Below, in pieces: positions 1-64,000 of a stretch of 64,000 nt of DNA; the first letter of the stretch is position 1, and each line of letters starts with the position of its first letter. Made by a program: the position numbers and the translations under genes. The notes beneath the pieces are model-generated. The model had not been told where the DNA came from. It did no database searches and saw only the letters and a program-made list of their open reading frames with translations. This DNA comes from Mycoplasmataceae bacterium (GTDB lineage Bacteria; Bacillota_I; Bacilli_A; Mycoplasmatales; Mycoplasmoidaceae). The DNA lies in the NCBI GenBank assembly GCA_031275175.1, contig JAISPD010000006.1, positions 1-64,000 on the forward strand, given 5' to 3'.

Positions 1-118
1 GGAGTTGAAGTGTTAGCTTCGCTCCCTCGCAATCTATTTATCCCGCAAAAGGACTATACAGATTACTAGAATGATGACTCATTCCATGTGCTCCTCCTTT
101 CTGCGGAGCACATTACGG

Positions 119-221
119 ATTGGTTAGGAACCCTAACGTCTCCGCAATAAAATTATAGCAAGCAAATAAATTTGCAAAATTTCTTTTTTATTGTACCATT
201 ATATTGGTTAGGAACCTAACG
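119..221 (+). repeat. Left-end paired ATTGGTTAGG motifs
   Basis: Two near-identical copies of ATTGGTTAGGAACCTAACG lie at 119-138 (with one extra C) and 203-221. Each contains a short inverted repeat, GTTAGG/CCTAAC. The same ten-base core ATTGGTTAGG recurs twice at the other end of the accessory block, at 14247 and 14364. A 9-bp perfect hairpin (86-94 with 105-113) precedes the first copy. No coding sequence was seen from 1 to 481. Possible roles are recombination core sites or ends of an integrated element; this is inference from position only. Confidence 0.6.
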
Positions 222-233
222 GCTCACCTAAAA

Positions 234-264
234 AACACTCACAAATTAATGTGGGTGTTTTTGT
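234..264 (+). terminator. Rho-independent terminator
   Basis: A 10-bp stem (234-243 with 250-259, one G-T pair) around a short AT loop is followed by a T tract. It sits just after the second ATTGGTTAGG copy, the same arrangement seen at 14247-14298. Confidence 0.7.
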
Positions 265-335
265 TTAATAAGATTAGAGATTGCATTAAATTATAAAATG
301 TAATACAAAATACAATTTAGATTTATAAATAAAAA

Positions 336-366
336 CACGACACAGAGGTTGAAAACTTATGCCGTG
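336..366 (-). terminator. Terminator downstream of the coupling-protein gene
   Basis: Read on the minus strand, a 7-bp stem (CACGGCA with TGTCGTG) encloses a 17-nt loop and is followed by TTTTTATTT. It lies about 115 bp after the stop of the VirD4-like gene and probably ends the 6858-482 operon. Confidence 0.6.
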
Positions 367-424
367 CTAGTGCTTTGATGATCTAATGGACCAACAAGTC
401 TATAGTCAATCTGGCGAGACAGAT

Positions 425-474
425 TTGTGGCTATGGATAAAAGTTAAATTGACAAGTATTTTAACTAGCCACAA
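425..474 (-). other. Long two-part hairpin after the coupling-protein stop
   Basis: TTGTGGCTA (425-433) pairs with TAGCCACAA (466-474), and inside it AGTTAAA (442-448) pairs with TTTAACT (460-466). It starts 7 nt after the stop codon and has no T tract. It may protect the mRNA 3' end or help termination. Confidence 0.5.
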
Positions 475-481
475 CCTGAAT

Positions 482-2697
482 TTAATCAGGAATTTGTTTG
501 GGAGTAAATATCAGGCGAGCATCTTTTACATGATTAATGGATTTTTTAATATTAGACTTAAGTGATGGTTCACTATAAAAGTTTTGAATGTCAGCAAAAT
601 CAATTTTAATTGCACCTTTAAGTGGTACAAGTTTACCATCAGCGATTGTGGTAATAAGTGCATGATGATCATCTAACTGACGTATTTCACGGGGATGAAA
701 AATATATTGTTGTACTTCGCGAATTGATTTTTCGCCAGTGGCCACACCATCGGATTGTCGTTCAGTAAATTCAAATGCAGGATTGGTACCAATGATATTA
801 GCAATACTCTCTGCACCTTTATCCTCACGTAATCGGTGAATAATATAAGTGTTACAATTTCCGACAATTCGAGCTGCAAAGTTTTCGCCAACTTGCGTTA
901 AATTACTTAGTGTTTGAATGGCATAAACTGTTTGGAAGCCAAAAGAACGTCCCTGTTCGTGTAATTCTGCAATATCTTGAGTGGCAAAAGAACCGAATTC
1001 GTCAAAAATGCAAAGCAGGTTATTACCAGGGTTTTTAACTCGTACACTTGGTAAATTTTGTTTTAAGTCAGCAATTAACATTCTTGCCACTTGATTGGAT
1101 TGAGTTTTCAAAGAGGTAGTATCCAACGACATTAATAAAATTGTAGGTTCATCAGATTGGATGAATGATTTTAACGTAGTACCGTGGCCAGAAATGACTG
1201 GAGCAGTCAAGGAGTTAATGTTTCGTAGATTTCTGAAGGTAGTTTTAATTTGTCGTAAAGCTTTAGATTTATCATCATCTTTAGCTACATCTAAATAGTC
1301 CTGAAATAATCGCTTTAATTCTTGGTTTTGCATTTCGTTAACAATTTCATCCTCGCTAAGCTTTTTTAAATTTTGTCTTGCATATTTAATACCATTAAAC
1401 ATCTTATCGATTTGAATATTCAAATTTTGAAGATTATTACATCATGCATCGGGAATAGGTTTAGAAGCATTATCATCAACAGCATTTCAAGCTTCTTCAC
1501 GAAAAATACTAAATTTGGTTGCAATGGTATTATCTAACACAGCTTTTTTAATTTTATCTTTGAGATTAACATAAAAATTAAAACGTTTTTCTAATTCACT
1601 TTTTTCATTTTTTCTAAAATATTTATTGACTTCCAACACTTCTTGAATCTTTTCTAAAGCAGCAAATTCAAATAAATTATCTAAAGTAATGGTGTAATCA
1701 GTTTTATCATTACGACTATGATTATTTTGTTTATATATTAATATTTTCGTAATGAGATTGATACAGGCCATTTCATTATCTTTGTAATAAATGGCACCAG
1801 GAGTTGTTTCTTCAAGCAACGAATAACGGCCAATTTCCATTAACATCGAAGTCACACTATTAACGTCTTTATCTGCAAAGGGGTTATAGACAAATCTTTC
1901 ATTTTTTTCCAAATCAAATTTTGGTGATCAACATTTAAGCACATAATTATTATTTTTAGTTAATATTTTTAAATCATTAAATAATCCAATGTCCCCTTTA
2001 CCATTCACAATAATAATGTTTTCTTTTTTAGCAACACCGAATTTAATAAACAACTCTAACGTGTTAGTTTTACCCCACCAGTAACACCAAACACCATGGT
2101 GCCACGGTTTAAAACGTCCTGTGGGATACATATACCATGTTCTTTGTTAATGATGACACCAATACTTTCATTGATTTCACTGCTTTGTAATGTTTTTAAA
2201 TATTTTTCTACTACAGATTTTAACAATTCATAATCTGTAAAATATAAATACAGCTTATTAAATGATTTGTTCTTGTTATTTCTATTTTTAGCTTTTGATA
2301 AAATTTCAAAAAAATATTGTTTCTTAAATGCTTTTGCAAATTTATTTATACGAGAATTATTAATAATTAATGCAACAGGTATTAATAATAAAATACAAAA
2401 ATTAATATTTAATGCAAGCGCATAAACCACATACACTCAAATAACTTGTTTAAAAAGAACGATATTTAAAATACAAAAAATAAATGTACCAATAAAAATT
2501 AATGTTAAACAAAATCCAAAAAATAACAATAAGGATAATATTTTTTTATTATGAAATCTTTTATTAACAAGTGCCTGATAATAACAACGCGTTACTAATT
2601 TACCAATTAAAAAACCAATAAAAGTTGGCACTAATAAAACATAACCTATGTATACAATGATTTCATCAAATATATTTGATTGTTGATTATTTTCCAT
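482..2697 (-). pseudogene. VirD4/TraG-type coupling ATPase, frameshifted in Walker A
   Basis: This is a type IV coupling-protein homologue, an inner-membrane ATPase that feeds DNA to a conjugation channel. Read through TGA as Trp it would be about 738 residues. Three hydrophobic segments (about residues 10-35, 52-82 and 88-113) precede the P-loop near residue 207 (GVTGGGKTNT) and Walker B (LLCIFDEFGSFA) near residue 560. At about 2075 the run after GTTACTGGT has four G instead of the five needed, so upstream reading is in one frame and everything after GVTGG in another. That is a one-base deletion, a sequencing error or a recoding site. The ATG at 2697 overlaps the stop of the upstream exported-protein gene by 11 nt, so translation is probably coupled. 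Family assignment is firm, functionality is not. Confidence 0.8.
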
Positions 2698-4699
2698 CTT
2701 TAGACCCTTTGCTTGTAATATCTTTGGCAGTAATCCACATTCATATTTTTTTAAAAATATTTTTGCTAGATGTTTCAATTACAGCTGCGTTTTTGATAGG
2801 AGTATTTGATTTTGATTTGCGAATTTGTTGTAGCTCTTTTTTGGAAACAGCAAATTTATTAACAAATTCTTGTTCAGTTTTGGATACTTTATTTCTATTT
2901 TTATAATGTCAAAGTCAAAAAATTCCACTGGTACTAATTAATAACAATCCGACAATAATTGCAATAATGATGCCGGCAAAATTGATGGGTTTTGGTTTGA
3001 TATCATATTTGGAAACATAGACAGTAAATTCATCGCTCGCGACTGAATAAGCATCGTTATATGTTGAAGTTGCAATGATTTTGAGGGTAATGGTGTAATC
3101 ATCGACTGTATCGATTTGATTAATTTTTAAAAAGCCATCTTGATCAATGGTAATTCACTCTGGTATTTTAACAGAAGAAGATAATTTAAATGCTACGTCT
3201 TGGGAAATAATTTCGCCAGTAACTGAATTCACAGTCGCTGAGACTGGAGCAGTTGCGATAAATCCATCTCTTGGATCAACATACAATTCATTAATAGGTG
3301 TATCAGTTAATATTATGTTTTTAATTTTTGGTGCAGGGTTACCAGTAATGGTAATGGTTACTTCAGCTTTATTAACACTGATTAACTGATTTTTGTTTGA
3401 TATCGCAACAACATCAAAGATTTGCCCACTAGGATAAACTTCTCAAGTATTAGGCTTGATACATAAATATCCACCAACGTTCACATATAAAAAATTGGGA
3501 GCAATATTAGTTGTTTCGTGATAATAAATATTATAGGAAACTGAAATATCAGCACCAATAGGTTGAATTTGACAAACAAATGGTAAAGCAGCAATTTTGC
3601 TGTAACCGCTGACTGTAGATATGCTAGTGGAATAACCGTCTACAATAGTAATTTTGTTAGGGGAAATGTCTGGTATTGGCCAATTTGTAGACAACAAGAT
3701 TAATTTGTTGATCGTAATGTCATCTAATTGTTGCAAATAATCATCAGTATATTTGTCAGGCTGTGCGGCCTTTAATTTGGCTCATAAGGTGCCGCCATCA
3801 TAATCCATAATTGGATTTGTTTCACCATTCCAAGAAAATCAAAAATTTTTAAATGGATTTGTAGGTGTATTTAAATTAAGGTTTTGAGCGCAGATTAAAC
3901 AATTTTGAATATCACCCACACTATTTGTTATTTGTAAAATGTAATGAGTTTCAAATAATGATGAACTAATTACGCGTTTGGGCGATATCCCAGTGCTAGC
4001 ATTACTTACAGTTCATATTGGTGTAGTATTTTCAATATTATAATTTTCATCACCAGCGAACAATTCAAGTTGGATCATTTCTTTTGGTTCTGGTCATGTG
4101 AACCAAAAATCACCTCTTGTAAAGAATACACGATATACATTATCGTCTCCCAATGCCTGTCGCTGACTTACTTTAGATAATCACGTGGTTTCTTGCACCC
4201 CTTCATTAGAATAAATATCAATTTCATTATTAAATAAAGTAACTATGTGAAATACCCCGCTAACACTGGATACACTGCCACCTTCAATTGTTAAAGTGCA
4301 CCCAGTTGTAAAATTTTTGTCATCGATAATTTCTTTATATTCATTCCCTGCAATGGGTATTTCAGGATAATCATCAAATACAATGGTTTTTAAAACGGTT
4401 TTATTATCAATTCCCTTCATATCAACAGAAATAGAACCATTAGCATATATTTCAAAATTATTATTTTGAACAACAATGAAACAATTAGTAGCGTTATTAG
4501 CCACAATTTCAATTGAACCTCATGAAAACTCATGATAATCATATTGTTGATTTGTTGGAACGTCTGTTAAACTATTATTCTTTAACAAATAATCGTGAAT
4601 TGTAACTGAATTAGCATTGGATAAACATATTAAATTAGTAGATGCTAATCCGCCCATGACAATTTTATTTATTTTATAAAATCTAAATTTACTTATCAT
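2687..4699 (-). CDS. Exported protein with C-terminal membrane anchor
   Basis: The 670-residue product has a positively charged start and hydrophobic stretch (about residues 11-28). A long Thr/Asn/Ser-rich extracellular region follows, with repeated motifs of the kind found in cadherin/Ig-like beta domains. One strong transmembrane helix lies at about 572-596, before a basic cytoplasmic tail of some 75 residues. Its ATG overlaps the previous gene's stop (ATGATAA) and its own stop overlaps the VirD4-like start, so the three form a tightly coupled operon. No family was recognised. A role in cell contact or adhesion during transfer is inferred only from the context. Confidence 0.7.
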
Positions 4700-6858
4700 G
4701 TGAAAACTGCTCGATTTTCAATGGCTGTATTGAAATCTACATGAGACAACCATCCGCCAGCGTCATACCAATGTCCACCTTTTGCATATTTACTATATGC
4801 TGTCATAATGTTATTGTTTTGATCGCGAATTCAGACCGACATGCCAAAAGTACTACGTCCCTCATTACTATCTCTACCAGTTGCATCACCAGCATTGTAT
4901 TCATTAGCTAATGAAAGATTAGAATAAACAATTTGGGATTTTTTAGCACGATAGATCGTAAAGTAAGTTGCGTAGTAATTCCAAATGTAACGATGATATG
5001 ATACATCACAATAAGCTCAATCACCCCCATATTTAAAAGCATCAGACGATTGAATCGCATAAATAAATTTGTAAGATGAGTAATAATATTGAATGGTATT
5101 ATCGATTAATGTTTGTAATCCAGTTGGTAATACTACTTCACCACCAGAACTTATTGTTAAAACTGTTTGTTTATTATTAGTAGATCATAAACATCCAGCA
5201 ATAAAATCGTTAATGTTATTAATGTAAGTATGTGTATAAGAAAAAGTAGTGCTAATTTGTCCACCATTAGATTTTTTGTTATCACTACGTGTAGATGAAT
5301 TGTAAACACCTCAACTGGTGTTGCAACCATATCATCCACCTGTTGAAACATCACGAGTTAATGTGACATTTGCATATTTTTCCTGCGGTAAATATTTTGA
5401 CATATTGTCAGCAAAAGCTTGATTATTGATAACTAAAGAAGTTGATCTACCAGTCGCTAAACTGCCAGGTTCTAAAACAATGTTGGAATTAACAGTAATG
5501 CTTGTTAAATTTGTAGTATTTAAAAAACAATTCTTACCAATTTTTTCTAAATAATGCGGCAAAACAATTTGTTTCAGTCCACTAATATTTTCAAATAAAT
5601 TAGACGCCAAAGCTTTGATATTAACGCCATCAAACGAATCTGGTAAAGTTAAATTACCTTGTTGAGTGTTTAATCATGTAGCAAATTTAGGTTTTAACGA
5701 AACAATTGTTCCTGTGGTAGGATCAAAGTTATACATATCGTTGTTTAATGTATCCATAACAACGACCGTAACATCTTGCGAAATGTATGTATTAATATTT
5801 ACTTGACTACGTGCATACACTTGGAAAGTAGACGAAGTATACGTATGAATATTATTAGAATTAACATGCAAATAGCCGTAACTATCGATATTAATGTAAT
5901 TAGGATTATTGACAACATAATAATCTACCTGTGGATTAGGTATTAAAACACCATTTTTATCATAAGCTGACGCGATAAATGGCATTTGAGATGTTCATTG
6001 AGCATTGTAGTTAACGACGGCCTGATTAAAAGAATTACTAAATTTGAGACTGTCAATTTGTGTATCATCAGCCAATATTGTTATTTGTATATCGTCAGAT
6101 GTTAATGTATACATTGGATCGTCATTAGCAGTAGCCCTAATTTGAACGATTAAATTCTGTCCGGTTGGACATTCGCCTGTCGTATATAAATATCCATCAC
6201 TATTTATTTTTAAATATTGATTTACAACTACATCATTAGTAACTAATTCATAAGTGGCATTATTTGGACTTCATAAACCTCTGCGATCCTGAGTTTCAGC
6301 AATTCATGCTTTTTCAGCATAAGTATTACTCTTCATTTTAGACACTAATTGTGTTGAACCCATTTGATATCAACGCATACCAATGACATCGGTTGGTACA
6401 TATTCAAGATTCAATTTGAAAGTTAAAAAATTTTGTGACATTTTAATAGAATCTGGCGAAGCATTAGTATGAAATTCTGCTTGAACGCTAAAAGTTGCGC
6501 CGTCTAAATCTGGAGAACAACCTTTATCAATCACGATTTGGTTATGATAATTAACATAAATTTGTTGCGGTGCCGCTTCATGAGTTGTTTCGTTTACAAT
6601 CACTCACGTAATTTCATGACTTGCACTGGTTGGATGGCTGCTAATTTTAATTTCTTCTAGAGCAACGGTTTTGTCATTTGTTACAGCATTTATTTCAATT
6701 GGGCCACCAGACAAACTAATTTCGTCAGCGAACGATAATTTTTTATTATCGGGATTAGTTGCTTGCATAATACCAGAAACGGTGCCACCAATTAAGGAAC
6801 CTGCACCCACAACAGGCAAGCCATACATTAAAAAACCTTTAACTATTTTATAGTTCAT
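4693..6858 (-). CDS. Large exported protein with BspA-type leucine-rich repeats
   Basis: The 721-residue product has an N-terminal hydrophobic segment (about residues 8-31) that could be a signal anchor. Beta-rich regions follow, then a BspA-like LRR patch near residues 400-480 (LFENISGLKQIVLP, IGKNCFLNTTNLTSI). The C-terminal third is Tyr/Trp/Asn-rich. Trp is mostly TGA. It is the first gene of a three-gene operon ending in the coupling ATPase. The start is the ATG after the palindromic promoter at 6869-6888. BspA-type LRR proteins are usually surface adhesins; that this one binds host or recipient cells is inference. Confidence 0.7.
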
Positions 6859-6868
6859 GAGAGATTAT

Positions 6869-6888
6869 TATACCTAAATTAAAGTATA
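6869..6888 (-). promoter_or_regulatory. Palindromic promoter/operator, copy 1
   Basis: TATACCTAAATTAAAGTATA has TATAC/GTATA arms. On the minus strand it contains a TATACT -10 box, with a second TATAAT immediately downstream, 8 nt before the ATG at 6858. Similar 20-mers precede three other genes of the block (10098, 10910, 14195). Confidence 0.6.
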
Positions 6889-6891
6889 ATT

Positions 6892-7524
6892 TTATTTATT
6901 TTTTAAAATCTCAGATAATTCCATGTTACAAAATCTCTCTACTTTATTTTCGTCAATCAATTGCATATTAGCCTTTGAATAATTTATGTAATCTACTTCT
7001 CTTGAATATTTGATGTTTAAATATTGTTTTCAGAAGATTTTAGACTTACGTTCAAATTCTCTTTTTTCTATGTTTAAATTATGTAGCCATTCTCTAATTT
7101 CTGGAATTTTTTCGGTTTTTATTTCAATATTTGGATTAATGATTATTAAATATTTAGTCGGTACTTGAATAGGCTTAGTTAAAATTATTTTTCCTTTAAT
7201 TTTACCGTTATCTTCAACATAACCATAACGTTGATCGTTAAGTTTATCTTTAGTAGTTTTGTAAGAGCTTAATGGGAAGCACTTGTGCGAAGATTTGTTA
7301 CTATCGAAATCAAAAACTAGCGTTGGACGATAATACTTAGTTAAAATTTTTAAACCAGTTTTGCGATTTCTTATTTTTATTTGTTTATTTCAATGTGCGG
7401 TAGATATGTTTTGATCATTTGATGGATTTAAAAAAACATTTAAGCGATCAATATAATCATTACTGACATAAACAATTTCTAAAGTGGTAAAAACTTTCTC
7501 CCCAATTATCTTTTTTTGGTCCAT
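6892..7524 (-). CDS. ToxN/AbiQ-like protein (type III toxin candidate)
   Basis: The 210-residue product includes Trp at two TGA codons. Its N-terminus has the pattern of ToxN/AbiQ endoribonucleases (YVSNDYIDRL). Then come RPTLVFDF, and CFPLSSYK, which aligns with the catalytic PLTSPK of ToxN (Ser plus Lys two residues on). A following segment resembles the INLKFMIP region (IKGKIILTKPIQVP), and the C-terminus FCNMELSEIL resembles the conserved CxF..LE end. About 40 extra residues lie before the core. It sits behind a strong promoter and a roughly 110-nt structured leader, where a type III antitoxin RNA would be. Family assignment comes from remembered motifs and is tentative. Confidence 0.45.
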
Positions 7525-7529
7525 CTTAA

Positions 7530-7638
7530 TATTTTTCTTTAATGATGCATTTAACGAGATAACATCTATTGCTCGGGGTTTAACAAAATTACCCTAGACA
7601 TGTTCAAGTAACATGTACCTCCAACCTGGTGGTTGACA
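7530..7638 (-). ncRNA. Structured leader, candidate antitoxin RNA
   Basis: The transcribed leader of the ToxN-like gene contains consecutive hairpins: CAACC/GGTTG (7622-7635), a 7-bp perfect stem ACATGTT/AACATGT (7598-7616), a GGGT/ACCC-closed fold, and a GAG/CTC-closed fold near 7556-7574. Classical type III antitoxins are tandem repeats of pseudoknots. No clean tandem repeat is visible, so this is only a positional candidate. Confidence 0.35.
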
Positions 7639-7643
7639 CACAT

Positions 7644-7671
7644 ATGATAGCATATTTTACAAAAATGTCAA
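7644..7671 (-). promoter_or_regulatory. Promoter of the ToxN-like gene
   Basis: On the minus strand TTGACA (7666-7671) and TATCAT (7644-7649) are separated by 16 bp. This is the best consensus promoter in the accessory block, and the predicted start lies about 110 nt before the ATG. Confidence 0.65.
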
Positions 7672-7686
7672 GCAAGAAAAGAATAG

Positions 7687-7709
7687 AGCGTTATTCTCGT
7701 TTAAACGCT
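7687..7709. terminator. Hairpin between methyltransferase and ToxN-like gene
   Basis: AGCGTT (7687-7692) pairs with AACGCT (7704-7709). T-rich sequence follows on both strands, so it could terminate the methyltransferase transcript coming from 7786. The stretch 7710-7785 shows nothing else. Confidence 0.45.
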
Positions 7710-7785
7710 GTTTTTATGCGTTATTTTTTCCTACAAGTTTCTCTTTTTTAGGGGATTTAGTCATGTTTTGAGCTTGTTAGATTAG

Positions 7786-8532
7786 CTAATAACCCTGTTT
7801 TACGAGGAGATCAGACGGTTTTAACGGATAATTCACTGACTTAAGGCATTGTAGACGGGTAGATTTAGGTGTAATTGGTCAATTTGAGATGATTAATTCG
7901 GTTTTTCTACGCCCACCATGTCTTTTGCATGTGCCGCATGAATATTGCACTTCTATTTTGCTTATGTATCAATCTTTATATAAATTACGAATAAACTCAC
8001 AGTCGTTATAGCTAATTACAACTTTGATGCTAGAATCTAAACCTTTAAGATAGTTATGTAGCAGTTGATGATCCAAAGTATGTTGATATAAGCCTTTAAT
8101 GCCATAATACGGTGGATCAACGTAAACAATGCTATTAGGCGGAATTTGTACTTGGGAGTAATCTTGGTGCAGAATCATGCAAGATTTCAAAATTTGGTTA
8201 TATTGCGCAACTTTAGCAACTAATCCGTTACGTAATCTTGTTTGATAATAATCTAAAGCTAGTTTGGTCTTATTTTTGCCTAACCCCATATAGCTGGTCA
8301 AGTTTTTCTCAACATATTCCATTGTCAAAGGAAAAATATGATCATAATCATTAATAATTGTTTTACATCCCACCACGTTATGTACATTAACTCCTACGAT
8401 CCCACTACCAGAAAATAAATCCACAAATACAGAATTTTTATTTAAGTCGAATAATTTTATTAGTGTGTTTAACTTACGATATTTGCTGCCAACATATCGA
8501 ATAACCGGTTTAATTCGTTTGTTATCTTCCAT
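7786..8532 (-). CDS. Orphan D12-class N6-adenine DNA methyltransferase
   Basis: The 248-residue enzyme transfers methyl from S-adenosylmethionine to adenine N6 in DNA. RYVGSKYRKL begins the SAM-binding fold, FVDLFSGSGIVG (about residue 37) is motif I and VYVDPPYYG (about residue 138) is the catalytic DPPY motif. It continues through a TGA Trp codon near 7970, adding 61 residues to the apparent end. The C-terminus has a CxxC (YSCGTCKRHGG), possibly zinc-binding. Somewhat short for Dam/DpnM-like enzymes (about 270-280 residues). No restriction endonuclease is adjacent, so it may protect or mark the mobile element. Two tiny genes lie immediately upstream. Confidence 0.85.
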
Positions 8533-8554
8533 AATACTTATGTTTTTTCACTTC

Positions 8555-8668
8555 TTAGGATTTTATAATTTGGATGTAGAAATTGCCATCGTTTGTATAG
8601 GAAAATTTAAAACGTCAAAGTCCTGGTCTATTTTTTATCTGATAAATTTCTTGATCACTTAGTAACAT
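8555..8668 (-). CDS. 37-residue protein, coupled to next gene upstream
   Basis: A 37-residue basic/aromatic peptide (MLLSDQEIYQIKNRPGLWRF...), one Trp as TGA. Its ATG is 2 nt after the previous stop (TAGATATG), so it is translationally coupled. The stop is 22 nt before the methyltransferase start. No family recognised. Coupling and spacing are the evidence that it is real. Confidence 0.5.
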
Positions 8669-8670
8669 AT

Positions 8671-8784
8671 CTACTCTTTTATTTTCTTTTTAGTTTCTTG
8701 CAAAGCTTTGCCAACAGCTTGTTTAACAGCTGCAGCTAATTCGTTGAGGTTATTGAAACCACAATACTTATTTTCTTTCTTCAT
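8671..8784 (-). CDS. 37-residue helical protein with strong SD
   Basis: The sequence has a polar N-terminus and an Ala/Lys-rich amphipathic helix (ELAAAVKQAVGKALQETKKK). A very good Shine-Dalgarno (GAAAGGAG) lies 9 nt before the ATG, rare in this window. It heads a mini-operon with another 37-residue gene and the methyltransferase. The stem-conserved element at 8839-8913 lies in its leader. Function unknown; small anti-restriction, antitoxin or regulatory proteins are possibilities. Confidence 0.6.
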   Translation of the reverse strand: MKKENKYCGFNNLNELAAAVKQAVGKALQETKKKIKE

Positions 8785-8838
8785 AATATTTACTCCTTTC
8801 TTTTACCACGTCAGTGGGTCTTGCTATACAAAAACAAA

Positions 8839-8913
8839 TCGCGGACACTAAAAACCCGCGCTAACCGCGTTCTTTTGTATCCTTTTCTTTGTAAGAAACA
8901 GATATGGCCGCGA
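8839..8913 (-). repeat. Stem-conserved repeat, copy A
   Basis: An outer stem TCGCGG/CCGCGA (8839-8844, 8908-8913) encloses a small CGCG hairpin (8857-8869) and a GTATC...GATAT hairpin with an inner TTCTT/AAGAA. Copy B at 10973-11041 shares the inner sequence (GCGTTCTTTTGTATCCTTTT) but has different, still complementary, stem bases. On the minus strand the outer stem is followed by a T-rich tract. It lies about 55 nt upstream of the 8784 gene start. It could be a leader RNA, an attenuator or a DNA-level recognition site. Confidence 0.55.
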
Positions 8914-8997
8914 AAAGAAAACAACAGGGTTGAGCTTCCTAACAGTTTTAAGTTAGTGATTATAAATTTAGTAAAACACATTTGCTTTTGCATCACC

Positions 8998-9186
8998 CTA
9001 TTTCTCACACTCCCTAAGTACTAACTCACTCGCTACAAATCTCCCGGTGCCACCACCAAATCAAATCTGGTTTAGCTTACTGTCAACAAATCGTACATAA
9101 CATCGATCAACCTCACCCATCACGAATGTTATGATAACTTTGTGTCATTGCCTATTTAATAACATTTCTTTAACTATTTTTTCCAT
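8998..9186 (-). CDS. 62-residue hypothetical protein
   Basis: A small ORF with two TGA Trp codons (MEKIVKEMLLNRQWHKVI..., ending VLRECEK). Its ATG is 1 nt after the stop of the 9385 gene, with GGAG 4 nt before it, so it is coupled to that gene. The middle GEVDRCYVRFVDSKLNQIWFGGGTGRF looks like alternating beta strands. No family recognised. Confidence 0.55.
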
Positions 9187-9187
9187 G

Positions 9188-9385
9188 CTACTCCATATCA
9201 AAATCTTTCAAAGTTAATATTGGTCAATTTCGTTTTTTATATCAATGCTTGCACGTGTAAATTAATTGTTTATCTTTAGATTTTAATGCCTGAAAAAACA
9301 CTCAGTTGAATTCAAAGTGATCTAAATCTCTAAAATCAACAAGTTCGTCGATTCATTCATACTTATAAGTTTTTAATAATTTCAT
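9188..9385 (-). CDS. 65-residue hypothetical protein
   Basis: An acidic/aromatic small protein (starts MKLLKTYKYEWIDELVDF, contains YTCKHWYKKRNWPIL) with several TGA Trp codons. TTGGAG lies 9 nt before the ATG. It follows the LRR membrane-protein gene by 21 nt and is followed directly by the 62-residue gene. Its many TGA codons and good SD argue for a real gene. Function unknown. Confidence 0.55.
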
Positions 9386-9406
9386 AATTAAGCTCCAATT
9401 CTATTT

Positions 9407-10087
9407 TTACCTTTCGTTTGTCTCTTCATTTGATTGAAAAGCATCTTTTGGAAATTGATTCCAACCACTTGCATTACGATAATCATCTGCAAGATCATTA
9501 GTTTCTACAACTACCATCCCTTGATTTAATTCTTCTTGAGTATTAAATAAAGTTCCAGTTAATAAGTTAGTAGAATAATTTACAACATGAGTTGAGTGAA
9601 TGATGAGCATACAAAAATTAACATCAGACTCAAAACATGAAACACCTAATGTATTTAAAGTGAGTGGGAATTCAGCGACCTGTAAATTTGTCAGACCTAA
9701 AAATGCATTAGAATCAACATTCATTAAATGACAGTCATTCTCATAATTTATGTATTCTAAATTTTGGACAAAACTAAGGTTTGTTGTCACATTACTAAAA
9801 GCATTAGTGCTAATAGAAATAATGTTAGCGGGAATTGTTAACGTGTCATATTGACTATAATCTGCCTTTAATCCTTCAGCGCTAAGACCTTCTAGAATGT
9901 TGTTTTCTATTTTTAAATAACTTGACGGTATTGGTTTCTTGTCGTTGCCACCACCGCCTCCTGTGCACATTGCAAATAATCCACAGATTAAAAAAAAGAA
10001 TATGACTATTGGCCAGATTCACCAGTACTTAGCTAAATATGTTGATCACTTAGATTTATTAGAATTCGTTCCATCAAATACTTTCAT
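9407..10087 (-). CDS. Membrane-anchored leucine-rich-repeat protein
   Basis: The 226-residue product has a short cytoplasmic N-terminus and a Trp/Phe-rich transmembrane helix (about residues 19-42). A Gly-rich linker CTGGGGG follows, then a BspA-like LRR domain (TLTIPANIISISTNAF, VDSNAFLGLTNLQV, LNTLGVSCF). The start is the ATG at 10087, upstream of the later in-frame ATG at 9970, because the helix lies between the two. A TATAAT 6-8 nt before this ATG implies a leaderless transcript. Promoter and ATG neighbour the palindrome at 10098-10117. It is probably a surface-exposed binding protein. Confidence 0.65.
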
Positions 10088-10097
10088 GCATATATTA

Positions 10098-10117
10098 TAT
10101 ACTTTTTTACAAGTATA
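10098..10117 (-). promoter_or_regulatory. Palindromic promoter/operator, copy 2
   Basis: TATACTTTTTTACAAGTATA is again a 20-mer with TATAC/GTATA arms. It overlaps the TATAAT region in front of the LRR gene at 10087 and abuts the stop of the gene at 10118. Confidence 0.5.
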
Positions 10118-10912
10118 TTAAATATTTTTGTATACGTTGATGTATCGTTGACTATTATTATAATTTAATAATATTTCATCCAAAATTAATATCCGCCATG
10201 GCATTTTCAATTTATATTTGTCAGGAGCAGTGTCAAATATTGCTTTTAGAAATTTATATAAATTTCTTGGCACATAATATTCCAAGCTATTAAATAAACC
10301 CAATTGATAATCCCGGTTTAATTTACTAAATACTGTTTTTTTGATTTTTGAACCCCAATAGCGATGTTTAGTTTTTTGGGTTAATTCTATTTCAGCAGCA
10401 ATTTTAATATCAGTACCGTCAACATTTTTTAAATAAATAAAATCAACTGATTTATTAAACGATGCATATTTAAGATCAAGACTCGTCTCTATACCTTTAT
10501 TTTTTAAACTACTTCGATAATATTCCATCTCTAAGCCCAAATAATACCGATACGGATTATTTAATTTAAGATATTCCTTAATTACCCGCAGGCATATAAA
10601 GTTGTGTTCTAACACGACTGGTGATATGTTTGATTTAACCCAAGGAATTGATTCTCAATGACAATGATATTCTTGTATACCTACATTAGTCAATTTATAT
10701 ATGTTTACTGGTATTAATTTTTTTGCATTACCGATATGAAATTTATATTTTGTCATTCTAACATAACCCATTTTGGTCAAAGTTGACATATATCTAGTCC
10801 AATTACGGCCAACTACAGGGAATTCTAATTTAAGCATTTTAATATTAACCAGCTCTCATTTTCCGATAAAATAAAGTAATTTGTAAAAATCGGTTTCATT
10901 TTCTCATTTCAT
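10118..10912 (-). CDS. Replication-relaxation/relaxosome-type winged-helix protein
   Basis: The 264-residue product begins with a winged-helix-like region (RNWTRYMSTLTKMGYVR..., VNIYKLTNVGIQEY, about residues 35-85). A C-terminal domain has a nuclease-fold-like pattern, SVDFIYLKNVDG then KIAAEIELTQKTKHRYWGSK. This is the layout of Replic_Relax/MobC-like proteins of plasmids and conjugative elements, thought to work on DNA near oriT or replication origins. The ATG at 10912 lies within the palindromic promoter. Two TGA Trp codons precede the next in-frame ATG at 10837. The gene faces away from the large hairpin cluster 200 bp upstream. Family call rests on motif pattern only. Confidence 0.45.
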
Positions 10913-10929
10913 ACCTAAATTAAAGTATA
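10910..10929 (-). promoter_or_regulatory. Palindromic promoter/operator, copy 3
   Basis: CATACCTAAATTAAAGTATA differs from copy 1 by one base. Its TATACT -10 on the minus strand lies 12 nt before the ATG at 10912, so the site overlaps the start of transcription and translation. Confidence 0.6.
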
Positions 10930-10972
10930 TATCAAATATCATTAATTAAATAAAATTATCCTAGTATAAAAA

Positions 10973-11041
10973 CATGCCCGCTAAAATCCGTCATAAGCGT
11001 TCTTTTGTATCCTTTTCTTTTTAAGAAAAGATACGGGCATG
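10973..11041 (-). repeat. Stem-conserved repeat, copy B
   Basis: An outer stem CATGCCCG/CGGGCATG (10973-10980, 11034-11041) encloses a CGCT/AGCG hairpin (10979-10999) and a GTATC...GATAC hairpin (11007-11034). The inner segment matches copy A (8839-8913) without gaps, while the outer stem bases differ but stay paired. On the minus strand a TTTTTATA tract follows the stem. It lies 61 nt upstream of the 10912 gene start. Confidence 0.55.
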
Positions 11042-11106
11042 GAAAAGAAAAGCAAAGAATACTTTTCTTTGTTGGATTTCTTTTGATGAAAAAATTTAAA
11101 TAAAAC

Positions 11107-11460
11107 AAAAAGCAAAAATAAGATTATTGTCATTTATTTTTGCTTTTCCCTCAACCAAATAAAAAGAAGTCGCCAAGAATTGGCGTGCGCTTCTTTTTGG
11201 AGTGAAACGAGTTTTTCTTATATTGACACCGTGAAAACAACACGGTCGGCAAATGATTATTAATAATATGCCGACGTTCAATTGCCTTCTCCATATTAGC
11301 AATTGAACGTGTCTTTTTAACCACCACACACCACCACCCCCACACATATATAAATACTATGGTTGAGGGTGGGTAGTCAGGGCTTTCGATTGGTTTTTAA
11401 GAAAGCCCTGACTACCCACCCTCCTCTCGTAAAATCAGCATGTGTGAGGGGTGGTGGTGT
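11107..11460. repeat. Cluster of seven consecutive inverted repeats
   Basis: The hairpins are: 14-bp perfect (11108-11121/11134-11147); 9+5 bp (11161-11175/11181-11198); 6 bp (11228-11246); 7 bp (11245-11251/11269-11275); 12-bp perfect (11274-11285/11299-11310); about 20 bp with one bulge (11328-11347/11440-11460); and nested inside that, 23-bp perfect (11365-11387/11401-11423, 13-nt loop). The last two are G/C-rich and stand out from the AT-rich surroundings. Short ORFs here are by-products of the symmetry. Candidate roles are transfer origin, single-strand replication origin, or a recombination region. Confidence 0.8.
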
Positions 11461-12239
11461 AAAAATAAAATTGTTAGTTAATTGTCATCATAATTGTTAT
11501 TAATATATTTTGATTAAAAATATAACGACAAAATCCCAACATATAGTTGGGTAATTCTTACAATTTGTTTTTGTGCAAAAATTGCACTTGTTTTTTGATA
11601 TTGAATTTTAATTCATTCTATAGCCCGATAAATAGTTATGCTACCGTCTTGATTTGAACATTTGCATCAAATGCAGTGACATTCCGATTTTACAAAGTTC
11701 AGTTTCAACGCTAAGCTCATCCTAGGAACTCTCTCGATGTCTTTAAGAACAGTGTCTGTTTGTTTCTGTACGCTCGAATTATTATAAAATCTACAATACA
11801 AGTTTCTAAGCAACACACTTTTTTAAAATCTATAAACTTACTTAACAAACCAACACAAGTGACTATATAGGGATTGATGGGTAATAGCCCGTAGACTAAG
11901 AAACATAATTTATTAGTGTTTAATGCTGCCATATATAGTATTCGATTTTCACCTAGACAATTTATGAGTAAACCGACTACAAGCCGGGAACATAAATTAC
12001 TTTACTAAAATATAGCGTTTGTTAAGATCAATTATCAAAGAACAATCGGTGGATTGGACAAAATTTATAACTTCTTATAAACTATGGTTGTAGCCATTAC
12101 CGTCCACCATTGATATTATACCTTTATAAAAGTAATTGCTATTCATTAATTTTTACGTAAAAATTTGTAATTTTTTGAAAAAATTAAAAATAAAAACTTG
12201 GTGACGTAGTGTCAAATTTGGGTTTAAATATTCGCACAA
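11461..12239. other. Non-coding stretch before the recombinase
   Basis: No convincing gene is present. A short hairpin CCCAAC/GTTGGG lies at 11535-11551. A distant inverted pair GGTGGA...TCCACC spans about 12049-12105. A 71-codon minus ORF (11717-11932) has no SD or recognisable content. AT content rises towards the recombinase start. Confidence 0.5.
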
Positions 12240-13202
12240 ATGCAGGTATATAATGTAGGCGAAATGTCTGAAAATATTATAAAAATAGAGGACTTATTAG
12301 AAATTTGCAGATCCAAGCCAAGTTCTACTGCTTATTATCAAGTTCAAAAATTTTTAAATTGTTTTACCGGTAATTTAGGGAAAGATGTTAGTTTAGCGAA
12401 TAGCTTAATAGCCAAAATTGCCAATAACGCTAGTGCACATAGATATACGAGCACTTTAAAATGAGCATATCAATTGTTTTACGGTAAAAAATTTGTTACC
12501 AGTTTAATTTTAAACCGTGCAAATGAAGTGTCTAAATTCACAACAAGATTAGATTACAATCAAATTCAATTAATCAGGCAAAAGTTTCTATTATGAATTA
12601 ATACATGCTCAAATAATTTACTTAAAAATCGAATTGAAAGTGTAAAAATGAGTAGATTAAGAATTTATCATTGCTTTGAAGCATTGTTAAGTTCTGGAAT
12701 GCGAATAGGTGAATTGACTAGTATAAAGTTTAATACTAGTCCTGCCCATAGATTTATTTACTCAAAATTAAATAGTCAGCAATATGCCGAAATAATAATT
12801 AATACTGAAAAAACATGTAAAAAGAGAGAAATTTATATTCCATTAGAAACGTATAATTTTTTTACAAAAAATATTAGAAAATATCGATTTCAAAAATTTA
12901 CAATGAGTAAAGATTTAATTACAGTAGGATTTCTAAAATTTAGAAAATGAGCTAAGCTTCCGTTTAAATTTACTGCCCACGTACTGCGACGAACAAAAGC
13001 AACGCTAATGCATGAGGGTGGAGTAGGAGTATCAAATATTGCCATGGTGTTAGGTAATACTGCAAGAGTCGTTATGGAATATTACATTTTATCATCGCAA
13101 GCAAATTTTGATGCATGTGAGATTGGAAATGCAATGGCTAACGGTAAAGTTATTAAAAATAGCAATATATTCTTAACAAATCATTATGACATTAAGAAAT
13201 AA
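12240..13202 (+). CDS. Tyrosine recombinase/integrase
   Basis: A 320-residue site-specific recombinase with four TGA Trp codons. The N-terminal SAM-like DNA-binding half is followed by the catalytic half: first Arg in SGMRIGELTSI (R155), HxxR in TAHVLRRTKA (H247, R250), LGN in place of the usual LGH (272-273), and the nucleophile Tyr in VVMEYYI (281 or 282). An Asn at the His/Trp position is unusual but tolerated in some members. The start may instead be the ATG at 12264, which has a weak TAGG before it. It is probably the integrase of the accessory block. Confidence 0.85.
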
Positions 13203-13213
13203 CGAAATAAGTG

Positions 13214-13309
13214 GTTAAATTTATTGTTAAATCAATAGTTAAATATATTAATAGTTAAATCTATTTTAAATCTATCTTTTATATTACTTTTAATCAGGTG
13301 TAGTTAAAT
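13214..13309. repeat. Iteron-like GTTAAAT array
   Basis: GTTAAAT occurs at 13214, 13226, 13238, 13254 and 13303, with a TTTAAAT variant near 13266. The 12-bp period (once 16) gives units like GTTAAATTTATT and GTTAAATCAATA. It starts 12 bp after the recombinase stop. Such direct repeats can be replication-initiator or recombinase arm sites. Confidence 0.55.
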
Positions 13310-13321
13310 TCACTTATAGGA

Positions 13322-13389
13322 GTAGTCAAGTATTTGAGTGGTAGTTATAAAAATAATTGGTGGTAGTGAAGTGTTTTTATGGGGGTAGT
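13322..13389. repeat. GTAGT array with about 22-bp spacing
   Basis: GTAGT occurs at 13322, 13341, 13363 and 13385 (spacings 19, 22, 22), mostly preceded by G-rich bases (GGTAGT). Two helical turns of spacing suggests binding on one DNA face. No gene overlaps it. Confidence 0.45.
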
Positions 13390-13478
13390 CAATTAATAAT
13401 AATTTAAAAAAATAATATGAAATTTATCAAAAAAGTGCTTCACAAAGTATAAAAATTCACCACTTAAATAGATAAACT

Positions 13479-13504
13479 AATGACATTATTAATGTCATTT
13501 TAAT
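13479..13504. terminator. Bidirectional hairpin between convergent genes
   Basis: AATGACAT (13479-13486) and ATGTCATT (13492-13499) form an 8-bp perfect stem with a 5-nt loop and flanking T/A runs. It lies between the recombinase (+) and the 14133 gene (-), which converge. Confidence 0.5.
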
Positions 13505-13524
13505 GTTTAAAATTTATTTAATAC

Positions 13525-14133
13525 TTACTCGCGGAAAACAACTTGTGATAAACGCTTATCATAATTTAACCTAATCGAACGAAAGTGAAATTTTAATAAA
13601 ATCTGGTGAAGTGAGTTATTTAGGTGGGAAATGATACTTTTAGCTCATTTAAAGACTCATTGCATGGTTTTGATATGTCTCCCAGGGTTTTTTATGTACA
13701 TACCCATATTTCTGCGTTTAAACGCCTTAAAACATCATTTAACAGTGTTTAATTTGATATTGAGTATATATGCTGCTTGAGATTTAGCCAGGCAAATACC
13801 GACCGAATCTAAATAATTGATGTCTGGCTTCTGATCGCTAGTGTCAATTTTAATTTTTATATCATCATCTGATTCTCATTCACACAATATTTCACGCTTG
13901 TGAATTTGAGGAGTATTTTTCATTCATTGAATCAAATAAACCAACAATGTAATGTAAGTAATTCTGCGCCCCTCCTGTTCACGCTCTTTCAAATAATTGT
14001 TGATTTCCACTTCGTAATTAGTATTGGCATCACTGTATTTCAGTTTAAATACATTTTTAAACAAATGTTTATAAAATTTTTGTTTGATGTAATTAAGTCA
14101 ATTAAGATTCTGTTGGCGTCGATATGTTAGCAT
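13525..14133 (-). CDS. Helix-turn-helix protein, candidate element regulator
   Basis: The 202-residue basic protein is hidden by seven in-frame TGA Trp codons. After a basic N-terminus and an acidic patch (CEWESDDDIKIKID), an apparent helix-turn-helix reads SQAAYILNIKLNTVKWCFKAFKRR (two blocks, about residues 118-141). A second basic, Trp-containing helix follows (HIKTMQWVFKWAKSIISH). The start is the ATG at 14133 with poor SD. A divergent copy of the palindromic promoter lies 60-80 nt upstream, so it could be the autoregulated repressor of the four palindromes. No family recognised. Confidence 0.6.
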
Positions 14134-14194
14134 GTTATTTTTTTTCTTAAATTTAAATTAGCCTGATTAACAACGAACAAATATTGAGTTAATA

Positions 14195-14214
14195 TTTACC
14201 AAAATAAAAGTATA
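14195..14214 (-). promoter_or_regulatory. Palindromic promoter/operator, copy 4
   Basis: TTTACCAAAATAAAAGTATA matches the consensus TATACCTAAATTAAAGTATA at 17 of 20 positions. It lies upstream of the helix-turn-helix gene on the minus strand and close to the plus-strand promoter at 14230. Confidence 0.45.
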
Positions 14215-14229
14215 TAAATTCAAGAAATA

Positions 14230-14238
14230 TGTTATAAT
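14230..14238 (+). promoter_or_regulatory. Extended -10 promoter
   Basis: TGTTATAAT is a perfect extended -10 (TGnTATAAT). No clear -35 is present. The predicted start near 14245 opens a transcript only about 55 nt long. Confidence 0.55.
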
Positions 14239-14244
14239 GGTGTT

Positions 14245-14300
14245 CTATTGGTTAGGTAGGAAACATAGCATGAAAGAGCGGGTACAACCGCTTTTTTATT
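14245..14300 (+). ncRNA. Possible short RNA ending in a terminator
   Basis: From the -10 at 14233 transcription would begin at CTATTGGTTAGG. It would end at an intrinsic terminator (AAAGAGCGG paired with CCGCTTTTT, 14273-14296). No ORF fits. A diverged copy of the 5' half (CTATTGGTTAGGTAG...CATAGCA) lies at 14362-14392. It may be a small RNA or a terminated leader that happens to carry the end motif. Confidence 0.4.
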
Positions 14301-14361
14301 TGTATGCAACCATACTTTATCAGAACTCGAAGATTCAGAAAGCTTGAGTGACGCTTTTACT

Positions 14362-14392
14362 CTATTGGTTAGGTAGAGCCTTTACCATAGCA
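14362..14392 (+). repeat. Right-end ATTGGTTAGG motif, second copy
   Basis: CTATTGGTTAGGTAG (14362-14376) repeats 14245-14259 exactly, and both are followed by CATAGCA at slightly different distances. Together with 119 and 203 the core bounds the accessory block. Confidence 0.6.
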
Positions 14393-14399
14393 GCCAATA

Positions 14400-14576
14400 C
14401 TAATTAATTTGTAACTGCTTAATAGTTTTAATATCTTTAATTAAAATATCATAAATTACATTGATATCATTAATGTTTGTACGTTTAATTAATGCAGTAA
14501 CACTAATCAAATTTTTCAATAATATGTTTTTTTGTTTATGTAAAACTTTACAAGAAACTTGCTTGTTTCTTGACAT
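14400..14576 (-). CDS. 58-residue hypothetical protein beside tRNA-Ser
   Basis: A Lys/Ile-rich peptide (MSRNKQVSCKVLHKQKN..., ending DIKTIKQLQIN) starts 30 nt after the tRNA-Ser 3' end on the same strand. An 8-bp hairpin (14551-14558/14565-14572) covers its start region. No SD and no family; it may be chance coding potential. Confidence 0.3.
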   Translation of the reverse strand: MSRNKQVSCKVLHKQKNILLKNLISVTALIKRTNINDINVIYDILIKDIKTIKQLQIN

Positions 14577-14605
14577 GTCATTTGCTCGGCCAATTTGCGT
14601 TGATC

Positions 14606-14694
14606 TGGCGGAGACGATGAGACTCGAACTCATGCATCGCATAGCGACCTAACACCTTAGCAGGGTGTCCTCTTAACCACTTGAGTACGTCTCC
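14606..14694 (-). tRNA. tRNA-Ser(GCU)
   Basis: An 89-nt class II tRNA. The GGAGACG/CGTCTCC acceptor is followed by encoded GCCA, the anticodon loop CTGCTAA gives GCU, and there is a long variable arm and GTTCGAG T loop. Its 3' end faces the accessory block, the usual geometry for integrase targeting. No directly repeated copy of the 3' end was found at the block's far end. Confidence 0.95.
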
Positions 14695-14724
14695 TAGTTG
14701 GTATTTGATTTTAACATAATGAAA

Positions 14725-15426
14725 CTATTTCTGTTTTATTTGATTTTGTTTATTAAGTTCTTCAAATTGAGAAATAAAGTCAGTTTTTCGTAATGACTTG
14801 CGATCTTTAAACATTCCGCTGCTAGCAAATAATTTCACTATTTCAATTACTAATTTTTCTGGTGATTGGTTCAAAAGTTTAAATTCATCCAAATGAACGA
14901 CAGTTATGTTGCCATTAGTTTCACTAACAACAAAAGCGAAACAATCATACTTTTCACAAATCCCAAAGGCTGCTCGATGACGAGCACCATATTCAACATT
15001 AACGATTTTTTTAGTCATTGGTAAATAACTAGATAATGAAACAATACGTCAATTACGAATAATCATTGCTCCATCGTGTAGGGCTGATTTATGATTATAA
15101 AAAATATTAGTGACAAATTCTGGAAAAAAATTGGTGTCAATTTTATTACCAATATTTATGTAAGGAGCTAAACTATCGTTGTTCTCAATAATAATCAAAG
15201 CACCTACTTTATCATTGGCTAATTTGACTAAAGTACTAGCTAAATTATTAAAAAAATCTAATAAGAATTTAATTTCAGTTTTTTGACGTTTTTTTGTGAA
15301 ATGTAATTTAGCGAAAAGAAGTTTAATTTCTGTACCATAAATCATAAACAAAATTTGAAAAGCTAAAAGCAAACCAAGTAGTAATACACATATTATTAAT
15401 AACACAAACGATAAATCAATAATCAT
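14725..15426 (-). CDS. cdaA: Diadenylate cyclase (CdaA/DacA type)
   Basis: A 233-residue enzyme making c-di-AMP from two ATP. One N-terminal transmembrane helix (about residues 5-29) and a coiled linker precede the DAC domain, with DGA (118-120) and RHR (149-151) catalytic motifs and IENN/SETNG loops. Canonical CdaA has three helices; the single helix resembles the short mycoplasma form. A TGA Trp codon lies at residue 126. It follows the membrane gene at 17255-15444 by 17 nt, probably as one transcript. CdaR and GlmM, its usual partners, are not adjacent. Confidence 0.85.
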
Positions 15427-15443
15427 AGAAACAATTATATGAA

Positions 15444-17255
15444 TTAATTGGTCATGTAATATTTAACTTTTATTTTAGTTAGTATTTTTTTCATTAATTT
15501 TTGTAATTCTTTAATTTTAGGATCTTTTGTGTTTAACGCGCGTAAGAATACAAAATAAGGTTTAACTGCATTGACAAAGTCTATGGTTTTAGCCGTGATA
15601 TTGTTGCAAACCACTCTAATACCAATTTTTTTTAAATTCAAAATATTATTAATTGCATGATCATGATTTTCTTTTAAATGGTCCAAATCTAGTAGGACTA
15701 TTATTTGTTTAGCATTTATATTAAAATATGCGATTTTACTATAGAACGTTTGTGATGAGAAATCAGGATTATTCAAAGATTCGATGGGGTAATTAATCAT
15801 CAACGATTCGTTGCTACGTATATTCTTAGAAAATTGTTCAATCGCTTTAGAAGCTAAATGCTTAATAGCAATTTTATGTAATTTTTTTGGGAGCAAACGA
15901 ATAATTGCGTCTGTACTAAAAGCCATTAACTTTAAATCATTAAAAATAGGAAAATTTATATTTTCATTTACGAAATTAAATATTTTAAATTTAAGTTTAA
16001 TTTCATTAATATCTAATATTTGCTTTAATTGCTGAAATTCACTCATATCTTGGTCTAGCGCTAATTTAGATCTAAAATCAGACAATTGAATAATGTTATA
16101 TTTAGAATTTGGTTCAAATGAATCCACAATCACTTGAGTGCTATTAATTAATTTAAAAATATCATTATCATGAACTCCATATAGACTTATGATTAAATTA
16201 ATGTCAGCTGTCACTTCAACATTATGAAATCTGTAATCAGAAATTTTGAATAGTTCAAATTGTTTCAAAAAATCTTGATTTTGTCGAAATTTCAAAAAAT
16301 TACCATGGTATGCTGTATCTAATGATTGAGTAATTTGGTAATCAGTTTTTATTAATACATAAAAATATTCGTTCTCATTTATAAAAAATAATTTGTGCGG
16401 ATATTTATCGAAATATTTATAAATATCATTAGCGATTGTTTGCTTATATTCACTAATGATTCTTGAACCAAGTGTATAAGTGCCACCACTGATATTTTTG
16501 ATGGAAAATCCAATCAAATAAGCAAATTGGACATTATTATTTTTAATGAAATCATTAATACTTTCAACTGTGTAATTAGAAATAACAAAATATTCATAAT
16601 TGTAAGTTACCTCTAAACTTAAAGTATGTGTTTTTTGATAAATTTTGTTGATGTAATTAATGCAAATTCAACCGAGCAAAATAAAAATTTGTAAAATTGC
16701 AGATACTATTCAAAATTCTTTTTGTATATTTGCCGGTCGTGCATGAAATGCATAATTTAAAATTATTATGAGAAGGGATTGAACAAATGTAAAAAAAATA
16801 TGGCTAATAATTACCTTCAAAATGAGTTTTCATTTCGCAAAAAATTTAGTGCAAACGAAAATTATTGCTAAATATATTAAATAGCTGATTGTTATATAAA
16901 GAATGATAAAAGTGTTAGAAAAATTAAATAATAAAAGTATACCAATGAACATTGGTAAAATTGCTCCAACAGCAAAATATGGGGTTGTAAATAATGTTCC
17001 AGGGAGTAAGATTAAAGTGATGGCAATACCATTAATTTGATTGTTTGGACTGTTGTCAACAAGCAACATAATAAGGAAATAAATTAAGCCTAAAAAAAAT
17101 CCCGAAAAAATTTGGATTAAAAAAGATCATTTTTTAGCAAACTTGTATCTTTCATAAAATCCAGCATTCTTCAATGAGATGGTAATCGGAAAAATAATTA
17201 TTGAGAATAATAACGCTATTGTATCGTATGCAAATGAATTACCAAGATTAACCAT
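15444..17255 (-). CDS. Membrane protein with possible degenerate GGDEF/EAL-like domains
   Basis: A 603-residue product rejoined through several TGA codons. About five to six transmembrane helices fill residues 1-165 (for example MLIGLIYFLIMLL-like segments and INGIAITLILLPG). The cytoplasmic part begins YEYFVISNYTVESINDFI and has an ISGGTYTLGSRIISEYK block reminiscent of a GGDEF-domain helix. The end (IIVLLDLDHLKENHDHAINNILNLKKIGIRVVCNN, two blocks) resembles the last EAL-domain strands but lacks the EAL and metal ligands. A TATAAT 7 nt before the ATG implies a leaderless mRNA. It precedes the diadenylate cyclase, so it may sense or modulate nucleotide second messengers. The domain call is tentative. 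Confidence 0.45.
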
Positions 17256-17262
17256 TGATGTA

Positions 17263-17304
17263 ATTATAAAGTGTGAATAAGTTATCTACGCTTACTTATA
17301 TAAT
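17263..17304. promoter_or_regulatory. Divergent -10 boxes for 17255 gene and upp
   Basis: TATAAT on the minus strand at 17263-17268 and on the plus strand at 17299-17304 each lie 7 nt before the respective ATG. The two leaderless-type promoters are back to back, with no clear -35 elements. Confidence 0.6.
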
Positions 17305-17311
17305 TAACTAT

Positions 17312-17932
17312 ATGTTACATGTTATCAATCACCCAATCATTAAAGTTAAATTATCGCGCATGCGTAACCGCGATACAGATTCAAAAGCCTTTCGTTCTAA
17401 TTTAGTGGAATTAAGTGAATTAATGGCCTATGAAGTTACCAAAAATTATCATAATGTTTCTTTTCCAATTAAGACTCCTTTAGCTTCTACCGTAGGTTAT
17501 AAAATGAAAGAAAACATCGTTTTAGTACCCATTTTAAGAGCAGGTCTAGGAATGGTTGATGGGTTTAAGTCCATTATTCCTCAAGCACCAATTGGTTTCA
17601 TCGGTTTATATCGCAATGAAAAAACATTACAACCGGTTGAATACTATTGTAAGATGCCAGAAAGTATTTATGGTGCTAACATCATTGTTTTAGATCCAAT
17701 GTTAGCGACTGGTCATTCCGCAGCAAGAGCTATTTCTATATTAAAACAATATAGGCCTAAAACCATAAAACTGGCTTCGATTGTTTCTGTTAAGCAAGGT
17801 ATTGATGAAGTTTTAAAAATCCATAAAGATGTGGAAATTTATGTAGCTTCAGTTGATCAAAAATTAAATAAAAATGGTTATATTGTTCCAGGACTTGGGG
17901 ATGCAGGAGACCGAATTTTTGGAACCAAATAA
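17312..17932 (+). CDS. upp: Uracil phosphoribosyltransferase
   Basis: The 206-residue enzyme converts uracil and PRPP to UMP (pyrimidine salvage). It has the full-length family pattern: MRNRDTDSKAFR near the start, ILRAGLGMVDG, the PRPP loop LDPMLATGHSA (about residue 128) and the uracil-binding end GLGDAGDRIFGT. The ATG at 17312 is chosen over upstream GTG codons because family N-termini begin at the HPIIKVKLSRMR segment and TATAAT is 7 nt before it. It coexists here with de novo pyrimidine genes 38 kb away. Confidence 0.93.
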   Translation: MLHVINHPIIKVKLSRMRNRDTDSKAFRSNLVELSELMAYEVTKNYHNVSFPIKTPLASTVGYKMKENIVLVPILRAGLGMVDGFKSIIPQAPIGFIGLYRNEKTLQPVEYYCKMPESIYGANIIVLDPMLATGHSAARAISILKQYRPKTIKLASIVSVKQGIDEVLKIHKDVEIYVASVDQKLNKNGYIVPGLGDAGDRIFGTK

Positions 17933-18359
17933 ATTAAAAAATTCTCGTTATTTTTATACACTTTCTGCTATTTGAAGCACCATACTATCAATTAGTTATT
18001 TAATAATTGTTATTATTATAAGTATTAGTATCAAGCGTTTTAATGTTATGTTTGCTGCGATGATAAATTTATTTGTGCCGACATTGGTGGTGTTTATCTC
18101 ACAAAAATTTACAAATATTATTTTTAATTATGGTAAAAAAGATGTTCAAAAGAAACAAATAATTTTACTTGCAATGTGTTTATTTGTAATAAAATATATT
18201 ATCATTGTCATTCCGTTGCTTATTGGATTAATTGTTAATCTTAGTATAAGTTCACTAATTTTTAATCCATTCGTCTTAGTCATTGGAGCATTGATTTATC
18301 CAATGGCAACTCTAATCGTACAATGATATTTTGTCAAAGGTAATCATAAAGAAAAGTAG
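17901..18359 (+). CDS. AtpI-like membrane protein heading the ATP synthase operon
   Basis: The 152-residue protein has four predicted hydrophobic segments and a TGA Trp near residue 23. It overlaps the end of upp by 32 nt if the ATG at 17901 is used; a later TTG is possible. It stands directly before atpB, as the poorly conserved AtpI or MG406-like proteins do in other operons. AtpI is thought to help c-ring assembly or Mg2+ supply. Assignment is by position, size and topology, not sequence. Confidence 0.6.
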
Positions 18360-18364
18360 TCATA

Positions 18365-19153
18365 ATGGAAAATTGAAATCCTCTTTCATTAACGCCAGAA
18401 ATTGTTACGATAGTTTTAGTAACTATTATTATTTTTACCTTTTTTTTAATTTATTTTTTAAAACTTAAAAAAGTTCCAGTTAATCAAGCGCCGAAAGGTT
18501 TTGTATTAATTGTTCAAATATACATTCAATGAGTTCGTTTGTTAGTGATTGATATCATGGGTAAGCGTTCTGAAAAACTAACACCATTTTTTATATTTTT
18601 ATTATCGTATTTGTTATGTTGTAATCTCATTGGTATTTTAGGTTTTGATTATCCTACAGGTTCATTAACGGTAACTTTAAGTTTAGGTCTAGTGATGTTT
18701 ATTGGTACTTTTGTCATCGGTTTTCGTTATCAAAAATGATCATACCTAACAAGATTTTGTATTAATTACAAAAACAAGAAAACGGGTAAGCATTATCCAA
18801 TCATGGTTAATCCCCTTAATGTCATTGAAATAATTGCTCCACTTATTTCCATTTCGTTTCGTCTCTGAGGAAATATTTTTGCTGGTGGAATAATTATTAC
18901 CTTGTGATATTTTATGTTTGGTTGGTTAACAAGTTACATTCCTGTAATAGGTGTATTAAGTTTAATATCTGGCTTGTCAGCCCCACCAATTCATGGTTAT
19001 TTTGATATTTTTGTTGGTTGTGTGCAAGCCTTAGTATTTACGATGTTAACGATGGTGTATTGAAATTTAGCAAAAGAGCATGGCAATCATCGGGTTAATG
19101 ACGAAAATATTGTAGATGAAAAACAACTAAATAGTAATATTATTAATAAGTAA
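18365..19153 (+). CDS. atpB: ATP synthase Fo subunit a
   Basis: The 262-residue membrane protein forms the ion half-channels. The essential Arg is visible in the SISFRLWGNIFAGG motif, equivalent to LSLRLFGN of other bacteria. The conserved last helices (PPIHGYFDIFVGCVQALVF) follow. Ten Trp codons include many TGA, so the conceptual translation breaks repeatedly without recoding. It starts 5 nt after the AtpI-like stop. Confidence 0.93.
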
Positions 19154-19190
19154 TATCAATGTGATATGAAGATAGAATTAGGAGATTTGA

Positions 19191-19472
19191 ATGACAGATA
19201 TAATAAATGTGATAGCTCAAGTAGTTGGCGATACTAATATTACCAACCAATTAGGAGCATATATTGGTGCAGGTATAGCAGCAGTAGGAGGCATAGGAGC
19301 TGGTATTGGCCAAGGCTATGCAGCTGGGAAAGCATGTGAAGGAATTGCTCGTAATCCAGAAATGGAATCAAGGGTACGAACATTAATGATTGTAGGAGCA
19401 GCAATTGCAGAAACTTCAGCGATTTATTCTTTAATAGTGGCCTTATTATTAATTTTCGTTGTTTCTTCTTAA
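19191..19472 (+). CDS. atpE: ATP synthase Fo subunit c
   Basis: A 93-residue two-helix hairpin protein of the rotor ring. [24 protein letters not shown] (helix 1 and polar loop, written in two parts in families) leads to helix 2 with the ion-binding Glu74 in [11 protein letters not shown]. Gln41, Glu74, Thr75 and Tyr79 sit at the Na+-ligand positions known from Ilyobacter (Q32, E65, S66, Y70). GGAG lies 6 nt before the ATG, a better SD than neighbours have, as expected for a high-copy subunit. Confidence 0.95.
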
Positions 19473-19502
19473 TTCATTTTTTAACTTGAGTCTATTTAAA
19501 AC

Positions 19503-20123
19503 ATGTCTAAACAGGGAACAAAGCTTTCTTTATTTTTAAGTGGTATAACCATATTTTTTATACCTATAATTTTTTTACTTACAGGTTGTAAACCGTTAGA
19601 TTCACAAGATATAGTCAATAAATTATTACCTAATCTTTGAGTTTTTTTGACTCATTTATTTGCTTGCAATTTTTTGTTTGTAATCATTATATGATTAGCT
19701 TGAAAACCAACCAAAGCTAGTTTAGCTAAACGACATGCTTACATTGCTAACGAAATTGCAGAAGCTGAAAAATCACGTCGTGAGGCATTCATTAAATTAA
19801 ATGAAGCAGAACAAACTCGTATTTTAGCCCATACACAAGCAAAAACGATAGTGGAAAATGCTACGACTCAAGCTTATTTACAAAAAGAAACAATTGAAAA
19901 TGAAAGCAAAACAAATGCAAGAAAAATTCTTGAAGATGCTCAAAGACAAGCTGTTCAATTGAAACAATCAATCAAATTAGAGAACGAAAAGCAGGTGTTG
20001 GATATTGCTTTTGATGCAGCTGAAGCATTATTACAACGAAATTTAGATAAAAAAGATAATGAAAAAATTGTCAAAGAATTTTTAAACAAACTTGCAAAAA
20101 ATAAAAAAGAGAATGGTAACTAA
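19503..20123 (+). CDS. atpF: ATP synthase Fo subunit b, lipoprotein-type
   Basis: A 206-residue stator subunit. The N-terminus has a lipoprotein signal (FFIPIIFLLTGCKP), then the membrane helix (FACNFLFVIIIWLAWKP) and a long charged coiled coil that reaches F1. The lipobox before the b helix is a known Mollicutes peculiarity. TGA Trp codons hide the first 116 residues; the ATG at 19503 is chosen because it precedes the signal peptide. Confidence 0.92.
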
Positions 20124-20125
20124 TA

Positions 20126-20680
20126 ATGGTTAGTAATGTTGATAATAATTATGCTGCCGTTTTATTTAACATTGCTAAGAATAAAAACGTTTTACAATCC
20201 TATTTTACTACCGCTGCTAAATTATTGAATGTTTTAGAAAATAACGAGGTACTTTACCAATTAATTACTAATGCTAGTATTGCTAAAAAGGAGCGTAAAA
20301 CTTTTATAAAAGAAGTTTTTGAAAAAGAACTAGATCAAACTTTCATTTATTTTTTATGAACTTTAATAGATTTTAATCGTGTCCGTGAGTTAATAAATGT
20401 TATTAAATTATTTTTAAAATTATGTCAACAATACTATGGTATTGTTCATGTTCAAGTAACGTCAGTTTACCCTTTGTCAGAAAATGAATTACTAACTTTG
20501 AAACAAGCTCTTAAATCGGGCATGGATTTGGATAATATTACTATCAATAACGAAGTGGATCCAACATTAATTGGTGGCATTAAATTAAAGACAAATGCAA
20601 TTTCAATTGATGGTACCATTCGTAACAAACTAAATAAGATGCGCGAAAATTCTTTTAAATTATCGCAACAAGGAGAATAA
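20126..20680 (+). CDS. atpH: ATP synthase F1 subunit delta
   Basis: A 184-residue protein linking subunit b to the alpha3beta3 head. [15 protein letters not shown] at the N-terminus and the C-terminal [25 protein letters not shown] are the family signatures. The start codon follows the atpF stop by 2 nt and its own stop precedes atpA by 2 nt. One TGA Trp is at residue 77. Confidence 0.92.
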
Positions 20681-20682
20681 AA

Positions 20683-22254
20683 ATGCCACTAAAAAATAAC
20701 GATCAATTTTCAACCACCATTAAAGCAAAAATTGAAAAATATGCACGATCTATTTCAGTGAATGAAGAAGGCAAAGTTATATCAATTGGTGACGGAATTG
20801 CTAATGTCACAGGATTAGATCATGTTATGTTAAATGAGTTAGTTCAATTTGAAAACGGTTCTTATGGCATGGCTTTAAATTTAGAAGCAGATTTTGTGGG
20901 TGTTGTACTATTAGGTAAATACACAGATATTGGTGAAAATAGTATAGTAAAAAGAACAAAGCGTGTTGTGTCTGTTCCAGTTGGAGATGCATTATTAGGG
21001 AGAATTATTGATCCGCTTGGTAATGCGATTGATGGTAAAGGAACAATTGCATCTGATAAATTTGTACAAATTGAAAAGATTGCTCCTGGGGTAATGGCAC
21101 GTCAAGCAGTTTCACAACCGTTAGAGACTGGTATTTTATCCATTGATTCCATGTTTCCAATTGGCAAAGGACAAAGAGAGTTAATTATTGGTGATCGTCA
21201 AACTGGTAAAACAACAATTGCAATTGATACAGTCATTAACCAAAAAGGTAAGAACGTTTATTGTGTCTATGTGGCAATTGGGCAAAAAAATTCATCTATC
21301 GCTCAATTAGTACGAACATTATCAGCAAAAGACGCTTTAGATTACACGGTTATCATTTCAGCTACCGCTAGCGATATTCCAGCATTGAAATATATCGCAC
21401 CATATACAGGCATTACAATAGCTGAAGAATGGATGCAAAAAGGTAAAGATGTATTGATTATTTATGATGATTTATCAAAGCATGCTGTAGCTTATCGAAC
21501 TTTATCTTTATTGTTACGTAGACCACCTGGTCGTGAAGCATATCCAGGAGATGTTTTTTATTTACATTCGCGTTTGTTAGAACGAGCTTGTAAATTAAAT
21601 GAAGCAAATGGTGGTGGTTCAATCACAGCATTACCAATAATTGAAACCCAAGCAGGGGACATTGCAGCTTATATTCCTACTAATGTAATTTCGATTACAG
21701 ATGGACAATTATTTATGATGACCTCATTATTTAATGCTGGTCAAAGACCAGCAATTGATGCAGGGTTATCGGTTTCGCGTGTTGGTAGTGCAGCCCAAAT
21801 CAAATGTATTAAGCAAATGTCTGGTTCATTAAAACTTGAATTAGCACAATATCGTGAGTTAGATGCTTTCAGTCAATTCGGTAGTGATTTGGATAATGAA
21901 ACTAAAAAAATTCTTGAGCACGGTAAACGTGTAATGTTGATGGTAAAACAACAACAGAATCAACCTCTATCTCAAATTGACGAAGCCATTATGTTATTAG
22001 TCATTAATCAACGTTTGATTAAATGAATTCCTTTAGATAATTTTGATGATTTTAAAATGCACTTAGTTGTGCATTTTCACGAATCAAGGTTATATCAAGA
22101 ATTAGCTACTAAATTAACTTTTGATCAACCATTGATCAATAAATTCGTTAATGAAATTAAAGTTTTTATCAAGAATTATGTTTTAGGAATCGAAAATTAC
22201 GATTTAAAACAATATGGTTCATTAAGTGAATTAGATTTATCAGATAATAAGTAA
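20683..22254 (+). CDS. atpA: ATP synthase F1 subunit alpha
   Basis: A 523-residue regulatory nucleotide-binding subunit. The P-loop [14 protein letters not shown] lies near residue 170, the signature [17 protein letters not shown] near 360. Reading must continue through a TGA Trp at 22024-22026 to add the last 76 residues, which brings it to normal length. An SD (AAGGAG) overlaps the atpH end. Confidence 0.96.
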
Positions 22255-22259
22255 GCAAT

Positions 22260-24565
<2,306 letters not shown>

Positions 24566-24570
24566 ACATT

Positions 24571-24984
24571 ATGCCTAAATTTTTTAAACTAAAAGTTAAT
24601 ACCCCAGCTGGGACTTTCTTTGAAGATGACGTCTTGCAGGTAGAATTAAAAACGCCAAACGGAATAATCGGTTTTTTAGCCGACCATCAACCATCAATTG
24701 GTTCAATTTTGCCGTCACTTTGTTATATTCGTGATGTCAATGGTAATCGAGTACAAGCGTTAGTTAATAAAGGTATCTACAAAATGGATGGTCAGCAAAT
24801 TAATATCATCACTGACTTTTTTTATCTCACTGATCAAATTAATCCATCAATTTTAGAAATTCGTAAGCAACAGATTGAACAAGTTGTTAGTAACAAAAAT
24901 ACTATTAACACTAAAGCATACGAAAATATCCAAAGAAAATTATTGGTTGAGTTAGAACAATTATCTAAACTAAGTAAAAAATAA
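24571..24984 (+). CDS. atpC: ATP synthase F1 subunit epsilon
   Basis: The 137-residue last gene of the operon. The N-terminal beta sandwich (KLKVNTPAGTFFEDDVLQVEL, NGIIGFLADHQPSIGSI) and C-terminal helical pair are present. Its stop is only 9 nt from the stop of the convergent GH92 gene, and no clear terminator separates them, so the 3' ends probably overlap. Confidence 0.92.
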   Translation: MPKFFKLKVNTPAGTFFEDDVLQVELKTPNGIIGFLADHQPSIGSILPSLCYIRDVNGNRVQALVNKGIYKMDGQQINIITDFFYLTDQINPSILEIRKQQIEQVVSNKNTINTKAYENIQRKLLVELEQLSKLSKK

Positions 24985-24993
24985 TTAAAGTAT

Positions 24994-27900
24994 TTAACAA
25001 ATTAATTGAATTTCTGACAAATTGTAATTGACATCGTCAGTATAAAGTGTGATTCAATAATTTTTATAATTTTGATTGCTAAAAAAACTGTATTGCTTGG
25101 TTTCATAACTCTTAGCAAAGTCTTGATTATTAATTACTAATATTGGAAGATTTTTATCTTCAGTATTTGATGCATATAATTCGATTTTATTAAAGTAAAT
25201 CGGTTGAGAACTATTAGTTAAAGAGAAAGAATTAATAATTTTTTCTTGTAATAAAATGCTGTATGTACATTTTAGTTCTGTAGTTTGTGCTGTAAATGCA
25301 GCGGATGTTAATGTATTTTGATCAATTAATTTAGCTAAATTTGTTACTGCTGCACTAGAACTTCAAGTTCCATTTGTAGCAACATCTGTTTGTTCAATTG
25401 GAATAGTAGGTGTAATAGTTTTATTGGCTCAGGAGGTAGGATTATCAGCCATTGTAAAATCAATTGTATGATTATTGTTTAATAAGTTCAAAGACGAAAT
25501 GTAAGCATCATTGTATTGATTGCCATCAACTTTAACCGATTGAATATATTTATTGTTTTTATTATTGTTAATGGCAACAATGTTTAAATGGTTACCATTA
25601 TCTCGTTTAATTTGTACATTTTTAAAAAGCGGCGAAGTGATAACATATTCTTGACTACCTAGAGCCAATGGATAAAGCCCAAGCGAAGATAAAATGTATC
25701 ATGCTGACATTTCGCCATTATCTTCATCGCCTAGGTACCCTTGACCAATATCATTACCAATAAATAATCTTTCAATAATTTCACGTGTTAATGCTTGAGT
25801 TTTACTTGGTAATCCTGCTGCAGCATACATGTAAGGAATGTGGTGTGATGGTTGATTATTCATACCTAATTGTCCCATACGTACATCTCGTGCTTCCATG
25901 GCATATAAAAAATCATTACCTCAACGTCCATAATTTCCTAATTTTAAGCCTGTTTCCGGAGTGTTAAAAAATGTATCTAACTTGTTAATAAAGTTTTCTT
26001 GTCCACCATACAATCCTATTAAGCCGTTAACATCAAATGGGACACTAAACGCATAATTTCATCCATCTTCTTCTACGAATTCACTGCCCCATGATTCTGG
26101 ATCAAAAGCTGCTGCTCATGGATTCTCAGGATCTTGTCATTGGCCAGCTCATGTACCATTAGTAAATTTACCTCTAAAAAATCCTTGTTCTTTACTCTGA
26201 CCTTCTGGTACCCAAAATAATTTTGAATAGTTTTGCGATCTGCCTAATAAATAATTTCCAGTATCAATAATTTGTTGTTTACTTTGCCCAGTGGCAACAT
26301 TTGCATAAGCTTCAGTTAGTTTAGGATCATTACCTAATTTTACGGCTAATTTACCCAAAGCGTAGTCATTAATATATCCTTGTAAACTTCAATCAGCACT
26401 ACTATCAGTTTTTTGATCACTGGGATCGCTTCCGTATTCTACAGGAGTGTACCCTAAATATAATGACTGATTAAAACCTTTCCTACCGACATATTTGTTT
26501 GGTGGCATTTGCATCGCATTAGCCATCCCTGCATTATAAATATTTACTGCAGTTGTAATATTAGATATTACATTATTCGTATACGCATCAGCAAAAGCTG
26601 CATCAGACGAAGTCCCTGTCATAGAATCATTGTGGCCCGGTGAAGATCATCGAGAGATTCATCCAGAATCACGGTATTCTAATAAAAATCCTCCAATTAA
26701 ATCATTAACAAAATTAGGGTACAGTAATTGATATAAAGGCCATACCGTGCGATAAGTATCTCAAAATCCATTATTTACATAGCTTTTGCCATCACGTATT
26801 TGAGCATTAGTATAGTCATCATTGATATCACCTTGAACTGGTAGAACTGGTGATGCATATTGATAAATTGGATTTGATTTTGTACCTGTATTTTCAAAAT
26901 GAGAATTAGGATATAAATTTAAACGATATAAATTAGAATACATCGTTACTAAATTTACTTGACTGACATTACTACGACTTAAATCAATGGCTTGCAATTT
27001 ATTTTGTCAAGTATTGCCCGCATATGTAACTAATGAATCAAAATTTAAATTATTATTAATTTCCATTTGCAAATTACGTTTAGCTTGCTCTTGGCTAATA
27101 AAAGAAGTGGCAAATTTAAATTCAATTGTTTTTGATTGACTTAAATCAAATGTTAAATTTTGTTTATTTGGTTCATTAGTATTATGGATGGTGTAATTAG
27201 CATTGGATAATTCACCATAAATATACATTATTGTAGTTCCTTCGTTTGCACCTTGCATGTTTCATACTCAACCACTAACGACATTATTGTTAAATTTAAA
27301 TTTTTCAATCGGATCTTGATTAGTTTGATTATTACGAACAGAATCAAAAATTAATGCGCCAAAATTTTGTTGTTCGGGAAAAGTAAAACGAAAAATTGCA
27401 CTATGATCATGTGGGGCTAGTTCTACTTTTAATTTATTATTAAAAGTGACGCCATAATAGTTAGGCTTAGCAATTTCATTTTCATGACTAAATTCTATTG
27501 CTCTCTGGTTTGGGATTGAATTGGCTGAATAATCCATTTGATCAGCCAATTGAGGCATAATTGTAAATCGATCGTAATCAGAAATCCAAGGACTAGGCAT
27601 GTGTGAGACGCCAAAACCATTAATTGTGGGGAGATTATTAGAATCATTATGTTGTTTATAAGAATAACTTCAATCTGCGGTTTCTGAATTAGTAAATGGA
27701 GTATAAAAATTAAACCCATTAGGTAAACTTGTTATTGGTATTGTACATCCGCGCGAAAAATTAGCGCTAGAATCTGTACCTCTTGTTGTATCGACATAAT
27801 CAGCTAACGATTGAGTATTGATTTTTTTTGCATCAGCTATTTTTATATCATCAATTCAACCTTTGATTTCTTCATTTTCTTTAGGCGTATTAAATTCATA

Positions 27901-28575
27901 ATAAAGTTGAATACCATGTATATGCTTACCAGCTAATGCACCTAGGGGAACATGCTTAGCATTTCATTGGTCATTCATTAAAATTTTCGATTGTCCTTGA
28001 TTGATTGGTGTGTATTGAAAACCGTTTTCATCATTTAATTTCAATGAAGAAAGTGTAATTAAATTTTTAGTATCGGCACTATCATTAATTAGTAAATCAA
28101 CAATAATATTTTCTGCAGGATAATTAATGTCTAGTAATGCGGGTTTTTGATTATTGCCCATATTAGGGAATAATTTATAAGATAGCTCGGTATTTTTACC
28201 AATTGTAATGTTTAAATTATCATAAATATTTGCTATAAATTTCGTATGTTGATTGGCATTTTTAGACAGACAAGCATATTCAAACGCTCTAAAACCAGTA
28301 AAACCAAATCCTGTATCATCTGTTTTTTTAGCTAAATTGTAACCATGGATTGGACCTGTGTCAACAGTGGTAGTTAAATTTTCAACATTCTCAGCTGCAG
28401 TTATGTCATTTATTAATGGATTATGGTCGCTATTTTCTTCAAACGAACTATAAAAAGGATTAATGGTATTTGTCGTGCGACTGCAATTGGTTAAAATTAT
28501 CAGTGGAATACCGACGACAATCACACTTGTTCCGCTTACTTTTTTTAATATCCTTCTTAATTTAAAATATTTCAT
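24994..28575 (-). CDS. GH92 mannosidase-like lipoprotein 1
   Basis: A 1193-residue secreted protein. The lipoprotein signal (IPLIILTNCS) anchors it outside the membrane. An N-terminal jelly-roll region (about 40-200) precedes the GH92 catalytic part, with VDTTRGTDSSANFSRGC, GFGVSHMPSPW and GYLGDEDNGEMSAWYILSS (about residue 950), the acidic GH92 signature. A C-terminal discoidin-like carbohydrate-binding domain follows (ending NYNLSEIQLIC). GH92 enzymes are Ca2+-dependent exo-alpha-mannosidases, so mannose-glycan trimming is likely. Trp codons are almost all TGA. It follows gene 2 by 7 nt without its own promoter. Confidence 0.85.
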
Positions 28576-28582
28576 ATAGGGT

Positions 28583-31500
28583 TTACTTGTTACTAAAATT
28601 TAGTAGCGATATTTCGGCTAAATTGATTGATTGTGTACCGACAATATCAATTTTGTAATACTTATATATTATGTCTAGATTAATGGCAAATATTTTAGAT
28701 TGTTGAGCATATTGGAAATTTTGATCATTCCATTGTGCTAATTCATTTCATTCTTGTGTTTCTTCATCTCTGCCTGCAACAATTATTTTGGTGAATAATT
28801 GGTTATCTACTCCAGAAGTTAAGATAAATTGGTTAACATGTTCATTGGACATATTACTACGATCACAGATTAATGAAACATTATTTGCATCAAATGAAAC
28901 ATTACTATTAGCATCTTTATCAAACAAATTATCCAATGATATCCCAGAAGGCGAACTAGTTCAATCTGAGGTGACTCCAGTTACATCATTAATGGGGGTT
29001 GGTGTTGCTCCAGATATAGTTTTAGTAGCTCATGATGTATTGGCATCATTAGTTAGATCGAAATTAATTGTGTGGTTACCTTCTAGAATTGTTGATTGGT
29101 TTAAATAAGCATCATTAATTGGTGTATTATCTACGTTTGCATTTTTAATAAAAATATTTTGTCGTGAACTATTTTCGCTATTTATATAAATTACATTACC
29201 ATTATCACGATTAATACTAATACGATCAAATAGCGGTGACGTTAAAACATATTGGCCACTACCATGGGCTAAAACATATAAACCAAGCGAAGATAAAATG
29301 TATCATGCTGACATTTCACCATTATCTTCATCACCACAATACCCTTGACCAATATCTGCACCAACATATAAACGATTTAATGTTTCATGAGTGATAGATT
29401 CTGTTTTTGCAGGCCTTCCAGCCATTGCATACATGTAAGGAATGTGGTGTGATGGTTGGTTGCTGAAACTGAATTGACCTCAGCGTGTATCTCTAGCTTC
29501 AAACATTTCTAAACTAGCAGCTCCTCGATTGCCATAATGCTTACCATCTTCGGTAGTAATAAAATATTCATCGAGCTTATTAATAAAAGCATTTTGCCCG
29601 CCATAAATATCAATCAATCCTTGAACATCATATGGAACACTAAAGGCATAATTTCAACCACTAGCTTCAGTATTTTCATAATATCAATTTAAAGGATTGT
29701 AAAAATTTGGTGCAGGTTCTGTTTGATGCGCTCAGTCGCCATCATTTTTTTTACCACGAAAAAAACCAATTTCCTCATCAAAATTTAAAACATATCCCAT
29801 GGCATCATGATAAAAATAATCTGCTATAGATTTAATTTGTTCTCGAGTTTGATTGGTTTTTGATCAAATGAGACTATCTGATATAGTTGTATCGCTTGCC
29901 AATTTATTGGCTAATTGACTAATCGCATAGTTGTTAATATGATTTTCTACAGTTCATGCTAAAGTTTCTTCACTATCATCTTCTGGCGCTGGTGTATAAC
30001 CTAAATATAATGATTGATTTAAATATTTACGACCATAAGCTGAATTATTAGAAACAACAGTTGCATTTTTGATTACAGCATTATATATATCCAAAATAGT
30101 GTTAGGATCTTTAATTACACCACTTGTATAAGCATCAGCAAAAGCTGCATCAGAAGATGTTCCGTTCATCATATTTGCATATCCTGGAGCAGATCAACGA
30201 GCAATTCACCCTCCTTCTTGATATTGTAATAGAAACCCTTCAATTAATTCTTTGGTTAAATTAGGGTACAGTAATTGATATAAAGGCCATACCGTACGAT
30301 AAGTATCTCAAAATCCATTAGTAACGTACATTTTACCAGGTTTAATTTGTGCGTTTGTTTCTTCATCTGTAATTTGTCCTACTAATGGTAAAACTGGTGA
30401 AGCGTGATAATATACAGGCTGATTAGTGGTACCAATATTTTCAAAATATTTATTTGGATAGATATTTAAACGATACAAACTTTCATACAAATTTTGCTTC
30501 TCCGTTTGTGTAGCATTTGATTTACTAATGTCAATTGCTGATAGTCGTTGTTCTCATAATTTAGTAGTTGCTTGCTGTAAATTTTCAAAATTATAATTTT
30601 GATTAATAATCTCTTGATGTAAGTTATTTTTTGCTTGATCCACGCTTATGTAAGACGTTGCAAACTTCATTTCTAGCATTTTATTATTTGCTAAATCAAA
30701 ATTCAAATTATTTCTTTGTGAATCATCTGAGCACTCATGAATTTGGTAGTTATCATTTGAAAATGACCCATAAATAAACATTCGTGAACCACCATTTTTA
30801 CGCTCACTATTTTCTAATACACCATAGTCTAGATATCCAGCAAATTCATTTTTAGCCATTAAATTATTATTAGGTTGGCTACCAAATCAATATTTATCTG
30901 CATATTGTCCATTATTTTTCCCAGAATCAAATACTAAAGATCCAAAATTAGTATCGTTTGGGAAAGTAAAACGAAAAATTGCACTGTGATCACCAGGAGA
31001 TATTTCACATTTAATTTTATTATCCAATAAAACTGAATAATAATTTGGTCGAGCAATTTCGTTTTCATGCTTAAATTCAATTCCACGATTGGCAACATTA
31101 CCAATTTGGCTATCGGCTATGCTGTTAACAATTCCTGGCATAACTGCAAAAGAGTTGCGGTCACCCATCCATGGACTCGGCTCATGTGAAAAACCAATTC
31201 CTGTAAACAATGGTAGATTATTTAATTCACTATTATCACTAGCATAGGTGTAAATTCAATTGTAGTCTCCACTAGTTGTGAATGGTGTATATAAATTAAA
31301 ACCATTAGGGATAGTTGCATAAGGGACACACAATCCACGAGAGAATTGTTTTCCATCTTGATTTCAAGTATTATAAGTATTAGTACCTCTGCGAGTGTCA
31401 ACATAATTCAATATTGATGATTTATCAATTATTGAAGCATCAGCTATGGACAAATCATCAATGTATCCTGAAATAGGAAGCTCTGCTGATGTTGATGTAT

Positions 31501-32179
31501 GGAAAGTTAAAAGAATTTTTTTAATTCATTTGCCTGATAAAAAACTCATATTTACATGTTTACTATTTCATTGATTGCAATATAACGTTTTTGATAAACC
31601 TTGATTATATGCATCCATATGGATCCCATCTTGATCAATTGCTCGCGAATCAAGCGATAACCTTCGCGGATCTCTATCATTTTCTTTATTGGTATAGATC
31701 AGATCTATCGCTATGTATGAAGATAAATAACGTTGGTTAACATTAGGTAAATTTTCGTCGCCCAAAGTTGGAAATATTTTGTAGGATAGTTCTGTATTTT
31801 TACCAACTTTTATGTGAAGATTATCATAAATTAAATTTTCAAAAAAAATCTCTTGGTCAGGATTAGCTTGCGCTTCATAATAAAAAGTTTTGAGTCCATT
31901 AAATCCATATCCCCGCAAATCATTAGTATGAGCATTCAAATTGTAACCACTAATTGGTCCGCTACTAGTGGTAGTGGAAAGGTTAGATATACCACTAGTT
32001 GGACTATATTTTTGATTATCTTCAGCTTTGGGATCGTTTTGTTCAAATGAAGACCAAAACGGATTAACAGTTTTATCTGGTAATTTACTACAAGCAGTTG
32101 TACTAATTAAAACAGCAGATAAAAAAGATAAAGAGGTTAGTAATGATAATCTTCTTTTAAAAATATTTTTTTTAAACAC
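28583..32179 (-). CDS. GH92 mannosidase-like lipoprotein 2
   Basis: A 1198-residue paralogue of the adjacent downstream gene, same domain order. It has a lipobox (LISTTACS), jelly roll, GH92 core with GDEDNGEMSAWY (about residue 956) and discoidin-like end. The sequences have diverged strongly outside the catalytic motifs, so specificities probably differ. The start is a GTG 6-7 nt after TATAAT (minus strand, 32186-32191), giving a leaderless GTG mRNA. The pair is transcribed together. Both would release mannose in the host environment; no mannose transporter is in this window. Confidence 0.85.
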
Positions 32180-32236
32180 TAAAAAATTATAGTGAAATAA
32201 ACTATTGATTTTAACATCATTTAATTAGTCAATTAA

Positions 32237-34312
32237 TTATTTGTTTTTTTGTTTAGCAGTAACTATTTCTTCAACCACTGATTTTGGTGCTTGAGCGTAA
32301 TGACTAAATTGCATTACATAATTACCACGACCTTGTGTAAATGAACGCAAATCTGTTGCGTAACCAAACATGTTTTTTAAAGGAACCTTAGCTTTAATAA
32401 TTTGAGCATTTGCACGTTGTTCAGTACCTTCAATACTGCCACGACGACTAGAGATGTCTCCCATTGTATCACCAAAATATTGATCAGGAACAGTTACATC
32501 AACTGCCATGATTGGTTCTAATAAAACTAGCCCACATTTTTTAGCGGCATCTTTTAAAGACAATGAAGCCGCAATTTTATATGCCATTTCTGAAGAGTCA
32601 ACATCATGGTAACTACCATCATATACACTTGCTTTAATATCAATCATGGGATATCCAGCTAATGGTCCAGTTTTCATGGCTTCTTGCAAACCTTGGTCAA
32701 TTGGTTTAATATATTCACGTGGAATTTTACCACCGACAATATCATTAACAAATTCATAACCATTGTCTGGATTAGGTTCAAAATGAATCATACAGTGGCC
32801 ATATTGTCCGCGACCACCAGATTGTTTAATATATTTACCTTCAGCGTCACCAGGGATGGTAAAAGTTTCACGGAAAGAAACTTGTGGGGCTCCCACGTTT
32901 ACTTGTACATTGAATTCACGACGCATACGATCTACGATAATGTCAAGGTGCAATTCACCCATACCTGAAATAATAGTTTGACCTGTTTCTTCATCAGTAT
33001 GGGTTTTAAATGTCGGGTCTTCTTCAGCTAATTTACTTAAAGCCACACCCATTTTTTCTTGGTCAGCTTTAGTTTTTGGTTCAACTGCCAATGAAATTAC
33101 AGGTTCAGCAAATTTCATTGCTTCTAATTTTACATCATAACCTTCGGTGGCTAAAGTGTCACCAGTTGTTGTTGATTTTAAACCGACGACAGCACAAATA
33201 TCCCCAGCACGAATTTCTTCAATTTCAGTTCGATTATTTGCATGCATTTTTACTAGACGAGAAATACGTTCTTTGATATTTTTGTTAGTGTTCATTAAGT
33301 ATGAACCAGCCTTTAATACACCTGAATAAACCCTTATAAAAGTTAAACGACCAATAAAAGGATCAGTTGCTACTTTAAATGCTAACGCACACAATTTTTC
33401 ATCATCACTCGGTTTAATATCAATGACTTTCTCATCATCTATAAAACCTTTGACAGAAGGTACATCAATTGGTGATGGTAAATAGTCCACAACGCAATCT
33501 AACATTGCTTTTACACCTTTATTTTTAAAAGATGAACCGCAAATTACAGGAAAAAATTTACCAGTTAATACTCCACGACGAATACATAATTTAATTTCAT
33601 CAATGGTAAGTAATTCAGCATTTAAAAATTTTTCCATTGCCTTATCGTCAAAATTAACAATTTCTTCAAGCATGATGTTACGAAAATGTTCAGCTTTAGT
33701 TTTTAAATCTGCAGGAATTTCTTCAATTTTAAAATTTTCCTCTTTTTCACCATCATACATCATGGCTTTCATAGTGACTAAATCTATAATGCCATTAAAA
33801 TCATTTTCTGCACCAATCGGATATTGAATGGCAACACCATTAGCACCCAATCTTTCTTTTAATGATTTAACAGACATTTCAAAATCTGCCCCTACTTTGT
33901 CCATCTTATTAGCATAGACTATTCTAGGTACGTTGTAATTGTCTGCTAAACGTCAATTTGTTTCAGTTTGTGGTTCTACACCATTTTGAACATCTAGTAC
34001 CACTACTGCACCATCTAATACTCTTAAACTACGGTTTACTTCTACTGTAAAGTCAACATGTCCGGGGGTATCAATTAAATTTAATTCATAACCTTTTCAT
34101 GTTGCATATGTGGCAGCTGATGTAATAGTAATACCACGTTCTTTTTCTTGTTCCATTCAATCCATTGTGGCAGCGCCATCATGGACTTCACCAATTTTAT
34201 GTGATTTGCCAGTGTGGAATAAAACACGTTCAGAAGTGGTGGTTTTACCCGCATCAATGTGGGCAATGATCCCAAAATTTCGGTACTTTTCCATGGAAAA
34301 TTCGCGTGCCAT
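32237..34312 (-). CDS. fusA: Elongation factor G
   Basis: The 691-residue translocase GTPase. G1 [16 protein letters not shown]3 DTPGHVDF and G4 NKMD are present in the N-terminus, which is split by TGA Trp codons. Domains II-V are continuous and end with [12 protein letters not shown]. The ATG at 34312 lies 1 nt after the stop of the small membrane-protein gene. Last gene of the str operon here; tuf is not adjacent. Confidence 0.96.
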
Positions 34313-34313
34313 A

Positions 34314-34655
34314 TTATTTTTCCACCTTCACTAATTCACCAGTTTTCATTTTTACAAAAGATAAAATCCCTTTTGTTCCAGCTAAAATCAGAAAAATGAT
34401 TCAACCAATAATGGGAACCAAAAGTAAAACAAAACGGGGAATGGCAAAACGTAATTTTACCCCTAATTTTTCATTATAAAAACCATAAGCCGTGGGGTTA
34501 AGTGCTCAATCCGAAATTTTTAATGTTGTGTCTTTAATCTCGTGTTTATGGCAAAATTTAACCCATTGCTTTTGGTATTTTGCTTTTTGAAAATAACTAA
34601 CTGGAGAGAACTCCAATGTATCATTTAAAGTTTTGTTTCTTGTTATATTCATCAT
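34314..34655 (-). CDS. Small membrane protein inserted in the str operon
   Basis: A 113-residue protein with a basic soluble N-terminal part ([17 protein letters not shown]) and one strong transmembrane helix ([19 protein letters not shown], about residues 76-94). It sits between rpsG and fusA, 3 nt after the rpsG stop. GAGG is inside the rpsG end and its stop nearly touches the fusA start. Two TGA Trp codons. rpsG and fusA are usually adjacent in bacteria, so an inserted membrane gene is unusual. Function unknown. Confidence 0.7.
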
Positions 34656-34658
34656 AAA

Positions 34659-35126
<468 letters not shown>

Positions 35127-35149
35127 ATTTATTCCTTTTATTTTTAAAA

Positions 35150-35578
35150 CTAAGCTGCTGTTGCAGTTGATTTTGGTTTTTTTGCACCATAAGCTGAACG
35201 TTGTTGCATACGCTTAGCAACGCCTTGTGTGTCTAATACACCACGCACAATATGATAACGCACACCAGGCAAATCTTTTACTCGGCCACCACGGATTAAA
35301 ACAATGCTATGTTCTTGTAAATTATGTCCTTCGCCTGGAATGTAAGCTAATACTTCTTGTTTGTTAGTCAATTTAACCTTTGCATATTTACGTAATGCAG
35401 AGTTTGGTTTCTTGGGAGTCATGGTTCCCACACGTGTACATACACCTCGTTTAAGCGGATTCGCTTCATGTCGCTCTGTATTTTTTATGGAATTGAAATT
35501 CTTTCCTAAGGCTGGTGATTTAGATTTCTTAATTTTTGATTTACGTTCTTTTCTAATTAATTGTGATATTGTTGGCAT
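35150..35578 (-). CDS. rpsL: Ribosomal protein S12
   Basis: A 142-residue decoding-centre protein. It contains the conserved [11 protein letters not shown] and [17 protein letters not shown] segments where streptomycin-resistance changes occur in other bacte­ria. The Lys in TPKKPNS is the wild-type residue. First gene of the str operon, with its own promoter upstream and AGGA before the ATG. Confidence 0.96.
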
Positions 35579-35647
35579 ATTTTCCTATCTATTTATTCAA
35601 AGTTCTATTATCGACAACTCTGTCGGGTGTATCGAGAAAGAATATTT

Positions 35648-35676
35648 ATGATAATACTTATATAAAAAAAAGTCAA
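35648..35676 (-). promoter_or_regulatory. str operon promoter
   Basis: On the minus strand TTGACT (35671-35676) and TATCAT (35648-35653) are 17 bp apart, about 65 nt before the rpsL ATG. Unlike many promoters here, it leaves a normal leader. Confidence 0.7.
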
Positions 35677-35711
35677 ATATTTTTTGTATACTATTGAAAA
35701 TAAATGAAATT

Positions 35712-36281
35712 ATGAAAATCAATATTCGTCAGTCAGATGGCAAATTTAAAAAGTGATTTAAATACGGAATCACATGTGGTTGTTGTACATTAATACTAGG
35801 GTTAGGGATTGGCGGTTTATGTTATAGCGCATTCCGACCATATTCTGAAATTGCTAGTTATTCTTTAAAACCTAAAAATGATGACTATAACATAAATGTT
35901 TCTCATGAAGTGGAAACAGAGGTATTACCCCTATTGTTACAAATTAATTTGAAAAACTATTATGGTGCTATAGCTCCAACATTAATTAATAATTTAAATT
36001 TTGAAGGTGAAAATTCTTATGGTACTTTGATTTGAGAAGTTCATACCAAACCTGAAGATTCAAAAGCTTTAACTTTTTTTAGAATGAGCCAAGAATATGG
36101 CACAATCTTCATTAACTTAAATAATTCATCTTTGTATCGGGAGGGAGATAAATTTGATTTTTGAGTTTCTACGGTCGTTAGTTTAGATCATGTTCCTAAC
36201 GCTGGTACATTTATAGATTCACCTGTTACTATCTCATCAGATAATTTTCATGTGACGGTAATTGATGATCCAACTGATTAA
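35712..36281 (+). CDS. Hypothetical exported protein
   Basis: A 189-residue product whose basic start is followed by one hydrophobic segment (about residues 19-41, ITCGCCTLILGLGIGG) and a soluble extracellular domain rich in Asn, Tyr and Thr. Three TGA Trp codons hide it. It lies divergent from rpsL and 15 nt before the PTS permease gene, so it may be co-transcribed with it. CGCC in the hydrophobic stretch might be a lipidation site. No family recognised. Confidence 0.6.
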
Positions 36282-36296
36282 TCTTAAGGAATTAAA

Positions 36297-38159
36297 ATGT
36301 TTCAACATAAAAAAATAAGTTTTGGTGAAGTCAAAACAGATCAAGAAAAAAGACGAGAAAATAAGGGCAGAGTTCGCGAAGTAATTGCCAAATTGTCTCG
36401 TGGTTTGATGCTTCCGATAGCTATGCTACCTATTGCTGGGTTAGCATTAGGAGTTGGTTCTACCATCCATTCACTTGCGGGGAGCATTGCTGGTCAAACT
36501 ATTGGCAGTGTTCTAATGCTAACAGGGCAAATAATTTTTACCTTATTACCTTTATTATTTGCCATTGCCATTGCGATTACCTTTACAAAAGATGCTGGTA
36601 CTGCAGGACTATCAGCAGTCCTGGGATATTTTGTGTTTGCATCATTACAAGCTGCTTTAATCATAAGCCCGCACGGTACTGACAACAACTACCATTTTTT
36701 ATGGTACACTTTTACACCTGATAAATTTAACGCTATATTTACGGAAACTTTGGGAATTAAAATGCTTTCCACTTCAGTATTTGGAGGAATTATTGTGGGG
36801 GGGATAGTAGCTTATTTATACAATAAATTTAAAGACATTCGTTTGCCACAAGCTATTAGTTTTTTTAGTGGTGTTAGATTCATTCCCATTATTACATTTG
36901 GTGCGATGATTATTTTAGGATTTCTCTTTGCTTTAATTTGACCACTCGTTGGACAAGGATTGTATGCTTTCGGTGAATACATGCAATATTTAGGTCGATA
37001 TGGAGGACTTAATTCGTTGATTTATGGGATAGTCAATCGTGCTTTAGTACCTTTTGGTGTACATCATGTTTTAAACACAATGTTGTGATTTACAGATATT
37101 GGTGGTTCTTTTGATACAGCTACATTAATTTCAGTTGGTGACCATAATTTAGGAGCTGCGTATTTATTAGCTGGCGATACCGCACCAACAAAAGTTACAG
37201 GCGATATTAATATGCAAATCTATTTCTTAAAATTGATTGGCAAGCATGGTGATTATACTGTTACCATCCAAGATATTATTAGTTCTTCAAAGGCAAATCA
37301 TATTGCAATTGCCCCAGGACAATATACTAATTTTGCCTATGTTTTTGGTATGTTTGGTTTACCAGGTGCAGCTATTGGTATGTTAATGGCAGCTCCTAAA
37401 GGAGAGGGTCGAAAACAAGCTGGAGCAATTGTAATTCCGGGAGCAATTGTTAGTAGTTTAACAGGCACTAGTGAAGCAATAGAATTTACTTTCTTATTCT
37501 TAGCACCTTGATTGTTCTGAGGTTTTCACGCAGCTTTAGCAGGAATTGCTGGAATGATTACAACAATATTTATTTACAATGCACCAAGTATCGCGCCACA
37601 TGTCACCTTTTCATTTGCTCAAGGTATTATAGATTTTGTGGTATATGGTGTAGTTTCTGACATTCGTGGTGGAGGTAATCATTGTTGGGTTTTGCTATTA
37701 ATGAGTATTTTATATTTCCCAATTTACATGGGAGTTTTCTATTGAGCAATCAAGAAATGAAACTTCAAAACACCAGGTCGAGGTGGTACAAAATTATTTA
37801 CCAAAGCTGATTGAATTAAACAACAAGATGAAAAACAATTTGGTACTTCAAGTAAGGTTAATAGTATGCACCAAAAAGCAATGGAAGTCATTAAAGCTTA
37901 TGGTGGACCGGCTAACATTTTAAACATTGATGCATGTATTACTAAATTAAGAGTACAAGTTAAAGATAAAAAAATCGTGCAAACTAATCGTTTATTGGAA
38001 TTAGGAGCATTAGGTGTCACTCATCCATCTGCGCAATCTGTTTACGCTGTTTTTGGTAGTGAAGCTGATTTAATTAAAAATAAAATGCGTGAGATTATTG
38101 CAAACGGTGAATATCCTAAAGAACAATCAACTAAGATTAAAACTAATTTAAAAAACTAG
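36297..38159 (+). CDS. nagE: PTS permease EIICB, N-acetylglucosamine/glucose type
   Basis: A 620-residue sugar transporter that imports and phosphorylates its substrate. The EIIC domain (about 30-480) has the hydrophobic LMLPIAMLPIAGLALGVG start and the substrate motif SLTGTSEAIEFTFLF (the family's GITE-type loop). The EIIB domain carries the phosphocysteine Cys547 in NIDACITKLRVQV. No EIIA domain is fused, so a separate EIIA is needed. GlcNAc is preferred over glucose because nagB follows by 9 nt. SD AAGGA precedes the ATG. Confidence 0.85.
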
Positions 38160-38168
38160 GAAGAAAAT

Positions 38169-38915
38169 ATGAATCAAAAAATGTATCAATACAAAGTTTT
38201 TGTATGTAGAGATGAAAAAGCAACCGCTATTGCATGTGCAAAAGCTTTAATTAAAGTTGTTAAAAATAAACCAAATGCTTGTTTAGGATTGGCAACTGGA
38301 GGTACATGTATCCCGGTTTATGAAGCAATGGTTAAAGATTACCTTGAGAAGCATACCAATTACCAAAAAATCAAAACTTTTAATTTAGATGAATACATTA
38401 ATTTAAACCCATTGTATATTCATGAAAGTTATCGTGCTTATATGAACTATCGTTTATTCTCAAAAATTAATATTCCTTTAAAGAATACGCATTTTCCTTC
38501 AGAAAAAAAACCAAATGAATACGAATCATTAATTAAAAAAAATGGGGGATTAGATGTACAAATTATTAGTCTTGGTCATAATGGGCATATTGCATACAAC
38601 GAACCCGGTTCAGCATTAAATAGCATTACAAGAATAATTAATTTAACTCCAAGCACCATCAAAGCTAATGCTCGTTTTTTTGAAAATAATTCTAAAATGG
38701 TACCACGTAAAGCTGTATCCATGGGAATTAAAAATATTTTAGATGCTAGAAAAATTATTGTCATTATTACTGGTGTTGGTAAAGCTGAAGCTTTCAAGCA
38801 TATTTTGAAAAATCAATATGATGTGAACTGACCTTGTTCAGTTATTATTTTCCACAAAGATGTAGAAATATATGTTGATGCTAAAACTGCTAAAGTAGCT
38901 GGTTATAAAAAATAA
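38169..38915 (+). CDS. nagB: Glucosamine-6-phosphate deaminase 1
   Basis: A 248-residue enzyme converting glucosamine 6-phosphate to fructose 6-phosphate and ammonia. LGLATGGTCIPVYEAM binds phosphate, FNLDEYINLNP carries the catalytic Asp, and LGHNGHIAYNEPGS the catalytic His. The Asn before GH is the usual Gram-positive state. It is translationally close to the PTS gene. A second, diverged copy lies at 45490-46200 next to nagA. Confidence 0.93.
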
Positions 38916-38963
38916 TAATATATCTTAGTTTTAAAATGACTAATTTTTGAATGTAAATCACAA

Positions 38964-39104
38964 TTATTCTTTTAGATTATTTTTCTTAAATACTCCAAGA
39001 ACAAACCGATTGAATTCATCTTGTTTATCTAAATGAGATTCAATTTTGTCAAATTTAGTATTATTACGTTTCTCAAATGCTTGGAATCACTTTGGCGATT
39101 GCAT
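38964..39104 (-). pseudogene. Small ORF, possible gene remnant
   Basis: A 46-residue frame (MQSPKWFQAFEKRNN...) ends in a charged helical tail LDKQDEFNRFVLGVFKKNN. The frame runs upstream to a TAG near 39160 without another start, as in a truncated gene. From 39105 to 39340 nothing else is recognisable. It may be the end of a lost gene. Confidence 0.3.
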
Positions 39105-39340
39105 GCCATTAAGTATAGCATAATCAAAATAGTGTCAATTAAGTCAGCTCTGCTAGATTTAATGTGGAGTGAATTTATCACAATGCCCGTTTCCATGAAA
39201 TTTCTAAAATAGTAAATTTATTATTGAAAGCGTCTACAATTAAAATCCTAAGTTTAATTTTTGACCGACTAATCTTGAGTTAGTATTTATGGGTTTTGCT
39301 TGTGCTACTATTAGACACGAAAACATAAATTATAAAGACG

Positions 39341-40045
39341 CTACTTCTGCCCATAATAAGCGTTTTTACCATGCTTACGTGAAAAATGTTTTTTTAATAA
39401 ATGCTTATTAATTTGTATACTTTGGGAATTCAAACTTGAAGTAATAAAATTCATTTTTGCTAATTGTTCCAACACCACCGCATTTTCAACGGCATCCATA
39501 GAATTTTTACCTCATGTAAATGGCCCATGATCATTAACCAATATAGCCGGCACATCCAATGGGTGAATATTATTTCTCATTAAAGTTTCAATAATTACTA
39601 ACCCCGTATTGAGTTCATAATCATTAGTAATTTCTTTATTAGTTAACTTACGAGTACAGAAAATGTCGCCATTAAAATAATCAGCATGTGTCGTTCCGGC
39701 TGCTACAATTTTAGTTCCACTTTGTGCAAAAGCAGTAGACCATGTTGAGTGAGTGTGAACAATGCCCCCTATTTCTCTATATTTTTTATACAGAGTCAAA
39801 TGTGTAAGTGTGTCGCTAGATGGTTTTAACGAATTTCTATTTAACACTTCTCCTGTTGATATTTTTACTAATACCATTTTATCAGGTGCTAATTCATCGT
39901 ATGGAACACCACTTGGTTTAATAATCATAATGTCATTTTCTCTGTCTGCACCACTGACGTTTCCTCATGTTAAAATGACTAATTTATTTTTGACAAGATC
40001 TTTGTTTGCTTCACAGACATTTTTTTTTAATTTATCTATGTTCAT
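39341..40045 (-). CDS. araD: L-ribulose-5-phosphate 4-epimerase
   Basis: A 234-residue zinc class II aldolase-fold enzyme, last step of L-arabinose conversion to xylulose 5-phosphate. Motifs: ILTWGNVSG, IIKPSGVPYDEL, zinc ligands in GGIVHTHSTWSTAFA, and VNDHGPFTWGK. The first 39 residues are hidden by a TGA Trp in LTWGNVSG. It starts 4 nt after the araA stop, completing an araB-araA-araD operon. Confidence 0.9.
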
Positions 40046-40049
40046 ACAA

Positions 40050-41471
40050 TTATTTAATCAAAACAAAATCTAAATGAACCATTTTTGCTCAATCAATTAT
40101 TTGTTCAGATGTCAAAGCTCCAGTAGCGACCGTGTGATGCCCGCCACCATTTTCAATTCATTGTCTAATGCCATCTGCAAAATTTGGTTTAATTTTTCAT
40201 AGTACTCTAGCAACCGGTAATTTTGGTGCTGGTTCATTTGGCTCAAAAGCTTCAACTTCATTTATTAGCAATTTAAATTTATTACCAAAGTCAGCCATTG
40301 ATACAACAACGGCTGGACCACTTTTGCCATCAAAAATCAAACGAGCCGGATCTCCTTTGCCACCAATGCCCAGCGGAGAAACAATAATTTTTGGTTTATT
40401 ACTTGCCCATGTCGGATCAACTTCTAACATGTGTGCTTGCAAACTATATTCATTACCCTTACTCATTTCATATGTGTAATCTTCCATAAAACCTGTAAAT
40501 TTATTATGCGACATGATTTTCAATAAACGATCTATCGCGGCAGTTTTTCAATCACCCTCACCAGCAAATCCATATCCATCAGCCATTAATCTTTGCACAG
40601 CCAATCCCGGTAATTGTTCCAATGTTCCTAAATCTTGAAAATTAGTTGTGAAAGCGTTGTAATTACCTTGCTGTAAAAATTTTCTTAAAGCAATTTCAAG
40701 ACGAGCTTGATATTTTACATGTTGTTCTCATTTAGTTTTAGAATAATTACCATATTCAAAATGATATAAAGTTGAATATTTTTGAAACAAATTATCAACT
40801 TCTTGTGGAGTTATTTTTTCAACTTCTTGGATTAAATCGTTTATTCCAAAATAATCTACCACTCATCCAAATTTAATTTGTGCTTCTATTTTGTCGCCTT
40901 CAGTTACACCCACATCACGCATGTTGTCACCAAAACGTGCAATGCGTATGTTTGTGCCCTCATTATAAGCATAAGCAACATCCATCCATTGAGCAATTTG
41001 CTTATGAATTTTTGGATCTTTCCAATACCCTACCAAAACTTTATTATCTTTTTTCAAACGTGCATTTATGTAACCATATTCACGATCACCATGAGCGGCT
41101 TGGTTCAAATTCATAAAATCCATATCAATTGTCTTTCACGGAATACTTTCGTTGTATTGAGTGGCAAAATGTAATAGTGGTTTTTGTAATAGTTTGGTAC
41201 CTGTAATCCACATTTTCGCTGGCGAAAATGTGTGCATCCAAGTTACCACACCAAGAACATTATCGCGGTAATTAACTTCTTTCATTAATTTGGTAATGTT
41301 ATCTGCTGTCTCAGCCGTTCCGATAAATTTAATCGGAAACGGTAAATGTGCCGTTTTATTTAATTCATTGATCATTTCCTCTGCGTGTTTTTTAACCTGA
41401 TTTATAACCTGTGTGCCATACAAGTGTTGTGTCCCTACTACAAATCAGAATTCTTTTTCATTATTCTTCAT
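40050..41471 (-). CDS. araA: L-arabinose isomerase
   Basis: A 473-residue enzyme converting L-arabinose to L-ribulose. It starts with [14 protein letters not shown], has [15 protein letters not shown], the metal-site region [20 protein letters not shown] and the C-terminal GGGHHTV motif. Slightly shorter than the E. coli enzyme (500). GGAG precedes the ATG by 8 nt. It lies 41 nt downstream of the ribulokinase. Confidence 0.95.
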
Positions 41472-41512
41472 ATTTTATCTCCAGATATACTAATGTATCT
41501 TTACACAACTTA

Positions 41513-43081
41513 TTATAACTTAAATAGTTCAATTGCTTTCTGCTCCAACAGTAATCCATTTTTGAACAATTTCATATATTTTTTAAACCCTAAAATCTCG
41601 TTAGTTGTAGCCATAGTCTCTATGAGTTTCGAATGTTTAAACACATCATTTGACAAAAACGTTGGTAGTTTTGTTTTGTTATGAAAAATGTATTTAGTTA
41701 GCAATGCCATACCATACGGTCCACCTTCTGAAGCATTTTCATTAACGATTATTTTTGTGTTCAAAGCCGCCGATAAAACTGTTTGTGCAATATATTTAGT
41801 TTTAAATATTCCTCCATGAGCTACAATACTAGAAATTTTAATTTTTTCTTTTTTTAATAATTCAAATCCAATAGTTAATGTTGCAAATGAACTATATAAA
41901 AAAGTTTTAAATAAATTAGGCAAATTAAATTTGGAATTTGAATGATAAACCAACATTGGTCTACCTTCATAAAAATTAGTAATCGGTTCACCAGAATAAT
42001 AATTACAAGAAAAAATAGAACCACCATCCAAATCAGCTTTAGATGTGTTAGTAAGTATTTTTTTAAACAACTGAAACTCTTGCACTTTAAAACCCATCAA
42101 TCTATTGTATTCTTTAAAAATATCCATTCATTTATTAATATCGGTTGAACAATTATTGCAATGAATCATCGCCACTAATAAACCGTTTGGTGTTGTAACC
42201 ACATCAATTTCCTTATATCATCGAGATAATGGTTTACTCAACACAACCATGCCAAATATGGATGTTCCAGCAGAGACATTGCCGGTATTAAATTCTACTG
42301 CATTGGTTGCCACCATACCGGTTCCCGCATCTCCTTCTGGTGGTGCAAAGAATATTCCTGGTTTTAAATCTCCATGCGGATCCAAAATTAATGCTCCTGC
42401 TTTAGTCAAAACTCCTGCTTGATCACCAGCGACCAAAACTTTTGGAAAAATACTTTGGAATGTAAACGGTACTTTTGCTTTTTTAAATAATATATTAGTC
42501 TTATTCATCATTTCTTGATCGTAATTTTGTATAGAAGGATCAATTGGAAACATTCCACTTGCATCCCCAATGCCGATAACTTTTTCACCAGTAAGAATAA
42601 AGTGAATATATCCAGCTAAGGTTGTAATGAATTCAATTTGGTTAATGTGTTTTTCTTTATTTAGAATTGCCTGATAAAGATGGGCAATACTTCATCTTTG
42701 TGGAATGTTAAAATTTAAATAAGGTGATAAAAATTCAACAGCTTCTTTAGTAGATGTATTCCGTCATGTTCTAAAAGGAGTTAAAAATTTATCATTTTTG
42801 TCTAAAACTATATATCCATGCATCATGGCCGAAATACCGATTGATTTAGGCGAAGTTAAAATAATTCCATAATTTTTATAAAAATTTTCTTTCAAATTTT
42901 TATAACAACTTTGTAATCCACCAATAATATCTTTTTCGCCGTAAGTTCAATAACCTTTTGTAAATTTATTTTCTCAATCATGGATACCACTCGCTAATAT
43001 TCTATTAGATTCATCAATTAATACAGCTTTTATTCTTGTAGAACCCAATTCGATCCCTATATATGTTTTGTTTTGCGTCAT
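41513..43081 (-). CDS. araB: L-ribulokinase, FGGY family
   Basis: A 522-residue sugar kinase. The N-terminus [15 protein letters not shown] is the FGGY phosphate-1 motif. [41 protein letters not shown] and [12 protein letters not shown] match the ribulokinase type described from Bacteroides and some Firmicutes rather than the E. coli AraB. The order kinase-isomerase-epimerase fixes the function. It is transcribed divergently from the DUF4380-like gene at 43147. No AraR-type regulator is adjacent. Confidence 0.85.
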
Positions 43082-43146
43082 GAATATATCTTTTTTATAC
43101 ATTAGAGTAATTATATTTGTATTAATGCTAGTTATAATCTAAATGC

Positions 43147-44052
43147 ATGATTGAAGTACAAAAAATTATCTATAAGAAATTTGGAAATTGCATTCAAATC
43201 ACGACCAAAACATTTTGCGTAATTGTGACTATAGATTTTGGGCCCAGAATTATTTGTTTTAAACCTATAAATGGCAATAACTTATTGTTTGAAGATATCC
43301 ATGATAATTTTAAAATGAACGATAAAAAACATCAAAAATTATTTGGCCACGAAACTTGACATTGTTATGGCGGCCATCGTTTGTGAGCAAGCCCTGAAAG
43401 TATATTAACTTATGCCCCAGATAATCAGCCTGTTTCGTTTAAACAAATTGAGGATGAATTTATTTTTATTGGCCATAAATTACCTATTCTTAATTTACAA
43501 ATGACATTAATATTGAAAGTACAAAATAATAATTTAATTGTTAAACAAAAAATATTAAATTTGGGTCCTAAAATCATTGATGCTGCTGTTTGGTCTTTAA
43601 CTCAATTTGCGGCTAATGGCACAGCCATTTTCAAATTTAATAACCATAATACTGGTTTTTTGCCTAATCGTAAATTAATCATATGGCCATATACCAATCT
43701 TAACGATCCGAGATTATTTTTAGGTGACGAATATGCATCCTTAAAAATGGATCCCAAAAATAATAGACCTTTAAAATTGGGGATGGATTCTAGAATTGGA
43801 AGGGTGTCATATATTTTAAAAAATTATCAACTTATCATCAATTATCCAAATTTACAAAATGCAAATTATCCTGATTTTGGGTGTAATTTAGAAACTTACA
43901 CTAATAATTATTTTTTAGAATTGGAAACATTGAGCCCTCTATGTAAACTTTTGCAAGGAAAATCAATGACCCATAATGAAATTTGAAAAATAAAAACACA
44001 CACAAATATACAAAATTTACGAACCGATGATAATATTAAAAAGATTTTTTAA
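43147..44052 (+). CDS. DUF4380/aldose-1-epimerase-like sugar protein
   Basis: A 301-residue product with beta-rich galactose-mutarotase-like layout. DFGPRIICFKPINGNNLLFED then HCYGGHRLWASPES and APDNQPV match the DUF4380 pattern (GGrI...N.L...GGHRLW..PE). Several Trp are TGA. TATAAT 8 nt before the ATG suggests a leaderless mRNA divergent from araB. It may act on a pentose or oligosaccharide linked with arabinose use; activity is unknown. Confidence 0.6.
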
Positions 44053-44065
44053 TTTCCAAAATTGA

Positions 44066-44329
44066 CTAAATTAGTATTTCTTTAATATTTTTAATTCTCA
44101 CTGCAATCTTCCACGCCTTAAGTAAGCAATGATGTTTGGGATATTTTATTTTAATCCAATACACTATTTTATTTTTTTTAGTAATAACTGACTCAATTGA
44201 TGGATTGCCTGAAAGCATAGATATACGAATTGTACCACCAATTCTTTTTCGCAAAAGCAAAGTTAACCCAACAGTGCTTTTAATGATGATATTTTTAGTA
44301 TCATAATTAATAAAATCAATAAAAATCAA
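44066..44329 (-). CDS. Hypothetical small protein, doubtful
   Basis: An 87-residue Ile/Lys-rich frame beginning at TTG with no SD. Its two Trp codons are TGG and it has no TGA, unlike most genes here. It converges on the DUF4380-like gene. From 44330 to 44452 only AT-rich sequence is seen. Confidence 0.25.
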   Translation of the reverse strand: MIFIDFINYDTKNIIIKSTVGLTLLLRKRIGGTIRISMLSGNPSIESVITKKNKIVYWIKIKYPKHHCLLKAWKIAVRIKNIKEILI

Positions 44330-44452
44330 GTTTTTATTTTGGATTTATTTAATAAATTGTTTGAATATTGTTGTTTTTGCACATTTGCGGACACCAATAA
44401 TAACCTTAAAAAAAGTTTATCTATATATTATTAAAAATTTTTTAATATATAT

Positions 44453-45424
44453 TTAAATTGTTGGTATAGGTTGTCCTGGCCAAAGTTTATCTAAGCCAAA
44501 TCCTCATAAACTTTGGAATGGATCACCGATTAAAGTACTCGCAATAGCAAAATACACAATAAAAGCAAAAATCAATAATGAACATGAAATAAATACAATT
44601 AAAAAGAGTACCTTCCGATACGCACTCTTAGGTTGAAAATAAATTTTAGATTTAGTTTTGTCGTGAAGAAAAAGAATTCAATGAAATTTCACAATCCATC
44701 ACTCATTTATTTTTTGTATTGCCAAGTCTCATTTTCACTGGCACACAGCAAAATAAGCAACCGTAACAATTAACATAGATGAAAAAACATCAGCCATATA
44801 GTGTTGTCTTACAAATAAAGTTGATAGAGCAATTAATATAAAAGCGATCCCTGAACTCATAACCATCCATGGATTATGTTTTCCTTTAGCATTTTTACTA
44901 CAACAAGCAATAAAAGGCAGAAAAGATGCCAGCACATGGAATGATGGTGCTAAATTATCCGGTAAATCATTTTTATATACTAGTGCATCCATTAAACCAT
45001 ACAATGGTTGGTTTTTATAACTTAGTCGACTGACATAGTCTCCATAAGATAATTTTGATGGCAATATTACTAACCAAAAGAAACCTATTATTTCAGCACA
45101 TAGAGTTGCAGTTACAAAACGGTAAAAAACATTTTTACCCATTATTTTATATACAACAAAAGGAAAAATGATTCAATATACAAAAGACAGTAAATAAGGT
45201 ATGACAAAAAAAGATATAAATGGGATGTTTTCATCAATTGGTAGGTTTCAAACAAAAAAACCGCCACCATCTTTAAATGTTGTATGGGTAATTAAACGGG
45301 CTAATAAATAGAAAAAACGATTGAGCGATAAAAATAAAGCTGGCATAAAGATCACAATAATGTGATCTTTAATTCAACTAATCCAACTGATTTTTTGATT
45401 TTTAAACGTTTGGGGTGGCACCAC
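44453..45424 (-). CDS. PAP2-family membrane phosphatase
   Basis: A 323-residue multi-spanning protein. The PAP2 catalytic motifs are NLAPSFHVLAS (second motif, SFH) and RQHYMADVFSS (third motif, RxHxxxDV), flanked by hydrophobic segments. Such proteins dephosphorylate phosphatidic acid, lipid pyrophosphates or similar substrates at the membrane. The probable start is a GTG (45424 or 45421) a few nt after TATAAT; no in-frame ATG precedes the first helix. Many TGA Trp codons. Confidence 0.75.
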
Positions 45425-45489
45425 GAAATTATATAACCAATTTTAATTTATATATTTTAGTTATTGTTGCTTATTTTTAACTTTTTTGT

Positions 45490-46200
45490 TTATTTAAAAT
45501 CTGTAAATACCAATACATCATGATGCTTATGAAGGGCAGTAATGGGCCACTGTTGATCAAAATCTTGAGTTTGTTTCAAGTGATTAATTGCTGGTTTTTT
45601 TGCTTCTCCAGTAGCTACGAGAAGAATTTTTTTAGCATGTAAAATTTCTTTGAGACCAACTGAAACTGCTTGTTTAGGTACATTATTAATGTCATTATCA
45701 AAGAACCGTGCATTAGCTAAACGACTAGACTCAGTTAAATTAACAATATGTGTTGTTGCCGTAATAAGCGTTCCAGGTTCATTAAAAGCAATGTGCCCAT
45801 TAACTCCAACACCTAAAATAGCCAAATCAATGCCAGTATAGCTATTGATTAACTGTTGATATTTATCACCAACTAATGAAGGATTTGGAAAATATGTGTT
45901 ACTTTTATGAATATTAATGTGATTAAATAAATTTTCATTCATAAAATGAAGATAAGATTGTTGTGTGTATTTAGGGTTGATGTCAATGTATTCATCCAAG
46001 TTAAAAGTAGTTACCTTTGATCAATCAGTTCCATTATTTTGATGATCTTTTACAATATTAAAATAGGTTAAAATAGGACTTGAACCGGTGGCAAGTAACA
46101 AAACTGAATTTGGTTTAGACTTAACTTGTTGGATAAATAATTGAGCAACTTTCATACCAATTTCTGCTTCATTTTTACACTGAATATATTGAATTGCCAT
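45490..46200 (-). CDS. nagB: Glucosamine-6-phosphate deaminase 2
   Basis: A 236-residue second copy. LLLATGSSPILTYFN, FNLDEYIDINPKY and LGVGVNGHIAFNEPGT are intact, ANARFFDN is the lid. Its ATG overlaps the nagA stop (TAATG), so the two are translationally coupled. It differs widely from the copy at 38169, arguing against a recent duplication. Confidence 0.92.
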
Positions 46201-47336
46201 TATATTGGTTTCCCATTTATGAAAGTAGTATGCAATTTATAATTTTGATCTAACAAAACAAAATTGCTTTCTGCTCCAACAATCAAATTGCCAAAATGCT
46301 GATGTTGACGAACACTCTTAGCTGCATTCAGACTAGATACTTTCAAAATATCAATCATTGAACATTTAGTAATCTTACCAAAATTTTCAATTTGTTGATT
46401 GTAAGGTAAATTACCGCCGGCAATGGAGTTAGTGTCATGTAAAAAATCTAATGCTCCTCGTTTGTCCAACTTAATACCCCAAACTTCATATTGTCCATTC
46501 TTTAATCCCTTAGTTAGTAAACTATCACTAATCACCACTAGTTGATTTGCACCTAAAATTTTATAGCTATTTAAAATAACATGAGGATGAATGTGTCCTT
46601 CATCACAAATTAATTCACAATTTAAATCAGTGCGATTAAATATGGCATTGATAATTGTTGGGATTCTTTTATCAAAATTAGGCAAGGCATTATACAAATG
46701 TACCACTCTTTTTGCCCCCAAATCAAATGATTGTATAGCTTGTGCATAATTAGCATCAGTATGCCCAGTTGCTAAAAAAAAGTGTTTTTCAATTAATTTA
46801 TATTTACTTAAATTATTTTTCACATCGGGTGCAACTGCCAAAATTTTAATAACCTTCGGCAGTATGCTCTGAATTTTGTTCAATTGTTTGATATCAATTG
46901 GACGAATTAATTTCACATTATGAGCACCTTTACGAGCAGGGGATATGTATGGGCCTTCAATATATCAACCTTTAATTACATTATCCTTATCTTGTGATTT
47001 GATTTTTTCATAATTCCTTGCAATGTTATTTAAATCTTTATCACTGCAAGTCACTGTCGTTAAAAATATGCTTCCCACACCTTCTTTATGGATATGTCTT
47101 AAATAATTGTCAAACTGCTTTTGATAATGATCGTTAGCTAACATATTAAAATCAAATCCATAACCCCCATGAGTATGACTATCAATAAAAGCTGGTAGTA
47201 AATATAAACCCTTGGCATCATAACTTGGCATTTTAGTTTTGCCAGTTTTGATAGCAACAATCTGCTTATCATCAAATTCAATGTAGCCATGAATTATCTT
47301 ATTTTCAAGAACTATCTTAGCGTTGCTGATAATCAT
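46200..47336 (-). CDS. nagA: N-acetylglucosamine-6-phosphate deacetylase
   Basis: A 378-residue metal hydrolase that removes acetate from GlcNAc-6-P. AFIDSHTHGGYGFDF (first metal motif), EGPYISPARKGAHN (catalytic-site Glu), ATGHTDANY, HLYNALPNF and VVISDSLLTKG follow the family order. The ATG at 47336 (AGG 8 nt before it) is preferred to an upstream GTG at 47351, which would fall almost inside the -10 box. With nagE and nagB it completes GlcNAc catabolism. Confidence 0.92.
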
Positions 47337-47388
47337 AATTAACCTATCCACCCATTATAAGTATTCGTTTAAGTATAATCTATTCATT

Positions 47389-47517
47389 ATGAGTGGGAAA
47401 ATTAAAAAAGATTGTCCATGTGCGACACGAACATGTCCTAATTGAGGAAGATGCATAGCCTGTAGAAAAATGATGAAAGCTGAAGGTACTAAACCTGTTT
47501 GTGAATGGGATATCTAA
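47389..47517 (+). CDS. 42-residue Cys-rich protein (DUF6485-like)
   Basis: Six Cys in CPC-x4-C-x6-C-x2-C plus a final C (DCPCATRTCPNWGRCIACRK) could bind zinc or iron. The layout resembles short DUF6485-type proteins of anaerobes. TATAAT (47374-47379) lies 9 nt before the ATG. The 3' end overlaps the glycosyltransferase start by 17 nt. It is divergent from nagA. Confidence 0.55.
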
Positions 47518-48595
47518 GAAACGTCCGTTATCTAAAATCTTAACGATTGTTATTCCTGCTTATAAAGCAGAAACGACAATCAACAATACTTTAGAATCAT
47601 TAAATTACCAATTGGGTAATTATTTTGATGTATTAATTGTTGATGATGGTAACCCAAATCCATTATTACCTTATATACAACCATGAATAAAACTTTATCC
47701 GAATGTCATTAAATATGTGCGGACTAAAAACAATAATTGGGGTGGAGTAGTCAATTATGCAATTAAACATGTAAAGACTAAATATGTAAAAATTCTTGAT
47801 GCTGATGATTCGTTTTTTACAAATGATCTCCAAAGTTATTTTGAGAGCTTACAACATATCTCTAAAACTGACTGTGATATTATTATTAATAGTTATGCAA
47901 TTCATGATATCAAAAACAATGCTTTAATGAAAAGATACTACAATCTCTACAACAAGACTGTATTTACTAATTTTGACAAACGTTTTTTTGTGAAAATCAT
48001 TACCATGCATGCCATGACTTGAAGAACAGATTTTCTTAAAAAAATGAGACCACTACCAACAAAAACATCATATACAGATAACTTGTTAGTTTTTTATTCC
48101 ATATTAGCAAGTCGTCAGATTGCTTTAATGCCCAGACATGTTTTTGTATACCAATATAAATTTGGTTATTTAGATCAATCAATGTTGCCTAACAATATGT
48201 TGAGTTCATTACCAAAGCTTATAAATATTTTTCATCAAATGTTAAATTTTAATGATAAAGATTTAACCAATAAGCGAATTAGATCATTGATTAATTGCAT
48301 CAAACAAATGTTTTATCTCATTATGTTAATTATTTCATTAAACAAACAAATATATCATTGGCAAAAAAAACAACAAATTAATGCAGAATTAACTTTTCTA
48401 AGAAAAAATTGTGAAATGCATAATTCCTATTACAATAAGCTTATTAAAACCGGTTATTTATTCTTCATTAATAAACACACTTTGCCTTTAATTATGAAAT
48501 TAAACAAATTAATTTTGATAACATCACAAATAGGGTTTTTAAAATTACTTAAAGGGCAATATAAAAAGTATCAACGTGAAAAAGTTTGAAAATAA
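47501..48595 (+). CDS. Family 2 glycosyltransferase
   Basis: A 364-residue GT-A enzyme. ILTIVIPAYKAETTINNTLESL opens the nucleotide-sugar fold, VLIVDDGNPN and KILDADDSFF carry the acidic UDP/metal residues. The C-terminal third is helical and basic and may rest on the membrane. The start is a GTG inside the previous small gene (or a later codon). The last Trp is TGA, so the true stop is 6 nt beyond the apparent one. It overlaps the hydrolase gene by 20 nt. Probably makes a glycolipid or capsule component. Confidence 0.75.
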
Positions 48596-49451
48596 TCGTG
48601 AAACCAAACTAATGCTTGAAGCAAAGGGATTTAAGCATACCATTCCTTTCATTAGTTTTAAACCGATCATTGTAGATCAACATACCGTTGTATGTTTATT
48701 TATTAATGGCTTGGGAGGGACCAATCGATTTGTAGAAATTATGAATCATCCTTTTTTTGATCGACATTACCTTGTTAGTTATGAAAGAGCTGGACAAGGT
48801 GACAATAAAAATTTACCTAAACGTTGGCCATCATTTTTTCTAAAGGAATTGGATGAAGTTATCAATAAAATTCATGAAATTTTTCCTAATAAACAAATCT
48901 ATATTTTGGGAGAATCATGAGGTAGTGCATTGGCTTACCTTTATTACAAACATCATGATAAAAAAATTGCTGGTGTCTTTTGTTGAAACATGCCACACAA
49001 TATTAAAGACGCTAGTCATTCACCGCGGACTCAGAAACTAATTATTTTTGCAAAAATGTTAATCACCATTCCTTTTGGGATTCATTACAAAGATTATCAT
49101 GCTAAAGACACATCTGAAATTTTTTCTTCTAATCCGCTGCTTATACGTTTATCAAAAGTGGCTAATGCCAATAAAATTATGGATCTATGTTTATATTTAG
49201 CATCTTGATGAAGTTTTAAACCAGCATGAAGATTTTTATATCGTAATTTAGAGAATGCAAAATACAACATCTATTACATTCAATCTGGAGAAGATTTTAT
49301 GATTAATCGTAAATATTTTGAAAGATTTCAAAAACGATGAGAGCAGTCTACGCGCATTAAGTATTTTGAGAAAGGATTTCATATTTTAAGTATGGAAGAG
49401 CCTTTGAATGATCAGTTATATGAATTTATTCAAAATCATATTAATAGTTAA
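48576..49451 (+). CDS. Alpha/beta hydrolase
   Basis: A 291-residue product, GTG start, with the strand VVCLFINGLGGTNR (oxyanion loop), SYERAGQGDN and the nucleophile elbow ILGESWGSALA (GxSxG, Trp as TGA). A C-terminal His follows in EKGFHIL. This is the monoacylglycerol-lipase/lysophospholipase-like layout. Overlap with the glycosyltransferase suggests a joint role in membrane glycolipid metabolism (inference). Confidence 0.75.
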
Positions 49452-49574
49452 AATCGCATAATCCGTTACAAATTTATTACTAGCCAGAAACTTTATAATG
49501 ATTAATAGGCAAAAAATAAACATATCTAAACAATGGTTTATGATAGTTTATCTTTATAATTAGGATTAATAAAT

Positions 49575-50114
49575 ATGAAACAAGTTGTAATTGTTGTAGA
49601 CATGATTAATGATTTCGTAGGTGGTAAATTGGGTAGTAAACGTGCAGTTGCTATAGTCAAGCCAATTGAACGTTTGATTAAAAATGCTCGATTGCACCAC
49701 ATACCAATTATTTATACAAATGACGCACACATTTCTAAAATAGATCATGAATTAATTTTATGAGGTTCACATGCGATTGGTGGAACTAATGGAGCAAAAG
49801 TAATATCGCAGATAAAACCTATGGCAAAAGATTTTATTATTAATAAAAGACGTTATAGTGCTTTTTTTCAAACTGATTTAAATTTACTTTTACAAGAATT
49901 AAAAGTTGACACGCTTATTGTTGTAGGCTTACAAACTCATTTATGTGTTTGACATACTTTAGCCGATGCTTACCAATGGGGTTATCAAACAATTGTTCCA
50001 AAAGATGCGACTAATAGTCCTACTGATAAAGACTATTTAGATAGTATTCTTTATTTTCAAAAAAATTATGCAACGATAATTACGGATGTAAATCAACTTA
50101 TAAAGGAGTTTTAA
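49575..50114 (+). CDS. Nicotinamidase/isochorismatase-family hydrolase
   Basis: A 179-residue product with the triad of the nicotinamidase type: Asp in VVDMINDFV (D9), Lys in INKRRYSAF, Cys in GLQTHLCVWHT (Trp as TGA). Nicotinamidase (PncA) converts nicotinamide to nicotinate for NAD salvage; isochorismatases share the fold. Its last codons contain the SD (AAGGAG) of lysS, 4 nt downstream. Confidence 0.8.
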
Positions 50115-50117
50115 TAT

Positions 50118-51592
<1,475 letters not shown>

Positions 51593-51593
<1 letters not shown>

Positions 51594-52600
51594 TGAGTTT
51601 TCATTTTTTTCCTATCAATTATCAACCGTTATATTCTATCCAAAGAACACGCCTCTATATTTCACAATACATTCAATTATTGAATAATCACGTTCGCGAA
51701 AAATTTAGTGCGCTCTATATTGAACCACCTTTAGTGAGTTCAATCAACCGTTCGTGGAATGTTGCCCAGCAAACTCAAAGATTTGTTTCATTTGATAATT
51801 GTCTTAATTCTGAAATTAATGAGATTGTTATTGATCCCACCAATTACATGCGTTATGTTTTAGCGACACTCAAAAAACAAGATTTATCATTGTTTACAAT
51901 GATGCCTTGTATTCAACGTGATGTGTTAGAAGACAATGGAGAAGTTTTAATTAATCATAATTTGTTCATTGAACAACCATTAATTGAGGACAATGATGAT
52001 AAAGAACAGATTGCCTCAATTTTAAAAAATGCTTTGTCAATGATCAATGCAATTAATTCTGATATTCTCTTCAAAGACATTAAACCAGTGTCATACGATA
52101 AACAGAAGATAAATTTCATAACAATTGAAGCTTTACATCGACAATTCCCAACACTAGACTTGAACAAAGCACTAAATCATTTAGTTGCTAATATTGGATC
52201 TACATATGTTACCGGAGTTTACAAAATTTTAGCCGGTGGTATACGTTTATTAAATGGTTTTCCCACAATTGACAATTATCAAAAATGTGGTATTTTCTAT
52301 GTATACAATCAGTATACAAATACTGCTGTTCCACTTATTAAGATATCAATCAGGCCAAGTCAAGAATTAATTAGAGAACAAATTATTTTGGATGGAATTA
52401 ATGTATTACAAAAGCAAATGTACCAACAAACTATTTTGAATGATAATTTAAAACTTGTACCATCAGTTGGAATTGAAATTTTTTTCTCAAACTTAATGTT
52501 AGTGAATCTTCATAAATACCATTTATGTGAAGTAGTACACACTGCGTGTTCACCGGAATTACTTAAATATTTTATTGACAATAAAGTTGAGATATTTTAA
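51593..52600 (+). CDS. Degenerate AsnA/class II synthetase-like paralogue
   Basis: A 335-residue product, coupled to lysS. The start YSIQRTRLYISQYIQLLNNHVREKF, NYMRYVLATLK, FITIEALHRQFPTLDLNKALN and YVTGVYKILAGG..DNYQKCGIFYVYN follow the order of asparagine synthetase A (AsnA). The catalytic segments are altered: the final GGGIGQSR-type motif 3 reads SVGIEIFFS, and the SPLHSVYVDQWDWE region is not recognisable. Activity as an Asn synthetase is doubtful. It may act on tRNA or a protein, as other synthetase paralogues do. Confidence 0.5.
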
Positions 52601-54516
52601 TGTTGACTTTTAATAAACCTAAATTAATTCGTAAATCTGACTTTTTTGGTTATTTTATTATGCCGCGTGACCAATGATTTTATAAACCAACCCATTTAAT
52701 TGAATATATTAAAAATAAAACTTCTGATTTACAGATTGATGTTGATGAACTAGAATCAGATGATGAAAATTATGATTCAGATTCTTTAGAATTGTTACGC
52801 TTAGCAATTTTGAATAATGAATCCATTGATCAGCGCGATCCTAAAATTTTCGAAGGATTGCTGATTGATAAGCAATCACGCGAATTCATTAAAATGAAAT
52901 ACATTAATTTAAAATCAATTGATTTTGATGAAGTGTATCAAGGTATTAATGATTTTAATTATTTAGCGAACGAGACCAAAAAATATTTACTAAAAGATAA
53001 TTTTTTATTATTGCAACCAGTTTTTATCTATAAAAATAAAGCAGTTGTTCGTCCTGATGCATTGGTGAAAGAAAAGGGTAGATATACACTTATTGAAGTT
53101 AAGGGAACATGTAAACCAAAAGTTAAACATTTAGTTGATCTCATCTATCAGCATCATATTATTAATGACACTTTACAAGCAACCAAAAATATGATTAACA
53201 ACTATTTGTTATGTTTAGTTAAATATACTAAAGGCATAAAAAATAAAATTAATTATGAACTTGTTGAGCACATACCGTTAGTAAAAACAGGAAGAGATTG
53301 ACCAGAAAGCATTAAAAATAAATATTTAGGCTTGCTAAAATACAGTGATGATGCCATTGAAGCACGTCGAGTAGCGTTTTTAGATATTGGTTCCAATATT
53401 TTTATTAATAACTTAATTTTAGATACTGTTAGTCAATGAAATGATAAAAAAAAGCTCAAAATGTTTGAAACATTTATTAAACCATTACTGGATGCAAATT
53501 ATTTTGAAAATATTATCAATGAATTACAATCACACATTAATCGCGGAGAACCATCATTGCTTCCTGAGTTTATGAATCTACCAACCTGGTTTGCTAATTA
53601 TCCTTTTTCTAAAGAAATTACCAAATATTATTTTAATAATCAAAAATTTTTATCATTTCAATGATCAAGGAAAATTATTAATCATAAATTACAATACCAA
53701 GCTTATATTGAACATGAAGACATAGATGAACAAACTTTGCAAAAATTCATGATTAAAATTGACCTAACTAATGCTCGTTGATTTAAGGATTTTCAAGCTT
53801 CCAATTACACATGTTTTGCAGGTGGTGTATTTAGAACTGCACCAACCAAAGAATTGTTTGCTCAATTAAAATTGAATAAAGTATATTTTGATTTTGAATC
53901 TATCAATCCTGCTACTTGTGTTGTTGATGATACAGCACCTTACACTCAAGTCGTTACACAAGTCTCGATCATTAAAAATAATGATAACTCCATTAATATA
54001 GTGATTGATCCTCAAAAAATTACCGTTGATGATTTTCGTAAAATTATTGATCTTATATTCAACGGTAATGATTGCAGTTATGTTGTGTACAATAAGTCTT
54101 TTGAGTGTACGCGATTAACAGAAATGGCAGCATTAATTAATGATGAAACATACACTCAAAAAGTAACCGATATTAAGAATAACATTTTTGATCTTGCTGA
54201 TTTTTTTAAGCCATCGAGAACTAATGATTTGATTACGATTCACGAATTAAGGGGTTTTTATTCAATAAAAAATGTTTTACCAATCGTTCAAAAATATGCA
54301 CCAGAAATTTGTCAAAAGGTCGGGGTAAAAAAATATGATGAATTAGAGGGAATTCACCGTGGTGATGAAGCGTTGAATCAAACATCGCGTCGCTTTTTTA
54401 ACCTTTTAAATGATAAGGAGTGGCAGCAAATCACCACGCAATTACAGCAATATTGTGAAAATGATGTGCGAGCAATGATCGCGATTGAACTTTACGTCAA
54501 ATACATAATTTCCTAA
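52600..54516 (+). CDS. DUF2779-type nuclease protein
   Basis: A 638-residue product. An N-terminal PD-(D/E)XK nuclease-like domain (about 120-260) shows RPDALVKEKGRYTLIEVKGT, with D..EVK as in Cas4/RecB nucleases. The C-terminal region (about 425-635) is DnaQ-like: YFDFESINPA, VVYNKSFECTRL and YCENDVRAMI supply the acidic residues. Mollicutes and relatives carry such DUF2779 proteins, role unknown, possibly DNA repair. Its ATG overlaps the previous stop (TAATG). Several TGA Trp. Confidence 0.7.
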
Positions 54517-54552
54517 ATATAATATCTTATGTTATTATTAATAATCACAAAA

Positions 54553-54627
54553 GGCCACATAGCTCAGCGGTAGAGCAACCGGCTGTTAACCGGTTGGTCG
54601 TAGGTTCGATCCCTACTGTGGCCGCCA
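54553..54627 (+). tRNA. tRNA-Asn(GUU)
   Basis: GGCCACA/TGTGGCC acceptor, anticodon loop CTGTTAA, T loop GTTCGAT, encoded CCA. First of a four-tRNA cluster, 36 nt after the DUF2779 gene. Confidence 0.95.
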
Positions 54628-54632
54628 TATAT

Positions 54633-54709
54633 GGCCAGTTGGTGAAGTGATTCAACACACCGCCCTTTCACGGCGGCATTCATGGGTTTGAATCCCATAC
54701 TGGTCACCA
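54633..54709 (+). tRNA. tRNA-Glu(UUC)
   Basis: GGCCAGT/ACTGGTC acceptor, anticodon loop CTTTCAC, T loop GTTTGAA, encoded CCA. 5 nt after tRNA-Asn. Confidence 0.95.
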
Positions 54710-54714
54710 TTAAC

Positions 54715-54790
54715 GGAGTGTTAGCTCAGCCGGGAGAGCATCTGCCTTACAAGCAGAGGGTCGGGGGTTCGATCCCCTCACACTCCACCA
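54715..54790 (+). tRNA. tRNA-Val(UAC)
   Basis: GGAGTGT acceptor, D arm TAGCTCAGCCGGGAGAGCA, anticodon loop CTTACAA, T loop GTTCGAT, encoded CCA. Confidence 0.95.
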
Positions 54791-54795
54791 TTTTT

Positions 54796-54871
54796 GGGGG
54801 ATTAGCGCAATTGATAGAGCATCTGATTTGCATTCAGAAGGTTGAGGGTTTGAGTCCCTTATCCTCCACCA
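54796..54871 (+). tRNA. tRNA-Ala(UGC)
   Basis: GGGGGAT/ATCCTCC acceptor with one G-U pair, anticodon loop TTTGCAT, T loop GTTTGAG, encoded CCA. Confidence 0.93.
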
Positions 54872-54897
54872 TGTCAAAATAAAATTGTCTTATAAGA

Positions 54898-54936
54898 AAA
54901 AAGAATTCTTAGCAAATGTTAAGAGTTCTTTTTTAA
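54898..54936 (+). terminator. Terminator of the tRNA cluster
   Basis: AAGAATTCTTA (54901-54911) pairs with TAAGAGTTCTT (54920-54930), one mismatch, followed by TTTTTT. A strong intrinsic terminator 30 nt after tRNA-Ala. Confidence 0.8.
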
Positions 54937-55119
54937 ATTTAGGAATTAGGGTGCGATTAATGATCGAAATATGATTTTATTAATTGGTAATTTTGTTCGT
55001 CCAGATAAACTTTCATTTTAGTATTATTTACTATTAAAAATATTTTTAAATGTCCTACTTAAAAGTTTATTCGACAAAGAGTGTCTAGGCAACAGCTTCT
55101 CATTTGTCTCTATTTTTCA

Positions 55120-55400
55120 TTAAATCACACGTATGGGCATACTTCAAGCTGTTGCTGCAATTATTTCTTCTCCTTTTGTATGAACAAAGTACGGTACCAA
55201 ACTATCAATTTCTTCGAACTCACAGCGGTGTTCTATTGTAGAATTAAATCTCTCTCAACCATCTAGTGTGTCCTCTGATTTAAAACAGTGTAAAAGTTTA
55301 GCGATTTTGTCCCGTTAATTATAGTCTTTAGAGCTTACAACAATTTCACAAAGTGTTGTACTTGGTCTAAAACTTGCGGCTTTCATTCAAGATAATGTTT
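55120..55400 (-). pseudogene. Gene remnant, minus strand
   Basis: The frame 55314-55120 encodes a start-less fragment (LLHCFKSEDTLDGWERF ... CEFEEIDSLVPYFVHTKGEE ... ATAWSMPIRVI) with TGA at plausible Trp sites. A different frame just upstream (HYLEWKPQVLDQVQHFVKLL, 55400-55330) looks like its earlier part, separated by a frameshift and a stop. Source family not recognised. The rest of 54937-55399 shows nothing. Confidence 0.35.
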
Positions 55401-55429
55401 TGCTTTTTTAATATTAATTAATGTATTAT
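55400..55429 (+). promoter_or_regulatory. Promoter of the pyrimidine operon
   Basis: TTGCTT (55400-55405) and TATTAT (55424-55429), 18 bp apart, lie 26 nt before carA. A strong SD (GGAGG, 55446-55450) follows. The SD sits in the loop and 3' side of AATC-AGTGGA-GGTT, which resembles the PyrR-binding consensus. Confidence 0.5.
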
Positions 55430-55455
55430 TAGAATAATAATCAGTGGAGGTTTAA

Positions 55456-56532
55456 ATGGTCGGATACCTAGTATTAGAAAACGGCTTAATCTTTCCTGGT
55501 AAGAGAATCGGTTATAAAAAAGATGCTATTTTTGAAGTTGTTTTTAATACGGAGATGTCAGGATATATGGAAACACTCACTGATCCATCGTATGTTGGCC
55601 AAGGGATTGTTTTTACCTATCCTTTAATCGGTAATTACGGAGTCATGCGCGATGACACTGAGTCTGGGCATGTTTGAACGGAAGCAATTATTGTGCATGA
55701 ATTGGCAGACTATTCATCTAATTTTAGGAAAGAAAGTAATTTAAATGATTTTTTGGTTGAACAAAAGATTCCCGGGTTAGAAAATGTTAATACTCGTGCG
55801 TTAACTAGAGTTTTAAGAGATAGTGGCGTAATGCGAGGCAAAATCACTTCAAATATCAAAAACATTAAATCAATCATTCACGAAATTAAAGATTATCAAT
55901 TTAAGAATCATGTGGAATTAGTAACTACCAAAAAAATTAAAAAGTATGGTCATGGAAAATATAAAATTGCACTGCTGGATTTTGGTGTTAAACAAAATAT
56001 TGTTCGGTCTTTATTAAATCGTGATGCTACTATCTTTTTATTTCCAGCTAATTCTACAAGTGAAGAAATTTTATCTGTTAAACCTGATGGTGTTTTATTA
56101 TCTAATGGCCCCGGTGATCCTAAAGATAATAAAGTAGCAATAAATACTATCAAGTCATTGTATCTTGCTGGCATTCCGATTTTAGGAATTTGTCTGGGAC
56201 ACCAATTATTAGCATTAGCTATTGGTGCAGATACTAAAAAATTAAAATATGGTCATCGTGGGCCTAATCACCCTGTAAAAAATTATGAAACTAAACGTAT
56301 ATATATTACTTCACAAAATCATGGATATTACATTGATGAAAAAACAGTTGATTCTAATATTGCTCAAGTAACTTATCGTAATGTCAATGATAATTCAATT
56401 GAAGGACTTTCATATAAAAACAAAAAGATTGTTACTGTACAATTTCATCCTGAAGCATGTGCGGGGCCACAAGATACAACTTATTTATTTGACAATTTTA
56501 TTAGAACTATAAAGGAACACAAGCATGCCTAA
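55456..56532 (+). CDS. carA: Carbamoyl-phosphate synthase small subunit
   Basis: A 358-residue glutaminase subunit supplying ammonia to CarB. The N-terminal domain ([20 protein letters not shown]) is followed by the class I amidotransferase: nucleophile Cys in [13 protein letters not shown], and the His/Glu pair in [11 protein letters not shown]. Its stop overlaps the carB start by 8 nt. First gene of the operon. Confidence 0.95.
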
Positions 56533-59500
56533 AAATCTTGCAATTAAAAAGATTTTAGTAATCGGTTCAGGACCAATTGTAATTGGACAAGCTGCTGAAT
56601 TTGATTATGCAGGAACGCAAGCTTGTAACGAATTGAAAAAAGAAAAAATTGAAGTAGTGTTGGTTAATTCTAATCCTGCTACCATCATGACTGATAAAAA
56701 TATTGCAGATCGAATTTACATTGAAACGTTAACTGTTTGCTCGCTTCAAAAAATAATTATTAAAGAGAAACCTGACAGTATTTTGCCAAATCTTGGTGGA
56801 CAAATTGGCCTAAATTTAGCTATAGAATTACACGAAAGTGGTTTTTTAAAAAAACATCATGTAAAACTTTTAGGCACATCAGCTGAAGGGATAAAAAATG
56901 CTGAGGATCGTCAAGCTTTTAAAGATACGATGACTAGAATTAATGAACCATGTGTTCCTTCTAAAGTTGTTAAAACTGTAGGAGCAGCTTTAGCTTTTGC
57001 GAAGAAAATTGGTTATCCAGTAGTCGTACGACCGGCATACACACTAGGTGGTAGTGGCGGCGGCATTGCGATGAATGCAAAAGAGTTAAAGCAAATATCG
57101 TTATCTGGACTACGTGCTTCACGTGTACACCAAATATTAATTGAAAGATGTGTAACTGGTTGAAAAGAAATTGAGTTTGAAGTAATTCGAGATCATCTTG
57201 GTAATGTAATTACTGTTTGTAATATGGAAAATGTTGATCCTGTGGGAATTCACACAGGCGATAGTATTGTGGTAGCTCCTTGTCAAACACTAGCTGATAG
57301 AGAGTTGCAAATTTTACGTACGGCAGCTTTGAAAATTATTAATGAATTAAAAATTGAAGGTGGTTGTAATGTTCAATATGCATTAAACCCTAAATCATTT
57401 GAATACGCTGTAATTGAGGTAAATCCGCGAGTTAGTCGATCTTCTGCTTTAGCTTCTAAAGCTACAGGATATCCCATTGCTCGTGTGGCAACAAAAATTG
57501 CAATTGGATATACATTAGATGAAATTGTGAATCCTGTCACTAATAAAACTTTTGCTTGTTTTGAACCAGTTTTAGATTATGTGGTAATTAAAATACCTAA
57601 ATGACCTTTTGCTAAATTTTTAACTGCCTCCAGAATTTTAGGCACACAAATGAAAGCAACCGGAGAAGTAATGGCCATTGGTAGTTGTTTTGAAATGGCT
57701 CTAATGAAAGCAATTCGTTCATTAGAAGAAGGCAATATTGACGGCTTGCAATCTTTCAAATTAGATTCTTTATCAAAACGACAAATAATTGCTGAATTAA
57801 ATAATCCTAGTAATGAACGTTTGTGAGTAATCGCAGAAGCATTACGTCGTCAAGTGAGCGTGGCACTAATTAGTAAAATCACTTTGATTGATTCATTTTT
57901 CATTAATAAAATCAAAAGAATAGTTGATTTAGAAAGAAAAATCATGACTTCTAATTTTAATGTTGAACTATTAAAACAAGCTAAGCAATTTGGATTTACA
58001 GATGATTCCATTGCTAAATTAACTCACAAAAGTTCACAATCAATTTACAAGTTACGCCAACAGCATCACATCATGGCACAATTTAAAATGGTAGATACAT
58101 GCGCTTGCGAATTTGATGCTGAAAGCACTTATTACTATTCAAGTTATGATGAAGGTAACGAAGTAGATATAAAAAAACATCGTGCTAATAAAATATTGAT
58201 TATTGGTTCTGGTCCCATCCGAATTGGTCAGGGAATTGAATTTGATTATTGTAGCGTTCATTGTGCATGAGCGCTTAAAAAATATCAGTGTGAGACAATC
58301 ATTGTAAATTCTAATCCAGAAACTGTGAGCACAGATTTTGATATTGCTGATAAGTTGTATTTTGAGCCACTAACTAAAGAAGACATTAGGAATATTGTTG
58401 ATTTAGAAAAACCTGATGGAGCCATTGTACAATTTGGTGGCCAAACTGCAATTAAATTAATTAAACATTTAAAAGAAATGGGTGTGAAAATTTTAGGTAC
58501 AAGTGAACACAATATGAATCGAGCCGAAGATCGTCAAGAATTTAATCAAGCTTTAAAAAAATCTCATATTCCTCAACCTGAAGGGGCAACAATTTTTACC
58601 ACTCAGGAAGCTATTACCATTGCTAATAAATTACAATATCCAGTTTTAGTAAGACCATCTTATGTTTTGGGCGGGCAAGGGATGGCAATCGCTTATGATG
58701 ATGCATCTTTAAGTAAATATGTGCAACAAATAAATAAAATCGAACAAAAACATCCAATTCTTATTGATAAATACATGATGGGCCGTGAGTGTGAAGTTGA
58801 TGCGATTTGTGATGGGACTGATGTTTTGATCCCAGGTATCATGGAGCATTTAGAACGTGCTGGAATTCACTCAGGTGATAGTATTTCAGTTTATCCACCT
58901 CATACCATCTATAAAGAACATGTGAAAACCATCTGCCAATATACTAAGCGCATAGCACTAGAGTTAAATATCATTGGTATGTTAAATATTCAATTCATTA
59001 TTTCATCAGATCAAGTTTACATTATTGAGGTAAACCCACGTTCATCTCGAACTGTACCTTACATCAGCAAGGTAACTAATCTCCCAATTGTGGATATTGC
59101 TACTAAGGTGATTTTAGGTGAAAAATTAAAAAATATGCCTTATGGTACGGATTTATACAAAAAAGGTTCATATATCGCTGTTAAACTACCGGTATTTTCT
59201 TTTGAAAAAATTAAAGGTAGTGAGATTTCATTGGGTCCAGAAATGAAATCTACTGGTGAAGTTTTAGGCATTGATAAGACATTTAGCGATGCGTTATTAA
59301 AAGCTTTTATCGCAGGTGGAATAAATATTCCACAAACAGGTAATATTTTAGCAACAGTCCGTAAAAAAGATCGAACGGAATTGTTACCAATTATTAATCG
59401 TTATGTAGATTTAGGTTTTCAAATATATGCAACAAGCGGAACTGGTAAATTTCTTCAAGAAAATGGTATTGATGTAAGGATTGTGCAAAAAGCAAATAAA

Positions 59501-59734
59501 GCTAATAACAATGTGCTTAACTTAATTCAATCTAATAAAATTAATATGGTGATTAACACACCAACAACATTAGCGAAAGATTCTAATTCGGATGGGTTTA
59601 AAATTCGCCGTTTAACAGTTGAGCATCAAATACCTTGTTTTACTTCATTAGATACTGTCAAGGCTTTGTGCCATGCAATTCGGAATGGAAAAACAGAAAA
59701 AGATTTAGTACCAGTAGACATTACAAAGATATAG
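56525..59734 (+). CDS. carB: Carbamoyl-phosphate synthase large subunit
   Basis: A 1069-residue enzyme making carbamoyl phosphate from bicarbonate, ammonia and two ATP. Two homologous ATP-grasp halves begin [21 protein letters not shown] and [19 protein letters not shown], each with [21 protein letters not shown] phosphate loops. An MGS-like allosteric domain ends the protein (about 930-1069). Only a few TGA Trp codons. Full length, no lost motif seen. Confidence 0.97.
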
Positions 59735-59741
59735 GAAATTT

Positions 59742-60611
59742 ATGGGAAAAAGTTTGTTAAAACTAAGTGATCTAAGTGAAAAAGAAATCTACCAAATTTT
59801 ACAATCTGCACAAAAATATGCCGATGGGCAACAAATAAAATTTAAAGATAAGGCTGTAGCTAATTTATTTTTTGAACCGTCAACACGGACACACTATAGT
59901 TTTATTGTTGCTGAACAAAAATTAAAATGTGAAATTCTTGATTTTTCACCAATTACATCTTCATTAGCAAAAGGTGAAACATTTTATGATACAGTAAAAA
60001 CTTTTACTAAATTTGGTGTAGACGCTTTAGTCATCCGTAGTCGTGAAAATGCTTGATACAAGCAATTAGACAAAATTAATGTACCAATAATAAATGCTGG
60101 TGATGGCACTTGTGATCATCCAACTCAATCTTTACTAGATTTATTAACGATCCAACAAGAATTTAAAAAAATAAAAGGTTTAATCATTTTAATTGTTGGT
60201 GATGTTTTACATTCAAGAGTAGCTCATTCCAACATTGCAGTGATGCAAAGATTAGGCATGAAAGTATTATTGAGTGCTCCTAAAGAATTCCAAGATCCAG
60301 CATACAGCTATGTAAATTTTGATGAGGGTATTAAACAAGCTAATATTATTAACGTGTTACGGATTCAAACGGAGCGTTTTACAAAAAAGATGCGAGTATC
60401 TATTAATGAATATAGACAACGCTTTGGTCTCAATGCAAAACGTGTTAATAATATGAACCCTAAAGCAATTATTATTCACCCTGCTCCTGTTAATCGCAAT
60501 GTGGAAATTGATGATGATGTAGTTGAATGTAAACATTCAAGAATTTTTAAGCAAATTGAAAATGGTGTTTTTGTACGAATGGCTATTTTGGAACGTGCTT
60601 TTAAAAAATAA
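59742..60611 (+). CDS. pyrB: Aspartate carbamoyltransferase catalytic subunit
   Basis: The 289-residue enzyme makes carbamoyl-aspartate. FFEPSTRTHYSF binds carbamoyl phosphate, the flexible SSLAKGE loop and GDGTCDHPTQSLLDLLT complete the site. No regulatory PyrI gene follows. It starts 7 nt after carB. Confidence 0.95.
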
Positions 60612-60613
60612 TT

Positions 60614-61804
60614 ATGAGCATTTTAATTAAGCACGGGAGAATTTGATATCAGAATAAAATTAGAAACTTAGATATTTTGATTGAGAAAAATAAAATTACC
60701 AAAGTTGCTAACAAAATAAAAACAAAAGCTACAAAAATAATTGATGCCAGTGGTTTAACCATTATTCCTGGATTAATAGATGTTCATGTTCATCTAAGAG
60801 AACCAGGCTATGAATATAAAGAAACTATTAAAACTGGAACACTAGCAGCAATTGCTGGAGGATACTCTACCATTTGTTGTATGCCCAACACTAATCCAGT
60901 GATTGACGATCTAAAATCTTTAAAATTGTTAAAAAAATTAATTAATCAAAATGCACAGACTGAAGTTTTACCGTATGTATCAATTACACAAAAACAGAAA
61001 GGTGAACGACTAGTCAACATTCCTTTATTAGCAAAACAGTGTTTTGCTTTTAGTGATGATGGTGTAGGATTACAATCCGATAGATTAATGTACCAAGCTA
61101 TGCAAAAATGTTACAAAGTTAATAAACCGATAGTTGTTCATTGTGAAGATAATAGTCAAGTAGATAATGCAAAAGAATATAAAGAAGTGGAACGTGATAT
61201 TCAGTTTGCATTGAAATGTAAATGTCAATTACATATTTGCCATATCTCCACCAAAGAAAGCATTCACTTAATTAAAAAAGCTAAAAAAAATACTAAACAA
61301 ATTACATGTGAAGTTACACCACACCATTTGCTTTTAAATCAAAATGATGTTAAAGATGACGGTAAGTATAAAATGAACCCACCACTAACTGATAAACAGA
61401 GTCAAACTGCTTTAATCAAAGCAGTACGTGACGGCACTATTGATATGATTGCGACCGATCATGCTCCACATAGTGATTTAGAAAAAAATACTAGTTATAC
61501 CAAGAGTTTAAATGGTGTAGTAGGATTAGAATTTGCTTTCAGTTTAATTTATACTCATCTAGTATTGAAGAAAATAATTAATTTTAAAAGGCTAATCGAA
61601 TTAATGTCTTCTAATCCTGCAAAAATTTTTCATATTAAGAATGCAGGTGAAATTAAAGTCGGAAACTTGGCAAGATTGACCTTTGTCGATTTACATGAAA
61701 AGTGAAAAGTTGATAGCGAAACCTTTTGTTCAAAAGGACATAGTACTCCGTTTGATGGCGAACAACTCATATCCAAAATTAAACGAGTCCTTATACTACC
61801 ATAA
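60614..61804 (+). CDS. pyrC: Dihydroorotase
   Basis: A 396-residue class I dihydroorotase. Metal ligands DVHVHLREPGYE, the lysine-region substitute around FSDDGVGLQ, HCED, HICHIST and the catalytic Asp in ATDHAPHS. The carboxylated Lys expected in this class is replaced by a local FSDDG context as in other class I enzymes. Starts 2 nt after pyrB. Slightly shorter than usual (about 425). Confidence 0.92.
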
Positions 61805-61855
61805 AGCAACTTATTACTATTTTTACTTGTGCTGTTTCACATCAACCCAACATAA

Positions 61856-61861
61856 TATAAT
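61856..61861 (+). promoter_or_regulatory. -10 box before pyrK
   Basis: TATAAT at 61856-61861 is 6 nt before the pyrK ATG at 61868, in the only sizeable gap (63 nt) of the pyrimidine operon. It implies an extra leaderless transcript for pyrK-pyrD. Confidence 0.55.
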
Positions 61862-61867
61862 CCACAT

Positions 61868-62587
61868 ATGATTATCAAAAATGAAAAACTAAATCAATCT
61901 GTTTATCGCATGACAGTTTCTTGTAACGACACGAATTGAATTAAACCTGGTAAATTTATTGATGTATTAATTCCGGGTTTTTATTTAAGACGTCCCATGG
62001 CAGTAAGTGATTTTAACGAACAACAATATAGTTTCATATATGAAATTGTTGGTGAAGGAACCAAAGTTTTAAGTCAGTTAAGACCAAGAGATGAAATTGA
62101 TATTTTAGAAAATTTGGGGAATAGTTATATTTACAAACTAAGTTATGGCTATCCTATTCTAGTTTCAGGTGGAAGTGGGTTAGGTCCAATTTTATGTTTA
62201 GCGAAACAATTTAATAAGCAACATATTAAATACGAATTGATATGTGGTTTTCCTAATAAAAATATGGTAACAATTTTTGATGAAATAAAAGCAATTAATC
62301 CGCATGCTCATGTTTGCACAGATGATGGTAGTTTTGGAGAAAAAGGTAATGTTGTGGAGATAATTAATAAATATGATTTACAAAACCATTACTATTATGC
62401 TTGTGGGCCTAATAATATGCTTAAGGCTGTTTTTAAAAATAATAAATCATCTGGTCAATTATCATTAGATGAACGAATGGGTTGTGGTATTGGGGCTTGT
62501 ATGGGTTGTGCAATTAAAACTAAAAAAGGTAATCAACGCATTTGTAAGAATGGACCAATATTTATGAGTGATGATTTATTATGGTAA
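61868..62587 (+). CDS. pyrK: Dihydroorotate dehydrogenase electron-transfer subunit
   Basis: A 239-residue FAD/[2Fe-2S] protein passing electrons from dihydroorotate dehydrogenase to NAD+. Flavin loop FYLRRPMAVSDF, NAD loop VSGGSGLGPILCLA, and a C-terminal iron-sulphur cluster motif GCGIGACMGCAI...RICKNGP. Its stop overlaps the pyrD start by 7 nt, typical of the class 1B pair. Confidence 0.92.
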
Positions 62588-63501
62588 ATAAATCTTTACA
62601 AGTTTGATTAAAAGATTGAGTTCTGGACAATCCCATTATTCCAGCGAGCGGTACATTTGGTTTCGGTTTTGAACATGCTAAATATTATAACCTTGACATT
62701 TTAGGATCGTTGAGTCTTAAAGCTATCACTTTAGAATCTAGAGATGGTAATCCATTGCCACGAATTGCTGAGGCACCATCAGGTATGATTAATGCTATCG
62801 GCTTACAAAATCCAGGAGTTGATCATGTAATCAAATACGAATTACCTGAACTAAAGAAAATTTTTCATAAGCAAGTAATCGCAAACATTGCAGCTACTAC
62901 CATTGAGGACTACATATCTTTAATCAAAAAATTAAATGATTGTGCAATGATTGCTATTTTTGAAATAAATATAAGTTGTCCTAATGTCGAAAAAGGTGAT
63001 TTGAAATTTGACACAGATCCAGTTGCATTAGCATCATTAATCAAAGCAATTAAACCAATTTCTCGAAAACCAATATATGTGAAATTATCACCGCAGGTAA
63101 CCGATATTGTATTAATGGCTAAAACTGCTGAAACAGCAGGTGCTGATGGATTGACTTTAATTAACACAGTTCCTAGTATACGAATTAATATTAATACTGC
63201 TAAACCCATAATTGCTAATAAAATTGGTGGATTAAGCGGTCCAGCGATTAAACCGATTGCTTTACGAGCAATCTATCTTTGTTCACAAGATGTAAACATA
63301 CCAATAATTGGTTGTGGTGGTGTTAGTAATGTTCAAGATGTAATTGAAATGATGTTAGCTGGTGCAACTGCTGTTCAAGTTGGTTCTGAAAATTTAGTTA
63401 ATCCATTAGCGTGTAAACAAATTATTGAAGATTTACCAAACGTTATGAAGAAATTGCATATTGATAATCTCTCAGAAATTATTGGTAAAGCTTGGAAATA
63501 A
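62581..63501 (+). CDS. pyrD: Dihydroorotate dehydrogenase, class 1B catalytic subunit
   Basis: A 306-residue FMN enzyme oxidising dihydroorotate to orotate. GTFGFGFEHAKYY near the start, catalytic Cys in INISCPNVEKGD (about residue 131, class 1 Cys), KLSPQVTDI and GCGGVSNVQDVIEM, AVQVGSEN FMN-binding ends. The ATG at 62581 is inside the pyrK end. Together with PyrK this is an NAD+-coupled enzyme. Confidence 0.94.
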
Positions 63502-64000
63502 AACATTAGAACCTATTGATTTTAGATTGTAAAACCTAATTTACGCCAATGGTAAAAGTTAATAATTTAATAACCAACATTGAAAATTTGTTCACCGTTA
63601 CCAAATGTTAATCAATAACTCAGCCGTTTACAAAAGTTATTCCTGATTTAGCAGTAATTGTAACATCCATGTATGCAAGATCGGAAGGAATATTAAAATC
63701 AGGCTTACGAAATGAAAAAGTAGCAGTGCATTCATCGCGATCATAAAGAACGCGAACTAAAAATTAAGAAGGATAAAAATTATTTGCTCTATGTCAGGCA
63801 AATGGTTAAAGATAAACACTCGCCATATGAAATTACTCACCTAGTTGACCGCAACGTTATTAATGACGAAAACAATATAAATTACCGCAACAAAGGTCAA
63901 GTAAACCCCGAAGTTCCCACCCCTATGGATTGGATATAAAAAGCACATTTAAGACCTTAGAATTGATTTGAAACACTAATTCAAGGACTTAAAATGAGCA
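63502..64000. other. Right edge: two overlapping gene remnants
   Basis: On the minus strand a start-less frame (about 63750-63610) encodes DRDECTATFSFRKPDFN... ending VNGWVID, with TGA as Trp. On the plus strand a start-less frame (about 63740-63940) encodes KERELKIKKDKNYLLYVRQM ... PTPMDWI. Neither has a start codon or a recognised family. The region looks like a decayed insertion or rearrangement junction. Confidence 0.35.

Follow-up and report, generated by a model that had tools for sequence, protein, structure and literature searches.

How conjugative transfer starts in wall-less bacteria is an open question, no relaxase or oriT having been reported for mycoplasma ICEs (PMC6030558) and no relaxase for the pSci plasmids of Spiroplasma citri (PMC2386487). 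The question is raised by an intergenic stretch (11107-11460) of the 64,000-nucleotide DNA analysed here (the window), in which a dense cluster of hairpins adjoins a gene for a 274-aa relaxase-like protein. The host is a mollicute, as deduced from the reading of TGA as tryptophan, which joins broken frames into long genes. What the cluster does, and whether it belongs to the adjacent gene, is considered below from its structure, its conservation and its genomic context.

Structure and conservation of the hairpin cluster

All seven hairpins (H1–H7) described in an earlier note on this DNA within 354 bp were recovered, essentially where that note had placed them. H1 (11108-11147) is AT-rich with 14-bp perfect arms; H2 (11161-11198) is imperfect (9 bp + 6 bp; AAAAAGAAG...CTTCTTTTT, with inner CGCCAA/TTGGCG) and terminator-like on the minus strand; H3 (11228-11246) pairs over 6 bp (ACCGTG/CACGGT), H4 (11245-11275) over 7 bp at its base (GTCGGCA/TGCCGAC) and H5 (11274-11310) over 12 perfect bp (ACGTTCAATTGC arms). 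The outer stem H6 (11328-11460, arms 11328-11340 and 11448-11460) encloses the core hairpin H7 (11365-11423, minus strand; GAGGGTGGGTAGTCAGGGCTTTC), in which 23-bp perfect arms frame a 13-nt loop. The three perfect hairpins announced with arms of 12, 14 and 23 bp are H5, H1 and H7. Other statements of the earlier note need adjustment. The nesting of the last hairpin stands, while the enclosing stem comprises 13 perfect bp and reaches the announced ~20 bp only with one bulge. Two GC-rich hairpins had been seen on an AT-rich background, and those that are strongly GC-rich are H6 and H7 only, with GC content peaking at 0.48 at the core versus about 0.2–0.3 around it. The distance of ~200 bp given to the MobC-like gene becomes 165 bp from the gene start (10942) to the first hairpin and about 420 bp to the core.

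The density of the cluster is exceptional within the window. In the whole 64 kb, perfect hairpins of similar strength number only 11, and the strongest three all fall in one 316-bp stretch of the cluster. Four strong hairpins were observed in the region against a mean of 0.32 and a maximum of 3 in shuffles, and the nested H6+H7 pair has a predicted ssDNA fold of -48.8 kcal/mol (z = -11.8 versus dinucleotide shuffles). No family of Rfam reached threshold in the cluster (weak miRNA-type matches to the bare hairpin were set aside as chance), and no pAD1-like strong set of direct repeats was found near the core. The BLASTN comparison with plasmid origins that had been recommended gave no credible match of the cluster to plasmids, and no known plasmid origin was matched at the DNA level.

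The core was sought, together with the protein, in 36 genomes of the same genus and then across the order (320 genomes for the protein, 298 for the hairpin). Homologs of the 274-aa protein are encoded in 3/36 genomes of the genus, namely the source genome (G000) and two others at 47% and 29% identity, and the core hairpin (GGGTGGGTAGTCAnGG...CCnTGACTACCCACCC) occurs in exactly these three, with one copy each; no further carrier appeared among the 320 genomes for the protein or the 298 for the hairpin. The two relatives are G033 (JAITNN010000021.1, Mycoplasmataceae bacterium Po218_bin18) and G035 (CATAWQ010000004.1). In every carrier, the core is found upstream of the 274-aa gene, its orientation is the same, and no other hairpin of the element is as strong. 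Compensatory change, proposed earlier as a check, was found once: core position 14 forms a G-C pair in the window and a C-G pair in both relatives, a covariation seen across only three sequences. The outer stem also encloses the core in all three, each time with a different, unrelated sequence that still pairs, and a stem like that observed was reached by shuffled flanks in 2, 4 and 0 of 2000 cases (G000, G035 and G033, respectively). Additional hairpins between core and gene are present here and, with other sequences, in G033.

Conservation of the flanks is one-sided in the three-way alignment. The conserved side is TATGGTTGA by the 5′ arm on the plus strand, which corresponds on the minus strand to TCAACCATA (11358-11366), immediately 3′ of the core; the opposite flank is not conserved. 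This is the pattern expected of a nic region, and the conserved flank is the candidate for it.

Further sequence features were noted around the cluster. Two copies of a 52-bp sequence (CGTTCTTTTGTATCCTTTTCTTT...) lie in the window at 8870-8921 and 11000-11051; they are 87% identical, and short GC-rich inverted repeats flank each of them. In the remainder of the divergent intergenic region (11480-12200), short blocks (CACCTAGA...ATGAG...CCGACT) resemble G035 (L005, 2700-3120), and a structured RNA, without Rfam match, is possible there. The sole other find of the viral and genome scans, a Streptomyces-like (OV450) hairpin GTGGGTAGTCAC...GTGACTACCCAC upstream of a gene (L024, 3674-3709), was rejected as likely a coincidence or an operator.

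The relaxase-like protein and its Spiroplasma relatives

The gene next to the cluster (10118-10942, minus strand) encodes, under genetic code 4, a divergent MOBC/Replic_Relax-like protein of 274 aa with a wHTH-like N-terminus followed by an H...D...ExE.T.K motif. The sole NCBIfam match of each of the three homologs is NF041423 (MobC-family replication-relaxation), collinear and with E-values of 0.004–0.046, at scores of 13–16 bits that lie below the cut-off of 200 and hence outside MOBC family membership as defined by profile score. The Pfam profile Replic_Relax (PF13814) did not match the 274-aa protein, its search across the class was uninformative, giving no match either for candidates or for controls, and tblastn of the protein against plasmids gave no credible match.

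Searching the phylum with NF041423 brought up Spiroplasma plasmids (E = 4e-7). Their gene pF, related to that of the 274-aa protein, is found in 42 Spiroplasma plasmid records, all non-mobilizable according to MOB-suite, and is annotated as replication-relaxation in pSKU146; a replication-relaxation-like gene of S. citri was noted in 2021 (PMC8140453). Profile comparison of the 274-aa family with 14 Spiroplasma pF proteins gave E = 1.4e-4 and an hhalign probability of 53%, with the invariant H, D, E-x-E, T and K residues in register. H113, D167, E184, E186 and K190, invariant in the three homologs, align with Spiroplasma H84, D119, E133, E135 and K139.

MOBC relaxases are described as PD-(D/E)XK nucleases, and TraX of pAD1 has a winged helix in its N-terminal part (PMC12857230). 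The Spiroplasma pF profile weakly matched the catalytic region of EcoRV (E = 0.18). The secondary structure would fit a layout of winged helix plus restriction-endonuclease fold, but the AlphaFold models are of low confidence (pLDDT 51 and 37), too poor to add weight, and Foldseek retrieved only PadR and FokI at E-values of 0.01 or worse. The 274-aa protein is proposed to be a MOBC-type relaxase that would nick the putative oriT.

An integrative element probably spread over two contigs

The hairpin cluster and the relaxase-like gene are embedded in a mobile element. On the far side of the cluster lies the gene of a tyrosine recombinase, the proposed integrase (12240-13202, plus strand; 320 aa; PF00589, E = 3.8e-6), 50% identical to the recombinase of the G033 ICE. 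The right attachment site (attR, 14606-14622, plus strand) coincides with the 3′ end of tRNA-Ser(gct); it is a direct repeat of 17 bp (TGGCGGAGACGATGAGA), whose partner copy is on contig C4 of the source genome (C4:78293). Downstream of the 274-aa gene, all on the minus strand, are genes for an ICE-conserved membrane LRR protein (9407-10087; 226 aa; PF13306), a Dam-type adenine methyltransferase that is probably cargo (7786-8532; PF02086, E = 4e-18), an ICE-conserved LRR protein (4693-6858; 721 aa; PF13306), a further ICE-conserved protein (2687-4771; ORF of 694 aa) with one TM-like segment near its C-terminus, and a VirD4/TraD coupling protein (482-2778; PF10412, E = 1e-13). Both LRR proteins have homologs in G033 and G035, where the 694-aa protein is found at 47–48% identity. 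The coupling-protein gene consists of two frames (2056-2778 and 482-2131), split at 2056-2131, about the Walker A motif, while its homologs in G033 and G035 are single frames. This frameshift reflects either real decay or an assembly error, and because of it the source copy may not transfer by itself.

The segment of C4 from 78293 to the contig end (91695) encodes a VirB4 ATPase (E = 1e-113), a VirB6-like membrane protein and a pilin-like protein (Mbov_0397, 0396 and 0395 families). Profile scores were 45.7 bits for NF045849 (cut-off 40), 44.3 for NF045889 (below 70) and 380 for NF045975 (below 590), so that these are relatives of the Mbov_0395/0396/0397 families, mostly under the equivalog cut-offs, and form a pore set of the MICE type. 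The att repeat on both contigs and the pore genes of C4 indicate that C4 and the window each carry a portion of a single element, roughly 28 kb long; we infer the C4–C21 contig junction from the att repeats and the gene order, without overlap of contig ends. With integrase, att repeats, coupling protein and VirB4 all represented, the element is an ICE. In place of the DDE (Mutator-like) transposase and random insertion of other mycoplasma ICEs, a tyrosine recombinase and tRNA att sites were found, the cargo part of C4 lying outside the Pfam scan.

Repeats of other kinds occur near the ends. ATTGGTTAGG motifs recur near both ends of the part on the window contig (120-132, 204-216, 14248-14260 and 14365-14377), some followed by inverted CCTAAC; the TTGGTTAGG repeats at 120, 204, 14248 and 14365 were at first suspected to be att and were dropped when the tRNA-Ser repeat came to light. 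Immediately after the recombinase gene (13321-13392), the sequence G(G/A)GTAGT(C/T/G)A occurs in four iteron-like copies with 20–23 bp spacing, which have GGTAGTCA in common with the core hairpin; they were not seen in G033 and are possible arm-type sites.

The relatives offer two further versions of the element. In G033, a homologous ICE is whole on one contig (153551-176507), between two copies of a 25-bp repeat that comes from the 3′ end of tRNA-Gly, and contains the recombinase, the 274-aa homolog, VirD4 and VirB4. In G035, a 26-kb contig carries circularly permuted transfer genes, ParA, the core hairpin and the 274-aa homolog; tblastn found no recombinase on it and no other Rep was present among the ORFs scanned with Pfam. 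The permuted order, ParA and the lack of a recombinase indicate that this contig is probably a plasmid. Elsewhere in the genus, distant VirB4-like genes (22–27% identity) in G018 (L028) and on contig C16 of G033 (L029) may mark further conjugative elements.

The oriT reading, its rivals and known systems

The locus has the arrangement expected of an oriT, namely an inverted repeat close to the putative relaxase gene of a mobile element and conserved together with it. Of the three candidates put forward in the earlier note, the best supported is the first, an oriT next to the Replic_Relax/MobC-like gene, given the compensatory conservation, the perfect co-occurrence with the gene and the ICE context with VirD4 and the VirB4 of the partner contig. 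We consider it quite probable that the cluster is the oriT of a MOBC-type ICE in a mollicute chromosome.

Some of the same features could have another origin. If the circular form used the cluster as a replication origin (dso/sso or theta), the MobC-like protein would be a replication initiator instead of a conjugative relaxase, or both; the name Replic_Relax spans relaxation and plasmid replication alike, single-strand origins typically contain arrays of hairpins, and no other Rep accompanies the gene on the plasmid-like G035 contig among its Pfam-scanned ORFs. This is nevertheless unlikely: in each of the three elements the gene is found together with VirD4, VirB4 and pore genes, an ICE that is integrated has no need of a permanent replicon, and the family resemblance is to MOBC, it being understood that replication and transfer functions can coexist. 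Very unlikely is a role as transcription terminators, attenuators or structured regulatory RNA between the two genes. T-runs are present on the minus strand at H1 and H2, and H2 scores as a terminator, but the core is devoid of a T-run, conserved in sequence and enclosed by a second stem, and no Rfam family passed its threshold. Moreover, the flanking genes (10118-10942, minus; 12240-13202, plus) diverge and neither ends in the cluster, so the hairpins are not their terminators, in agreement with the earlier opinion that the cluster goes beyond terminators.

A folded-ssDNA or cruciform site (attC- or CTX-like) for the adjacent tyrosine recombinase had also been put forward, the recombinase gene being 800 bp away and the core being a long hairpin. 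The results disfavour it to the point that it is highly improbable: the att repeats are in tRNA 3′ ends (that of tRNA-Ser here), far from the hairpin, and retention of the hairpin in the recombinase-free, plasmid-like G035 ties it to the relaxase-like gene and not to integration. The probability is close to negligible for a partition centromere or an operator for a DNA-binding regulator, for example if the winged-helix domain controlled its own gene. An operator would be in keeping with inverted repeats that lie upstream of the gene for a protein with a winged-helix-like N-terminus, but arms of 18–23 bp inside a second stem far exceed operator size and only one core copy exists per element.

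For the favoured oriT, a coherent pathway can be proposed. The tyrosine recombinase would excise and integrate the element at the tRNA-Ser 3′ end, where the att repeats are found. Once the element is circular, the winged-helix N-terminus of the MOBC-like protein would bind the hairpin region, with core hairpin H7 as the proposed recognition hairpin, and the nested GC-rich structure (core plus outer stem) would expose the nic region in single-stranded or cruciform shape to nicking by the PD-(D/E)XK-like active site. The best candidate for this region is the conserved TCAACCATA just 3′ of the core on the minus strand; the strand and the direction of transfer are likewise presumed. The VirD4 coupling protein would then take the nicked strand to a reduced pore of the mycoplasma type, made of Mbov_0395/0396/0397-like proteins (VirB4, VirB6-like and pilin-like). 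Probable accessory roles (lagging-strand start, promoter or terminator functions) are left for the five smaller hairpins on the side of the gene, which are the least certain part of the scheme.

Individually, these parts are of known kinds (MOBC-like relaxase, oriT and ICE). In the open-licence papers searched, no element was found that joins a tRNA-targeting tyrosine recombinase and mycoplasma-ICE pore genes to a MOBC-like relaxase with a nested-hairpin oriT. The resemblance to mycoplasma ICEs (ICEA of Mycoplasma agalactiae and others) concerns the Mbov_0395/0396/0397-family pore genes, the VirD4 gene and a size of about 23–28 kb. ICEA differs by its DDE (Mutator-like) transposase and random integration, in contrast to the tRNA-targeting tyrosine recombinase and MOBC-like gene found here; its relaxase and oriT have not been identified (PMC6030558). 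With MOBC relaxase–oriT systems, which are used by Gram-positive conjugative plasmids and ICEs (PMC12857230), the locus has in common a predicted winged helix, a putative motif pattern of a restriction-endonuclease-like active site and the proximity of relaxase-like gene and proposed oriT. The sequence similarity to TraX of pAD1 and MobC of CloDF13 is very weak, however, and TraX binds five direct repeats 70–120 bp from nic, whereas a nested hairpin, but no strong set of direct repeats, was found here.

A parallel in layout is offered by the S. citri pSci plasmids, which have VirB4, VirD4 and Mbov_0395/0396-type genes and in which a related small gene is immediately preceded by a cluster of inverted repeats. 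This inverted repeat region (IRR) upstream of pF was suggested as a possible transfer origin, no relaxase being found (PMC2386487). At 11/13 Spiroplasma loci examined, two to four strong hairpins were present within about 270 bp upstream of pF. The pSci elements are plasmids, in contrast to the ICE described here, and their hairpin sequences are unrelated to GGGTGGGTAGTCA, so that the layout is what both have in common. A tentative generalization, which we hold to be plausible but somewhat short of probable, is that a hairpin cluster and a small MOBC-like nuclease form a general module for transfer initiation in mollicutes, common to tRNA-targeted ICEs and many Spiroplasma plasmids typed as non-mobilizable, with a relaxase that would read structure (nested hairpin or cruciform) over fixed sequence. 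The gene, the conserved hairpin and the whole mating apparatus occur together in ICEs, in a layout that would also account for the IRR long known from Spiroplasma plasmids. This suggests that MOB-suite typing misses these plasmids, and it makes the question of transfer initiation directly testable.
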